Of a stretch of DNA of 39,766 bases, positions 1-39,766 are shown piece after piece. The position numbers were made by a program, and so were the translations under genes. The stretch is from Thalassovita litoralis (lineage in GTDB: Bacteria > Pseudomonadota > Alphaproteobacteria > Rhodobacterales > Rhodobacteraceae). The notes under the pieces are model-generated. The model searched no databases and was not told the DNA's origin. It was given only the letters and a program-made list of their open reading frames with translations. The stretch is taken from positions 1-39,766 of the forward strand of contig NZ_FXTO01000031.1 in assembly GCF_900182725.1 (NCBI RefSeq), given 5' to 3'. The first letter of the stretch is position 1, and every line of letters begins with the position of its first letter.

Positions 1-198
1 CAATGGTTCGATGCGACCCAGCCTGTCCAGATAATTGACCCCCAGACCACCGGGGCGCTGGTCGGTCACTTCGGTGCCGTAAGACAGTGTTGATACGGAC
101 ACGCCCAGATCGGCAGAACAGCATTCCAGCCCGCCCGCAGCCCGATAGGCCGCGCTGACAGCAGACTGGATGGAGGCAGGGCGTACAGCGCGGGTCAT
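1..198 (-). CDS. Phage CII-like regulatory protein (partial, cut by window edge)
   Basis: An open frame of 66 codons runs off the left edge with no stop. It starts at an ATG (complement of 196-198) that overlaps the TGA of the preceding gene in an ATGA junction, with AGGGGTG as ribosome site. The N-terminus, about SIQSAVSAAYRAAGGLECCSADLG, continues with STLSYGTE. This resembles small alphaproteobacterial phage proteins in which an early helix and a helix-turn-helix are followed by conserved hydrophobic residues, often called CII-like. That assignment is by general resemblance only. It is the most distal visible gene of the leftward operon that begins at 720. Confidence 0.6.
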   Translation of the reverse strand, partial: MTRAVRPASIQSAVSAAYRAAGGLECCSADLGVSVSTLSYGTEVTDQRPGGLGVNYLDRLGRIEPL

Positions 199-425
199 GA
201 AAACACCCCTGCTGATTCCGCGATCGTGCCGGACCAGAACTCGATCATGCGGTCGGAGCCCGCAATCGAAGGGGGTACAGGACCAGCTATCTGAATTTTT
301 GCCCCGGGCGAAATTTCAGATAGCCATATCCCCAGATCATGCCCGCGCACTTGGCATGTACCTGATCGACCTAGCGAAGCGAGCGCTTGCTCCTGATTAG
401 GGTGGCGATCTTGGTGTGCGGTCAT
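195..425 (-). CDS. Hypothetical phage protein, 76 residues
   Basis: No family recognised. The ATG at 425 overlaps the stop of the 27-residue frame upstream, and the TGA at 195-197 overlaps the next ATG, so it is probably translationally coupled on both sides. The same frame stays open up to an ATG at 563, but a start there would overlap the HTH gene 502-720 out of frame, so 425 is preferred. A near-perfect 39-base inverted repeat (286-324) lies inside the gene. The last residues, ESAGVFS, recur at the end of the preceding frame because the end of the gene is partly duplicated. Function unknown. Confidence 0.5.
   Translation of the reverse strand: MTAHQDRHPNQEQALASLGRSGTCQVRGHDLGIWLSEISPGAKIQIAGPVPPSIAGSDRMIEFWSGTIAESAGVFS
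286..324. repeat. 39-base near-perfect inverted repeat inside a coding region
   Basis: The arms GCTATCTGAA (286-295) and TTCAGATAGC (315-324) pair perfectly. The inner part pairs as well, with one mismatch (296/314) and one G-T pair (300/310) around a single central base. As RNA it would be a very stable hairpin in the middle of the 195-425 gene. No T-run follows on either strand, so it is not a classic terminator. Confidence 0.8.
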
Positions 426-505
426 GAAAACACCCCCGCTGATTTCACAGGACAAACTGAATGGTGTGGGCCAGAATTCATGGCGGAGAATGAGGAGACC
501 GTCAT
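422..505 (-). CDS. Micro-protein, 27 residues, coupled on both sides
   Basis: This short frame starts at an ATG (complement of 503-505) that overlaps the TGA of the HTH gene and ends at a TGA (422-424) overlapping the ATG of the next gene. A GGGGGCG stretch lies about seven bases before the start. The protein ends in SAGVFS, as does the next gene's product, and the DNA around both stop/start junctions is duplicated (196-219 and 423-446). It may be a decayed duplicate of the 3' end of the 195-425 gene that still links ribosome traffic. Function unknown; existence inferred from the perfect overlaps. Confidence 0.4.
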   Translation of the reverse strand: MTVSSFSAMNSGPHHSVCPVKSAGVFS

Positions 506-720
506 GCTGCATCGCCCCCGCAATCTGAGGTATCGCTTGCGCATTTACAGGCAATCCACTCAAGGAGGCGCTCGGCGGTACGCATTGAGCATGTACCCCC
601 CGACTTCAGCCTTGAATATAAACGACTATTCCCAACCGCCCTCTCCGTTATCGTTGAGGGAGAAAGCGTCAGTGCCTGCGCACATTGCTCAATTTTTCCT
701 ATGAGTTCTCTTTCCGACAT
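502..720 (-). CDS. Cro-like small DNA-binding protein (72 residues)
   Basis: First gene of the leftward operon, divergent from the repressor. The pattern STITERAVGNSRLYSRL, then GGTCSMRTAERLLEW, matches a small phage family common in alphaproteobacteria, in which a helix-turn-helix of the type LSPSTITERAVGN is followed by a conserved MRTAERL helix. By position it is likely the Cro-like or early regulator of the lysis/lysogeny switch (inference). Its start at 720 lies only about six bases beyond the weak -10 region, so the mRNA may be nearly leaderless. Its stop overlaps the next ATG (502-505). Confidence 0.65.
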   Translation of the reverse strand: MSERELIGKIEQCAQALTLSPSTITERAVGNSRLYSRLKSGGTCSMRTAERLLEWIACKCASDTSDCGGDAA

Positions 721-726
721 GCCCCC

Positions 727-755
727 ACATATGGACTATTGTCCACATCTGTCAA
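727..755 (-). promoter_or_regulatory. Leftward early promoter with repressor operator in its spacer
   Basis: On the minus strand a perfect TTGACA (755-750) is followed by a 17-base spacer and weak -10 candidates (CATATG or TATGTG, between 733 and 726). The operator TGGACAATAGTCCA (745-732) fills the end of the spacer and the start of the -10, so a bound protein would block polymerase. The -35 is clear; the exact -10 is uncertain. Confidence 0.6.
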
Positions 756-769
756 TAGACAATTGTCTA
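732..769. promoter_or_regulatory. Operator pair of the immunity region
   Basis: Two 14-base dyads lie between the divergent genes: TGGACTATTGTCCA at 732-745 and the perfect palindrome TAGACAATTGTCTA at 756-769, with centres 24 bases apart. The first is identical to 1707-1720 and to the reverse complement of 1735-1748. The most likely binder is the XRE repressor encoded at 809-1132 and/or the Cro-like protein (inference from position and repetition). Confidence 0.75.
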
Positions 770-808
770 CTGTCGGGCAGGTTGCAGCGGCGATACACTG
801 CAACCACC

Positions 809-1132
809 ATGGAAAAGACCTTCAGATCAGCCTTTTTAGCGCACCTCGAAAAATCCGGGGAGAGTGTAGCCAACATCTCGCGTAAGTCTGGAGTATCGAA
901 ATATCAATTGGATAAGCTAAAGCAACGAGAGGGTGCCAAAACTAACGTCGAAGACGCAATCAAGGTTGCGGCGGCATTCGGCCTCAGTCTCGACGCCTTC
1001 CTCGATGAGCCGCAGGCTTCAAGCCAAGCTGAGATTGTTTCATTATACAATCAACTATCCTCTGCGGAGCAGGAGATGATACTAGCCGCCGCACGAGCTC
1101 TTGCCGAGCGCGGGAGTCAGGGCAACGATTGA
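809..1132 (+). CDS. Phage repressor, XRE/Cro-CI type HTH (107 residues)
   Basis: The ATG at 809 is chosen because the frame upstream runs through the operators. The segment from VANISRKSGVSKYQLDKL to about FGLSLDAFLDEP is a typical XRE helix-turn-helix followed by the amphipathic helix VEDAIKVAAAFGL. The rest (SLYNQLSSAEQEMILAAARAL) is a short helical tail often seen in small CI-like repressors. No S24/LexA-type peptidase domain is present, so RecA-stimulated self-cleavage is not expected. It is divergent from the Cro-like gene across two operator dyads and probably represses both early promoters. Confidence 0.8.
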   Translation: MEKTFRSAFLAHLEKSGESVANISRKSGVSKYQLDKLKQREGAKTNVEDAIKVAAAFGLSLDAFLDEPQASSQAEIVSLYNQLSSAEQEMILAAARALAERGSQGND

Positions 1133-1219
1133 TGTCGCGCAGACACTCAATCAAATGGCGATTTATGGCATCTTCATTCGACTCTGGCATTTGGGAACAT
1201 TACATGAACAGGGGCAGCC

Positions 1220-1636
1220 ATGCCATTTCTTTTTTGGGGCCGATATAAGCCTATTAGTAAACACAACCCCCGCAAATACCAAGTTATCGAAGGCAACGGC
1301 AGCTTTACGCAGGACGTCGTGGGGGAGAGTCGCTTCCAGAATAACTTGTACAAGATTTGCGGCGGAAAAACGCGAGATGGGCATCGTAAGGTATGCGTGG
1401 CCTGCCTGCTGCCAGAACCTAAAAACCGGCACGATGCTAACGCGATTGCCGTATACATCGAGAACAGAAGAGTTGGCTACATACCCATCGAAGACTCATG
1501 CAGGGCTTCAGAGTTCCTGAATCACAAGCCCGCTACCGCCTATGCGATAATATTGGGCGGCTGGCGCAGATCATTTTTCAACAGAGGGCATTTCGGCGTC
1601 AAGCTGGACATCGACCTAGGCAACAATGACAGTTAG
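1220..1636 (+). CDS. HIRAN-domain protein
   Basis: This 138-residue protein has a HIRAN-type core: VVGESRFQ (about 33-40), EPKNRHDANAIAVYI (66-80) and RRVGYIP (83-89), the pattern expected for this small beta-barrel domain, which binds DNA ends or stalled forks in larger helicases. Here it stands alone with a positively charged N-terminal tail. AGGGG about ten bases upstream supports the ATG at 1220. It lies between the repressor and the early promoter, so it may be expressed from the prophage as an accessory gene. Its role is unknown; protection of DNA ends or a defence function is speculation. Confidence 0.7.
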   Translation: MPFLFWGRYKPISKHNPRKYQVIEGNGSFTQDVVGESRFQNNLYKICGGKTRDGHRKVCVACLLPEPKNRHDANAIAVYIENRRVGYIPIEDSCRASEFLNHKPATAYAIILGGWRRSFFNRGHFGVKLDIDLGNNDS

Positions 1637-1704
1637 CTCTAGGCCTGAAGCTGCCCCCTTGCCAAGCTGGCAACTAAGATTCGCATCACGCTGACCATAC
1701 CAAC

Positions 1705-1757
1705 AATGGACTATTGTCCATTATTGCCTTGACATGGACAATAGTCCAATATTATCC
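1705..1757 (+). promoter_or_regulatory. Rightward early promoter with two repressor operators
   Basis: TGGACTATTGTCCA (1707-1720) lies just upstream of a perfect -35 TTGACA (1729-1734). The inverted copy TGGACAATAGTCCA (1735-1748) directly follows the -35 and fills the spacer. The -10 candidates are TATTAT (1750-1755, 15-base spacing) or TTATCC (1752-1757, 17-base spacing). The operator-in-spacer geometry is the same as at the leftward promoter. It would drive 1823 through the integrase with a leader of about 60 bases. Confidence 0.75.
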
Positions 1758-1822
1758 ATCTCCCATCACACCCGCCGAAGACGCGCCAGCAGATCGCGGG
1801 ACAACCAGATGGGAGAACCACC

Positions 1823-2161
1823 TTGTCAAACGAACGGACATCCCTGCATCTGACCGACGCCTGCCCGGCATCGGTCATCCTTCACCCGGGCAACATGCCC
1901 GTGGAAACCATCCAGACAGCATGGGACGCGCTCAAACGCGAGCGCGGTCAAAGCTGCAACTGGGATCGCCTTCACTCCCTGCCCTCGCACCACCAGATCA
2001 CTGCGCAATCCGAAATCTCCAGTGAGGATACTGTGCAGACGATCCTTGATCGCTGCGCCGGACGCGCCGCCAGTATCCGCCAGCAGGCTGCTGCCCGCTT
2101 CCAATCCCGCCAAGCGCGACGTCCTGCGGGCTACGCTTCAACTGGGGGGGATGCGGCATGA
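1823..2161 (+). CDS. Hypothetical phage early protein (112 residues)
   Basis: No family recognised. The start is a TTG at 1823, seven bases after GGGAG (1811-1815), and is the first good start after the early promoter. The stop overlaps the next ATG (ATGA, 2158-2161). The N-terminal half contains PVETIQTAWDALKRERGQ; the C-terminal part is helical and rich in Arg, Gln and Ala (ILDRCAGRAASIRQQAAARFQSR would be one long helix). As first gene of the operon it may be an early regulator or anti-host factor, but nothing in the sequence proves this. Confidence 0.55.
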   Translation: MSNERTSLHLTDACPASVILHPGNMPVETIQTAWDALKRERGQSCNWDRLHSLPSHHQITAQSEISSEDTVQTILDRCAGRAASIRQQAAARFQSRQARRPAGYASTGGDAA

Positions 2162-3096
2162 AACCGATCAAACCAACCTTGGCTGAACTGTCCGACATCA
2201 TGCGCCGCAATGGTGGCTCTCTCTACCTGCGCGGCACAGCTATCACCGCCCTGCCGGATGGCCTTAGCGTCGGTGGCTATCTCGACCTGAGCGGCACAGC
2301 TATCACCGCCCTGCCGGATGGCCTCAGCGTCGGTGGCTCTCTCTACCTGAGCGGCACAGCTATCACCGCCCTGCCGGATGGCCTTAGCGTCTGTGGCTAT
2401 CTCGACCTGCGCGGCACAGCTATCACCGCCCTGCCGGATGGCCTCAGCGTCGGTGGCTCTCTCTGCCTGAGCGGCACAGCTATCACCGCCCTGCCGGATG
2501 GCCTTAGCGTCGGTGGCTATCTCGACCTGAGCGGCACAGCTATCACCGCCCTGCCGGATGGCCTCAGCGTCGGTGGCTCTCTCTACCTGAGCGGCACAGC
2601 TATCACCGCCCTGCCGGATGGCCTCAGCGTCGGTGGCTCTCTCGACCTGCGCGGCACAGCTATCACCGCCCTGCCGGATGGCCTCAGCGTCGGTGGCTCT
2701 CTCTGCCTGAGCGGCACAGCTATCACCGCCCTGCCGGATGGCCTTAGCGTCGGTGGCTATCTCGACCTGAGCGGCACAGCTATCACCGCCCTGCCGGATG
2801 GCCTCAGCGTCGGTGACTCTCTCGACCTGCGCGGCACAGCTATCACCGCCCTGCCGGATGGCCTCAGCGTCGGTGACTCTCTCGACCTACGCGGCACGGC
2901 TATCCCGGTGATCTATCGGGACGAGCGCGACTACGAACTGCGCCGTATCATGTGCGGATCGGAAGAATGGTGGGTGGCCGGGTGCCGCAAGTTCACCAGC
3001 CGCGCCGGTGCGTTGGCGCATTGGGGAGCAGACGATTACCCGGATCGGGTGCGCGGTGCGGCGTTTTGTGCAGCTATCAATGGGGTGGCGGCATGA
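2158..3096 (+). CDS. Tandem-repeat (leucine-rich-repeat-like) phage protein, 312 residues
   Basis: After about 20 N-terminal residues the protein consists of some eleven 20-residue repeats of the type GTAITALPDGLSVGGSLDLR (residues about 22-245), then a unique C-terminal domain (about 250-312: VIYRDERDYELRRI, EEWWVAGCRKFTSRAGALAHW). Regularly spaced Leu/Ile positions predict a solenoid. Similar modular proteins with a short conserved C-terminus occur in phages and prophages, with unknown function. The DNA repeats are nearly identical, so copy number can change easily. ATGA overlaps couple it to both neighbours. Confidence 0.75.
   Translation: MKPIKPTLAELSDIMRRNGGSLYLRGTAITALPDGLSVGGYLDLSGTAITALPDGLSVGGSLYLSGTAITALPDGLSVCGYLDLRGTAITALPDGLSVGGSLCLSGTAITALPDGLSVGGYLDLSGTAITALPDGLSVGGSLYLSGTAITALPDGLSVGGSLDLRGTAITALPDGLSVGGSLCLSGTAITALPDGLSVGGYLDLSGTAITALPDGLSVGDSLDLRGTAITALPDGLSVGDSLDLRGTAIPVIYRDERDYELRRIMCGSEEWWVAGCRKFTSRAGALAHWGADDYPDRVRGAAFCAAINGVAA
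2221..2900 (+). repeat. 60-base tandem repeat array with a 240-base higher-order unit
   Basis: Eleven consecutive 60-base units plus a degenerate twelfth share the core GGCACAGCTATCACCGCCCT. Variation is confined to a few positions: TAC/GAC/TGC, CTGAGC/CTGCGC, CTTAGC/CTCAGC and GGCTAT/GGCTCT. The order of variants in units 2341-2580 recurs almost exactly in 2581-2820, showing duplication of a four-unit block. It is translated in frame throughout and has no unique spacers. Confidence 0.95.
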
Positions 3097-3260
3097 GCAT
3101 GTTTGAACACCTCAACCGCCCACAAATTCGCCGCGACCGGCTGCGCGATCTGTCTGCGCGTATTCTGCCCGGTCTGGGTGCGTTCCTTCTCATCATCGCA
3201 GCGCTCTATCTGGCCTTTCTGTTCGGCCAGTTTCACGGCGCCATGCAGCGGGTGTGGTGA
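3093..3260 (+). CDS. Small single-pass membrane protein (55 residues)
   Basis: The start ATG at 3093 overlaps the previous TGA (ATGA). After a basic N-terminal half (QIRRDRLRDLSAR) there is one hydrophobic segment, about residues 26-45 (LPGLGAFLLIIAALYLAFLF), then a short tail. A positively charged segment before the helix predicts the N-terminus in the cytoplasm. No family recognised; small one-helix proteins are frequent in phage early operons and often inhibit host functions, but this is not shown here. Confidence 0.6.
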   Translation: MSMFEHLNRPQIRRDRLRDLSARILPGLGAFLLIIAALYLAFLFGQFHGAMQRVW

Positions 3261-3628
3261 TGAGCCTGCATTCCCATTTCGACCGCCGTGCCGTGTTTCC
3301 GGCGTCCTTGAAGGGCAAAAGCCCCGAGGCGCGGGTGGATGCCTTTGCGAACGAGGTGCTGGAAACCGGCGGCGTGTGGACCACCCCACCGGGTGACTAT
3401 GACCCGGACAGCCGCGCCCTGTTCGAGATCCACCTGCACGGCATCACCGCCACCGGCTGGACCAAAAGCAGCGCGATCAGCACTTGGGTTACGATGGCCC
3501 ATGTCAAAGCGGCATCAGCCTGCCCCCGCTGTGGCGGGCGCGGCGTCATTCATTGGCACCCCCATTGGGACAACGGCCATGAACCCTGCCCTGATTGCAT
3601 AGGTTCAAACCAGAAGGCGGCAGGCTGA
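3260..3628 (+). CDS. Zinc-ribbon-like phage protein (122 residues)
   Basis: The start ATG at 3260 shares one base with the previous TGA (TGATG). The C-terminal part carries CPRCGGRG and, after HWHPHWDNGHEP, CPDCIG: two CxxC pairs of the DnaJ zinc-finger kind, likely to bind one Zn ion. The N-terminal 80 residues (FANEVLETGGVWTTPPG, YDPDSRALFEIHLHGI) show no family known to me. It sits in the middle of the rightward early operon; a role in nucleic acid binding is possible. The in-frame GTG codons just upstream are less likely starts. Confidence 0.6.
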   Translation: MSLHSHFDRRAVFPASLKGKSPEARVDAFANEVLETGGVWTTPPGDYDPDSRALFEIHLHGITATGWTKSSAISTWVTMAHVKAASACPRCGGRGVIHWHPHWDNGHEPCPDCIGSNQKAAG

Positions 3629-3735
3629 TGGGGGCATTCTTCAATCGGATAACCGGCGGTTGCCTGAGCGCCGGTCAACTGGCCGGTGGTGGACTGCTCG
3701 CCGCCACCGGCTTCTTTGAAGCCACCCCACGCTAA
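3628..3735 (+). CDS. Hydrophobic micro-protein (35 residues)
   Basis: This short frame starts at an ATG sharing one base with the TGA of the Zn-ribbon gene and ends at TAA (3733-3735). The product is small and Gly/Ala/Leu-rich (LSAGQLAGGGLLAATGFF) and could insert into a membrane. The TGATG junction and the even spacing in the operon support translation. No homologue recognised. Confidence 0.45.
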   Translation: MGAFFNRITGGCLSAGQLAGGGLLAATGFFEATPR

Positions 3736-3762
3736 CCCAAAGCAACGAAAGGAAAGACCCAA

Positions 3763-4017
3763 ATGACACAGATCGACAGCGCCAGCGACGACCGAACCAC
3801 GAACAACGCCGTGCGCCACAAGTACCGCACCCTGACCGATGCTGAAAAAATCCAGATGCAGGACATCAAGGATATGGGCGCGACCTTCATCGCCAAACTG
3901 CACGAAATCGGTGGCACAGACAGCACATCAGATCGCTTTGCCTCACGCGATCTGAGCCTTGCAAACACCCACGTCGAAGACGCGGTCATGCGCGCCGTGC
4001 GCCACATCACCAGCTAA
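3763..4017 (+). CDS. Acb2/Tad1-like hairpin-domain protein: candidate cyclic nucleotide sponge (anti-CBASS/anti-Thoeris)
   Basis: The 84-residue protein follows a GGAAAG ribosome site. From Y21 on it fits the Acb2/Tad1 hairpin fold: YRTLTDAEKIQMQDIKDMG (helix 1), a loop with HEIGG, then SRDLSLANTHVEDAVMRAVRHIT (helix 2). The last part matches the family signature SRELxxAxTxxEEAVMWAVxHIT closely. As I recall, Acb2 binding of cyclic dinucleotides depends on Tyr11 and Lys26; Y21 and K36 here have the same 15-residue spacing. Members form hexamers that sequester CBASS or Thoeris signal molecules, protecting the phage. Family membership is my pattern match; sponge activity and ligand are inferred. 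Confidence 0.75.
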   Translation: MTQIDSASDDRTTNNAVRHKYRTLTDAEKIQMQDIKDMGATFIAKLHEIGGTDSTSDRFASRDLSLANTHVEDAVMRAVRHITS

Positions 4018-4031
4018 TCGAAGGAAACCCA

Positions 4032-4283
4032 ATGACCGAAGCAAAGCAAGACATGCACGCAACGCACGCCATCTCCGCCGTAACGGTGAATCATGAGGCG
4101 CACGGACCGACCGTCCTGTTATGTCTATTAAAGGAAACTGGCGAAATCTCCGGCGACATCATACTCCCCGCACCGCCACATTATGCCCGCCAAGTCGCCC
4201 AATACATAATCGATGCAGCGGATCGCGCAGAAGCCGGGCAATTCGACATACCGACCCGCGTGGTCGCAGGCGGTGGAGTATGA
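4032..4283 (+). CDS. Hypothetical phage protein (83 residues)
   Basis: It starts at the ATG at 4032, after AAGGAAA, 14 bases beyond the Acb2-like gene, with a similar leader (GAAGGAAACCCA). Hydrophobic stretches such as GPTVLLCLL alternate with acidic helices (YARQVAQYIIDAADRAEAG), suggesting a small alpha/beta protein. No family recognised. Its place directly after the sponge gene makes an accessory or anti-defence role worth considering (inference). The stop overlaps the ATG of the HTH gene. Confidence 0.6.
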   Translation: MTEAKQDMHATHAISAVTVNHEAHGPTVLLCLLKETGEISGDIILPAPPHYARQVAQYIIDAADRAEAGQFDIPTRVVAGGGV

Positions 4284-4606
4284 CCAAAGCTCGCGCCATC
4301 ACAGCGAGAAACTCAGTAGCCCAGCAAATGCGGCAGGTCTGGATCGATGCCAAGCTGTGCATCGGTGACGGCACGATCAACCGATCCGATCTGGTCGTGG
4401 CGTTTGACATATCGATACAGCAGGCCTCGCACGACCTGACCGCATACCGCGCATCCAACCCAAAGGCCGTGGACTATGACCTGTCCACCAAATGCTACCG
4501 CCGCCACAAGGGCGGCAAACCAGCCTACCCGCAACACCTGCGCCTGTCTGTGACCAACGCGGTGCGGGCGCTGCGGATATTCAATGAGATGGAGGAAAGC
4601 GTATGA
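4280..4606 (+). CDS. Winged-helix/HTH protein resembling the N-terminus of WYL regulators
   Basis: The ATG at 4280 overlaps the preceding stop. The segment GTINRSDLVVAFDISIQQAS (about 31-50), followed by HDLTAYRASNPKAVDYD and then KCYRR, resembles the DNA-binding part that precedes a WYL domain: an HTH in which the recognition helix reads SIQQASHDL and the wing ends in YD...YR. No WYL domain follows; the protein stops at 108 residues. It is therefore probably a small DNA-binding phage regulator. The stop overlaps the next ATG. Confidence 0.65.
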   Translation: MTKARAITARNSVAQQMRQVWIDAKLCIGDGTINRSDLVVAFDISIQQASHDLTAYRASNPKAVDYDLSTKCYRRHKGGKPAYPQHLRLSVTNAVRALRIFNEMEESV

Positions 4607-4770
4607 CTGAGAGGTACGGTCGCCGCAAAATTTCAAAGATGCTGAAAGAGTGGAACCGCCTACGTGAAGCTGTTCGCGGGGGCGACATCGAGCGCATTCA
4701 AGATGCCTTTGACGATTGTGAAGAGTGGGTTGATTTCGCGTTTGGTAAAAGCGGAGGTGGCGATGAGTGA
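4603..4770 (+). CDS. Small acidic/basic helical protein (55 residues)
   Basis: This frame begins at an ATG (4603) overlapping the TGA of the HTH gene, preceded by GGAGGAAAGC, a strong ribosome site. The product starts with basic RYGRRKISKMLKEW and continues with the acidic helix IERIQDAFDDCEEWVDF. No family recognised. The strong ribosome site and ATGA junction support it as a real gene. Confidence 0.55.
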   Translation: MTERYGRRKISKMLKEWNRLREAVRGGDIERIQDAFDDCEEWVDFAFGKSGGGDE

Positions 4771-4828
4771 CAGCAACCTGTCCCGCGTGATTGCGCACCA
4801 CTATCTCAGAGCGGATCGAAATGCCTAA
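4763..4828 (+). CDS. Possible 21-residue micro-protein
   Basis: The frame overlaps the end of the previous gene by eight bases (ATG at 4763 just before its TGA), with GGAGGTGG upstream, and runs into the start of the next gene (TAA at 4826-4828, next ATG at 4821). The product is MSDSNLSRVIAHHYLRADRN plus Ala. It is so short that it may serve only to carry ribosomes from one gene to the next. Confidence 0.35.
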   Translation: MSDSNLSRVIAHHYLRADRNA

Positions 4829-5021
4829 AGCCACCGTCACGAAAGCATCCATAGCCAGAGCAATCGAAGCGACAAAGTCGTGCGGCCTGCCTGTATCTGG
4901 CGTGGAAATCTCCGCTGACGGCACAATCAGGGTGCTCACAGAAGCACGGCAGCCAATCGATACAGTTGCCACTACAACCCGAATCGATAGACCATCAGGC
5001 CCCAAACAATGGCGGACATGA
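4821..5021 (+). CDS. Small protein preceding the integrase (66 residues)
   Basis: The ATG at 4821 is preferred over upstream in-frame starts because it starts the conserved-looking part KATVTKASIARAIEATKSCG followed by VEISADGTIRVL. Small proteins of this style (helix, then a strand with ADGTI) often precede phage integrases in alphaproteobacteria; their role is unknown and an excisionase-like function is only a guess. The stop overlaps the integrase ATG at 5018 (ATGA). Confidence 0.6.
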   Translation: MPKATVTKASIARAIEATKSCGLPVSGVEISADGTIRVLTEARQPIDTVATTTRIDRPSGPKQWRT

Positions 5022-6112
5022 CGGAAGCGGATATGCGTGTGAGGTTGCCAGGCCTTCTAAAGGAACGCCACAGAAACGGCACTATACGATGGCGCGTGCG
5101 TGTAGATGGCGATAAGCGCAAGCGCATAGCCATTCCAGTGGGCACAGATCATCCTGACTTTTTGAATCATTACTATGCCGGACGTGCGGGGCGGGAGTGG
5201 CAGCTAGGCACGGAAACCGAAGTTGAAAGGTCTCTCGATTGGCTCATCCGACGGTATCTGGATTACTTATCCAAGATGGTGGAGGCAGGCCAAATGTCGG
5301 ACGCCACGCTCCGCCAAAGGCGCAGTGTTCTCGCCAGGCTGTGCGATCACCTAGATGAAGATGGTACCCGATATGGTGATTGCGACATGGATGCGCCGCC
5401 TGCGGCATTCATCACCATCAGGGACGCATGGGCTGATCGTCCGGGGGCGGCTGACAACCTGATCAAGACCATCAGGGCGGTATATGAATGGTCAATTGAG
5501 CGCGGCGAAATCGCTCATAATCCAGCCGCAGGGATTGCTGCGATTAATAAGCGCCCGAAGGGTGGTGCTACCCCCTGGACGCCCGACGATCTGCTAAGGT
5601 TCAGGGAGGTACACCCCAAAGGCAGCACCCCATACCTGTGGCTAACCCTGCAGGCATTCACAGCTTGCCGAATTGGTGATGCAATTTGGTTGGGCCGCAG
5701 CAACGAAAAACTCCACAACGGGCGCATATACCTTGAGTGGCAACCCCGTAAGAAAGGGTCTGCTCCCGTGAGCATACCAATGCTGGAACCGCTATATGAG
5801 GCAACTAGATCGGCGACTGTAGTAGGGCCAGCATACATTCTCACGCAGCGCGGAACCCCATACAAAACAGCGGAGAGCCTTCGCAATCAGGTACGAAAGT
5901 GGTGTGACGCCGCCGACCTGAAAGACAAGAGCTCTCATGGGATCCGCAAAGCTATGGCTGGCCTCATGGCTGAGGCTGGATGCAGCCAGCACCAGATCAT
6001 GGCCGTCATGGCGCACACCCAGGCGAAGACGTCAGAAATTTACACAAAAGGCGCTGAGAGGCGTTTGCTGGCGGCTGATGGTATCGCAGCGCTCACCAAG
6101 CTGAAGTGGTGA
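5018..6112 (+). CDS. int: Tyrosine-family integrase
   Basis: Site-specific recombinase that inserts and excises the element. In the 364-residue form the N-terminal part binds arm sites, about residues 70-165 form the core-binding domain and the catalytic domain follows. The catalytic set is visible: R218 (TACRIGDA), Lys in the RKKG turn near 245, H307 and R310 (SHGIRK), H333 (MAHTQAKTSEIYT) and the nucleophile Y342. I chose the ATG at 5018 because it forms an ATGA overlap with the gene before, as throughout this operon; ATGs at 5009 and 5033 (the latter after GGAAG) are alternatives. It is the last gene before attR and would be expressed with the early operon. Confidence 0.93.
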   Translation: MTEADMRVRLPGLLKERHRNGTIRWRVRVDGDKRKRIAIPVGTDHPDFLNHYYAGRAGREWQLGTETEVERSLDWLIRRYLDYLSKMVEAGQMSDATLRQRRSVLARLCDHLDEDGTRYGDCDMDAPPAAFITIRDAWADRPGAADNLIKTIRAVYEWSIERGEIAHNPAAGIAAINKRPKGGATPWTPDDLLRFREVHPKGSTPYLWLTLQAFTACRIGDAIWLGRSNEKLHNGRIYLEWQPRKKGSAPVSIPMLEPLYEATRSATVVGPAYILTQRGTPYKTAESLRNQVRKWCDAADLKDKSSHGIRKAMAGLMAEAGCSQHQIMAVMAHTQAKTSEIYTKGAERRLLAADGIAALTKLKW

Positions 6113-6138
6113 GCTAAAAATGCAGCCACCTGTGAACG

Positions 6139-6175
6139 AAAGGTGTCCCGCAGCCACAAAATGCGGGACACCTTT
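6139..6175 (+). terminator. Hairpin downstream of the integrase
   Basis: A perfect 14-base stem (AAAGGTGTCCCGCA at 6139-6152, TGCGGGACACCTTT at 6162-6175) encloses a nine-base loop. The T-rich end is only CTTT, so termination may be weak or may act in both directions. It would end the early operon before the attachment site. Confidence 0.65.
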
Positions 6176-6205
6176 GCTAATAAAATAAGGCAATTTTGCC
6201 TTGAA

Positions 6206-6228
6206 TTTGATTCCAGGGTCGCCCACCA
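6206..6228 (+). other. Candidate attR: tRNA 3'-end fragment
   Basis: The 23 bases have exact tRNA 3'-end spacing: a seven-base T-loop (TTTGATT), five-base stem strand (CCAGG), seven-base acceptor strand (GTCGCCC), discriminator A and CCA. The five bases before it (TTGAA) do not pair with CCAGG, and no D-arm or anticodon arm precedes, so this is a fragment, as left by integration into a tRNA 3' end. The inverted repeat AAGGCAA/TTGCCTT (6187-6202) beside it could be an integrase site. The tRNA identity is not determined. Confidence 0.65.
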
Positions 6229-6281
6229 CTTTCCCCCTCATAATTCCACCTGAACCATGCGGAAAACAGTGGTGTGACGCC

Positions 6282-6800
6282 TCACGGTATCAATACCTGA
6301 TTGCGTTGGTAGCTGACGAAATCCACGCTGGTGTCATCCAGAAAAACCTCGACATCCACGGTTTGCACGGATTTGGGCGGCAATCCCATGATCGGCATCG
6401 CCTCGTCATCCAGAAAAACATTGGGCTGGGCCATGTCCATATGGCAGGGCGGCATCGGGTAAACCTGCATCGGGCCGCCATTCACCGAATAGCGGATCGC
6501 GGACAAGCCGCAGCGCCACGACAACAGTTGCGTGAAATAAATGATGTCCTGCCCGTCATATTCCCGCACGGCGATCCACTGACCTTTGGTCGCGGTCAGA
6601 ATCGGTTTGATTTCGGCAGCGGTGGTGAATTTTCCGGTTGGGGTTTGATCTTCGGCTGCGGGCCGAGGATCGGGCGCGGTTTGAACCGGGGCCGCAGGCG
6701 TGGCGGCTGCGGCCTGAACCGGGGCTTGTCCCCCAGACGATCCCAGCCCGCCCACGCTGCCCGCCGCAGCGGCGATTCCGAACAAGAGCCATTCCAACAT
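6282..6800 (-). CDS. Conserved Rhodobacterales hypothetical exported protein
   Basis: The 172-residue protein has a short hydrophobic N-terminus (LLFGIAAAAGSVGGL) that may be a signal or anchor, a Pro/Ala-rich linker (about 25-55), then a conserved domain with GQWIAVREYDGQDIIYFTQL, LSWRCGLSAIRYSVNG and PPCHMD. This domain recurs in Rhodobacterales proteins of unknown function. The two Cys (in WRCG and PPCH) could form a disulfide if exported. It is the first host gene after the element, transcribed toward attR. Confidence 0.7.
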   Translation of the reverse strand: MLEWLLFGIAAAAGSVGGLGSSGGQAPVQAAAATPAAPVQTAPDPRPAAEDQTPTGKFTTAAEIKPILTATKGQWIAVREYDGQDIIYFTQLLSWRCGLSAIRYSVNGGPMQVYPMPPCHMDMAQPNVFLDDEAMPIMGLPPKSVQTVDVEVFLDDTSVDFVSYQRNQVLIP

Positions 6801-6876
6801 CGGCCAATTCCTTTGCTTTCAAATCACCTGTCGATAGCCCATACTGCCCTAAAAACGTGGGCGGGCTGATACGAGT

Positions 6877-7881
6877 ATGACAACAGAGCAAGTAAAAAGC
6901 CAATCTTTCAACATCGTGATCGTCGGACAGGCAAATCGCCTGCAATACGAGGCGATATTATTCGCCGCCTCCTTGCGTCACACAAACCCCGATTTTCAGG
7001 GACGCCTGATTGTGGCCACCCCCAAGGACAGCCCGCTTTGGACCAATTCGCCGACACTGCGCAATAAGGCCGTCATTCGCACGCTAGAGGAGCTGGGGGC
7101 CGAAATTTTACCTTTTGACACCCCAGAATTTGGCGAAGGCTACCCAAACGGCAACAAGATTCAGGCGCTTTTAGCCTTGCCCGAAGGCGAACCCTTCGTG
7201 TTTTTCGATACAGATACGCTAGTGCTGGACGATCTGTCCCGCGTGCCGTTTGATTTCGACCGCCCCGGCGCGTCGCAAAAGGTCGAAGGAACATGGCCGA
7301 AGATCGAACTTTATGGTCCCGGTTATACGCAAACCTGGAAATCGCTATATGATAAATTCGAACTGGATTTTGAAACTTCGCTGGATATGAACCAGCCGGA
7401 TGAGTTCTGGAAACGCTACCTGTATTTCAACGCGGGCTTTTTTTTCTACAAATGCCCCCGTCAGTTCGGGGAACGGTTCCTGCATTATGCCACGGAAATC
7501 CGCGATAACCCGCCCGAGGAACTGATCTGCCAGCCGCTGTGGCCGTGGCTGGACCAAATCGCCCTGCCGCTAGTGATCCACAGTTTCGGTGGTGGGCGTG
7601 ATGTACTGCCCGCCGGACTGATCGACGGCGATGTGACGTGCCACTATCGTTTGTTTCCGCTGCTTTACGCCCGCGAAAGCGACCGCGTGATTGATCTGCT
7701 GGAAACCGTGACCGCCCCGAATGAAATCAAGAAAGTCCTGAAACAATACGATCCGATCAAGTTCATGGTCTACCACGCGCGCGGCCAAAAGGTCCGTGAT
7801 CTGTTTGACCAGTCCGACCTGCCCCGCAAGGAACAGGCGATCCGCAACCGGATCAAGAAAAACGGCTTCTGGATGCGCTGA
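6877..7881 (+). CDS. Glycosyltransferase-like protein with DxD motif
   Basis: At 334 residues this looks like a GT-A type nucleotide-sugar transferase: an N-terminal Rossmann-like part (FNIVIVGQANRLQYEAILFA, with LRHTNPDF following) and the metal-binding FFDTDTLVLDDL around residue 110. The C-terminal region contains FNAGFFFYKCPRQFG and HYRLFPLLY, the kind of acceptor-side motifs seen in these enzymes. Donor and acceptor are unknown. It is conserved in Roseobacter-group genomes as a stand-alone gene, divergent here from the exported hypothetical. Confidence 0.7.
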   Translation: MTTEQVKSQSFNIVIVGQANRLQYEAILFAASLRHTNPDFQGRLIVATPKDSPLWTNSPTLRNKAVIRTLEELGAEILPFDTPEFGEGYPNGNKIQALLALPEGEPFVFFDTDTLVLDDLSRVPFDFDRPGASQKVEGTWPKIELYGPGYTQTWKSLYDKFELDFETSLDMNQPDEFWKRYLYFNAGFFFYKCPRQFGERFLHYATEIRDNPPEELICQPLWPWLDQIALPLVIHSFGGGRDVLPAGLIDGDVTCHYRLFPLLYARESDRVIDLLETVTAPNEIKKVLKQYDPIKFMVYHARGQKVRDLFDQSDLPRKEQAIRNRIKKNGFWMR

Positions 7882-7898
7882 CGGCCTGCCCTGATTTT

Positions 7899-8012
7899 GG
7901 GGGCGTTGCCCCCGGTCGCCTGCGGCACCCACCCCCAGAGTATTTGCGATCAGAAAGAAGCAACTTGATTTCTTTCTGATGTTAAGCACTCCGGGGTTTG
8001 GGGCAGCGCCCC
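7899..8012. repeat. Two facing copies of a Roseobacter intergenic repeat
   Basis: Copy one (+, 7899-7959) starts with the hairpin GGGGGCGTTGCCCCC, then CCCCCAGAGTATTT and ATCAGAAAGAA. Copy two (-, 8012-7970) reads GGGGCGCTGCCCC, then CCCCGGAGTGCTT and ATCAGAAAGAA. Their tails meet, forming an 11-base stem (7949-7959 with 7970-7980) around ten bases. A third copy is at 30034-30078. The hairpins may terminate transcription of the two convergent genes. No coding sequence is seen in this 194-base gap. Confidence 0.75.
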
Positions 8013-8075
8013 AAGACCCGAGGCGCGGGCCGAAGGTCCGTAACGAGGCATCAGGAGCGCCGCAGGCGCACCTTT

Positions 8076-8489
8076 TTACACCGCGAAGACCTGATCGAAA
8101 TCGGCGAAACCTTTGACCTCGATCGGGTTGCCGGACGGATCGCGGAAAAACATGGTCCATTGTTCACCCGGCTGCCCCTGAAACCGGACCGAGGGCGGAA
8201 TGACGAAATCGACCCCGGCGGCTTCTAATCGGTGGGCCAGTTGTTTCCAGTGTGGCAGTTCCAGCACCACGCCCAGATGCGGCATTGGCACCATATGATC
8301 GCCCACCTTGCCCGTGGCTGCCGTAGCAAAGGGTTCGCCCAGATGCAGGCTGATCTGATGCCCAAAGAAATCGAAATCCACCCAAGTGTCGGTGCTGCGC
8401 CCTTCTTTCGCGCCCAACAGGCCGGAATAAAATTCCCGCGTCTGATCCAGATCCCGAACATTATAAGCCAGATGAAAGGCGGATCGCAT
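8076..8489 (-). CDS. VOC-family protein (glyoxalase/dioxygenase fold)
   Basis: The 137-residue protein starts at the ATG at 8489 after GAGGGAAC. Its N-terminus FHLAYNVRDLDQTREFYSGLLG and C-terminal FFRDPSGNPIEVKGF are the typical beginnings and ends of the two beta-alpha-beta-beta-beta modules of the vicinal oxygen chelate fold. His (FHLAYNV), the His-rich middle (ISLHLGEP) and Glu (PIEVKGF) are likely metal ligands. The substrate cannot be told; members include glyoxalase I, ring-cleaving dioxygenases and antibiotic-binding proteins. It is divergent from the sulfhydrylase gene. Confidence 0.85.
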   Translation of the reverse strand: MRSAFHLAYNVRDLDQTREFYSGLLGAKEGRSTDTWVDFDFFGHQISLHLGEPFATAATGKVGDHMVPMPHLGVVLELPHWKQLAHRLEAAGVDFVIPPSVRFQGQPGEQWTMFFRDPSGNPIEVKGFADFDQVFAV

Positions 8490-8593
8490 ATCTTGTTCCC
8501 TCGCGTCGCTTAGCCGTTGTAGGCCACCATCGGATGCCCTATCCCTTTTGGCAATACCGCATGAAACGGATTGCATTGCAGGAGGAGACCCCC

Positions 8594-9877
8594 ATGACAG
8601 ACGCCCCCAGCTACGGCTTTGACACGCTGCAAATTCACGCTGGCGCCCGCCCCGATCCGGCAACCGGCGCCCGCCAGACACCGATTTACCAGACCACGGC
8701 CTATGTGTTCCGCGACGCCGATCACGCAGCCGCTTTGTTCAACCTGCAAGAGGTGGGTTACATCTATTCCCGCCTGACCAACCCCACCGTCGCCGTGCTG
8801 CAAGAACGCATTGCCACGCTGGAGGGCGGTGTTGGCGCAGTTTGCTGTTCGTCCGGTCACGCTGCGCAATTGATGGCGCTGTTTCCGTTGATGGCACCGG
8901 GCCGGAACGTGGTGGTGTCCACACGCTTGTATGGTGGCTCGATCACCCAGTTCAGCCAGACGATCAAGCGCTTTGGCTGGTCCGCCAAGTTTGTCGATTT
9001 CGACGACACCGCCGCCATTGCCGCCGCGATTGATGACGACACCCGCGCCGTGTTCTGTGAATCGGTGGCCAACCCCGGCGGTGTTGTGACGGACATTCCT
9101 GCCGTGGCGAAGGTGGCCAGCGATGCAGGCCTGCCGCTGATCGTGGACAACACCAGCGCCACGCCCTATCTGTGCAACCCGATTGCGCTGGGGGCCACGT
9201 TGGTCGTGCATTCGATGACCAAATACCTGACCGGCAATGGCACTGTCACCGGCGGCGTTGTGGTGGATTCGGGGAATTTCGACTGGTCGGCCAGCGATAA
9301 ATTCCCGTCGCTGTCGCAACCGGAACCCGCCTATCACGGGCTGAAATTCCACGAAACCTTTGGTCCGCTGGCGTTTACCTTCCACGGGATTGCCGTGGGG
9401 CTGCGTGATTTGGGTATGACGCTGAACCCGCAGGCTGCGCATTACACGCTGATGGGGATCGAAACCCTGTCGCTGCGGATGGAACGCCATTGCCAAAACG
9501 CGCAGACGATTGCTGAATGGCTGGAAGCCGACGACCGGATTGAAAAAGTCACCTATGCGGGCCTGCCCTCGTCCCCCTATCACGAGCGGGCCAAGGCGCT
9601 GTTCCCCAAAGGCACCGGCGGATTGTTCACCGTGGCGCTGAAGGGCGGTTATGACGCCTGTGTGGAACTGGTGGGCAAGCTGGAGCTGTTCAGCCATGTC
9701 GCCAATCTGGGCGATACGCGGTCGCTGATCATTCACCCCGCCTCGACCACCCACCGCCAGTTGACCGAAGAACAGCAAATCGCCGCCGGGGCCGGTCCGA
9801 ATATCGTGCGGATTTCCATCGGGATCGAAAATGCCGAGGATCTGATCCGCGATCTGGATCAGGCCTTGCCGCGCTGA
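8594..9877 (+). CDS. metY: O-acetylhomoserine sulfhydrylase (aminocarboxypropyltransferase)
   Basis: PLP enzyme of the Cys/Met metabolism family, 427 residues, the normal length. It makes homocysteine from O-acetylhomoserine and sulfide, or methionine from methanethiol. The signature HSMTKYLTGNGTVTGG gives the PLP lysine K210; DNTSATPYLCNP, YSRLTNPTV and the C-terminal SLIIHPASTTHRQLT are family landmarks. The start follows GGAGGAG; an upstream in-frame ATG at 8534 lacks a ribosome site. It stands alone with its own terminator. If the cell degrades DMSP, as nearby Dmd-like genes might suggest, it could capture released methanethiol (inference). Confidence 0.92.
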   Translation: MTDAPSYGFDTLQIHAGARPDPATGARQTPIYQTTAYVFRDADHAAALFNLQEVGYIYSRLTNPTVAVLQERIATLEGGVGAVCCSSGHAAQLMALFPLMAPGRNVVVSTRLYGGSITQFSQTIKRFGWSAKFVDFDDTAAIAAAIDDDTRAVFCESVANPGGVVTDIPAVAKVASDAGLPLIVDNTSATPYLCNPIALGATLVVHSMTKYLTGNGTVTGGVVVDSGNFDWSASDKFPSLSQPEPAYHGLKFHETFGPLAFTFHGIAVGLRDLGMTLNPQAAHYTLMGIETLSLRMERHCQNAQTIAEWLEADDRIEKVTYAGLPSSPYHERAKALFPKGTGGLFTVALKGGYDACVELVGKLELFSHVANLGDTRSLIIHPASTTHRQLTEEQQIAAGAGPNIVRISIGIENAEDLIRDLDQALPR

Positions 9878-9898
9878 TCCCTATACATGCCGAAAAGG

Positions 9899-9928
9899 AA
9901 ACGGCGCGGGGGCAACCCTGCGCCGTTT
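9899..9928. terminator. Bidirectional terminator between metY and the cupin gene
   Basis: Stem AAACGGCGC (9899-9907) pairs with GCGCCGTTT (9920-9928), extended inside by GGG/CCC pairs. The A and T ends make it usable from both of the convergent genes. Confidence 0.8.
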
Positions 9929-9946
9929 CTGCATTCCCCAGCCAGA

Positions 9947-10243
9947 TCAGCGTTTCATTTCAATCTCAACAAAGGACAACATCCCCGGACCGGCGTTTTT
10001 CACGTCATGTTGCACGCCTTTGGGCCGCAGGTAGCTGTCGCCAGGCTTCACCGGCTTTTCGGTGATTTCACCGTCCACTTCGTAGGCCATGATGGAATCC
10101 GTCAGGATCACAACGGCATAATCCATTTCATGTTCGTGCCAGCCCGTTGTGGCACCCGGTTCAAAATCCCAGCGGGTGACTTTGGTCCGGTCGTCTTCGG
10201 CCAGAACAGTGGCAGTAGCGGCAGCGGTGGACGGAAAAGGCAT
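9947..10243 (-). CDS. Cupin-domain protein
   Basis: A 98-residue single-domain beta-barrel. WDFEPGATTGWHEHEMDYAVVIL is cupin motif 1 with His, His and Glu metal ligands, and KPGDSYLRPKGVQHDVKNAG is motif 2 with PGD and a His. Such small cupins act as isomerases, sugar-binding or regulatory proteins; this one cannot be assigned further. AAGGAG lies upstream of the ATG. It has a terminator at its 3' end and is probably a single-gene unit, though it lies just downstream of the DUF6173 gene on the same strand. Confidence 0.85.
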   Translation of the reverse strand: MPFPSTAAATATVLAEDDRTKVTRWDFEPGATTGWHEHEMDYAVVILTDSIMAYEVDGEITEKPVKPGDSYLRPKGVQHDVKNAGPGMLSFVEIEMKR

Positions 10244-10353
10244 AGGACGCTCCTTGGTAATCGCATACCAAGGCAGCCTATCAGTAGGTCGGGAATTGTC
10301 ACCCCGGATTTGACCGGGCCACCCCGCATTCCACAGAGCGGCCCAAGTCAGGA

Positions 10354-10806
10354 TCAGCTTTTGTTCAAATCTTGCGCCAGACGGAATCCGATCCGGCTGG
10401 GCGCTTCCTGTGCCGGTTGTTTGGGCAACGCACGCAGGATCACGCCAAGTTGGCTGACATGCTGAATAAGCTGGGTTTTCGTGCCGTTTTCATCGCTGCC
10501 ATAAAAGGTCACGATGTCCGGGTCGAAATACCCCATGCCTTCGATCCGTAACACCCCGGCATCGCCCCCGGCAAAGCCCATTGCGACCTCGTGTTCATTA
10601 TCCAGTTGCTGTTCAAAGTTCTGGATATACAGGATCAGCCGCTCATAGGCCCATTCGGCGGGGCTTTTTTGCTTTACCGGCTTTGCGGTCACTTCAGCAG
10701 GCACATCCGTCACGGCCCGCGCTTGCGGGTCGGCGTGAACCTCGTGGCGGCGGGGCAGCGCATCGTCTTCGTGGGCTTCCGCCGAGGTGCTGATTTTTCC
10801 GTCCAT
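10354..10806 (-). CDS. DUF6173-family protein
   Basis: The 150-residue protein starts at the ATG at 10806, after AAGGAGT formed by the end of the MBL gene. The first 55 residues are variable and charged. The conserved part runs from SPAEWAYERLILYIQNFEQQL through EVAMGFAGGDAGVLRIEGMGYF, DPDIVTFYG and GTKTQLIQHVSQL to IGFRL near the end. This matches a Rhodobacterales family of unknown function I recognise as DUF6173. It is the last gene of the acyl-CoA dehydrogenase-MBL operon. Confidence 0.75.
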   Translation of the reverse strand: MDGKISTSAEAHEDDALPRRHEVHADPQARAVTDVPAEVTAKPVKQKSPAEWAYERLILYIQNFEQQLDNEHEVAMGFAGGDAGVLRIEGMGYFDPDIVTFYGSDENGTKTQLIQHVSQLGVILRALPKQPAQEAPSRIGFRLAQDLNKS

Positions 10807-10811
10807 CGCGC

Positions 10812-11855
10812 TTACTCCTTCATCTGCCAGACCCATGCGCCGTCGTCGCGCAGGGTGCGGGTGATTTCACCCTCATGATACAGATGATTTAGGTGCGCGA
10901 CAGCCTCGACCAAGGCTAAACCATAGGTGCCAAAGTCGATTGTGCGTTTGAATAGGGGCGGGAAACAGTCTGCCGCAGTGCGGGGTTCGGTCAGGTGTTT
11001 ACGCAGGCGACGCAACCCACCGTGGTGATTTTCGATCAACTGGTGCATCCGCGTGGGCAGTCCGGTAAAGGGCAGCTTATGCCCGCCCAGCACCAGATGA
11101 TCCTCGCGCGCAAGGGGCTGCAAGCGGGTGCAGCTTTCCAGCCAGTCGGCCAGCGGATCGGCGTCTGGCTCCGTGGCATGAACGCCAATATTGGGGCTGA
11201 TCGAGGGCAGGATTTGATCCCCGGCCAGCACCAGATTGTCGGTTTGGCTCCACATCGTCAGATGTTCGGGGGCGTGGCCATTGCCGATATGTATATCCCA
11301 GTCGCGGCCACCCGCGCGGATCACATCGCCCTGTTGCACCCGTGTATATCCAACAGGCAAAGGATGAGAGATATCGGCGAAATTAAATGGCCGGTCCTGA
11401 ATGCGTTTCTGATACACGTCCTCGGCCATTCCAGCGCGGCGCCAGAAGGTTTTCACCTGATCCGTGACCTTGTGTTCCACATCCAGAATCAGCATCCGCG
11501 CCATCAGAAACGCGGTGCGGGTGGTCCATAATTCCGCGCCCTGTGCAACGAACCAGCCCGCCATGCCAACGTGATCGGGGTGGTGGTGGGTCAGGATAAG
11601 CCGCCCCACCGGCTTGCCAAATAACGGCCCGGCCAGCACCTGTTCCCAGATCGCCAGTGTACGTTTGGAATACACACCCGCGTCGATCAGGGTCCAGCTA
11701 TCGCCATCATCCAGCGCGTACAGGTTGACGTGATCCAACGCCATCGGCAGCGGAAAGCGCAGCCAAAGCACGCCTTCGGCCACTTCGATCGCTTCGCCCG
11801 CTGCCGGGGGCGTATCCCACGGGTAGCGCAGCCCCGCCCCCCTTGCGGGGGTCAC
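10812..11855 (-). CDS. MBL-fold metallo-hydrolase
   Basis: A 347-residue metallo-beta-lactamase-fold enzyme. The metal motif THHHPDHVG (His near residues 90-95) is followed by GNGHAPEHL and LAGDQILPSISPN, supplying further ligands. A C-terminal helical region (HLNHLYHEGEITRTL) is typical of the LACTB2/glyoxalase II-like group with a winged-helix end. The start is a GTG at 11855 forming a GTGA overlap with the dehydrogenase stop; GGAG is eight bases upstream. A GTG at 11861 is too close to that site. Coupling to an acyl-CoA dehydrogenase suggests a thioester hydrolase role (inference). Confidence 0.85.
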   Translation of the reverse strand: MTPARGAGLRYPWDTPPAAGEAIEVAEGVLWLRFPLPMALDHVNLYALDDGDSWTLIDAGVYSKRTLAIWEQVLAGPLFGKPVGRLILTHHHPDHVGMAGWFVAQGAELWTTRTAFLMARMLILDVEHKVTDQVKTFWRRAGMAEDVYQKRIQDRPFNFADISHPLPVGYTRVQQGDVIRAGGRDWDIHIGNGHAPEHLTMWSQTDNLVLAGDQILPSISPNIGVHATEPDADPLADWLESCTRLQPLAREDHLVLGGHKLPFTGLPTRMHQLIENHHGGLRRLRKHLTEPRTAADCFPPLFKRTIDFGTYGLALVEAVAHLNHLYHEGEITRTLRDDGAWVWQMKE

Positions 11856-13546
11856 GCGCACAGCTCCTCGTTGGTGATGTCATACAGATCCGCAGATCCG
11901 GCGCGAGCGTGTTCCAGCAGCCCGCCGAATTGCGGCAACAGACGGTTCACATAGAACCGCGCCAGCTTGGTCCGGGTGCCTTTGCCGCCTTCGGCCATTG
12001 CGGCCTTCAGATGATAATGCCCGCCCAAAACCCGGCCAAAGGCGGTCAGGAACGGCACACAGCCCGCGAAACGTTCGTTCATGTCGGACTGGGCCACCAT
12101 CCATTCCACCGCTTCACGCAGGGTTTCAGTGGCCTGCCATACGGGTTCCGCCAATTCGGGCAACACCAAACGCGCCTGTTCGGCGTGGGCTTCGATTTCA
12201 TCCAGCAACGCAAAGGCCGCGTCGCCGCCATCCATCATCTTGCGGCCCACAAGGTCCATCGCCTGAATGCCATTGGTGCCTTCGTAGATCGCGGTAATGC
12301 GCACATCGCGGCTGAACTGTGCCGCGCCGGTTTCTTCGATAAAGCCCATGCCGCCATGCACCTGCACACCCAATTCCGCCACGGCAATACCGACATCGGT
12401 GGAAAATGCCTTGGAAATCGGGGTCAGCAGCGCCGCGCGGGCCTTGCACTGATCTTCGTTGGTGGCGGTGGACATATCAATCGCAACCGAGCAATCCAGC
12501 ACCAGCGCCCGTGCGGCAAAGGTATCTGCCTTCATGGTCAGCAGCATCCGGCGCACATCGGCGTGGTTGATGATGGTTCCCATCTGTTCGCGTTCCTGCG
12601 CATAGGCCAGTGCGTGCTGATACGCCCCTTCGGCAATCCCCACGCCCTGCGTGCCCACACCCAGACGCGCGTTGTTCATCATGGTGAACATGGCGGCCAT
12701 GCCTTTGTGTTCCTTGCCCACAAGCCAGCCTTTCGCCCCGTCGAACTGCATCACGCAGGTCGGGCTGCCGTGAATGCCCAGCTTATGTTCCAGACTAACC
12801 ACGCCCAGCGAATTACGTTCGCCCAAGCTGCCATCCGCGTTCGGCAGGAATTTTGGCACCATGAACAGGCTGATACCCTTGGTCCCCGGCACACCATCGG
12901 GCAGACGCGCCAGCACCAGATGGCAGACATTGCCGCCAAAATCGTGATCGCCCCAGGTGATAAAGATTTTCTGCCCGCTGACCGAATAGGTGCCGTCGCC
13001 ATTAGGTTCGGCCTTGGATTTCAGCGCGCCCACATCGGAACCGGCGCCCGGTTCGGTCAGGTTCATGGTGCCGGTCCATTCGCCGCTGATCAGGCGCGGC
13101 AGGTACATTTCCTTTAGCTCGTCGCTGGCGTGGTGTTCCAGGGCTTCGATCTGGCCTTGGGTCAGCAACGGACACAGACCCAGCGCCATGCAAGTTCCTG
13201 CGACCATTTCGTTAAAGGCCGTGTTCATCGCAATCGGCAGCCCCATGCCGCCGTGTTCCTGCGATGCGGACACCGCCAGCCAGCCACCTTCGGCCATAGA
13301 CCGGAACGCCTCGGCATACCCCGGCGAGGTCCGCACGATACCATTTTCCAATACCGCGCTGGTCAGGTCGCCATTGCGCTGCACCGGATACAGGACTTCT
13401 TCGGCCATGCGGCCCAGTTCGGTCAGGATGGCATCGGTCATATCCGGGGTCGCATCGGCGAACCGTTCGGTCCCGGCGACCTTGGCCATGTCGACCACAT
13501 TTTCGAAAATGAAACGATAATCTTCGACGGGGGCACGATACGGCAT
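11852..13546 (-). CDS. Acyl-CoA dehydrogenase, DmdC/large type (564 residues)
   Basis: FAD-dependent acyl-CoA dehydrogenase of the long form (about 560-600 residues) with an extra C-terminal domain, the type that includes DmdC, which oxidises 3-methylmercaptopropionyl-CoA. Visible landmarks are [18 protein letters not shown] (substrate/FAD loop), GQKIFITWGDHD, VQVHGGMGFIEETGAAQF and ITAIYEGTNGIQAMDLVGRK, the last carrying the catalytic-base region. It heads a minus-strand operon with the MBL hydrolase and DUF6173 protein. A paralogue lies at 23028-24806. The substrate is unknown; AGGAGGAG precedes the ATG. Confidence 0.88.
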   Translation of the reverse strand: MPYRAPVEDYRFIFENVVDMAKVAGTERFADATPDMTDAILTELGRMAEEVLYPVQRNGDLTSAVLENGIVRTSPGYAEAFRSMAEGGWLAVSASQEHGGMGLPIAMNTAFNEMVAGTCMALGLCPLLTQGQIEALEHHASDELKEMYLPRLISGEWTGTMNLTEPGAGSDVGALKSKAEPNGDGTYSVSGQKIFITWGDHDFGGNVCHLVLARLPDGVPGTKGISLFMVPKFLPNADGSLGERNSLGVVSLEHKLGIHGSPTCVMQFDGAKGWLVGKEHKGMAAMFTMMNNARLGVGTQGVGIAEGAYQHALAYAQEREQMGTIINHADVRRMLLTMKADTFAARALVLDCSVAIDMSTATNEDQCKARAALLTPISKAFSTDVGIAVAELGVQVHGGMGFIEETGAAQFSRDVRITAIYEGTNGIQAMDLVGRKMMDGGDAAFALLDEIEAHAEQARLVLPELAEPVWQATETLREAVEWMVAQSDMNERFAGCVPFLTAFGRVLGGHYHLKAAMAEGGKGTRTKLARFYVNRLLPQFGGLLEHARAGSADLYDITNEELCA

Positions 13547-13665
13547 TTTTGTCTCCTCCTGACGGGACGGGTTGGAATTCTGCTTTGGCGCAGATATTCA
13601 AATTCTGAGGCCGAGGAAATATCCATCAGCCCAGTTCCATCAACCAAAACGCCGCGTCATTGCCC

Positions 13666-14616
13666 ATGCCACAGCATCAGACCCTACGACTTTCCCCCGA
13701 TGCCGATGGCATTAACCGCTGCTCGGAAATTCTTTCCGCAGGCGGGTTGATCGCGCTGCCCACGGAAACCGTTTACGGGCTGGGGGCGGATGCCCGCAAT
13801 GATCACGCCGTTGCCCGGATTTTCGATGCCAAGGGACGCCCCCGGTTCAATCCGCTGATCGTGCATGTGGCCTCGGCTGATGTGGCACGGCGCTATGTGG
13901 AATGGACGGATACGGCGGACCGGCTGGCCCGCGCGTTCTGGCCCGGTGCGCTGACGCTGGTGCTGCCAATCCGCCCCGATGCCGGGCTGTCGCCACTGGT
14001 GACGGCGGATTTACCCACTCTGGCCGTGCGCGTTCCGGCCCACCCGGTAGCGCAGGCGCTGCTGACGGCGTTCGATGGCCCCGTGGCGGCACCGTCGGCC
14101 AACCCGTCAGGTAAAATCAGCCCCACCACCGCCACCCATGTCATGCAAGGCCTGTCTGGCCGGATCGAGGCGGTGCTGGATGGCGGGGCCTGCCCAGTGG
14201 GTGTGGAATCCACCATCGTTGGCCTGTCAGGCACCCCCACGCTGCTACGCCCCGGCGGTGTCGCCACCGAGGAGATTGAGGCCGTGCTGGGCCAGCCCCT
14301 TGCCCGCCGCAACGATGCCGACCCGCTGACCGCGCCGGGGCAAATGCTGTCGCATTACGCACCGGGGGCCAAAGTGCGCCTGAACGCCACCGACATCGCG
14401 CCGGGGGAAATGCTGCTGGGGTTTGGCCCGGTCGACTGTGCGCTGAACCTGTCCGAACGCGGCGATCTGGTCGAAGCGGCGGCGAACCTGTTTCACCATC
14501 TGCACGCACTGGATGCGATGGGACCACAGGGCATTGCCGTCAGCCCAATCCCGATGCACGGACTGGGCGCAGCGATTAATGACCGCCTGACCCGCGCCGC
14601 CGCTCCGCGCGACTGA
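13666..14616 (+). CDS. tsaC: L-threonylcarbamoyladenylate synthase (TsaC/Sua5 type)
   Basis: It makes threonylcarbamoyl-AMP from threonine, bicarbonate and ATP, the first step of the t6A37 tRNA modification. The 316-residue protein has the YrdC-like domain (ALPTETVYGLGADA, FDAKGRPRFNPLIVHVA, APSANPSGKISPTTA, GVESTIVGL), then the linker PGQMLSHYAPGA and a C-terminal Sua5 domain. It is thus the long Sua5 form rather than short TsaC. The ATG at 13666 is preferred over the TTG at 13660. It stands alone, divergent from the acyl-CoA dehydrogenase. Confidence 0.93.
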   Translation: MPQHQTLRLSPDADGINRCSEILSAGGLIALPTETVYGLGADARNDHAVARIFDAKGRPRFNPLIVHVASADVARRYVEWTDTADRLARAFWPGALTLVLPIRPDAGLSPLVTADLPTLAVRVPAHPVAQALLTAFDGPVAAPSANPSGKISPTTATHVMQGLSGRIEAVLDGGACPVGVESTIVGLSGTPTLLRPGGVATEEIEAVLGQPLARRNDADPLTAPGQMLSHYAPGAKVRLNATDIAPGEMLLGFGPVDCALNLSERGDLVEAAANLFHHLHALDAMGPQGIAVSPIPMHGLGAAINDRLTRAAAPRD

Positions 14617-14690
14617 TCCCGCCCCCCGCCAGCCGGGCATCGGCGGCCGATGTCACGCAATGGATATTTGAACCAAGAAAGAGCCGAATG

Positions 14691-14717
14691 GGCGCGCCAG
14701 ACCTGATCTGGCGCGCC
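14691..14717. terminator. Hairpin between convergent tsaC and 5'-nucleotidase genes
   Basis: A perfect 11-base stem (GGCGCGCCAGA at 14691-14701, TCTGGCGCGCC at 14707-14717) has a five-base loop, followed by TATTT on the plus strand and ATTCGG on the minus strand. It probably acts as the shared terminator. The sequence GGATATTTGAACCAAGAAAGA just before it resembles the tail of the intergenic repeat family. Confidence 0.65.
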
Positions 14718-14727
14718 TATTTGGCGG

Positions 14728-16314
14728 TTATTTCACGGAAATCCGCCCATCCAGATACGGCGTATAGGGCGAATGCTGCGCCAGATATTCGGCGGTCACA
14801 TCGGCCAGATCGGGGCCGAAATCATAGGCATTCATCCCTTCGGAGCCGAATATTTTATACCCATCGCCGCCATTGCGGACATAGTTGTTCGTGACCACGC
14901 CATAGATGCGATCCAGTTCAATGTCCGACCATGCGCCATCGACCATGACCTGCACTGACACCACCCGCGCCCCGGCAGCCGCCGCTGGATCGTAGACCAG
15001 TTTCATCCCTGCGATCTGCGGGAAGCGGCCTGCGCCATCCTCGATCTGGCTCAGACCGTTTTCCAGTGCAGCGACGATCGTCGCCCCCTTGGCCTGAAAG
15101 GTCGACAAGGTGTTCTGGAACGGCAGCACGGTCAGGACCTCGCCCATTGTGACCGGCCCCTTGTCAATGGATGCCCGCAGACCGCCCCCATTCTGAATAG
15201 CGATCTGGATACCCTGATCCCGAACCCGCGCGAGGGTGGCATCCGCAACCAGATTGCCCATCGTGCATTCCCCCGCCCGACACGCCCCGCGCTCGCCATC
15301 AATCGCTTCGGCAGTTTCCGCCACAACCTTGTTGCGGATTTCATCCAGCGGTTTGGCCAGTTCGGAAATCCGGTCCTTGGTCGCGCCATCCTCGGCCACG
15401 GCGGCATCCATGATCAGCGGCTCACCTGTCGCGTGGATCAGCTTGCCCGCATCGTCGAAGGTGACGTTCAGTTCACCCAGAAATTTGCCATAGGCATAGG
15501 CCGACACAATCGCGGTATCCCCCACCATCGTGGGATAGGGGCCTTCGGCGCGGTCGCTGGTATTGGACAAATAGGTGTTGGTATGACCGCCCACGATTAC
15601 ATCCACGCCCGTGGTTTCCGCCGCCACGCGTTTGTCCACGTTATAGCCGGAATGGGACAGCACGATGATCTTGGTCACGCCTGCGGCAGTCAGCTTGTCC
15701 ACTTCTTGCTGCACGGCCCCGACCGGATCGGTGAAAATCACGTTCGGCCCCGGACTGGCCAATTCGCCGGTATCATGCGGGGTCAGGCCGATCAGGCCCA
15801 GCTTTTCACCACCCCGCTCAATCACCGTGGATTTCAGCAGCTTGTCTTTTAGCGCCACTTCGCCGGAGACATCCGCATTGGACATCAGCACCGGAAAAGA
15901 AACCGCATCCATGAAACCACGCAACACGGCGGGACCGTCGTCGAATTCATGGTTGCCCACGGTCATCGCATCATAGCCCAGCTTATTCATGAATTCAGCG
16001 GCCATCTTCCCCTTGTAATAGGTGTAAAACAGCGTCCCCTGAAACTGATCGCCACCATCCACCAGAATAGCATTATTTGACCGCTTTCGGGCCTCTGAAA
16101 TCGCTGTCACCAACCGCGCAGTGCCGCCAAAACACTTGCCTTCGGTGTTATCGGTCGCGGAACAACCGCTGTCATATTTGCTGATTGGTTCAAACCGGGC
16201 ATGAAAATCATTGGTGTGCAAAATAGTCAGGGAATAATCGGCGGTAGCCAGACCGGCAGACAGCGCAAGCGCGCCGCCCATCAAGCCAAGCCCGCCCAGC
16301 ATACGGACAAACAT
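14728..16314 (-). CDS. Periplasmic 5'-nucleotidase/UshA-like metallophosphatase
   Basis: A 528-residue secreted enzyme that dephosphorylates nucleotides or related phosphoesters in the periplasm. A signal peptide (about 1-25, GLGLMGGALALSAGLATA) precedes the metallophosphatase domain with LHTNDFHARF (D36, H38), DGGDQFQG (D86), VGNHEFDDG (N121, H122) and GGHTNTYL. The C-terminal nucleotidase domain shows NGGGLRASIDKG, LPFQNTL and NNYVRNGGDGY. A cysteine pair lies near residues 51 and 61. It is a single gene with 265 bases of non-coding DNA upstream, where no clear regulatory site was identified. Confidence 0.9.
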   Translation of the reverse strand: MFVRMLGGLGLMGGALALSAGLATADYSLTILHTNDFHARFEPISKYDSGCSATDNTEGKCFGGTARLVTAISEARKRSNNAILVDGGDQFQGTLFYTYYKGKMAAEFMNKLGYDAMTVGNHEFDDGPAVLRGFMDAVSFPVLMSNADVSGEVALKDKLLKSTVIERGGEKLGLIGLTPHDTGELASPGPNVIFTDPVGAVQQEVDKLTAAGVTKIIVLSHSGYNVDKRVAAETTGVDVIVGGHTNTYLSNTSDRAEGPYPTMVGDTAIVSAYAYGKFLGELNVTFDDAGKLIHATGEPLIMDAAVAEDGATKDRISELAKPLDEIRNKVVAETAEAIDGERGACRAGECTMGNLVADATLARVRDQGIQIAIQNGGGLRASIDKGPVTMGEVLTVLPFQNTLSTFQAKGATIVAALENGLSQIEDGAGRFPQIAGMKLVYDPAAAAGARVVSVQVMVDGAWSDIELDRIYGVVTNNYVRNGGDGYKIFGSEGMNAYDFGPDLADVTAEYLAQHSPYTPYLDGRISVK

Positions 16315-16579
16315 GGGGAACCTCTCTGTTCGGCGTTGTTATGGTCAAAGCCTGCACCCGAATCCCGTGTGCTGTCAAAACTCTTGTCGCCCCATGGACG
16401 ATGTGACCATAGGGAAAGTCCGGGATTCAACCCACCCGCGTCCAGCCGCCACCAACGTGCGGGCCATATCCCGTGGGGGGACATCATCCGATAATCCACC
16501 ACGGACCGCAGCCCGCTGGCTGTGATCGCAGAACGCGCCGGGGATTGACCTGCGGCGCGTTCCCCGGCATCTGGGCGAT

Positions 16580-16918
16580 ATGCTGATATACAAGATTTTC
16601 CGGGCCGACGAATGGGCCGAATTGCAGGCCGCAGGTGTCACCAATGGCGCCCCGGTGGATGTGGCGGACGGGTTCGTGCATTTTTCCACCGCTGAACAGG
16701 TGGCCGAAACCGCTGCAAAACATTTTGCCGGGCAGGACGGGCTGATCCTGCTGGCACTGGACCCGCAGACGCTGGGACCGACCTTGAAATGGGAAACCTC
16801 GCGCGGTGGTGCGCTGTTTCCCCATCTGTACAGGCCCCTGCGAATGGCTGATATTCGCTGGCACAAGCCCCTGCCACTGGTGGACGGGGCGCATCGATTC
16901 CCGGAAGGCATGGCATGA
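16580..16918 (+). CDS. DUF952-domain protein
   Basis: The 112-residue protein starts [17 protein letters not shown] and contains the conserved [20 protein letters not shown] and a C-terminal [13 protein letters not shown], the features of the DUF952 family. Biochemical function is unknown. It overlaps pyrD by four bases (ATGA at 16915-16918) and so probably belongs to its operon, an arrangement I know from Rhodobacterales. Confidence 0.85.
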
Positions 16919-17973
16919 CCCCACTGGAAAAACTGGGCCTGATGGCCCTGCGCAAAGTTGATCCTGAAACCGCTCATGGGTTGGCAATCAAGGCATTGCA
17001 GATTGGGGCCGCGCCGCTTGCGGGTCTGGTGACATCGGATCGGCTGCGCACCACGGTTGCCGGGTTGCATATGGCCAATCCCGTCGGGCTGGCCGCTGGG
17101 TTTGATAAGAACGCACAGGTGTTGTCGCCCCTGTCCCGCGCCGGGTTCGGCTTTATCGAGGTCGGGGCCGCCACCCCGCGCCCTCAGCCGGGCAACCCGC
17201 GCCCGCGCCTGTTCCGCCTGACCGAAGATCGCGCCGCCATCAACCGTTTTGGGTTCAACAACGAAGGCATGGACACCATCGGCGCCCGGCTGGCACAACG
17301 CCCGCGCGATATGGTGCTGGGGCTGAATTTGGGCGCGAACAAGGACAGCGACGACCGCGCCGCCGATTTCGCGCGGGTGCTGACGCATTGCGGCCCCTAT
17401 CTGGATTTTGCCACAGTCAACGTATCGTCCCCCAACACCGAAAAGCTGCGGGATTTGCAGGGCAAAGAGGCACTGTCGGCGCTGCTGGCCGGGGTCATTG
17501 CGGCCCGCGCCGCGCTGGACCGTCCGATCCCTGTGTTTCTGAAAATCGCCCCCGATCTGTCCCCGGCGGAACTGGAAGACGTGGCCGAGGTGGCGATGGG
17601 ATCAGGCATTGATGCGGTGATTGCCACCAATACCACCCTGTCACGCGACGGTCTGCAAAGCCAGCACAAGGGGGAAACCGGCGGCCTGTCCGGTGCGCCT
17701 TTGTTTGAAAAATCCACCCGCGTTCTGGCGCGGCTGTCGATGCTGACGGATGGGAAATTGCCGCTGATCGGCGTGGGCGGCATTTCCAGCGCCGAAGATG
17801 CCTATGCCAAGATCCGCGCTGGGGCATCGGCGGTGCAGGTCTATACCGCGCTGGTCTATCACGGCCTGTCACTGGGGGCTGAAATTGCCCGTGGGCTGGA
17901 TAAACTGCTGGCCCGTGACGGGTTTGCCAATGTCGCGGATGCCGTTGGAACCGGGCGAAAGGAGTGGCTATGA
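16915..17973 (+). CDS. pyrD: Dihydroorotate dehydrogenase (quinone), class 2
   Basis: Fourth step of pyrimidine synthesis: oxidises dihydroorotate to orotate and passes electrons to quinone at the inner membrane. The 352-residue length, the N-terminal membrane-associating helices ([21 protein letters not shown]) and the catalytic serine motif NVSSPNT identify class 2. Other landmarks are [44 protein letters not shown] and [22 protein letters not shown] (FMN phosphate site). Overlaps with DUF952 and arsC indicate one operon. Confidence 0.96.
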
Positions 17974-18308
17974 TCACGATCTGGCACAACCCGCGCTGTT
18001 CAAAATCGCGCCAAACGCTGGCCCTGATCGAGGGCAAAGGCAACGTGACCATCCGCGAGTACCTAAAGGACGCGCCCACGCTGGCGGAATTGCAGGCGGC
18101 CCAAGCCGCGCTTGGCCTGCCCGCGATTCAGATGATGCGCCCGAAAGAGGCCGAGTTCAAAGATTTGGGTCTGTCGCGGGACGACGACGATGCAACCCTG
18201 CTGGCCGCAATGGCCGCGCATCCCAAGCTAATCGAACGCCCCGTGGTTTTTGCCAATGGCAAAGCCGCACTTGGCCGCCCGCCCGAGGCTGTGCTGGACA
18301 TTCTGTAA
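17970..18308 (+). CDS. arsC: Arsenate reductase family protein (ArsC/Spx-like)
   Basis: The 112-residue thioredoxin-fold protein starts at an ATG overlapping the pyrD stop. It has [18 protein letters not shown] with the redox Cys10, and the later Arg of [18 protein letters not shown], matching glutathione-dependent arsenate reductases of the ArsC type. With no ars operator, exporter or other ars gene nearby, it could also be a YffB-like paralogue of unknown physiological role. Confidence 0.85.
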
Positions 18309-18316
18309 GCCACTTT

Positions 18317-18338
18317 GGGGCGCAATCCCACGCGCCCC
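18317..18338. terminator. Bidirectional hairpin between arsC and the MATE gene
   Basis: Stem GGGGCGC (18317-18323) pairs with GCGCCCC (18332-18338) around eight bases, in the 38-base gap between convergent genes. No long T-run is present. Confidence 0.6.
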
Positions 18339-18346
18339 GTAAACGA

Positions 18347-19687
18347 TCAGGCGCGATCCGCCTCGGCCTCCAGCGCGGGATAGCGCAATCCCAGCGTCAC
18401 GCCCCGCGCGACAAAGGAAATCAGCAAGGCCAGCCATAGCCCGTGATTGCCCAGCCACGGCAGCAGCACCGCCAACGCAACCAGATAGATCACGAAGCTG
18501 ACCGCCATCATATTGCGCATGTCCCGCGACCGCGTGGCGCCGATGAAAATCCCATCCAGCATCCAACTGGCGGCCCCGGCCAGTGGCGCAAACACCATAT
18601 AGGGCAAATAATCCCGCGCCACGCCGCGCACCCCATCCGCAGTGGTCATCAAGTCAATGATCAGCCCGCCCGCCAGCGCAAACACCACAGCCAGCCCCAA
18701 CGACACGCCGGTTCCCCACAGGCTTGACAACAACGCCCCGCGCCGCAGCGCCGCCCGGTTTCGCGCACCCAACGCCTGACCCACCAAGGCCTCGGCCCCG
18801 AAGGCAAAACCATCCAGCGCGTAGGCGGTGATATACAGGAATTGCAGCAACACCTGATTGGCCGCCAACGTGGCATCGCCAAAATCCGCCCCCAGCAGCA
18901 GAAAAGAGATGAAAATCGCCTGCAACATTAACGAGCGCAGCAGAATATCGGTGTTCACCGACATCATATGAACCAGTCTTTCGCGGTCAAATACACGCGG
19001 CCAGTCGCGCCATGCCGGAACCTGAAACGCTGCCCGGCACAGGAACAGACCCAGCGCCAAACCGCTCCACTCCGCCAAGAAGGTCGCGGTAGCCACCCCC
19101 TGCACACCCCAACCCAATCCCAGCACGAACCACAGGTCCAGCAAAATGTTCAGGCCATTCATCCAAAGCTGGATCACCAACACCGCCCGCGTGCGTTCCT
19201 GCGCGATCAACCAGCCCGTCACACCATATAACGCAATCGCCGCCGGGGCGCTGAAAACGCGGATTTGCATATAGTCACGCGCCAGCGTTTCCACCTCGGG
19301 GCTGGCGGGGGATAGCTGGAACGCCACCCAGAAAATTGCCGCCTGAAGCGCGATAATCGCCAGACCAGCCGCCGCCGCAATCATCAGCGCACGGGTCAGA
19401 AGCGCCGCCACTTCGCCGGTTTGCCCGGCCCCCTGCGCCTGCGACGTCAGACCCGTCGTTCCCATCCGAAGGAACCCGAAAATCCAGTAAACGCCAGTCA
19501 GGATCACAGCGCCAACGCCCACCGCACCAATCGGCGCGGCCAGCCCCATCTGCCCCACAACGCCGGTATCCACGGCCCCCAAAATCGGAACCGTTGCATT
19601 GGACAGCACAATGGGAAGCGCGATTTTCAGCACCCGCCTATGTGTCACAGGAACCGATGCCCCGCCCCCCGCTGACATTTCACCCAT
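18347..19687 (-). CDS. MATE-family efflux transporter (DinF-like)
   Basis: The 446-residue protein has about 12 membrane segments in two halves. The N-terminal IALPIVLSNATVPILGAVDTGVVGQMG and GFLRMGTTGLTSQAQGAG are characteristic of MATE transporters of the DinF branch, which expel drugs or metabolites using proton or sodium gradients. The start at 19687 overlaps the thioesterase stop by eight bases; an ATG at 19678 is an alternative, and neither has a strong ribosome site. It is the last gene of an operon with two thioesterases. Substrate unknown. Confidence 0.9.
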   Translation of the reverse strand: MGEMSAGGGASVPVTHRRVLKIALPIVLSNATVPILGAVDTGVVGQMGLAAPIGAVGVGAVILTGVYWIFGFLRMGTTGLTSQAQGAGQTGEVAALLTRALMIAAAAGLAIIALQAAIFWVAFQLSPASPEVETLARDYMQIRVFSAPAAIALYGVTGWLIAQERTRAVLVIQLWMNGLNILLDLWFVLGLGWGVQGVATATFLAEWSGLALGLFLCRAAFQVPAWRDWPRVFDRERLVHMMSVNTDILLRSLMLQAIFISFLLLGADFGDATLAANQVLLQFLYITAYALDGFAFGAEALVGQALGARNRAALRRGALLSSLWGTGVSLGLAVVFALAGGLIIDLMTTADGVRGVARDYLPYMVFAPLAGAASWMLDGIFIGATRSRDMRNMMAVSFVIYLVALAVLLPWLGNHGLWLALLISFVARGVTLGLRYPALEAEADRA

Positions 19688-20189
19688 CCGAAGGTGGCAT
19701 CAGGAAATGCCCGGTTCCCTGCGCAAAGGCGCGGTGGCGGTTGTCCTGCCACGCTTCGACATGGACGCTGGCATAGCGCCGCCCGGATCGGTTGATCTGC
19801 GCCCGCGCATAAGCATCGCGCGGCAGGCCAGACCGCAGATAATCCACCGTGAAATCAATCGTTTTAGGCAAGCGCGGCAATTTCCCCGCCACCAGTTGAT
19901 CGACATCCAGCGTACCGCTTTCGATGTCATCCCACAGATAGGCCCAGCTTAGCCCGATAATCGCCGTCACCTCCAGAAAGGCAGCGGTCACGCCGCCGTG
20001 CAGTGCGGGCAAAATCGGATTGCCGATCAGCTTATCCGCAAAGGGCAGGACCGCAGTCAGCTCATCGCCACGACGATCGAATTCGATCCCCAGAAATTGA
20101 ATATACGGCACACCATGCACCAGTGCGCTCAGCGCAGAATCCCGGCGTTGTTTGATCACCTGAACGGGTTCGGGACGGCGGCGGGTCAT
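19680..20189 (-). CDS. PaaI-family hotdog thioesterase
   Basis: The 169-residue hotdog protein has the active-site region NPILPALHGGVTAAFLEVTAI, where the HGG precedes the central helix, and the strand TIDFTVDYLRSGLPRDAYARAQINRSGRRYASVHVEAW. It would hydrolyse acyl-CoA thioesters; the substrate is unknown. The four-base overlap with the preceding gene, also a thioesterase, suggests a duplicated pair, perhaps forming a hetero-oligomer (inference). Confidence 0.85.
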   Translation of the reverse strand: MTRRRPEPVQVIKQRRDSALSALVHGVPYIQFLGIEFDRRGDELTAVLPFADKLIGNPILPALHGGVTAAFLEVTAIIGLSWAYLWDDIESGTLDVDQLVAGKLPRLPKTIDFTVDYLRSGLPRDAYARAQINRSGRRYASVHVEAWQDNRHRAFAQGTGHFLMPPSDG

Positions 20190-20641
20190 TTGCGGGCTCC
20201 TTCCACGGTAAAGGCCCCAGTGGCCGTTGCCACCGGCAGGTCTTCGTCATCGTCCAGCGCCTCGGCCCGCACGAAAGCCACCGATTTTGTGATGCGGTAG
20301 CAATGCGCCCGTGTGCGGATCGCCTGCCCCGGTGTTGCCGCCCGCATATAATCGATTCTCAGGTCAATGGTTGCCGTTCCACCGGGGGCGGCCGGGTGGC
20401 TCATCACCGCCGCGCCGCAAGTGGTATCCAACAGCGCCGATACCGCGCCGCCGTGCATAACCCCGGTTTTAGGGTCACCCACGAACCGTTCATCATAGGG
20501 CATCCGCGCTTCGGCCCGGCCACCTTCGATATGGGTGAATTCCATCCCCAACGCCTGTGCATGGGGGATTGCGGCGATGAACTGACTGGCAATTGCCTTT
20601 TTATCTGCTCCCAAGGGAACCTCCGGGCCTTTTTTGTGCAT
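20186..20641 (-). CDS. PaaI-family hotdog thioesterase
   Basis: The 151-residue hotdog-fold protein contains GDPKTGVMHGGAVSALLDTTCGAAV (HGG with following helix and Asp) and TIDLRIDYMRAATPGQAIRTRAHC, the PaaI thioesterase pattern. It heads the minus-strand operon with the second thioesterase and the MATE exporter and is divergent from the metal transporter, so the palindromes at 20674-20716 might influence both genes. Substrate unknown. Confidence 0.87.
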   Translation of the reverse strand: MHKKGPEVPLGADKKAIASQFIAAIPHAQALGMEFTHIEGGRAEARMPYDERFVGDPKTGVMHGGAVSALLDTTCGAAVMSHPAAPGGTATIDLRIDYMRAATPGQAIRTRAHCYRITKSVAFVRAEALDDDEDLPVATATGAFTVEGARK

Positions 20642-20673
20642 TGACTAACTAATCTGCCCAGATCGGGCCGAGT

Positions 20674-20716
20674 GCAAGAAATAGTTCTTGCAATTGAGAT
20701 TAATTCTCATATGCAA
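20674..20716 (+). promoter_or_regulatory. Two palindromes upstream of the metal transporter (candidate Fur/Mur/Irr-type sites)
   Basis: GCAAGAA-N4-TTCTTGC (20674-20691) resembles the GAA-N-TTC dyads bound by Irr. It is followed by a 29-base dyad (20688-20716) with outer arms TTGCA/TGCAA and inner arms TGAGA/TCTCA around TTAAT, similar to Fur-family boxes; alphaproteobacterial Mur boxes also carry TGCAAAT/ATTTGCA arms. It ends eight bases before the ATG. The regulator is inferred only. Confidence 0.6.
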
Positions 20717-20724
20717 TTCATTCC

Positions 20725-21870
20725 ATGACACATCTGGACGCTTCCGCCTCACCCTCGTTTCAGCCCGGTTATCTGGGTCCATTCCGATCCCGGCGCTTGC
20801 CGGTTTTACTTTTGCTGCTGGCGCTGGCGCTGGCCCCCGGTGAACTGGGCCTGATCACCCGCGACATGATGCTGGACGCCTATTATCAGGTGGCGGTTTT
20901 CGTCGCGGCCACATTGATGCTGTTTTACGGGGCAGAGCGGCTGTTCAACTTCAACCTTGGCACCGCCCTGAACAAGGCCCGCATGGCACAGGTTCCGCTG
21001 TCCGCCCTATTGGGGGCCACCCCCGGCTGTGGCGGCGCGGTTGTGGTTGTGGCGGCCTATGCTTCGGGTAACGTGGGATTTGGCGCGGTTGTTGCCACGC
21101 TGACCGCAACAATGGGCGACGCGGCATTTCTGCTGATCGCCACCCGCCCGGATGTGGCCGCTGTTGTGCTGCCGCTGTCCTTTGCCGTGGGCATTCTGTC
21201 TGGCTGGATCGTGGACGCGCTGCGGCTGGTCCCGGCCCCGATGCACAGCAGCCATTGCGCTATGCCTGTGCGGATCGGCGCCCCACGCAAGCGCGACTTT
21301 GCCTATTTGACACTGGCCTTGCCCGGCTTCGCCCTTGGGGTTCTGCAATTGGTGAACGCAGATCAGTTCGACAGCCTGCCCGCCTCGCTATTGTCCACGC
21401 TGGGGCTAAGCGGAACCGCGCTGGGGCTGCTGATCTGGGCGTTATCCCCGCTGGAGGCCATGACAAACGACAACGATTCCCCCACAACCCGCATGGCCGA
21501 GGAAACAAATTTCATCGCCATTTGGGTGATCGGCGCATATCTGGCGTATGATTACACCGTCGCCTTTACCGGATTGGATTTGAAAGACGCCTTTTCCACC
21601 GTAGCCCCGCTGTTGCCGCTGATTGGTATTCTGGTAGGGTTCATCCCCGGTTGCGGCCCACAAGTTCTGGTGACAACGCTGTATATCAACGGCGCGCTGC
21701 CCTTTGCGGCGTTGATCGGGAACGCGATTTCAAATGATGGCGATGCGCTGTTCCCCGCTATCGCCCTTAGCCCCCGGACTGCCATGCTGGCGACCGTGGT
21801 TTCCGCCATCCCCGCGCTGGTCTTGGCCTATGGGTTTTACGTCCTTGCCCCTGGCTTTCTGTCACCCTGA
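20725..21870 (+). CDS. Putative 10-TM metal (manganese-type) transporter
   Basis: The 381-residue integral membrane protein has two repeated halves, each with a glycine/cysteine motif: GATPGCGGAVVV in the first and GFIPGCGPQVLVTT in the second, followed by ATMGDAAFLL and NDGDALFPAIAL. This internal duplication is typical of a family described as 10-TM heavy-metal exporters or putative manganese transporters. The conserved Cys, Asp and His (SSHCAMP in the middle) are likely metal ligands. Metal and direction of transport are not certain. Palindromes immediately upstream suggest regulation by a metal-responsive repressor. Confidence 0.75.
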   Translation: MTHLDASASPSFQPGYLGPFRSRRLPVLLLLLALALAPGELGLITRDMMLDAYYQVAVFVAATLMLFYGAERLFNFNLGTALNKARMAQVPLSALLGATPGCGGAVVVVAAYASGNVGFGAVVATLTATMGDAAFLLIATRPDVAAVVLPLSFAVGILSGWIVDALRLVPAPMHSSHCAMPVRIGAPRKRDFAYLTLALPGFALGVLQLVNADQFDSLPASLLSTLGLSGTALGLLIWALSPLEAMTNDNDSPTTRMAEETNFIAIWVIGAYLAYDYTVAFTGLDLKDAFSTVAPLLPLIGILVGFIPGCGPQVLVTTLYINGALPFAALIGNAISNDGDALFPAIALSPRTAMLATVVSAIPALVLAYGFYVLAPGFLSP

Positions 21871-21967
21871 TTATGCTGCACCGCAAAAGTGACCTTGCGG
21901 AAAGGGGCTGGTCAAGTGCATGCTGCTGATGCAAACTGCCCAAGACCTAAGCGATAGACGAACCCAA

Positions 21968-22342
21968 ATGTCCGATCCCCGCCTGACTTTCAAAGAAATG
22001 TGCGCCAAGTTCGACGTAACACCGCGCACCCTGCGTTATTACGAATATATCGAACTGCTTCAGCCCGAACGCGAAGGCCGCTCGCGCTTTTACGGCCCAC
22101 GCGAAATCGCCCGGATGACGCTGATTTTACGGGGACGTAAATGGGGCTATTCGCTGGAAGGCATCCGCCAATGGCTGCTGATCTATGACAAACAGGGGTC
22201 CAAAGCCCAGATGGCCGCATGGGTCGAAAGCGCGAACCGCCAGCTAGAGGAACTGGCAGAACAGCGCCGCCAACTGGACGAAGCGATCGAAGAACTGGCC
22301 AAATCACGCGACGAAGCCGCCGCCGCAGTACGCAGCATGTGA
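21968..22342 (+). CDS. MerR-family regulator (first of two paralogues)
   Basis: The 124-residue protein has an N-terminal MerR winged helix (LTFKEMCAKFDVTPRTLRYYEYIELL, then SRFYGPREIARMTLILRGRKWGYSLEGIRQWL) and a C-terminal coiled coil (ANRQLEELAEQRRQLDEAIEELAK) for dimerisation. No cysteine effector site is present. It is closely similar to the gene at 22594 and probably arose by duplication; both lie just ahead of the acyl-CoA dehydrogenase. Such regulators (LiuR-like) repress branched-chain or fatty acid degradation. The ATG at 21968 begins the conserved part. It has its own terminator. Confidence 0.85.
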   Translation: MSDPRLTFKEMCAKFDVTPRTLRYYEYIELLQPEREGRSRFYGPREIARMTLILRGRKWGYSLEGIRQWLLIYDKQGSKAQMAAWVESANRQLEELAEQRRQLDEAIEELAKSRDEAAAAVRSM

Positions 22343-22386
22343 TTCCCTGCCCCTTTGGGCAAGTGAAAGCTAAACATCCGTTAACG

Positions 22387-22412
22387 GGGCAAGGATTTCC
22401 TTGCCCTTTTTT
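22387..22412 (+). terminator. Rho-independent terminator after the first MerR gene
   Basis: Stem GGGCAAGGA (22387-22395) pairs with TCCTTGCCC (22398-22406) around TT and is followed by six T residues. Confidence 0.9.
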
Positions 22413-22460
22413 CATGGATTCCGGTTGACGCTACGAAAGGAAATTTCGCGGCGCCGCACC

Positions 22461-22524
22461 TGACGTTAAGTGATGTTACGTCAACCACCGAAGTGACGTG
22501 ACGTACCAGTTACGTCAACGTCAA
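22461..22524 (+). promoter_or_regulatory. Cluster of six TGACGT/ACGTCA half-sites (MerR/LiuR-type operator region)
   Basis: Half-sites lie at 22461-22466, 22478-22483, 22494-22499, 22499-22504, 22512-22517 and 22518-22523, in direct and inverted pairs. TTACGTCAACGTCAA (22510-22524) resembles the TTACGT-ACGTAA dyads known for LiuR-type MerR regulators. The cluster lies 70-130 bases before the second MerR gene and the acyl-CoA dehydrogenase. One or both MerR proteins are the likely binders. Confidence 0.65.
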
Positions 22525-22593
22525 TTCCTGTTGTACCCACAATCAAGGCACCGCACTTTCTTGACCATCCGCTCAAGTTTCGGAGGACAAGAG

Positions 22594-23001
22594 ATGTCTG
22601 TGACGAAGGAAACCATGACGATCCGCGAAATGTGTGACGCATTTCAGGTGACTCCGCGCACGTTGCGCTTTTACGAGGCCAAGGAACTGCTGTTCCCGAT
22701 CCGCGACGGCCAGAAACGGCTGTTCACACATCGCGACCGGGGACGCCTGAAGCTGATCCTGCGCGGCAAGCGTTTTGGCTTCAGCCTCGAAGAGATCCGC
22801 CAACTTCTGGATCTCTACAACATGGGGGACGCCCAACTGACGCAGTTGGAACGGACCTTCGAGGTGGCGCAGGACCGTCTGCGCGACATGGAACAGCAAC
22901 GCGATGAGCTGAACGAGGCCATCGAAGAGCTGAAAGAACAGATGGGCTGGGGCGAAAAGATGATCGCCTCGCTGAAAGTGAAGCAGAAGGCCGCCGAATA
23001 A
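22594..23001 (+). CDS. MerR-family regulator (second paralogue), upstream of the fatty acid degradation genes
   Basis: The 135-residue protein starts at the ATG at 22594 after GGAGGA. The HTH reads [26 protein letters not shown], the wing region [34 protein letters not shown], and the C-terminus is a long coiled coil ([23 protein letters not shown]). It is near-identical in layout to the gene at 21968. Only 26 bases separate it from the acyl-CoA dehydrogenase, so the two are probably co-transcribed. It likely autoregulates through the TGACGT cluster and senses an acyl-CoA (inference from LiuR). Confidence 0.87.
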
Positions 23002-23027
23002 CACCGGCGTCAAATGGGAGAGAGACC

Positions 23028-24806
23028 ATGCCGAGCTATACCGCACCGACCAAGGATATGCAGTTCGTCCTGCACGACCTGCTGAAAATCAGCCAGTCCG
23101 ACATTCCGGGCTATTCCGAATTGGAGGCCGATTTCACCGCCGCCATTCTGGAAGAAGCCGGAAAAATCACCTCCGAAGTGCTGGCACCGCTGAACGTGGT
23201 GGGCGATACCGAAGGCTGCGTTCTGGAAAACGGCGTGGTCCGCACCCCGACCGGATTTCAGGAAGCATTTGATCAGGTCCGCGATGGCGGCTGGACCGCA
23301 CTGGACATGCCCGAGGATTTCGGCGGTCAGGGCCTGCCCTATGTGATGGGGACCGCAGTTGGTGAAATGTTCAGCTCGGCCAATCAGGCGTTCACCATGT
23401 ATCAGGGGCTGACCCACGGCGCGGCCTCGGCCATTCTGGCGCATGGGTCCGACGACCAAAAAGCCGCCTATCTGCCGAAAATGGTGTCCTGCGAATGGAC
23501 CGGCACCATGAACCTGACCGAACCGCATTGCGGCACCGATCTGGGCCTGATGCGCACCAAGGCCGTTCCGCAGGACGATGGCAGCTATAAAATCTCGGGT
23601 CAGAAAATCTTTATCTCGGCCGGTGAACATGAAATGTCCTCGAACATCATCCATCTGGTGCTGGCCAAAATCCCCGGCGGTCCCGATGGCATCAAGGGCG
23701 TGTCGCTGTTCATCGTTCCCAAATTCATCCTGAACGACGATGGCACCCCCGGCGCACGCAACGGTGTGTCCTGTGGCAAAATCGAAGAAAAGATGGGCAT
23801 CCACGGCAACTCGACCTGTGTCATGAACTATGACGAGGCCACGGGCTACCTGCTGGGCGAGGCCCACAAAGGTATGCGTGCCATGTTCACCATGATGAAC
23901 GAAGCCCGCCTTGGCGTTGGGATGCAGGGGCTGGCACAGGCCGAAGCTGCCTATCAGAACGCTGTGATCTATGCCAAGGACCGCCTGCAAGGCCGCGCTG
24001 TCACCGGCGTTGAAAACCCCGATGGCCCCGCCGATCCGCTGATCGTTCACCCCGACATCCGCCGCAACCTGATGGATCAGAAATCCTTTATCGAAGGAGC
24101 GCGGGCCTTCATGCTGTGGGGGGCGATGATGATCGACCAATCCCACCGCCAGAACGACAAAGCCGCCGATGGGCTGATCAGCCTGCTGACCCCGGTCATC
24201 AAGGGCTTCCTGACCGATCAGGGCTATGACATGACCGTACAGGCGCAACAGGTTTACGGCGGCCACGGCTATATCGAAGAATGGGGCATGTCCCAGTTCA
24301 CCCGCGACGCCCGCATTGCCATGATCTACGAAGGCGCGAACGGCGTGCAGGCGCTGGATCTGGTGGGCCGCAAACTGGCCGCCGACGGCGGCAAACATGT
24401 CATGGCCTTCTTTGAACTGGTGAAAAACTTCATCAAGGACAATGACGGCAACGAAGCGCTGAAACAGGATTTCCTGAACCCGCTGAAAGCCGCCTCCAAG
24501 GATTTGCAGGCCGCTGGCATGTATTTCATGCAAAACGGCATGAAAAATCCCAACCACGCGCTGTCCGGGTCGTATGATTTCATGCACCTGTTCGGCCATG
24601 TCTGTCTGGGCCTGATGTGGGCGCAAATGGCCAAAGCCGCGACCGAGGCACTGGACGCGGGCGCATCTGATACCAGTTTCTATGAAACCAAGATCGCAAC
24701 GGGCCGCTACTACATGGCCCGCCGCCTGCCCGCCACGGCCATGCACCTGGCCCGCATCAACAGCGGCGCCGATACGGTCATGGCACTGGACGCGGCCAAC
24801 TTCTAA
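23028..24806 (+). CDS. Acyl-CoA dehydrogenase, DmdC/large type (592 residues)
   Basis: FAD enzyme performing the first beta-oxidation step, in the long form with an extra C-terminal domain. Landmarks are [51 protein letters not shown] and [20 protein letters not shown] (catalytic-base region). It resembles Roseobacter DmdC-type enzymes, but its place in a MerR-thiolase-FadB cluster points to fatty acid or related acyl-CoA oxidation. GGGAGAGA precedes the ATG. A paralogue at 11852-13546 has similar landmarks but a shorter C-terminus. Confidence 0.9.
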
Positions 24807-24851
24807 GCGCAGCCCTGCGCCCCGGATCGGAGGAGACCCGCTCACGGGAAC

Positions 24852-24879
24852 GGCTGGCACGGTGGGGACCGTGCCAGCC
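24852..24879 (+). other. Perfect 12-base stem between dehydrogenase and small gene
   Basis: GGCTGGCACGGT (24852-24863) pairs with ACCGTGCCAGCC (24868-24879) around GGGG. No T-run follows, and the next gene's ribosome site starts 11 bases later. It may be a partial terminator or an RNA-stabilising hairpin that lowers expression of the downstream genes. Confidence 0.65.
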
Positions 24880-24898
24880 AATCACCAAAGGAGGAAAC

Positions 24899-25111
24899 AT
24901 GCCCAAACGCTTTCGCCTGACCCGCCGCTTTAACGCCGCGATGACCGAAGACGGCTATCGCCGCCTGCGCAAATTCGCCCAAGCCGCCGGTCTGGACGAA
25001 GGAGAGGCGCTGTCCTTTCTGTTTGAAAACTTCGACAGCGTGATCAACGAAGACACGTTCAACCACCGCCTGCGCCTGTTCAATTCTGATCTGGACGCCC
25101 GCAAACGTTAG
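24899..25111 (+). CDS. Small conserved hypothetical protein (70 residues)
   Basis: It starts at an ATG after AAGGAGGAAAC. The product begins with a strongly basic stretch (PKRFRLTRRFNAAM) and continues as a helix-rich domain (DGYRRLRKFAQAAGLDEGEALSFLFENFDSVI), reminiscent of ribbon-helix-helix or similar small DNA-binding folds. I know no function. Its place in the fatty acid degradation cluster suggests a regulator or accessory factor (inference). Confidence 0.7.
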   Translation: MPKRFRLTRRFNAAMTEDGYRRLRKFAQAAGLDEGEALSFLFENFDSVINEDTFNHRLRLFNSDLDARKR

Positions 25112-25165
25112 AAAGGAAAAGGGCTGCCCCCTTTAGCCGCGGGAAACACGGATAGGGCGGTGCAG

Positions 25166-25367
25166 TTGAGTATTTTTGGCAAGATGAAAGGCAAGAGGAT
25201 CGCCCCACCCCGGCCATGCGCCTGATGGCACCAGGACCGAAGCGGGGTTTCACCTTGCACGTCCATCGGCTCTCCAGCCTGTAACGCAGCGTTAGATTAC
25301 GCCCATTAACCTTAACGGAACGTTATCAATGGCAGGCCCGGCTTTTCATCTTGCCAAAAATACTCAA
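25166..25367. repeat. 24-base inverted repeats flanking 154 bases
   Basis: Bases 25166-25189 (starting TTGAGTATTTTTGGC) are repeated exactly as reverse complement at 25344-25367. They match the GAGTATTT...AGATGAAAG tail of the intergenic repeat family. Between them are several TTAACG/CGTTA-containing stretches, including the dyad TAACGCAGCGTTA (25281-25293), possibly the promoter of the GST-thiolase genes. No gene is seen in 25112-25410. Confidence 0.75.
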
Positions 25368-25410
25368 ACTCCAACGCAGACCACATGCGCGACATCAGGA
25401 GGAGATGAGC

Positions 25411-26046
25411 ATGACGATGAAACTGTATTGTTTTGGCGAAAGCGGAAACGCCTATAAGGCGGCGCTGCAGCTGCACCTGTCCGGTCTGGATTGGGAACCT
25501 GTCTGGGTGGACTTCTTCGGTGGTGCCTCGCGCAGCCCGGAATACCGCGAAATGAACGTGATGGGCGAAGCCCCGGTTCTGGTCGATGGTGATCTGACGC
25601 TAACGCAATCGGGCGTGATCCAGATGTATATCACCGAAAAGACCGGCAAATTCGGCGGCAATACCCCTGAAGAGGCGCGCGAGGTGATGCGCTGGATGTT
25701 CTGGGACAATCACAAGATGTCCTCGCAGGCGGGGATGACCCGGTTCCTGACGAATTTCCTGCCTGAAAAGCACCGTAACGCCGATGTGAACGCGTTCAAC
25801 CAAGGCCGCCTGAAAGCCGCGCTGCAAACGCTGAACACCGCATTGGAAGGGCGCGACTGGCTGGTGGGCGATGGTCCCACGAATGCCGATTTTTCCTGCT
25901 GCGGGTATCTGTTCTACCCCGAACCCTACGGCTTTGACCGTGCCGAATGGGCCAATATCGACCGCTGGCTGGGCAATATCAGCGCCCTGCCCGGCTGGAA
26001 ACCCCCCTATGATCTGATGCCCGGCTCCCCTGCGGATCGGGCCTAA
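25411..26046 (+). CDS. Glutathione S-transferase family protein
   Basis: The 211-residue protein has a thioredoxin-like N-terminal domain (KLYCFGESGNAYKAALQLHLSGLDWEP, then GEAPVLVDGDLTLTQSGVI, with the cis-Pro and glutathione-binding Gln-Ser) and a helical C-terminal domain (DWLVGDGPTNADFSCCGYLFY). The ATG at 25411 sits eight bases after AGGAGG; an in-frame ATG at 25405 is too close to it. It lies 18 bases before the thiolase gene and probably shares its mRNA. In this context it may detoxify reactive acyl-CoA by-products or act as an isomerase (inference). Confidence 0.87.
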   Translation: MTMKLYCFGESGNAYKAALQLHLSGLDWEPVWVDFFGGASRSPEYREMNVMGEAPVLVDGDLTLTQSGVIQMYITEKTGKFGGNTPEEAREVMRWMFWDNHKMSSQAGMTRFLTNFLPEKHRNADVNAFNQGRLKAALQTLNTALEGRDWLVGDGPTNADFSCCGYLFYPEPYGFDRAEWANIDRWLGNISALPGWKPPYDLMPGSPADRA

Positions 26047-26064
26047 CTAAAGAGGAAGGCAACA

Positions 26065-27276
26065 ATGACCGAAGCCTATATCTATGACGCCGTGCGCACC
26101 CCGCGCGGCAAGGGCCGCCCGGACGGGTCGCTGCACGAGGTAACCTCGGTGCGGATGTCCGCGACCGTTCTGAACGCGCTGAAAGCCCGCAACGGGCTGG
26201 ACGGCCACGCGGTCGAGGACGTGATCTGGGGCAACGTCACGCAGGTGATGGAGCAAGGCGCCTGTCTGGCGCGGACGGCGGTATTGGCTTCGGATCTGGA
26301 TGAAACCATCCCCGGCCTGTCGATCAACCGCTTCTGTGCCTCGGGTATGGAAGCGGTTAATCTGGCCGCCAACCAGATCAAGGGTGGCGCGGGCGAGGCC
26401 TATATCGCTGGTGGCGTCGAAATGATGAGCCGCGTGCCGATGGGCAGCGATGGTGCCGCCGTCGCCGTGGACCCATCTGTGGCAATGGAACGCTATTTCG
26501 TACCACAGGGCATTTCCGCCGACATCATCGCCACAGAATACGGGTTCACCCGTGATCAGGCGGATGCGCTGGCCGTGGAATCGCAAAAACGCGCCAAGGC
26601 CGCGTGGGATGACAACCGTTTCGCCAAATCCATCATTCCGGTGACGGATGTGAACGGATTGACCATTCTGGACCATGACGAATTCATCCGCCCCGGCACC
26701 GACATGCAGACCTTGGGCGCGCTGAAAGCATCGTTCAAGGACATGGGCGAAGTGATGCCCGGTTTCGACAAGGTGGCGATGCTGAAATACCCGCATCTGG
26801 AACGGATCAATCACATTCACCACGCGGGCAATTCGTCCGGGATCGTGGACGGTTCGGCAGGTGTGCTGATCGGGAACGCGGAATTTGGTAAAAAATACGG
26901 GCTGAAACCCCGCGCGCGCATCCGTCAGACCTGCAAGATCGGTACGGAACCCACCATCATGCTGACCGGCCCGGTGCCTGCCACGCAGAAAATTCTGGCT
27001 GACAGCGGCATGTCCATCGGTGACATCGACCTGTTCGAGGTGAACGAAGCCTTTGCCTCGGTCGTGCTGCGGTTCCAGCAGGCGTTTGACGTGGACATGG
27101 ACAAGATCAACGTCAATGGCGGTTCAATAGCGATGGGCCACCCGCTGGGTGCAACCGGCGCGATCATCATCGGCACGCTGTTGGATGAACTGGAACGCCA
27201 GGACAAACAGGTCGGTCTGGCAACCCTGTGCATTGCATCCGGCATGGGTGCAGCCACGATCATCGAACGGGTCTGA
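26065..27276 (+). CDS. Acetyl-CoA C-acyltransferase (thiolase, FadA/FadI-like)
   Basis: The 403-residue thiolase cleaves 3-oxoacyl-CoA with CoA, the last step of beta-oxidation. The catalytic residues are visible: C91 in INRFCASGMEAV, the His in GGSIAMGHPLGATGA and the C-terminal Cys in LCIASGMGAA; NEAFA is present too. With the downstream bifunctional enzyme it forms the FadA/FadB pair, probably an alpha2-beta2 type complex. AAGAGGAAGG lies upstream of the start. Confidence 0.93.
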   Translation: MTEAYIYDAVRTPRGKGRPDGSLHEVTSVRMSATVLNALKARNGLDGHAVEDVIWGNVTQVMEQGACLARTAVLASDLDETIPGLSINRFCASGMEAVNLAANQIKGGAGEAYIAGGVEMMSRVPMGSDGAAVAVDPSVAMERYFVPQGISADIIATEYGFTRDQADALAVESQKRAKAAWDDNRFAKSIIPVTDVNGLTILDHDEFIRPGTDMQTLGALKASFKDMGEVMPGFDKVAMLKYPHLERINHIHHAGNSSGIVDGSAGVLIGNAEFGKKYGLKPRARIRQTCKIGTEPTIMLTGPVPATQKILADSGMSIGDIDLFEVNEAFASVVLRFQQAFDVDMDKINVNGGSIAMGHPLGATGAIIIGTLLDELERQDKQVGLATLCIASGMGAATIIERV

Positions 27277-27278
27277 CC

Positions 27279-27719
27279 ATGCCCCGCGCCGCATTCGCCA
27301 CGCTGAGCAATACGCTGACCGATGCCCTGCTGGGCCGGGATTTCGCCCTGTACCGGACGGCTTTTTGCCTGCCGGTGCGGATCGAACCCCGCAAGGGTCA
27401 GGCGTATACACTGGCGGACGATGCGGCGCTGGAGGCGGATTTCAAACTGTATTGCGATATCCTGAAAACCCACGCCGTCACCGACATTTTCCGAGAGGAA
27501 ATGCAGGTGCTACCGCTAGAGGATGATTGGGTCGAAGTGACCTTCTGCACCCATATCCTGCGCCATGCGCAGCGGGTGGTGGAACCCTTCAATTCGCAAT
27601 TCGTGCTGCGCCCCTGTGACGGGGCATGGCGCATCGCTGAAATCCGCAGCACGCTTGGACATATCAACTGGACGCTTGGGCGGGCAGAGATCGACAAAGG
27701 CCGGTTCATCACCGACTGA
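27279..27719 (+). CDS. SnoaL/NTF2-like protein (146 residues)
   Basis: It starts two bases after the thiolase stop, so translation is likely coupled. The protein has an N-terminal helix pair (LSNTLTDALLGRDFALYRTAF), a central strand series and C-terminal EVTFCTHILRHAQRVVEPFNSQFVLRP, then GAWRIAEIRSTL, the curved-sheet pattern of NTF2/SnoaL-like folds. No enzyme activity can be assigned. Its place inside the fad cluster suggests a binding or hydratase-like accessory role (inference). Confidence 0.65.
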   Translation: MPRAAFATLSNTLTDALLGRDFALYRTAFCLPVRIEPRKGQAYTLADDAALEADFKLYCDILKTHAVTDIFREEMQVLPLEDDWVEVTFCTHILRHAQRVVEPFNSQFVLRPCDGAWRIAEIRSTLGHINWTLGRAEIDKGRFITD

Positions 27720-27766
27720 TCCGCCGCCCCACCGAACACCGAATTGCCTGACGGAGGCAGAAACAA

Positions 27767-29968
27767 ATGACCGATTTCACCATGACCAAAGACGCCGAAG
27801 GCGTCGCAACTATCACCTGGGATTGCCCCGGCAAATCCATGAACGTCATGAGCGGCGAAGCTCTGATCGTTCTAAGTGACCTGATCGACGACGCATTGGC
27901 CGACGAGGCCGTAAAAGGCATCGTCATCACCAGCGCCAAAAAGGACTTTGCCGGTGGCATGGACCTGAACGTGCTGGCCAAGATGAAGGAAGACGCAGGC
28001 GACGAACCCGCACGCGGCCTGTTCGAGGGCATCATGCAGATGCACGCCCTACTGCGCAAAATCGAACTGGCCGGGATGGATTTCAAAACCAAGAAAGGTG
28101 GCAAACCCATCGCCGCCGCCCTGCCCGGCACCGCCGTTGGCATCGGGTTGGAACTGCCGCTGGCAACGCACCGCATCTTTGCCGCTGACAACGCAAAGGC
28201 CAAGATCGGCCTGCCGGAAATCATGGTTGGCATTTTCCCCGGCGCGGGCGGCACCACCCGTCTGGTGCGCAAGATGGGCGCGATGGCGGCCAGCCCCTTC
28301 CTGTTGCAGGGCCAGTTGGTGAACCCGAAAAAAGCCAAGGGCGCGGGCATCATCGACGAAGTGGTAGAAGACCCGATTGCCGCCGCGCGGGACTGGGTGC
28401 TGAACGCCAAAGACGCCGATCTGGTGAAACCGTGGGACGCCAAGGGTTATAAAATGCCGGGCGGCGCACCCTATCATCCAATGGGGTTCCAGACCTTTGT
28501 GGGTGCCTCGGCGATGGTGAACGCCAACACCAACGGCGCCTTCCCCGCGCCCAAGGCCCTGCTGAGCGCGGTTTACGAAGGCGCGATGATGCCGTTTGAC
28601 ACCGCCCTGAAAATCGAAGCCCGCTGGTTCACCCATATCCTTATGAACCCGTCCTCGGCTGCGATGATCCGGTCTCTGTTCCTGAACAAGGAGGCGCTGG
28701 AAAAAGGCGCAGTGCGGCCCAAGAACATTCCCGACCAATCCGTGAAAAAGGTTGGCGTTCTGGGGGCTGGCATGATGGGCGCGGGCATCGCGCTGGTGTC
28801 GGCTCAGGCGGGGATGCAGGTCGTGCTGATCGACCGGGATCAGGAAGCCGCAGATCGGGGCAAATCCTACTCGGCCAGCTTCATGGACAAGGGGATCAAA
28901 CGCGGTAAAGCAACCCCCGAAAAGAAAGAGGCGCTGCTGAATCTGATCACCGCGACCCCCGATCTGGACCAACTGGCAGGCTGCGATCTGATCATCGAAG
29001 CCGTGTTCGAAGATCCGGGCGTCAAAGCCGAGATGACCAAGAAGGTCGAGGCGATCATCCCCGAAGATTGCATCTTTGCCTCCAACACCTCGACCCTGCC
29101 GATCACCGGGCTAGCACAGGCATCCGTGCGTCCCGAACAATTCATCGGTATCCACTTCTTCAGCCCGGTTGAAAAAATGCTGCTGGTGGAAATTATCAAA
29201 GGCCAGAAAACCGGCGACCGGGCCGTGGCCAAGGCACTGGATTACGTCCGCCAGATCCGCAAAACGCCCATCGTGGTCAATGATGCGCGGTTCTTCTACT
29301 GCAACCGCTGCATCATCCCCTACATGAACGAAGCCATGCGCATTGTGACCGAAGGCACCCCAGCGGCAATGGTGGATCACGCCGCGCAGCAGCTTGGCTT
29401 CCCGGTGGGTCCGATCCAGTTGACCGATGAAACCTCGATCGACTTGGGTGCGAAAATCGCCCGTGCGACCAAGGCGGCGATGGGCGATGCCTATCCCGAC
29501 AGCCCGTCGGACGATCTGATTTTCTGGATGGAAGAGCTGGGCCGTCTGGGCCGGAAATCCAAGGCCGGGTTCTTTGACTATGACGAGAACGGCAAGCGGC
29601 TGGGCTATTGGCAGGGGATCACTGAAAAATTCCCGGCCGCAGCCGAATTGCCCGCGCTTCAGGATGTGAAAGACCGCCTGATGTTCGCGCAAGTTCTGGA
29701 AGCCGTCCGCGCATTGGAAGAAGGCGTGGTCGAGGACATCCGCGAAGGCGACGTAGGTGCCATTCTGGCATGGGGCTTCGCGCCTTGGACCGGCGGCCCC
29801 TATAGCTGGCTGGACATGCTGGGGGCTGAATACGCCGCCGAACGCTGTGACGAACTGGAAGCCGCCTATGGCGAGCGGTTCAAATGCCCCGAGCTGCTGC
29901 GCGATATGGCAGCAAAGGGCCAAAGCTTCTATGGCCGGTTCAACCCGGACGCCAAAACCGCAGCGTAA
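27767..29968 (+). CDS. Bifunctional enoyl-CoA hydratase/3-hydroxyacyl-CoA dehydrogenase (FadB/FadJ-like)
   Basis: The 733-residue protein does the second and third beta-oxidation steps. The N-terminal crotonase domain (about 1-190) has the oxyanion-hole region SAKKDFAGGMDL and ELPLATHRIFA with the acidic LPEIMVGIFPGAGGT. The NAD-binding domain begins at VKKVGVLGAGMMGAGIALVSAQAG (about 324-347). The dehydrogenase has FASNTSTLPIT, GIHFFSPVEKMLLVEI and two C-terminal helical domains. ACGGAGGC precedes the ATG. It ends the cluster, with a strong terminator after it. Confidence 0.95.
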   Translation: MTDFTMTKDAEGVATITWDCPGKSMNVMSGEALIVLSDLIDDALADEAVKGIVITSAKKDFAGGMDLNVLAKMKEDAGDEPARGLFEGIMQMHALLRKIELAGMDFKTKKGGKPIAAALPGTAVGIGLELPLATHRIFAADNAKAKIGLPEIMVGIFPGAGGTTRLVRKMGAMAASPFLLQGQLVNPKKAKGAGIIDEVVEDPIAAARDWVLNAKDADLVKPWDAKGYKMPGGAPYHPMGFQTFVGASAMVNANTNGAFPAPKALLSAVYEGAMMPFDTALKIEARWFTHILMNPSSAAMIRSLFLNKEALEKGAVRPKNIPDQSVKKVGVLGAGMMGAGIALVSAQAGMQVVLIDRDQEAADRGKSYSASFMDKGIKRGKATPEKKEALLNLITATPDLDQLAGCDLIIEAVFEDPGVKAEMTKKVEAIIPEDCIFASNTSTLPITGLAQASVRPEQFIGIHFFSPVEKMLLVEIIKGQKTGDRAVAKALDYVRQIRKTPIVVNDARFFYCNRCIIPYMNEAMRIVTEGTPAAMVDHAAQQLGFPVGPIQLTDETSIDLGAKIARATKAAMGDAYPDSPSDDLIFWMEELGRLGRKSKAGFFDYDENGKRLGYWQGITEKFPAAAELPALQDVKDRLMFAQVLEAVRALEEGVVEDIREGDVGAILAWGFAPWTGGPYSWLDMLGAEYAAERCDELEAAYGERFKCPELLRDMAAKGQSFYGRFNPDAKTAA

Positions 29969-29989
29969 GCCTATTGGTCAATGTAATAA

Positions 29990-30017
29990 GCGCGTCCCCA
30001 CCGGGGGCGCGTTTTTT
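29990..30017 (+). terminator. Rho-independent terminator of the fad cluster
   Basis: Stem CGCGTCCCC (29991-29999) pairs with GGGGGCGCG (30003-30011, one G-T pair), followed by six T. Confidence 0.92.
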
Positions 30018-30033
30018 CATGGCCAGCGCAGAT

Positions 30034-30078
30034 GGGGGCGCTGCCCCAAACCCCCGGAGTATTTCAGACCAGACAGAA
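30034..30078 (+). repeat. Third copy of the intergenic hairpin repeat
   Basis: The unit reads GGGGGCGCTGCCCC, then AAACCCCCGGAGTATTT, then CAGACAGAAG, matching the units at 7899-8012. It fills the gap between the fad terminator and the sulfotransferase stop. Confidence 0.75.
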
Positions 30079-30083
30079 GCCGA

Positions 30084-30728
30084 TCAGTCGAAGCTATAGC
30101 CGAAACGCGCAATGTCAGCGGCGCATAAATCGGCCACCAAGGCGCGGTCAGCGTCTGAATAATAGCGTTGATAATCCACCCGGTTGGAACGGTTTTCATG
30201 GCCCAGCGTCAGCTCAAACCCCAGATGATCCCAAAGCGGGGCCGCATCTTTGGCGAAATGTTCCAGCCTGATATAGGCGTTGCATCGTTCCTGCCCGCGA
30301 ATATCCGTCATGTAAAAGGCAAAAGGGGCGGCGCTGAGCGACAGCCGGGTATGGGCGTGGTTCAGGAAATCGGTAAAGCTGAGGCTTTGGGACAGGCGAA
30401 CCGCCGGGTGGTCAAAACTACGGTCGCGCAGCCAGTGATAATAGCTGACGATCCGATCCCACGGGTTGCGCACCAGCGTGAAGGTGAAAAGGTCGGGAAT
30501 TTCATCGGGTGTGATCAACCCGTCGATATCCGCCAGCGTGGAATGTTTCCACAACCGCCCTGCTGTTTGCATCCCTTGCACCCGCGACCGGCGGCGGCGG
30601 GCCTTGGGCGTGTCCCCCAACATGATGTCATCCTTCATCGCCCGGTCTTCCAGCGCCAGCGCCATCGAAGTGCCGCCGGTTTTGGGGATGTGGATGAAAA
30701 TGTAACGACGGCCACGGGATAAAATCAT
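30084..30728 (-). CDS. Sulfotransferase family 2 protein
   Basis: The 214-residue protein carries the PAPS-binding 5' loop HIPKTGGTSMALAL (Lys16) and the 3'-phosphate motif TFTLVRNPWDRIVSYYHWLRD, as in carbohydrate-type sulfotransferases of family 2. A late motif (IRLEHFAKDAAPLWDHLGF) also fits. It would transfer sulfate from PAPS to a glycan or lipid; the acceptor is unknown. It is a single gene, common in Roseobacter genomes and sometimes misnamed. Confidence 0.82.
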   Translation of the reverse strand: MILSRGRRYIFIHIPKTGGTSMALALEDRAMKDDIMLGDTPKARRRRSRVQGMQTAGRLWKHSTLADIDGLITPDEIPDLFTFTLVRNPWDRIVSYYHWLRDRSFDHPAVRLSQSLSFTDFLNHAHTRLSLSAAPFAFYMTDIRGQERCNAYIRLEHFAKDAAPLWDHLGFELTLGHENRSNRVDYQRYYSDADRALVADLCAADIARFGYSFD

Positions 30729-30863
30729 AGCCGGACGCTAGCCGATTGCCGGACCGGGGAAAAGCCCCTGATCACGGCGAAATTCCGCATTGCGGGCCTT
30801 TCCTTATCGCCGATTTCGCACCACTATGCCGCCCACTGAATGAACACCGAACAGGAGGCCCAC

Positions 30864-32489
30864 ATGGGTTGGATGGCAGACGAAACCGGGTTGGGAAAGA
30901 ATGCGGCGAATTATGTACCGCTGACGCCGCTGTCATGGCTGGAGCGGGCCAAATCCGTGTTCCCCGACCGCATGGCCGTGGTCTATGGCAGCCATCGCAA
31001 AACCTATGTCGAATATCACGAACGGGTGACGCGGCTGGCCTCGGCGCTGGTGAAACTGGGGGTGCAGCCCGGCGATGTGGTGGCCACCGTGCTGCCTAAC
31101 CTGCCCGCTCAGGCCGAAGCGCATTTTGGCGTTCCTGCCTGTGGCGCAGTACTGAACACGCTGAACACGCGGGTCGAAGCCGATACGATTTCCTATATTC
31201 TGGATCACGGGCAGGCTAAGGTCGTTCTGGTGGACCCGCAATTCCTGCCGGTGGTGGCGCAGGCGATTGACGACATGACAGGCCCAGCCCCCATCGTAAT
31301 CGAGGTGGCCGACGATCAGGCCGGGGTTCACGCCCACGGTCATTACATGGAATACGAGGCGTTGCTGGCCACTGGCGACCCCGATTTCCAGTGGATCATG
31401 CCCGAAGACGAATGGGAAAGTCTGGCGCTGAACTATACCTCAGGCACCACCGGGCGGCCCAAGGGCGTGGTCTATCACCATCGCGGGGCCTATCTGAACG
31501 CGATGGGACAGGCGATTAGCTGGCGGTTGCAGCTTTATCCCAAATACCTGACCATCGTGCCGCTGTTTCATTGCAACGGTTGGTGCCACACATGGCTGAT
31601 GCCCTCCTATGGCGGCACGGTCATTTGCTGCCGCGACATCACCGCCAAGGCGATTTTCGATGCCATCGCGGACGAAGGCGCCACCCATTTCGGCGGTGCG
31701 CCCATCGTGTTGAACACGCTGGTCAACGCCCCGGAAAGCGACCGCCGCGACTTTGATCATATCGTCGAGGTGTTCACCGCTGGCGCCCCCCCCGCCCCGG
31801 CGACATTGGCGAAAATTGAACCGATGGGGTTCAACGTCACACAGGTTTACGGCCTGACCGAAGTATACGGCCCCGCCACCGAATGCACATGGAAGGAAGA
31901 GTGGGAACCGCTGCAAGGCGACGACCGCGCCGCCATCAAGGCCCGTCAGGGCGTGGCCATGCCGATTTATGACCACATCACCGTGGTCGATGAGAACATG
32001 GCCCAGATCCCGATGGATGGCAAAACCCAGGGCGAAATCGTCATGCGCGGGAATGGTGTGATGAAGGGCTATCTGAAGAACCCCAAAGCCACCGAAGAAG
32101 CCTTTAAGGGTGGGTATTTCCACACGGGCGACATCGCCATTCAGCACCCCGACACCTATGTCCAGATCGCGGACCGCGCCAAGGACATCATCATTTCCGG
32201 CGGGGAAAACATTTCCTCGGTTGAGGTCGAGGGCGTGCTGATGGGCCATCCCGATGTGCTGCTTTGTGCCGTGGTGGCCAAACCGGACGAAAAATGGGGC
32301 GAAGTCCCCTGTGCCTTTGTTGAACTGAAGGACGGCCACGCCACAACCGAAGCCGACCTGATCGCCTTTGCCCGCGAACGGCTGGCCGGGTTCAAAACAC
32401 CGAAAAAGGTGGTGTTTCAGGAATTGCCCAAAACCTCGACCGGGAAAATCCAGAAATTTGAACTGCGCACCATCGCCAAGGGCCTGTAA
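30864..32489 (+). CDS. Acyl-CoA ligase, DmdB-type (3-methylmercaptopropionyl-CoA ligase-like)
   Basis: AMP-forming ligase of 541 residues that activates a short or medium acid to its CoA ester. The ATP motif LNYTSGTTGRPKGVVYHHRG lies near residue 190, VYGLTEVYGPATEC follows, and the C-terminus has GYFHTGDIA, DRAKDIIISGGENISSVEVEG and the acylation lysine in KTSTGKIQKFEL. The N-terminus MGWMADETGLGKNAAN resembles Roseobacter DmdB enzymes of the DMSP demethylation pathway. Related enzymes act on other short acids, so the substrate is uncertain. The ATG at 30864 follows AGGAGG; an upstream ATG at 30840 is weaker. Confidence 0.87.
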   Translation: MGWMADETGLGKNAANYVPLTPLSWLERAKSVFPDRMAVVYGSHRKTYVEYHERVTRLASALVKLGVQPGDVVATVLPNLPAQAEAHFGVPACGAVLNTLNTRVEADTISYILDHGQAKVVLVDPQFLPVVAQAIDDMTGPAPIVIEVADDQAGVHAHGHYMEYEALLATGDPDFQWIMPEDEWESLALNYTSGTTGRPKGVVYHHRGAYLNAMGQAISWRLQLYPKYLTIVPLFHCNGWCHTWLMPSYGGTVICCRDITAKAIFDAIADEGATHFGGAPIVLNTLVNAPESDRRDFDHIVEVFTAGAPPAPATLAKIEPMGFNVTQVYGLTEVYGPATECTWKEEWEPLQGDDRAAIKARQGVAMPIYDHITVVDENMAQIPMDGKTQGEIVMRGNGVMKGYLKNPKATEEAFKGGYFHTGDIAIQHPDTYVQIADRAKDIIISGGENISSVEVEGVLMGHPDVLLCAVVAKPDEKWGEVPCAFVELKDGHATTEADLIAFARERLAGFKTPKKVVFQELPKTSTGKIQKFELRTIAKGL

Positions 32490-32507
32490 TTCCGGCCCCA
32501 ATGTGAT

Positions 32508-32531
32508 CAGGGGGCGGATGGACGCCCCCTG
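32508..32531 (+). terminator. Hairpin downstream of the ligase gene
   Basis: Stem CAGGGGGCG (32508-32516) pairs with CGCCCCCTG (32523-32531) around six bases. There is no T-run, so it may be a partial terminator between the ligase and the following gene. Confidence 0.6.
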
Positions 32532-32579
32532 CCTGCCCGTGTTATCAACATGCACAGGACAGAGGCAGGGCAGCCCGAA

Positions 32580-33608
32580 ATGACAGCACTTCAGAAATAC
32601 CAGCGGATCGAAGCCTCTGGTCTTTGGCGCCCCAACGCGCAGGCGCAGCGGCGCGAGGTGATCGTTTCCATCGGCGACGCCACGCTGGTCATCACGGACA
32701 CAAAAGAACAGGCGCTGGCCCATTGGTCATTGGCCGCCGTGGCCCGCGCCAACCCCGGTGATCTGCCTGCGATCTATCACCCGGATGGCGACCCGGACGA
32801 AGTGCTGGAATTGTCCGCCAACGAAACCCAGATGATCGACGCAATTGAAAAACTGCGACAGGCGATCAACCGGACCCGCCCGAAACCGGGGCGGCTGCGA
32901 CTGTATATTCTGGGGGGCGTCATAACGCTGGCACTGGCGCTGGCTGTGTTCTGGTTGCCGGGGGCCATGCTGAACCACGCGGCACGGGTGGTTCCCGATG
33001 CCAAGCGTAGTGAACTGGGCGACAGGTTGCTGGGTCATGCGCAACGTGTCACGGGGCAGGCCTGCCAGACACCGGCCGCTGAAACCGCGCTTCGGGCGCT
33101 GGCGCGGCGCGTTGCGGTACAGGATACCCATGTCAGCCGCATCGTCGTTATGCGTTCGGGCGTATCGGAAACCGTGCTGCTGCCGGGGCGCATTCTGCTG
33201 ATCAGCCGCCGCCTGATCGAGGATTACGAAGACCCCGGCGTCGCTGCGGGTTTCATCACCGCCGAACTGGTCCGCTCCCGGCAGGACGATCCGCTGAAAC
33301 AACTGCTGTCAGCGGGCGGCTTTCTGGAAACCCTGCGCCTGCTGACCACAGGCACCCTGCCCGATGACGCGCTGGCGGCCTATGCTGAAACCGTGCTGTC
33401 CCAGCCCCGCAGCCCAATTCCCGACGACGCCCTGCTGGTCGGTTTCGCTGCCGCGCAGTTGTCATCCACCCCCTACGCCTATGCGCTGGATGTGTCGGGC
33501 GAAGCTACCCTGCCATTGATCGAAGCCGACCCCATGCGCACCCGTCCCGTCCCCACAATCCTGAACGATGCCGACTGGGTCCGCTTACAGGAAATTTGCA
33601 ACGGGTAG
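32580..33608 (+). CDS. Membrane-anchored conserved hypothetical protein (possible M48-like relic)
   Basis: The 342-residue protein has a cytoplasmic N-terminal domain (SGLWRPNAQAQRREVIVSIGDATLVITD, AHWSLAAVARANPG), one transmembrane helix near residue 115-135 (GGVITLALALAVFWLPGAML) and a C-terminal domain outside (VVMRSGVSETVLLPGRILLISRRLIEDYEDPGVAAGFI). The C-terminal part resembles M48-type peptidases in layout (LLPGRILL, then a helix), but the HExxH metal motif is missing (AELVR at that position), so it is probably not a peptidase. The ATG at 32580 is chosen over 32550, which lacks a ribosome site. Confidence 0.65.
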   Translation: MTALQKYQRIEASGLWRPNAQAQRREVIVSIGDATLVITDTKEQALAHWSLAAVARANPGDLPAIYHPDGDPDEVLELSANETQMIDAIEKLRQAINRTRPKPGRLRLYILGGVITLALALAVFWLPGAMLNHAARVVPDAKRSELGDRLLGHAQRVTGQACQTPAAETALRALARRVAVQDTHVSRIVVMRSGVSETVLLPGRILLISRRLIEDYEDPGVAAGFITAELVRSRQDDPLKQLLSAGGFLETLRLLTTGTLPDDALAAYAETVLSQPRSPIPDDALLVGFAAAQLSSTPYAYALDVSGEATLPLIEADPMRTRPVPTILNDADWVRLQEICNG

Positions 33609-33665
33609 CGTTTCGATGGCCCGGCGGGCAACCACACGGGACATGCAGGCACCTGAAATAAGAAA

Positions 33666-33688
33666 CCCCGCCTGAACATCAGGCGGGG
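33666..33688. terminator. Terminator at the end of the pca operon
   Basis: Stem CCCCGCCTGA (33666-33675) pairs with TCAGGCGGGG (33679-33688) around three bases. On the minus strand TTTCTTATTTC follows, so it ends pcaF transcription; the plus strand has CCGTTTC. Confidence 0.88.
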
Positions 33689-33714
33689 CCGTTTCATACT
33701 GCTGTGGAAATCGC

Positions 33715-34914
33715 TCAGCAGGCTTCCAGCGCGATGGCAATCCCCTGCCCCACGCCGATGCACATGGTAGACAGCGAGCGTTTACCGCCCTTTTCCAGCA
33801 TCTCCAGCGCCGCCGATCCGGTGATACGCGCACCGGACATGCCCAGCGGGTGCCCCAGTGCAATCGCGCCGCCATTGGGGTTCACGCGGGGATCGTCATC
33901 CGCGATGCCCAGTTCCCGCAGCGTCGCCAGACCTTGAGCGGCGAACGCCTCGTTCAGCTCGATCACGTCGAAATCCGACTGTGCCAGCCCCAGCAGCTTC
34001 ATCAGCTTTTGCGATGCCGGTGCCGGGCCGATGCCCATGATGCGCGGCGGCACACCAGCCGTTGCGCCGCCCATGATCCGGGCCAGCGGGCGCAGACCGT
34101 GGGTTTTCACCGCTTCTTCGGATGCGATGATCAGCGCAGCGGCCCCGTCATTCACGCCCGACGCGTTGCCTGCGGTCACGGTGCCGCCTTCGCGGAACGG
34201 TGCGGCCAGCTTGCCCAAAGCCTCGATCGTGGTGGCGCGGGGGTGTTCGTCGGTATCCACAACGATGGGATCGCCCTTGCGCTGCGGAATGATGACCGGG
34301 GTGATTTCCTTGGCCAACCGCCCCGAGGCAATCGCCGCCGCCGCCTTGTCCTGCGACCGCAGGGCAAACGCATCCTGATCCGCGCGGTTGATGTTGTAAT
34401 CTGCGGCCACGTTTTCGGCGGTTTCGGGCATGGAATCGATGCCGTACTGCTTTTTCATGACCGGGTTGACGAACCGCCAGCCAATCGTGGTGTCATACAC
34501 CGCGTTCGACCGGGAAAAGGCGCTTTCGGCCTTGGGCATGACGAACGGCGCACGCGACATGGATTCCACACCGCCCGCAATCGCCAGATGAATTTCCCCG
34601 GCCTTGATCCCGCGCGCGGCGGTGATGATCGCATCCATCCCCGATCCGCACAGGCGGTTCATCGTGGTGCCCGGCACATCGGTGGGCAGCCCGGCCAACA
34701 GCGCCGCCATACGGGCAACGTTGCGGTTGTCTTCGCCCGCTTGGTTGGCGCAGCCGTAAAACACTTCGTCCACGGCGGCCCAATCCATATCGTGACGGCC
34801 CATCAGGGCGCGGATCGGGATCGCACCCAGATCATCGGCGCGGACCTTGGACAGGCTACCGCCGAAGCGGCCAATCGGGGTGCGGATATAATCGCAGATA
34901 TATGCGTCAGACAT
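33715..34914 (-). CDS. pcaF: 3-oxoadipyl-CoA thiolase
   Basis: Last step of the beta-ketoadipate route: splits 3-oxoadipyl-CoA into succinyl-CoA and acetyl-CoA. At 399 residues it is a normal thiolase, with catalytic C89 in TTMNRLCGSGMDA, the His of GGAIALGHPLGMSGAR and the Cys of TMCIGVGQG. DYIRTPIGRFGGSLSKVRADDL and the LPTDVPG region are typical of PcaF/PaaJ rather than FadA. The genes upstream encode the matching CoA-transferase. The gap to pcaJ is only nine bases, so it is one operon. Confidence 0.92.
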   Translation of the reverse strand: MSDAYICDYIRTPIGRFGGSLSKVRADDLGAIPIRALMGRHDMDWAAVDEVFYGCANQAGEDNRNVARMAALLAGLPTDVPGTTMNRLCGSGMDAIITAARGIKAGEIHLAIAGGVESMSRAPFVMPKAESAFSRSNAVYDTTIGWRFVNPVMKKQYGIDSMPETAENVAADYNINRADQDAFALRSQDKAAAAIASGRLAKEITPVIIPQRKGDPIVVDTDEHPRATTIEALGKLAAPFREGGTVTAGNASGVNDGAAALIIASEEAVKTHGLRPLARIMGGATAGVPPRIMGIGPAPASQKLMKLLGLAQSDFDVIELNEAFAAQGLATLRELGIADDDPRVNPNGGAIALGHPLGMSGARITGSAALEMLEKGGKRSLSTMCIGVGQGIAIALEAC

Positions 34915-34923
34915 GGGTTCCTC

Positions 34924-35607
34924 TTACAGTTCGGGGACGATCAGATCGGCAACGGGACCATCGGTTTTCAATTCGGCACCCGTGACGGCCTGAAGCTCAT
35001 CAAAGGAAATTGCCGGAATTTTTTCCCGCAGGACGAAATTCCCGCCTTCAATATCCACTACAGCCAGCGAAGTATAGACCCGCGTGACACAGCCCACGCC
35101 GGTCAGCGGCAGGCTGCATTCGGCCAGCAGCTTGGGTTCGCCGGTTTTAGTGACATGGTCAGTCAGCACCGCAACGCGTTTCGCGCCATGCACCAGATCC
35201 ATCGCGCCACCCACGGCAGGCACGCCGCCCTTACCCGTGGACCAATTCGCCAAATCGCCATTCTGGGCCACCTGATAGGCCCCCAAAATTGCCACATCCA
35301 GATGCCCACCGCGCACCATCGCAAAGCTGTCCGCATGGTGAAAGAACGACGCACCGGGGCGCAGGGTCACGGCCTTTTTGCCCGCGTTGATCAGATCCCA
35401 ATCTTCATCCCCTGCGGCAGGTGCTTCGCCGAAATCCAGCACACCGTTTTCCGTGTGGAAAATCGCCTGACGGCCCGGTGGCTGATATTTCGCCACCATT
35501 TCCGGGAACCCGATCCCAAGGTTCACATAAGCCCCATCCGCAATGTCCTGCGCCGCCCGCCATGCGATCTGCGCGTTGCTGAGTTTGATTGCATCAATAT
35601 CGGTCAT
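34924..35607 (-). CDS. pcaJ: 3-oxoadipate CoA-transferase subunit B
   Basis: The 227-residue beta subunit of a family I CoA-transferase carries the catalytic glutamate E53 in IFHTENGVLDFG and the GGHLDVAILGAYQV and GGAMDLVHGAKRV segments. With PcaI it transfers CoA from succinyl-CoA to 3-oxoadipate. The start overlaps the pcaI stop (ATGA at 35604-35607). The same family includes acetoacetate transferases, but the coupled pcaF and IclR gene favour 3-oxoadipate. Confidence 0.88.
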   Translation of the reverse strand: MTDIDAIKLSNAQIAWRAAQDIADGAYVNLGIGFPEMVAKYQPPGRQAIFHTENGVLDFGEAPAAGDEDWDLINAGKKAVTLRPGASFFHHADSFAMVRGGHLDVAILGAYQVAQNGDLANWSTGKGGVPAVGGAMDLVHGAKRVAVLTDHVTKTGEPKLLAECSLPLTGVGCVTRVYTSLAVVDIEGGNFVLREKIPAISFDELQAVTGAELKTDGPVADLIVPEL

Positions 35608-36311
35608 GGATACACAGCCTCGGCCCGGTTCAGGGCCTCTTCTTGTTGCGGGTTGGGAACATGCACCACACGGTTCACAAAAATACCGGGGGTGATGACG
35701 TTTTCAGGATCAATCCCGCCCAAAGGCGCGATGGTGGTGGCCTGCGCAATGGTGACAGCCGCCGCCGTTGCCATGATCGGGTTAAAGTTCCGCGCCGCCA
35801 TGCGATAGGTCAGGTTCCCATGCGGATCGGCCAGTTCAGCCTTGATCAGTGCAAAATCCGCTTTGAGCCAGCGTTCCTGCACATAGGGGCGGCCTTCGAA
35901 TTCCGCAGTGGGCTTCCCGTCGGCCAGATCGGTGCCAACGCTTGTGGGGGTATAAAACGCCGGAATGCCAGCACCGCCCGCGCGAATACGTTCGCCCAAG
36001 GTTCCCTGCGGCACCAGTTCCAGTTCGATTTCACCGGCCTTATACGCCACGGTGAAAGCCCGCGGATCGGCCGAACGCGGGAAGGAACAGATCAGTTTGC
36101 GCACCTGTTTCTGTTCGATCAGCGCCGCCAGCCCCACATGGCCGTTCCCGGCATTGTTGTTGATGATCGTCAGATCGCGCGCACCGTGGTCGATCAGCGC
36201 GTGGATCAGTTCAACCGGCGACCCTGCACCGCCGAACCCCCCGATCATCACCGTGGCCCCGTTGGGAATATCCGCAACAGCATCGGCCAAAGTGGCAATG
36301 GTCTTATCCAT
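35604..36311 (-). CDS. pcaI: 3-oxoadipate CoA-transferase subunit A
   Basis: The 235-residue alpha subunit has the glycine loop VMIGGFGGAGSPVELIHAL, LTIINNNAGNGHVGL and AGGAGIPAFYTPTSVGT, which are standard for this subunit. It is first gene of pcaIJF, divergent from the IclR gene. The ATG at 36311 has AGGAGG thirteen bases upstream and GGGAA nearer; the same frame continues open further upstream but lacks family similarity there. Confidence 0.9.
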   Translation of the reverse strand: MDKTIATLADAVADIPNGATVMIGGFGGAGSPVELIHALIDHGARDLTIINNNAGNGHVGLAALIEQKQVRKLICSFPRSADPRAFTVAYKAGEIELELVPQGTLGERIRAGGAGIPAFYTPTSVGTDLADGKPTAEFEGRPYVQERWLKADFALIKAELADPHGNLTYRMAARNFNPIMATAAAVTIAQATTIAPLGGIDPENVITPGIFVNRVVHVPNPQQEEALNRAEAVYP

Positions 36312-36455
36312 TTCCCAAAATTCCTCCTGTATGGCGGCGCGAACGGATCGGCGCGGCCTGTCTTGCATCCGCAGGCATAGGGCAGCGTTGGCGCAGACGA
36401 CAACGAAAATGTGCGCATATTGATCTTTGTTCGGATTACAGCTAGCGGTGTGCGC
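36312..36455. promoter_or_regulatory. Divergent control region of pcaIJF and the IclR gene
   Basis: The 144-base gap holds both promoters. A nine-base direct repeat TGTGCGCAT occurs at 36410-36418 and 36449-36457, 39 bases apart; it or nearby dyads may bind the IclR regulator. No operator could be fixed with confidence. Confidence 0.45.
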
Positions 36456-37214
36456 ATGGTGAACAAATCGACGGATATTATCGCCTCTCTGGCCAAAGGC
36501 CTGCGGGTGCTGGAATGTTTCGGGGCCGACAGCCCCCGCCTGTCCATCGCCGAAGTCGCAGGCCGGACCGGGCTGGACCGGGCCACCGCCCGGCGCTGCC
36601 TGCTGACCCTGCACCACAGCGGCTATGCGGATTATGACGGGAAATATTTCACCCTGACCCCGCGCACCTTGCGGCTGGGCATGGGGGCGCTGACCTCGCT
36701 TCCGCTGGCGCAGGTGGTGCAGCCGTGGCTGGATCAACTGACCGAACAAACCGGGCAAAGCTGTTCGGTATCCATTCTGGATGGGGCCGAAATCGTGTAT
36801 CTGGCGCGGGCGGCGCAAAAGCGGGTCATGTCAATCGGGTTGATGCCGGGATCACGCCTGCCTGCGCATTGCACCTCTATGGGGCGGGTGCTGCTGGCAG
36901 CCCTGCCTGAAACCGAAGCCCGCGCAATCGTCGAAGCGTCGGACCTGTCCCCCCGCACCCCCTTTAGCCTGACAGATCCCGACGACATCATGACCCGGAT
37001 CGCAGCCGCCCGCACCGATGGCTATGTGCTGATAGAACAGGAAATCGAATTGGGTCTGCGCTCTGTCGCGGTGCCGCTATTGAATGCGCAGAACAAAACC
37101 GTGGCCGCACTGAACATCGGCATGGCGGTGACACAGGATCAGCCCGAAGAAATGATAACCCGCTATCTGCCTGCGCTACACAAAGTTCAGGCCGGGCTGC
37201 GGCGGGTTTTATAA
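36456..37214 (+). CDS. pcaR: IclR-family regulator of the pca genes
   Basis: The 252-residue protein has an N-terminal winged helix (IASLAKGLRVLECFG, LSIAEVAGRTGLDRATARRCLLTLHHSGYA) and a C-terminal effector domain (AQVVQPWLDQLTEQTGQSCSVSILDG, GSRLPAHCTSMGRVLLAAL, GLRSVAVPLLN) typical of IclR proteins of the PcaR/PobR group. In that group the inducer is 3-oxoadipate and the target is pcaIJF, which lies next to it in divergent orientation. The start is the ATG at 36456. Its end overlaps the convergent gspF by six bases. Confidence 0.87.
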   Translation: MVNKSTDIIASLAKGLRVLECFGADSPRLSIAEVAGRTGLDRATARRCLLTLHHSGYADYDGKYFTLTPRTLRLGMGALTSLPLAQVVQPWLDQLTEQTGQSCSVSILDGAEIVYLARAAQKRVMSIGLMPGSRLPAHCTSMGRVLLAALPETEARAIVEASDLSPRTPFSLTDPDDIMTRIAAARTDGYVLIEQEIELGLRSVAVPLLNAQNKTVAALNIGMAVTQDQPEEMITRYLPALHKVQAGLRRVL

Positions 37215-38432
37215 ATCGCCCGACACCAGAGATTGCAGATCAAAGATCGGCAACAGGATCGCCAGCACAACCACCAGCACAAAGCCCCCGACCACCATCA
37301 TCAGGATAGGGTCCAACAAGGCGGCAATCCGCTTGCGGTCATTTTCCAGCCAGCTATCCACCAGCCGCGAGGACCGTTCAGCCATGACCCCGACACGGGT
37401 TGATCGTTCCCCGGCGCTGATCAACTGACGGCACACCGGCGGGATGACAGACAGGTGCAGCAGGGCGTCGCTTAGGCTTTCGCCCCGTTGGATGGCGGTT
37501 GTGACCTGTTCGGCCTCGTGCCGGAACCGGGGCTGGGTTAGCACGCGGGCGGCGCTACGTGCCGCATCCAGCGCGGTTTGGCGGCTGGAGATCACCAAGG
37601 CCAGCGTTTGCAGATATTGCAGGGCAGCAGACAACCGGATCAGCCGCCCCACCACCGGCAGGCGCAGCAGAGTGGCATCCCGGCGGGCGCGAAACCCCGC
37701 GTGGCGCAATGCCAACCGAAACCCGATCACAGTAGCAGTCAACGCAACCAGACAGGGCAGCCAATAGGCCTTGATCCAATCCGCAGCCGCCAACAATGCC
37801 ACCGAAATCGCCGGTAAGGGGCGCCCTGTCGTTTCAAACATCGCCACGATCTGCGGGGCGGCGCTGGTGACAAGTATCCCGCAAACCAACAGCGACACAG
37901 CCGCCACGAAAGCCGGATAGATCAACGCCGTCAGAATACGCGATTGATCCCCCGAAACGGTTTCCAGATGGTTTGCCAACTCTTCGACCACGCGGGCCAG
38001 TTCGCCCGAGCTTTCCCCGGCAGCAATGGCCGCCAGATAATAAGGCGGAAATCCTGCATCGGCCCGCCCCAACGCATCTGACAGGCTTTCGCCTTCGCGC
38101 AGGGCGGCACGCGCAGTCACGGCGACGGTTTCAATCCGCTGCGCCCCGCCAGAATTGCCAACCGAGTCCAGCGCCACATCCACCGGCACCTCTGCGGACA
38201 GCAGCACCGCCAATTGCCGGGTGAACACCGTGCGTTCATCCGGTGACAGGGTCGCCCGACGGCGCAGCAACGGACGGGATTGGCGCGGTGCCGTGGTACT
38301 GGTTTCCAGCTCGGTTGCGAACAATCCCTTGCCACGCAACTGTTCCGTGGCCTGCGCACGGGTATCGGCCACCAGCGTTCCCCGCCGCCGCTTTCCCGAC
38401 GCGGTATAAGCGGTATAGCGAAAGGCGGTCAC
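37209..38432 (-). CDS. gspF: Type II secretion inner-membrane protein GspF
   Basis: The 407-residue platform protein of type II secretion has two T2SSF repeats, each a cytoplasmic helical bundle followed by membrane segments: about 70-190 (FTRQLAVLLSAEVPVDVAL, ESLSDALGRADAGFPPYYLAAIAAGESSG) and about 270-400 (LQTLALVISSRQTALDAA, GESLSDALLHLSVIPPVCRQLISAGERS). Three hydrophobic stretches are visible. Type IV pilus PilC is the alternative, but the order E-F and the size fit GspF. Its ATG overlaps the gspE stop. Confidence 0.88.
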   Translation of the reverse strand: MTAFRYTAYTASGKRRRGTLVADTRAQATEQLRGKGLFATELETSTTAPRQSRPLLRRRATLSPDERTVFTRQLAVLLSAEVPVDVALDSVGNSGGAQRIETVAVTARAALREGESLSDALGRADAGFPPYYLAAIAAGESSGELARVVEELANHLETVSGDQSRILTALIYPAFVAAVSLLVCGILVTSAAPQIVAMFETTGRPLPAISVALLAAADWIKAYWLPCLVALTATVIGFRLALRHAGFRARRDATLLRLPVVGRLIRLSAALQYLQTLALVISSRQTALDAARSAARVLTQPRFRHEAEQVTTAIQRGESLSDALLHLSVIPPVCRQLISAGERSTRVGVMAERSSRLVDSWLENDRKRIAALLDPILMMVVGGFVLVVVLAILLPIFDLQSLVSGDL

Positions 38433-39682
38433 AGCTCCGTCCCCACGACGCGGACAACCTCGGCGCTGTCGGTGATGCCTTGGGCCACCAGTTGCATCGC
38501 CTCGCCCAGCAGGGTGCGGTCTGGCGTCAATGCCTGTACTTTTAGCGCCTGCTCAGATGCCCCGGCATCAATCGCACCGCGCAAACCATCGTCCATCGTC
38601 ACGATTTCATAAATACCGGCGCGGCCCTTATGCCCAGCTCCATTGCACGCCGGGCATCCGTTGGCCTGCCAGACATGCGCCGGGATTGGTAGGGTCGTGG
38701 CCTGAAACAGCGCCCGTTCCTGTTCATTCGGGGCGCGAGTGGACTTGCAAGCGTCACAAAGCCGACGCAGCAACCGCTGCGCGATGATGGCCCGAACCGT
38801 AGCAGCGATCAGGTAATCCTCGACCCCCAGATCACGCAGCCGGATAATCGCCGCAACCGACGAATTGGCGTGCAGCGACGAAAACACCAGATGCCCGGTC
38901 AGCGCGGCCTGGGCGGCGGTGCTGGCGGTTTCCAGATCGCGGATTTCCCCCACAAGAATAATATCCGGGTCTTGCCGCAGGCTGGCTCGCAACCCGGCGG
39001 CAAAGGTCAGGCCGATCTCAGCGTGAATCTGGCTTTGGTTCACCCCCGGAAGATCGTATTCGATCGGGTCTTCGACGGTCAGGATATTGCGTTCAGTCGT
39101 ATTGGCCAGCTTCAACAGGGAATACAGCGTGGTTGTTTTACCGGACCCGGTTGGCCCGGTCGCCAGCACGATCCCGTTGGCGGCAGCGCTCAATGCCTCT
39201 AGCTGGGCAACCTGCGGTGGGCGCAGCCCCAGATCGGCCAGCGGCATCAGGCCTGCGGTTTTATCCAGCACCCGCATCACCACCCGTTCGCCGTAATTCC
39301 CCGGTAGGGTCGACACGCGAATATCAATGGAACGCCCGCCATAACGCAACGCGATATGCCCGTCCTGCGGCAGGCGGGTTTCCGAAATATCCATCCCGGC
39401 CATCACCTTCAGGCGGGAAATCACCCGTTTTGCCGGGGCTTGCGGGCGATCAAAAATCGTTTGCAGGAATCCATCAATCCGAATACGCGCCCGCAACCCA
39501 TTTTCATGCGGTTCGACATGCAGGTCCGAGGCGCGGGCCTCTACCGCACGACGCAGGAAATGGTTCACCAAGCGGATCACCGGGGCTTCACTGCCCGTAT
39601 CCAGCAAATCCTGTGGCGGCGGTTCCGCGCTAGGCTCAGGACCCATTAATCGGCTTGAGATCGCATTGGTCGCATGCTTCAA
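38429..39682 (-). CDS. gspE: Type II secretion ATPase GspE, N-terminal domain missing
   Basis: Secretion ATPase with Walker A GPTGSGKTTT (about 176-185), Asp box TVEDPIEYDLPGVNQ, Walker B DPDIILVGEIRD, the His box LVFSSLHANSSV and the Zn tetracysteine CDACKST plus CPACNGAG. Family members are about 500 residues or more; this reading frame gives 417 from a TTG and lacks the N-terminal domain that docks to GspL. The break coincides with the start of an IS5-type element, so the gene is probably truncated by the insertion. The codons upstream of about 39646 may belong to the IS. Whether a functional ATPase is still made is doubtful. Confidence 0.82.
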   Translation of the reverse strand: MKHATNAISSRLMGPEPSAEPPPQDLLDTGSEAPVIRLVNHFLRRAVEARASDLHVEPHENGLRARIRIDGFLQTIFDRPQAPAKRVISRLKVMAGMDISETRLPQDGHIALRYGGRSIDIRVSTLPGNYGERVVMRVLDKTAGLMPLADLGLRPPQVAQLEALSAAANGIVLATGPTGSGKTTTLYSLLKLANTTERNILTVEDPIEYDLPGVNQSQIHAEIGLTFAAGLRASLRQDPDIILVGEIRDLETASTAAQAALTGHLVFSSLHANSSVAAIIRLRDLGVEDYLIAATVRAIIAQRLLRRLCDACKSTRAPNEQERALFQATTLPIPAHVWQANGCPACNGAGHKGRAGIYEIVTMDDGLRGAIDAGASEQALKVQALTPDRTLLGEAMQLVAQGITDSAEVVRVVGTEL

Positions 39683-39706
39683 ATCCCCAAACTTTCAGGG
39701 GGTATC

Positions 39707-39766
39707 ATGAGCAATCTATTTTGGCTGACCGACGAACAGATGGCGCGGCTGCGACCGTTCTTTCCC
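39707..39766 (+). CDS. IS5-family transposase (5' part, cut by window edge)
   Basis: The first 20 residues (MSNLFWLTDEQMARLRPFFP) are the typical start of IS5-family transposases common in Rhodobacteraceae. The ATG at 39707 is preceded by AGGGGG. The frame is open to the window edge. The left end of the element lies somewhere between about 39640 and 39700, since the reverse strand there stops resembling GspE; I could not identify a terminal inverted repeat with only one end visible. Confidence 0.85.
   Translation, partial: MSNLFWLTDEQMARLRPFFP

Follow-up and report, generated by a model that had tools for sequence, protein, structure and literature searches.

A probable Acb2-type cyclic-nucleotide sponge encoded beside the integrase of a tRNA-Tyr-inserted element

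The described proteins closest to the one analysed here are the Acb2 proteins of phage T4 (Vs.4) and of Pseudomonas phage PaP2 (p26), together with Tad1. Acb2 proteins, from tailed phages and prophages, are hexamers that sequester, uncut, the small cyclic nucleotides with which bacteria set off their defence against phages. According to the part of the Vs.4 study drawn on here, Y8 and F82 stack on cGAMP, polar contacts to this nucleotide come from Y8, H11, K23 and R79, the hexamer interface involves L29, A66, A73 and A77, T12 is a helix cap and the S74N exchange perturbs binding; in the same study, Jenson and colleagues found Vs.4 homologues in PHROG 717 (PMC10097602). Y8A and F82C are given as loss-of-function forms of Vs.4 in a second paper (PMC12657218). 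Tad1 is described as carrying a four-strand beta sheet at its N terminus, and its gcADPR pocket as being built in part by conserved loops (PMC12043709). The family is not new: it is already known and named in Pfam, and the gene described here adds one member to it. In a 2026 announcement a Microbacterium phage is listed with a putative Acb2 (PMC13348362), which indicates that the naming of new members is now routine. Among the matches listed in a search of full-text literature, which mostly leaves subscription papers outside, there was no account of an Acb2 branch in Rhodobacterales.

The window, by which we mean the whole stretch of 39,766 bases that was analysed, carries an acb2-type gene (P0001) at positions 3763..4017 of the plus strand, an ORF of 84 amino acids with an ATG start and a TAA stop that encodes a probable cyclic-nucleotide sponge. 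A probable ribosome-binding site, the purine-rich Shine-Dalgarno stretch aaaggaaag, lies at 3748..3756 (+), and many relatives are, judged by eye, also preceded by purine-rich stretches. The pN/pS ratio was 0.21-0.34 against each of 13 hand-picked relatives, and the ORF looks, from such sequence comparison, to be protein-coding and constrained by purifying selection. The first-pass annotation had placed the ORF at these coordinates and had read from it the helix SRDLSLANTHVEDAVMRA (residues 61-78) followed by VRHIT (residues 79-83), the pair Y21 and K36 spaced 15 residues apart and the motif MRAVR at residues 76-80; all of these are present as described. Its assignment of the product to the Acb2/Tad1 hairpin family was borne out by profile search, as PF24729 (Acb2_Tad1_hairpin), whose gathering score is 27, matches at 62.6 bits (E 4.1e-17), and the validated Acb2 proteins of PaP2 and T4 score 66.1 and 71.4 with the same model. 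PHROG 717 matches at E 1.6e-5. A search of PDB sequences with the single window protein gave no match; with the profile of alignment A2, the best 8 of 19 matches to PDB sequences were p26/Acb2, Vs.4 and Tad1 chains (E 0.0012-0.07). One of these eight, 7uav, bears the deposited name 'ABC transporter ATPase' but has the same sequence as 8smd, the Clostridium botulinum prophage Tad1 (PMC11722364). PF24729 also matched 82/82 members of A2, which consists of the window protein and 81 relatives (from 98 distinct proteins, 12 were skipped and 5 dropped for doubtful starts, and the window protein was added). Finally, hhalign aligned the window-protein profile with PaP2 p26 and T4 Vs.4 at a probability of 96.4% over profile positions 21-84. 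Judged on these sequence matches, which go far beyond chance, the window protein is a clear relative of Acb2 and falls into a distinct branch within the known family.

The models agree with this assignment. AlphaFold2 places helices at residues 26-50 and 62-83, the block-mean pLDDT values being 85 to 96 between residue 21 and the C terminus, and adds a short N-terminal helix (residues 9-18 or 10-14 in the models) at low confidence. In Foldseek comparisons with the PDB, the first five and the first six chains for the two models were Acb2 or Vs.4, and in comparisons with viral models the ten best were all named Acb2/Tad1 hairpin, in both cases with weak E-values. The predicted fold is that of an Acb2 protomer, and the modelled layout, a small stand-alone protein with a short N-terminal segment and two long antiparallel helices, matches that of Acb2-like proteins. 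The two-helix hairpin with a Tyr/Lys pair that had been proposed is recovered in these models, Y21 and K36 being aligned with T4 Y8 and K23. An N-terminal antiparallel beta domain of the Tad1 type is absent, as the 84 residues contain no strand in the AlphaFold2 models. A protein of this length built of helices only points to the Acb2 type; of the original 'anti-CBASS/anti-Thoeris' label, the Acb2 half therefore stands and the anti-Thoeris half, for which there is no room for the beta domain, becomes less likely.

In alignment, the Tyr, Lys and Arg of the T4 Vs.4 dinucleotide pocket are all kept. Y21 (codon at 3823..3825, +) is aligned with the stacking residue Y8, and K36 (3868..3870, +) and R80 (4000..4002, +) are aligned with the cGAMP contacts K23 and R79. 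We take Y11 and K26 to be the labels of PaP2-type Acb2; the residues themselves are present in the PaP2 sequence. R62 is aligned with PaP2 R67, which is presumably a contact for the trinucleotide cA3. The interface alanines A66, A73 and A77 of T4 correspond, at the level of aligned residues, to A67, A74 and A78, and T12 corresponds to T25, whereas F82, H11 and S74 are replaced by T83, L24 and V75, three sites at which PaP2 Acb2 also differs from T4 (A88, L14 and M80); the mapping of T4 L29 and F33 is ambiguous owing to an aligner gap. Among 98 distinct proteins, one of them that of the window, and with the exchanges Y/W, R/K, A/G and A/S counted as kept, conservation was 95 for Y/W21, 96 for K36, 97 for R62, 96 for A/G67, 97 for A/G74, 98 for A/S78 and 95 for R/K80. 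These proteins came from the 137 of 146 loci that matched the profile, the window's own and repeated contigs being among these.

We consider it very likely that the window gene is an Acb2 family member on an integrated, probably phage, element and that its product is a hexameric cyclic-nucleotide sponge that counters CBASS. Each protomer would consist of two long antiparallel helices and the short N-terminal segment, and six protomers would assemble so that pairs of them form pockets holding cyclic dinucleotides between Y21, K36 and R80, while the trimer faces may hold cyclic trinucleotides. On induction of the element or on a new infection, the sponge would bind the signal of the CBASS cyclase before it reaches the killing effector, and with the signal sequestered the cell would stay alive for the time that the phage needs to multiply. 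The hexamer, ligand binding, specificity, expression and its timing, and the anti-CBASS effect are what we infer in this proposal.

A special case of this explanation, whose odds overlap with it, is a sponge whose specificity has shifted: the features of the long-loop R77 branch and the conserved N-terminal arm would tune it to a cyclic nucleotide of the CBASS systems in its own hosts, for example a trinucleotide, and not to 3',3'-cGAMP; we regard this as possible, but on the unlikely side. The arm comprises residues 1-19 (3763..3819, +), lies outside the Pfam domain and has the consensus S-x-S-D-x-R-T-x-N-N-A-V-R-H. Its conservation is similar to that of the hairpin: across the 98 distinct proteins, R11 is kept in 93, N14 in 92, R18 in 96 and H19 in 94, and each residue of the set R11, N14, N15, R18 and H19 in 92-96. 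The arm is absent from the T4 Vs.4 and PaP2 p26 sequences, and AlphaFold2 models it at low confidence (pLDDT block means of 52-57). At position 77, W was found in 53 and R in 43 of 96 distinct proteins (the 98 minus one truncated and one distant sequence, the window's own included); as the set was drawn nearest-first from the query, R77 is over-represented in it and these frequencies are not population values. The remark that MRAVR stands where MWAVK is common needs refining, as R77 is not rare, and at residue 80, where K had been expected, R is the residue type of both T4 (R79) and PaP2 (R85). Positions 63, 70, 73, 77 and 80 co-vary, reading D-H-D-R-R in 38/96, E-K-E-W-K in 28/96 and E-N-Q-W-K in 19/96, and R77 lies three residues from R80. 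In R77 proteins the loop exceeds that of most W77 proteins by about nine residues, although 11/53 W77 proteins are long-looped too. Together with the near-invariance of R62 and the conserved arm, this co-variation would fit a shift of ligand. However, the switch mostly follows the tree: on a FastTree tree of 93 sequences (linked columns excluded, five of the 98 left out), position 77 changed 5 times against a shuffled mean of 30.7, which indicates that residue 77 is mainly a mark of descent, so that common descent alone may account for the pattern. Position 77 is, moreover, already variable among validated members (W76 in T4, A82 in PaP2). R77 marks a mainly Rhodobacterales branch, and a new ligand specificity of the window protein is possible. 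More tentative still is the idea that the arm, with its almost invariant Arg, Asn and His, and the linked D-H-D-R-R residues of the last helix together re-shape the ligand sites in this sizeable, largely alphaproteobacterial branch, so that its sponges would be tuned to cyclic nucleotides which are poor ligands for T4- and PaP2-type Acb2. If the arm does alter the ligand, comparison within the branch would be a natural way to learn the determinants of sponge specificity.

Searches of genome contigs gave 16 loci with relatives, 15 of them alphaproteobacterial by NCBI taxonomy and one from a Nitrospirota bin. The R77 loci in genomes number 13 (L004-L015 and the truncated L018), with 12 from Rhodobacterales (Paracoccaceae and Roseobacteraceae) and one from Methylobrevis (Hyphomicrobiales); from the relatives, a Roseobacter host is likely. 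Three other genomes carry two or three copies of the acb2 type (L004/L005, L006/L008/L018 and L020/L021/L022), and the Paracoccus cavernae copy L018, with a match limited to residues 58-84, looks truncated. The first search of viral contigs found 31 loci with relatives, and 36 of the 47 loci from the genome-contig and viral-contig searches form, with the window protein, alignment A1. With an alignment as the query, a relative was encoded in 325 of 338 matched stretches of viral contigs, of which 80 loci were kept; phage records gave 18 matches at E up to 1, with at least 80% query coverage in 4, and a plasmid search for relatives of the window protein gave none. The 325 viral-contig stretches suggest that sponges of the Acb2 type are no rarity among the elements of Rhodobacterales and their kin. 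Five loci (L059, L063, L065, L066 and L067) match PF24729 yet not the subfamily profile at E 1e-6, which indicates that other Acb2/Tad1 kinds also occur in relatives of the host. These contexts bear on a second alternative, that the fold is kept for another job, such as a part in phage structure or regulation. The homologue in Sinorhizobium phage Aussie sits between the head-to-tail adaptor and stopper genes, as such a role would predict, but the pocket residues are kept, and the commonest neighbour cluster was present in 11/101 loci (identical loci removed, crude ORF calls), so that the acb2-type gene occurs in many contexts, as would be expected of an accessory anti-defence gene more than of a structural one. 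We consider this alternative improbable.

The acb2-type gene lies about 1 kb from a tyrosine integrase gene (5009..6112, +; PF00589 E 1.1e-12, PHROG 1 integrase E 2.8e-34), at the end of an element. Beyond the integrase, a 20-bp copy of the tRNA-Tyr 3' end (6209..6228, +), identical to the 3' end of the tRNA-Tyr found elsewhere in this genome on contig C7, forms the attachment-site core of the integrase end. The tRNA-Tyr on C7 is intact and has the flank that precedes tRNA-Tyr in a relative, and in 3/4 same-genus loci scanned an intact tRNA-Tyr stands beside the post-element sequence, the fourth having none within the stretch examined. The attachment core and the intact tRNA-Tyr in relatives indicate that the window carries the integrase end of a tRNA-Tyr-inserted element. 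No phage structural gene was seen in the element, in an assembly of 81 contigs; the relatives in viral contigs and a putative repressor-like gene at 701..1132 (+), with a weak match to PHROG 8 transcriptional regulator (E 2.6e-4) and Pfam HTH matches below the cut-off, suggest that it may be a prophage, as the label 'prophage-encoded' has it. Elsewhere in the window, the 138-aa product of 1220-1636 contains a HIRAN domain (PF08797, E 7.7e-7) and weakly matches the PADLOC candidate PDC-M03B (E 2.2e-4). On C7:1-9000 (L155), the genes beyond the intact tRNA-Tyr include one for a DNA polymerase of the Y family (PF00817), one whose 510-aa product contains the P-loop motif GxxxxGKS but has no Pfam match at E 0.01, and one for a DUF3800 protein that matches the PADLOC candidate PDC-M04A (E 4.8e-27); these are possibly cargo of the same element.

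A second contig of the same genome, C61 (4,094 bases; L003), encodes the same 84-aa protein, its ORF being identical at 254/255 bases with a difference in the stop codon alone. Upstream, 603/630 bases are identical between C61 and the window, and downstream there is no match past 15 bases, so that the cassette is common either to two related elements or to two parts of a single mosaic. Both stretches contain, just upstream of acb2 (3254-3628 in the window), an ORF with a CxxC zinc-ribbon-like C terminus (DnaJ-type E 0.0066, below the cut-off). The window also has at 2158-3096 a leucine-rich-repeat-like gene for a 312-aa product, built of a 60-bp tandem repeat (11.6 copies, 93%; 2212-2904), which is absent at the matching place on C61 and looks like an insertion or a loss. 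Downstream on C61 lie a PHROG 204 match and a product resembling, by eye, the DUF2303 protein beside the acb2 of L014.

The host or its competitors had been expected to carry CBASS or Thoeris; profile searches of the host genome itself for CBASS, Thoeris, type III CRISPR and Panoptes families found none. SMODS (PF18144, the CBASS-type cyclase) gave no match there, but it occurs in 11/147 related genomes (above the cut-off in 10), including two in the host's genus. PF24729 occurs in 10/147 genomes, the host included, and both occur in 2 (Fisher p 0.16, not significant). ThsB TIR and Cas10 palm gave no match in the host genome in searches whose controls matched; mCpol gave none either, its control matching though below the cut-off; and PF21654 and SAVED gave none in searches in neither of which a control matched. 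Acb2 is reported to trigger Panoptes in E. coli (PMC12657218, PMC12657230); with no mCpol match, Panoptes is likewise not found in the host. Because a sponge would help the phage in its next host, the lack of matches in this host is no argument against sponge function. The remaining alternative, a Tad1-like anti-Thoeris protein sequestering gcADPR, draws on the C-terminal helix, which aligns with PDB Tad1 chains (E 0.06), and on PF24729 spanning both families, but with 84 residues, no predicted strand and no ThsB TIR match in the host it is very unlikely.

Compared with the known systems, Tad1 (PDB 7uav, 8kbg) shares the Pfam domain and the C-terminal helix (FSSRENACALTHVEEALMW vs FASRDLSLANTHVEDAVMR) and has an N-terminal beta domain that the window protein does not. 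T4 Acb2 (Vs.4; PDB 7uq2) has Y8, K23, R79, T12, T68, A66, A73 and A77 identical in the window protein, and differs from it at F82/T83, H11/L24, S74/V75, W76/R77 and D61/R62 and in having no N-terminal arm. Acb2 of Pseudomonas phage PaP2 (p26; PDB 8h2j, 8h2x) has the same Pfam domain, no conserved N-terminal arm, a longer inter-helix stretch and A82 in place of R77; it is like the window protein in its Tyr and Lys 15 apart (Y11, K26), in L at the H11 site, in R67 and R85, which correspond to R62 and R80, and in small residues at two of the three interface sites. The homologues of Dunaliella viridis virus SI2 and Sinorhizobium phage Aussie, both annotated as hypothetical proteins, have W77 and a short loop, unlike the window protein, but they belong to the same subfamily, carry the arm and share 53.7% and 43.2% identity with it, respectively.
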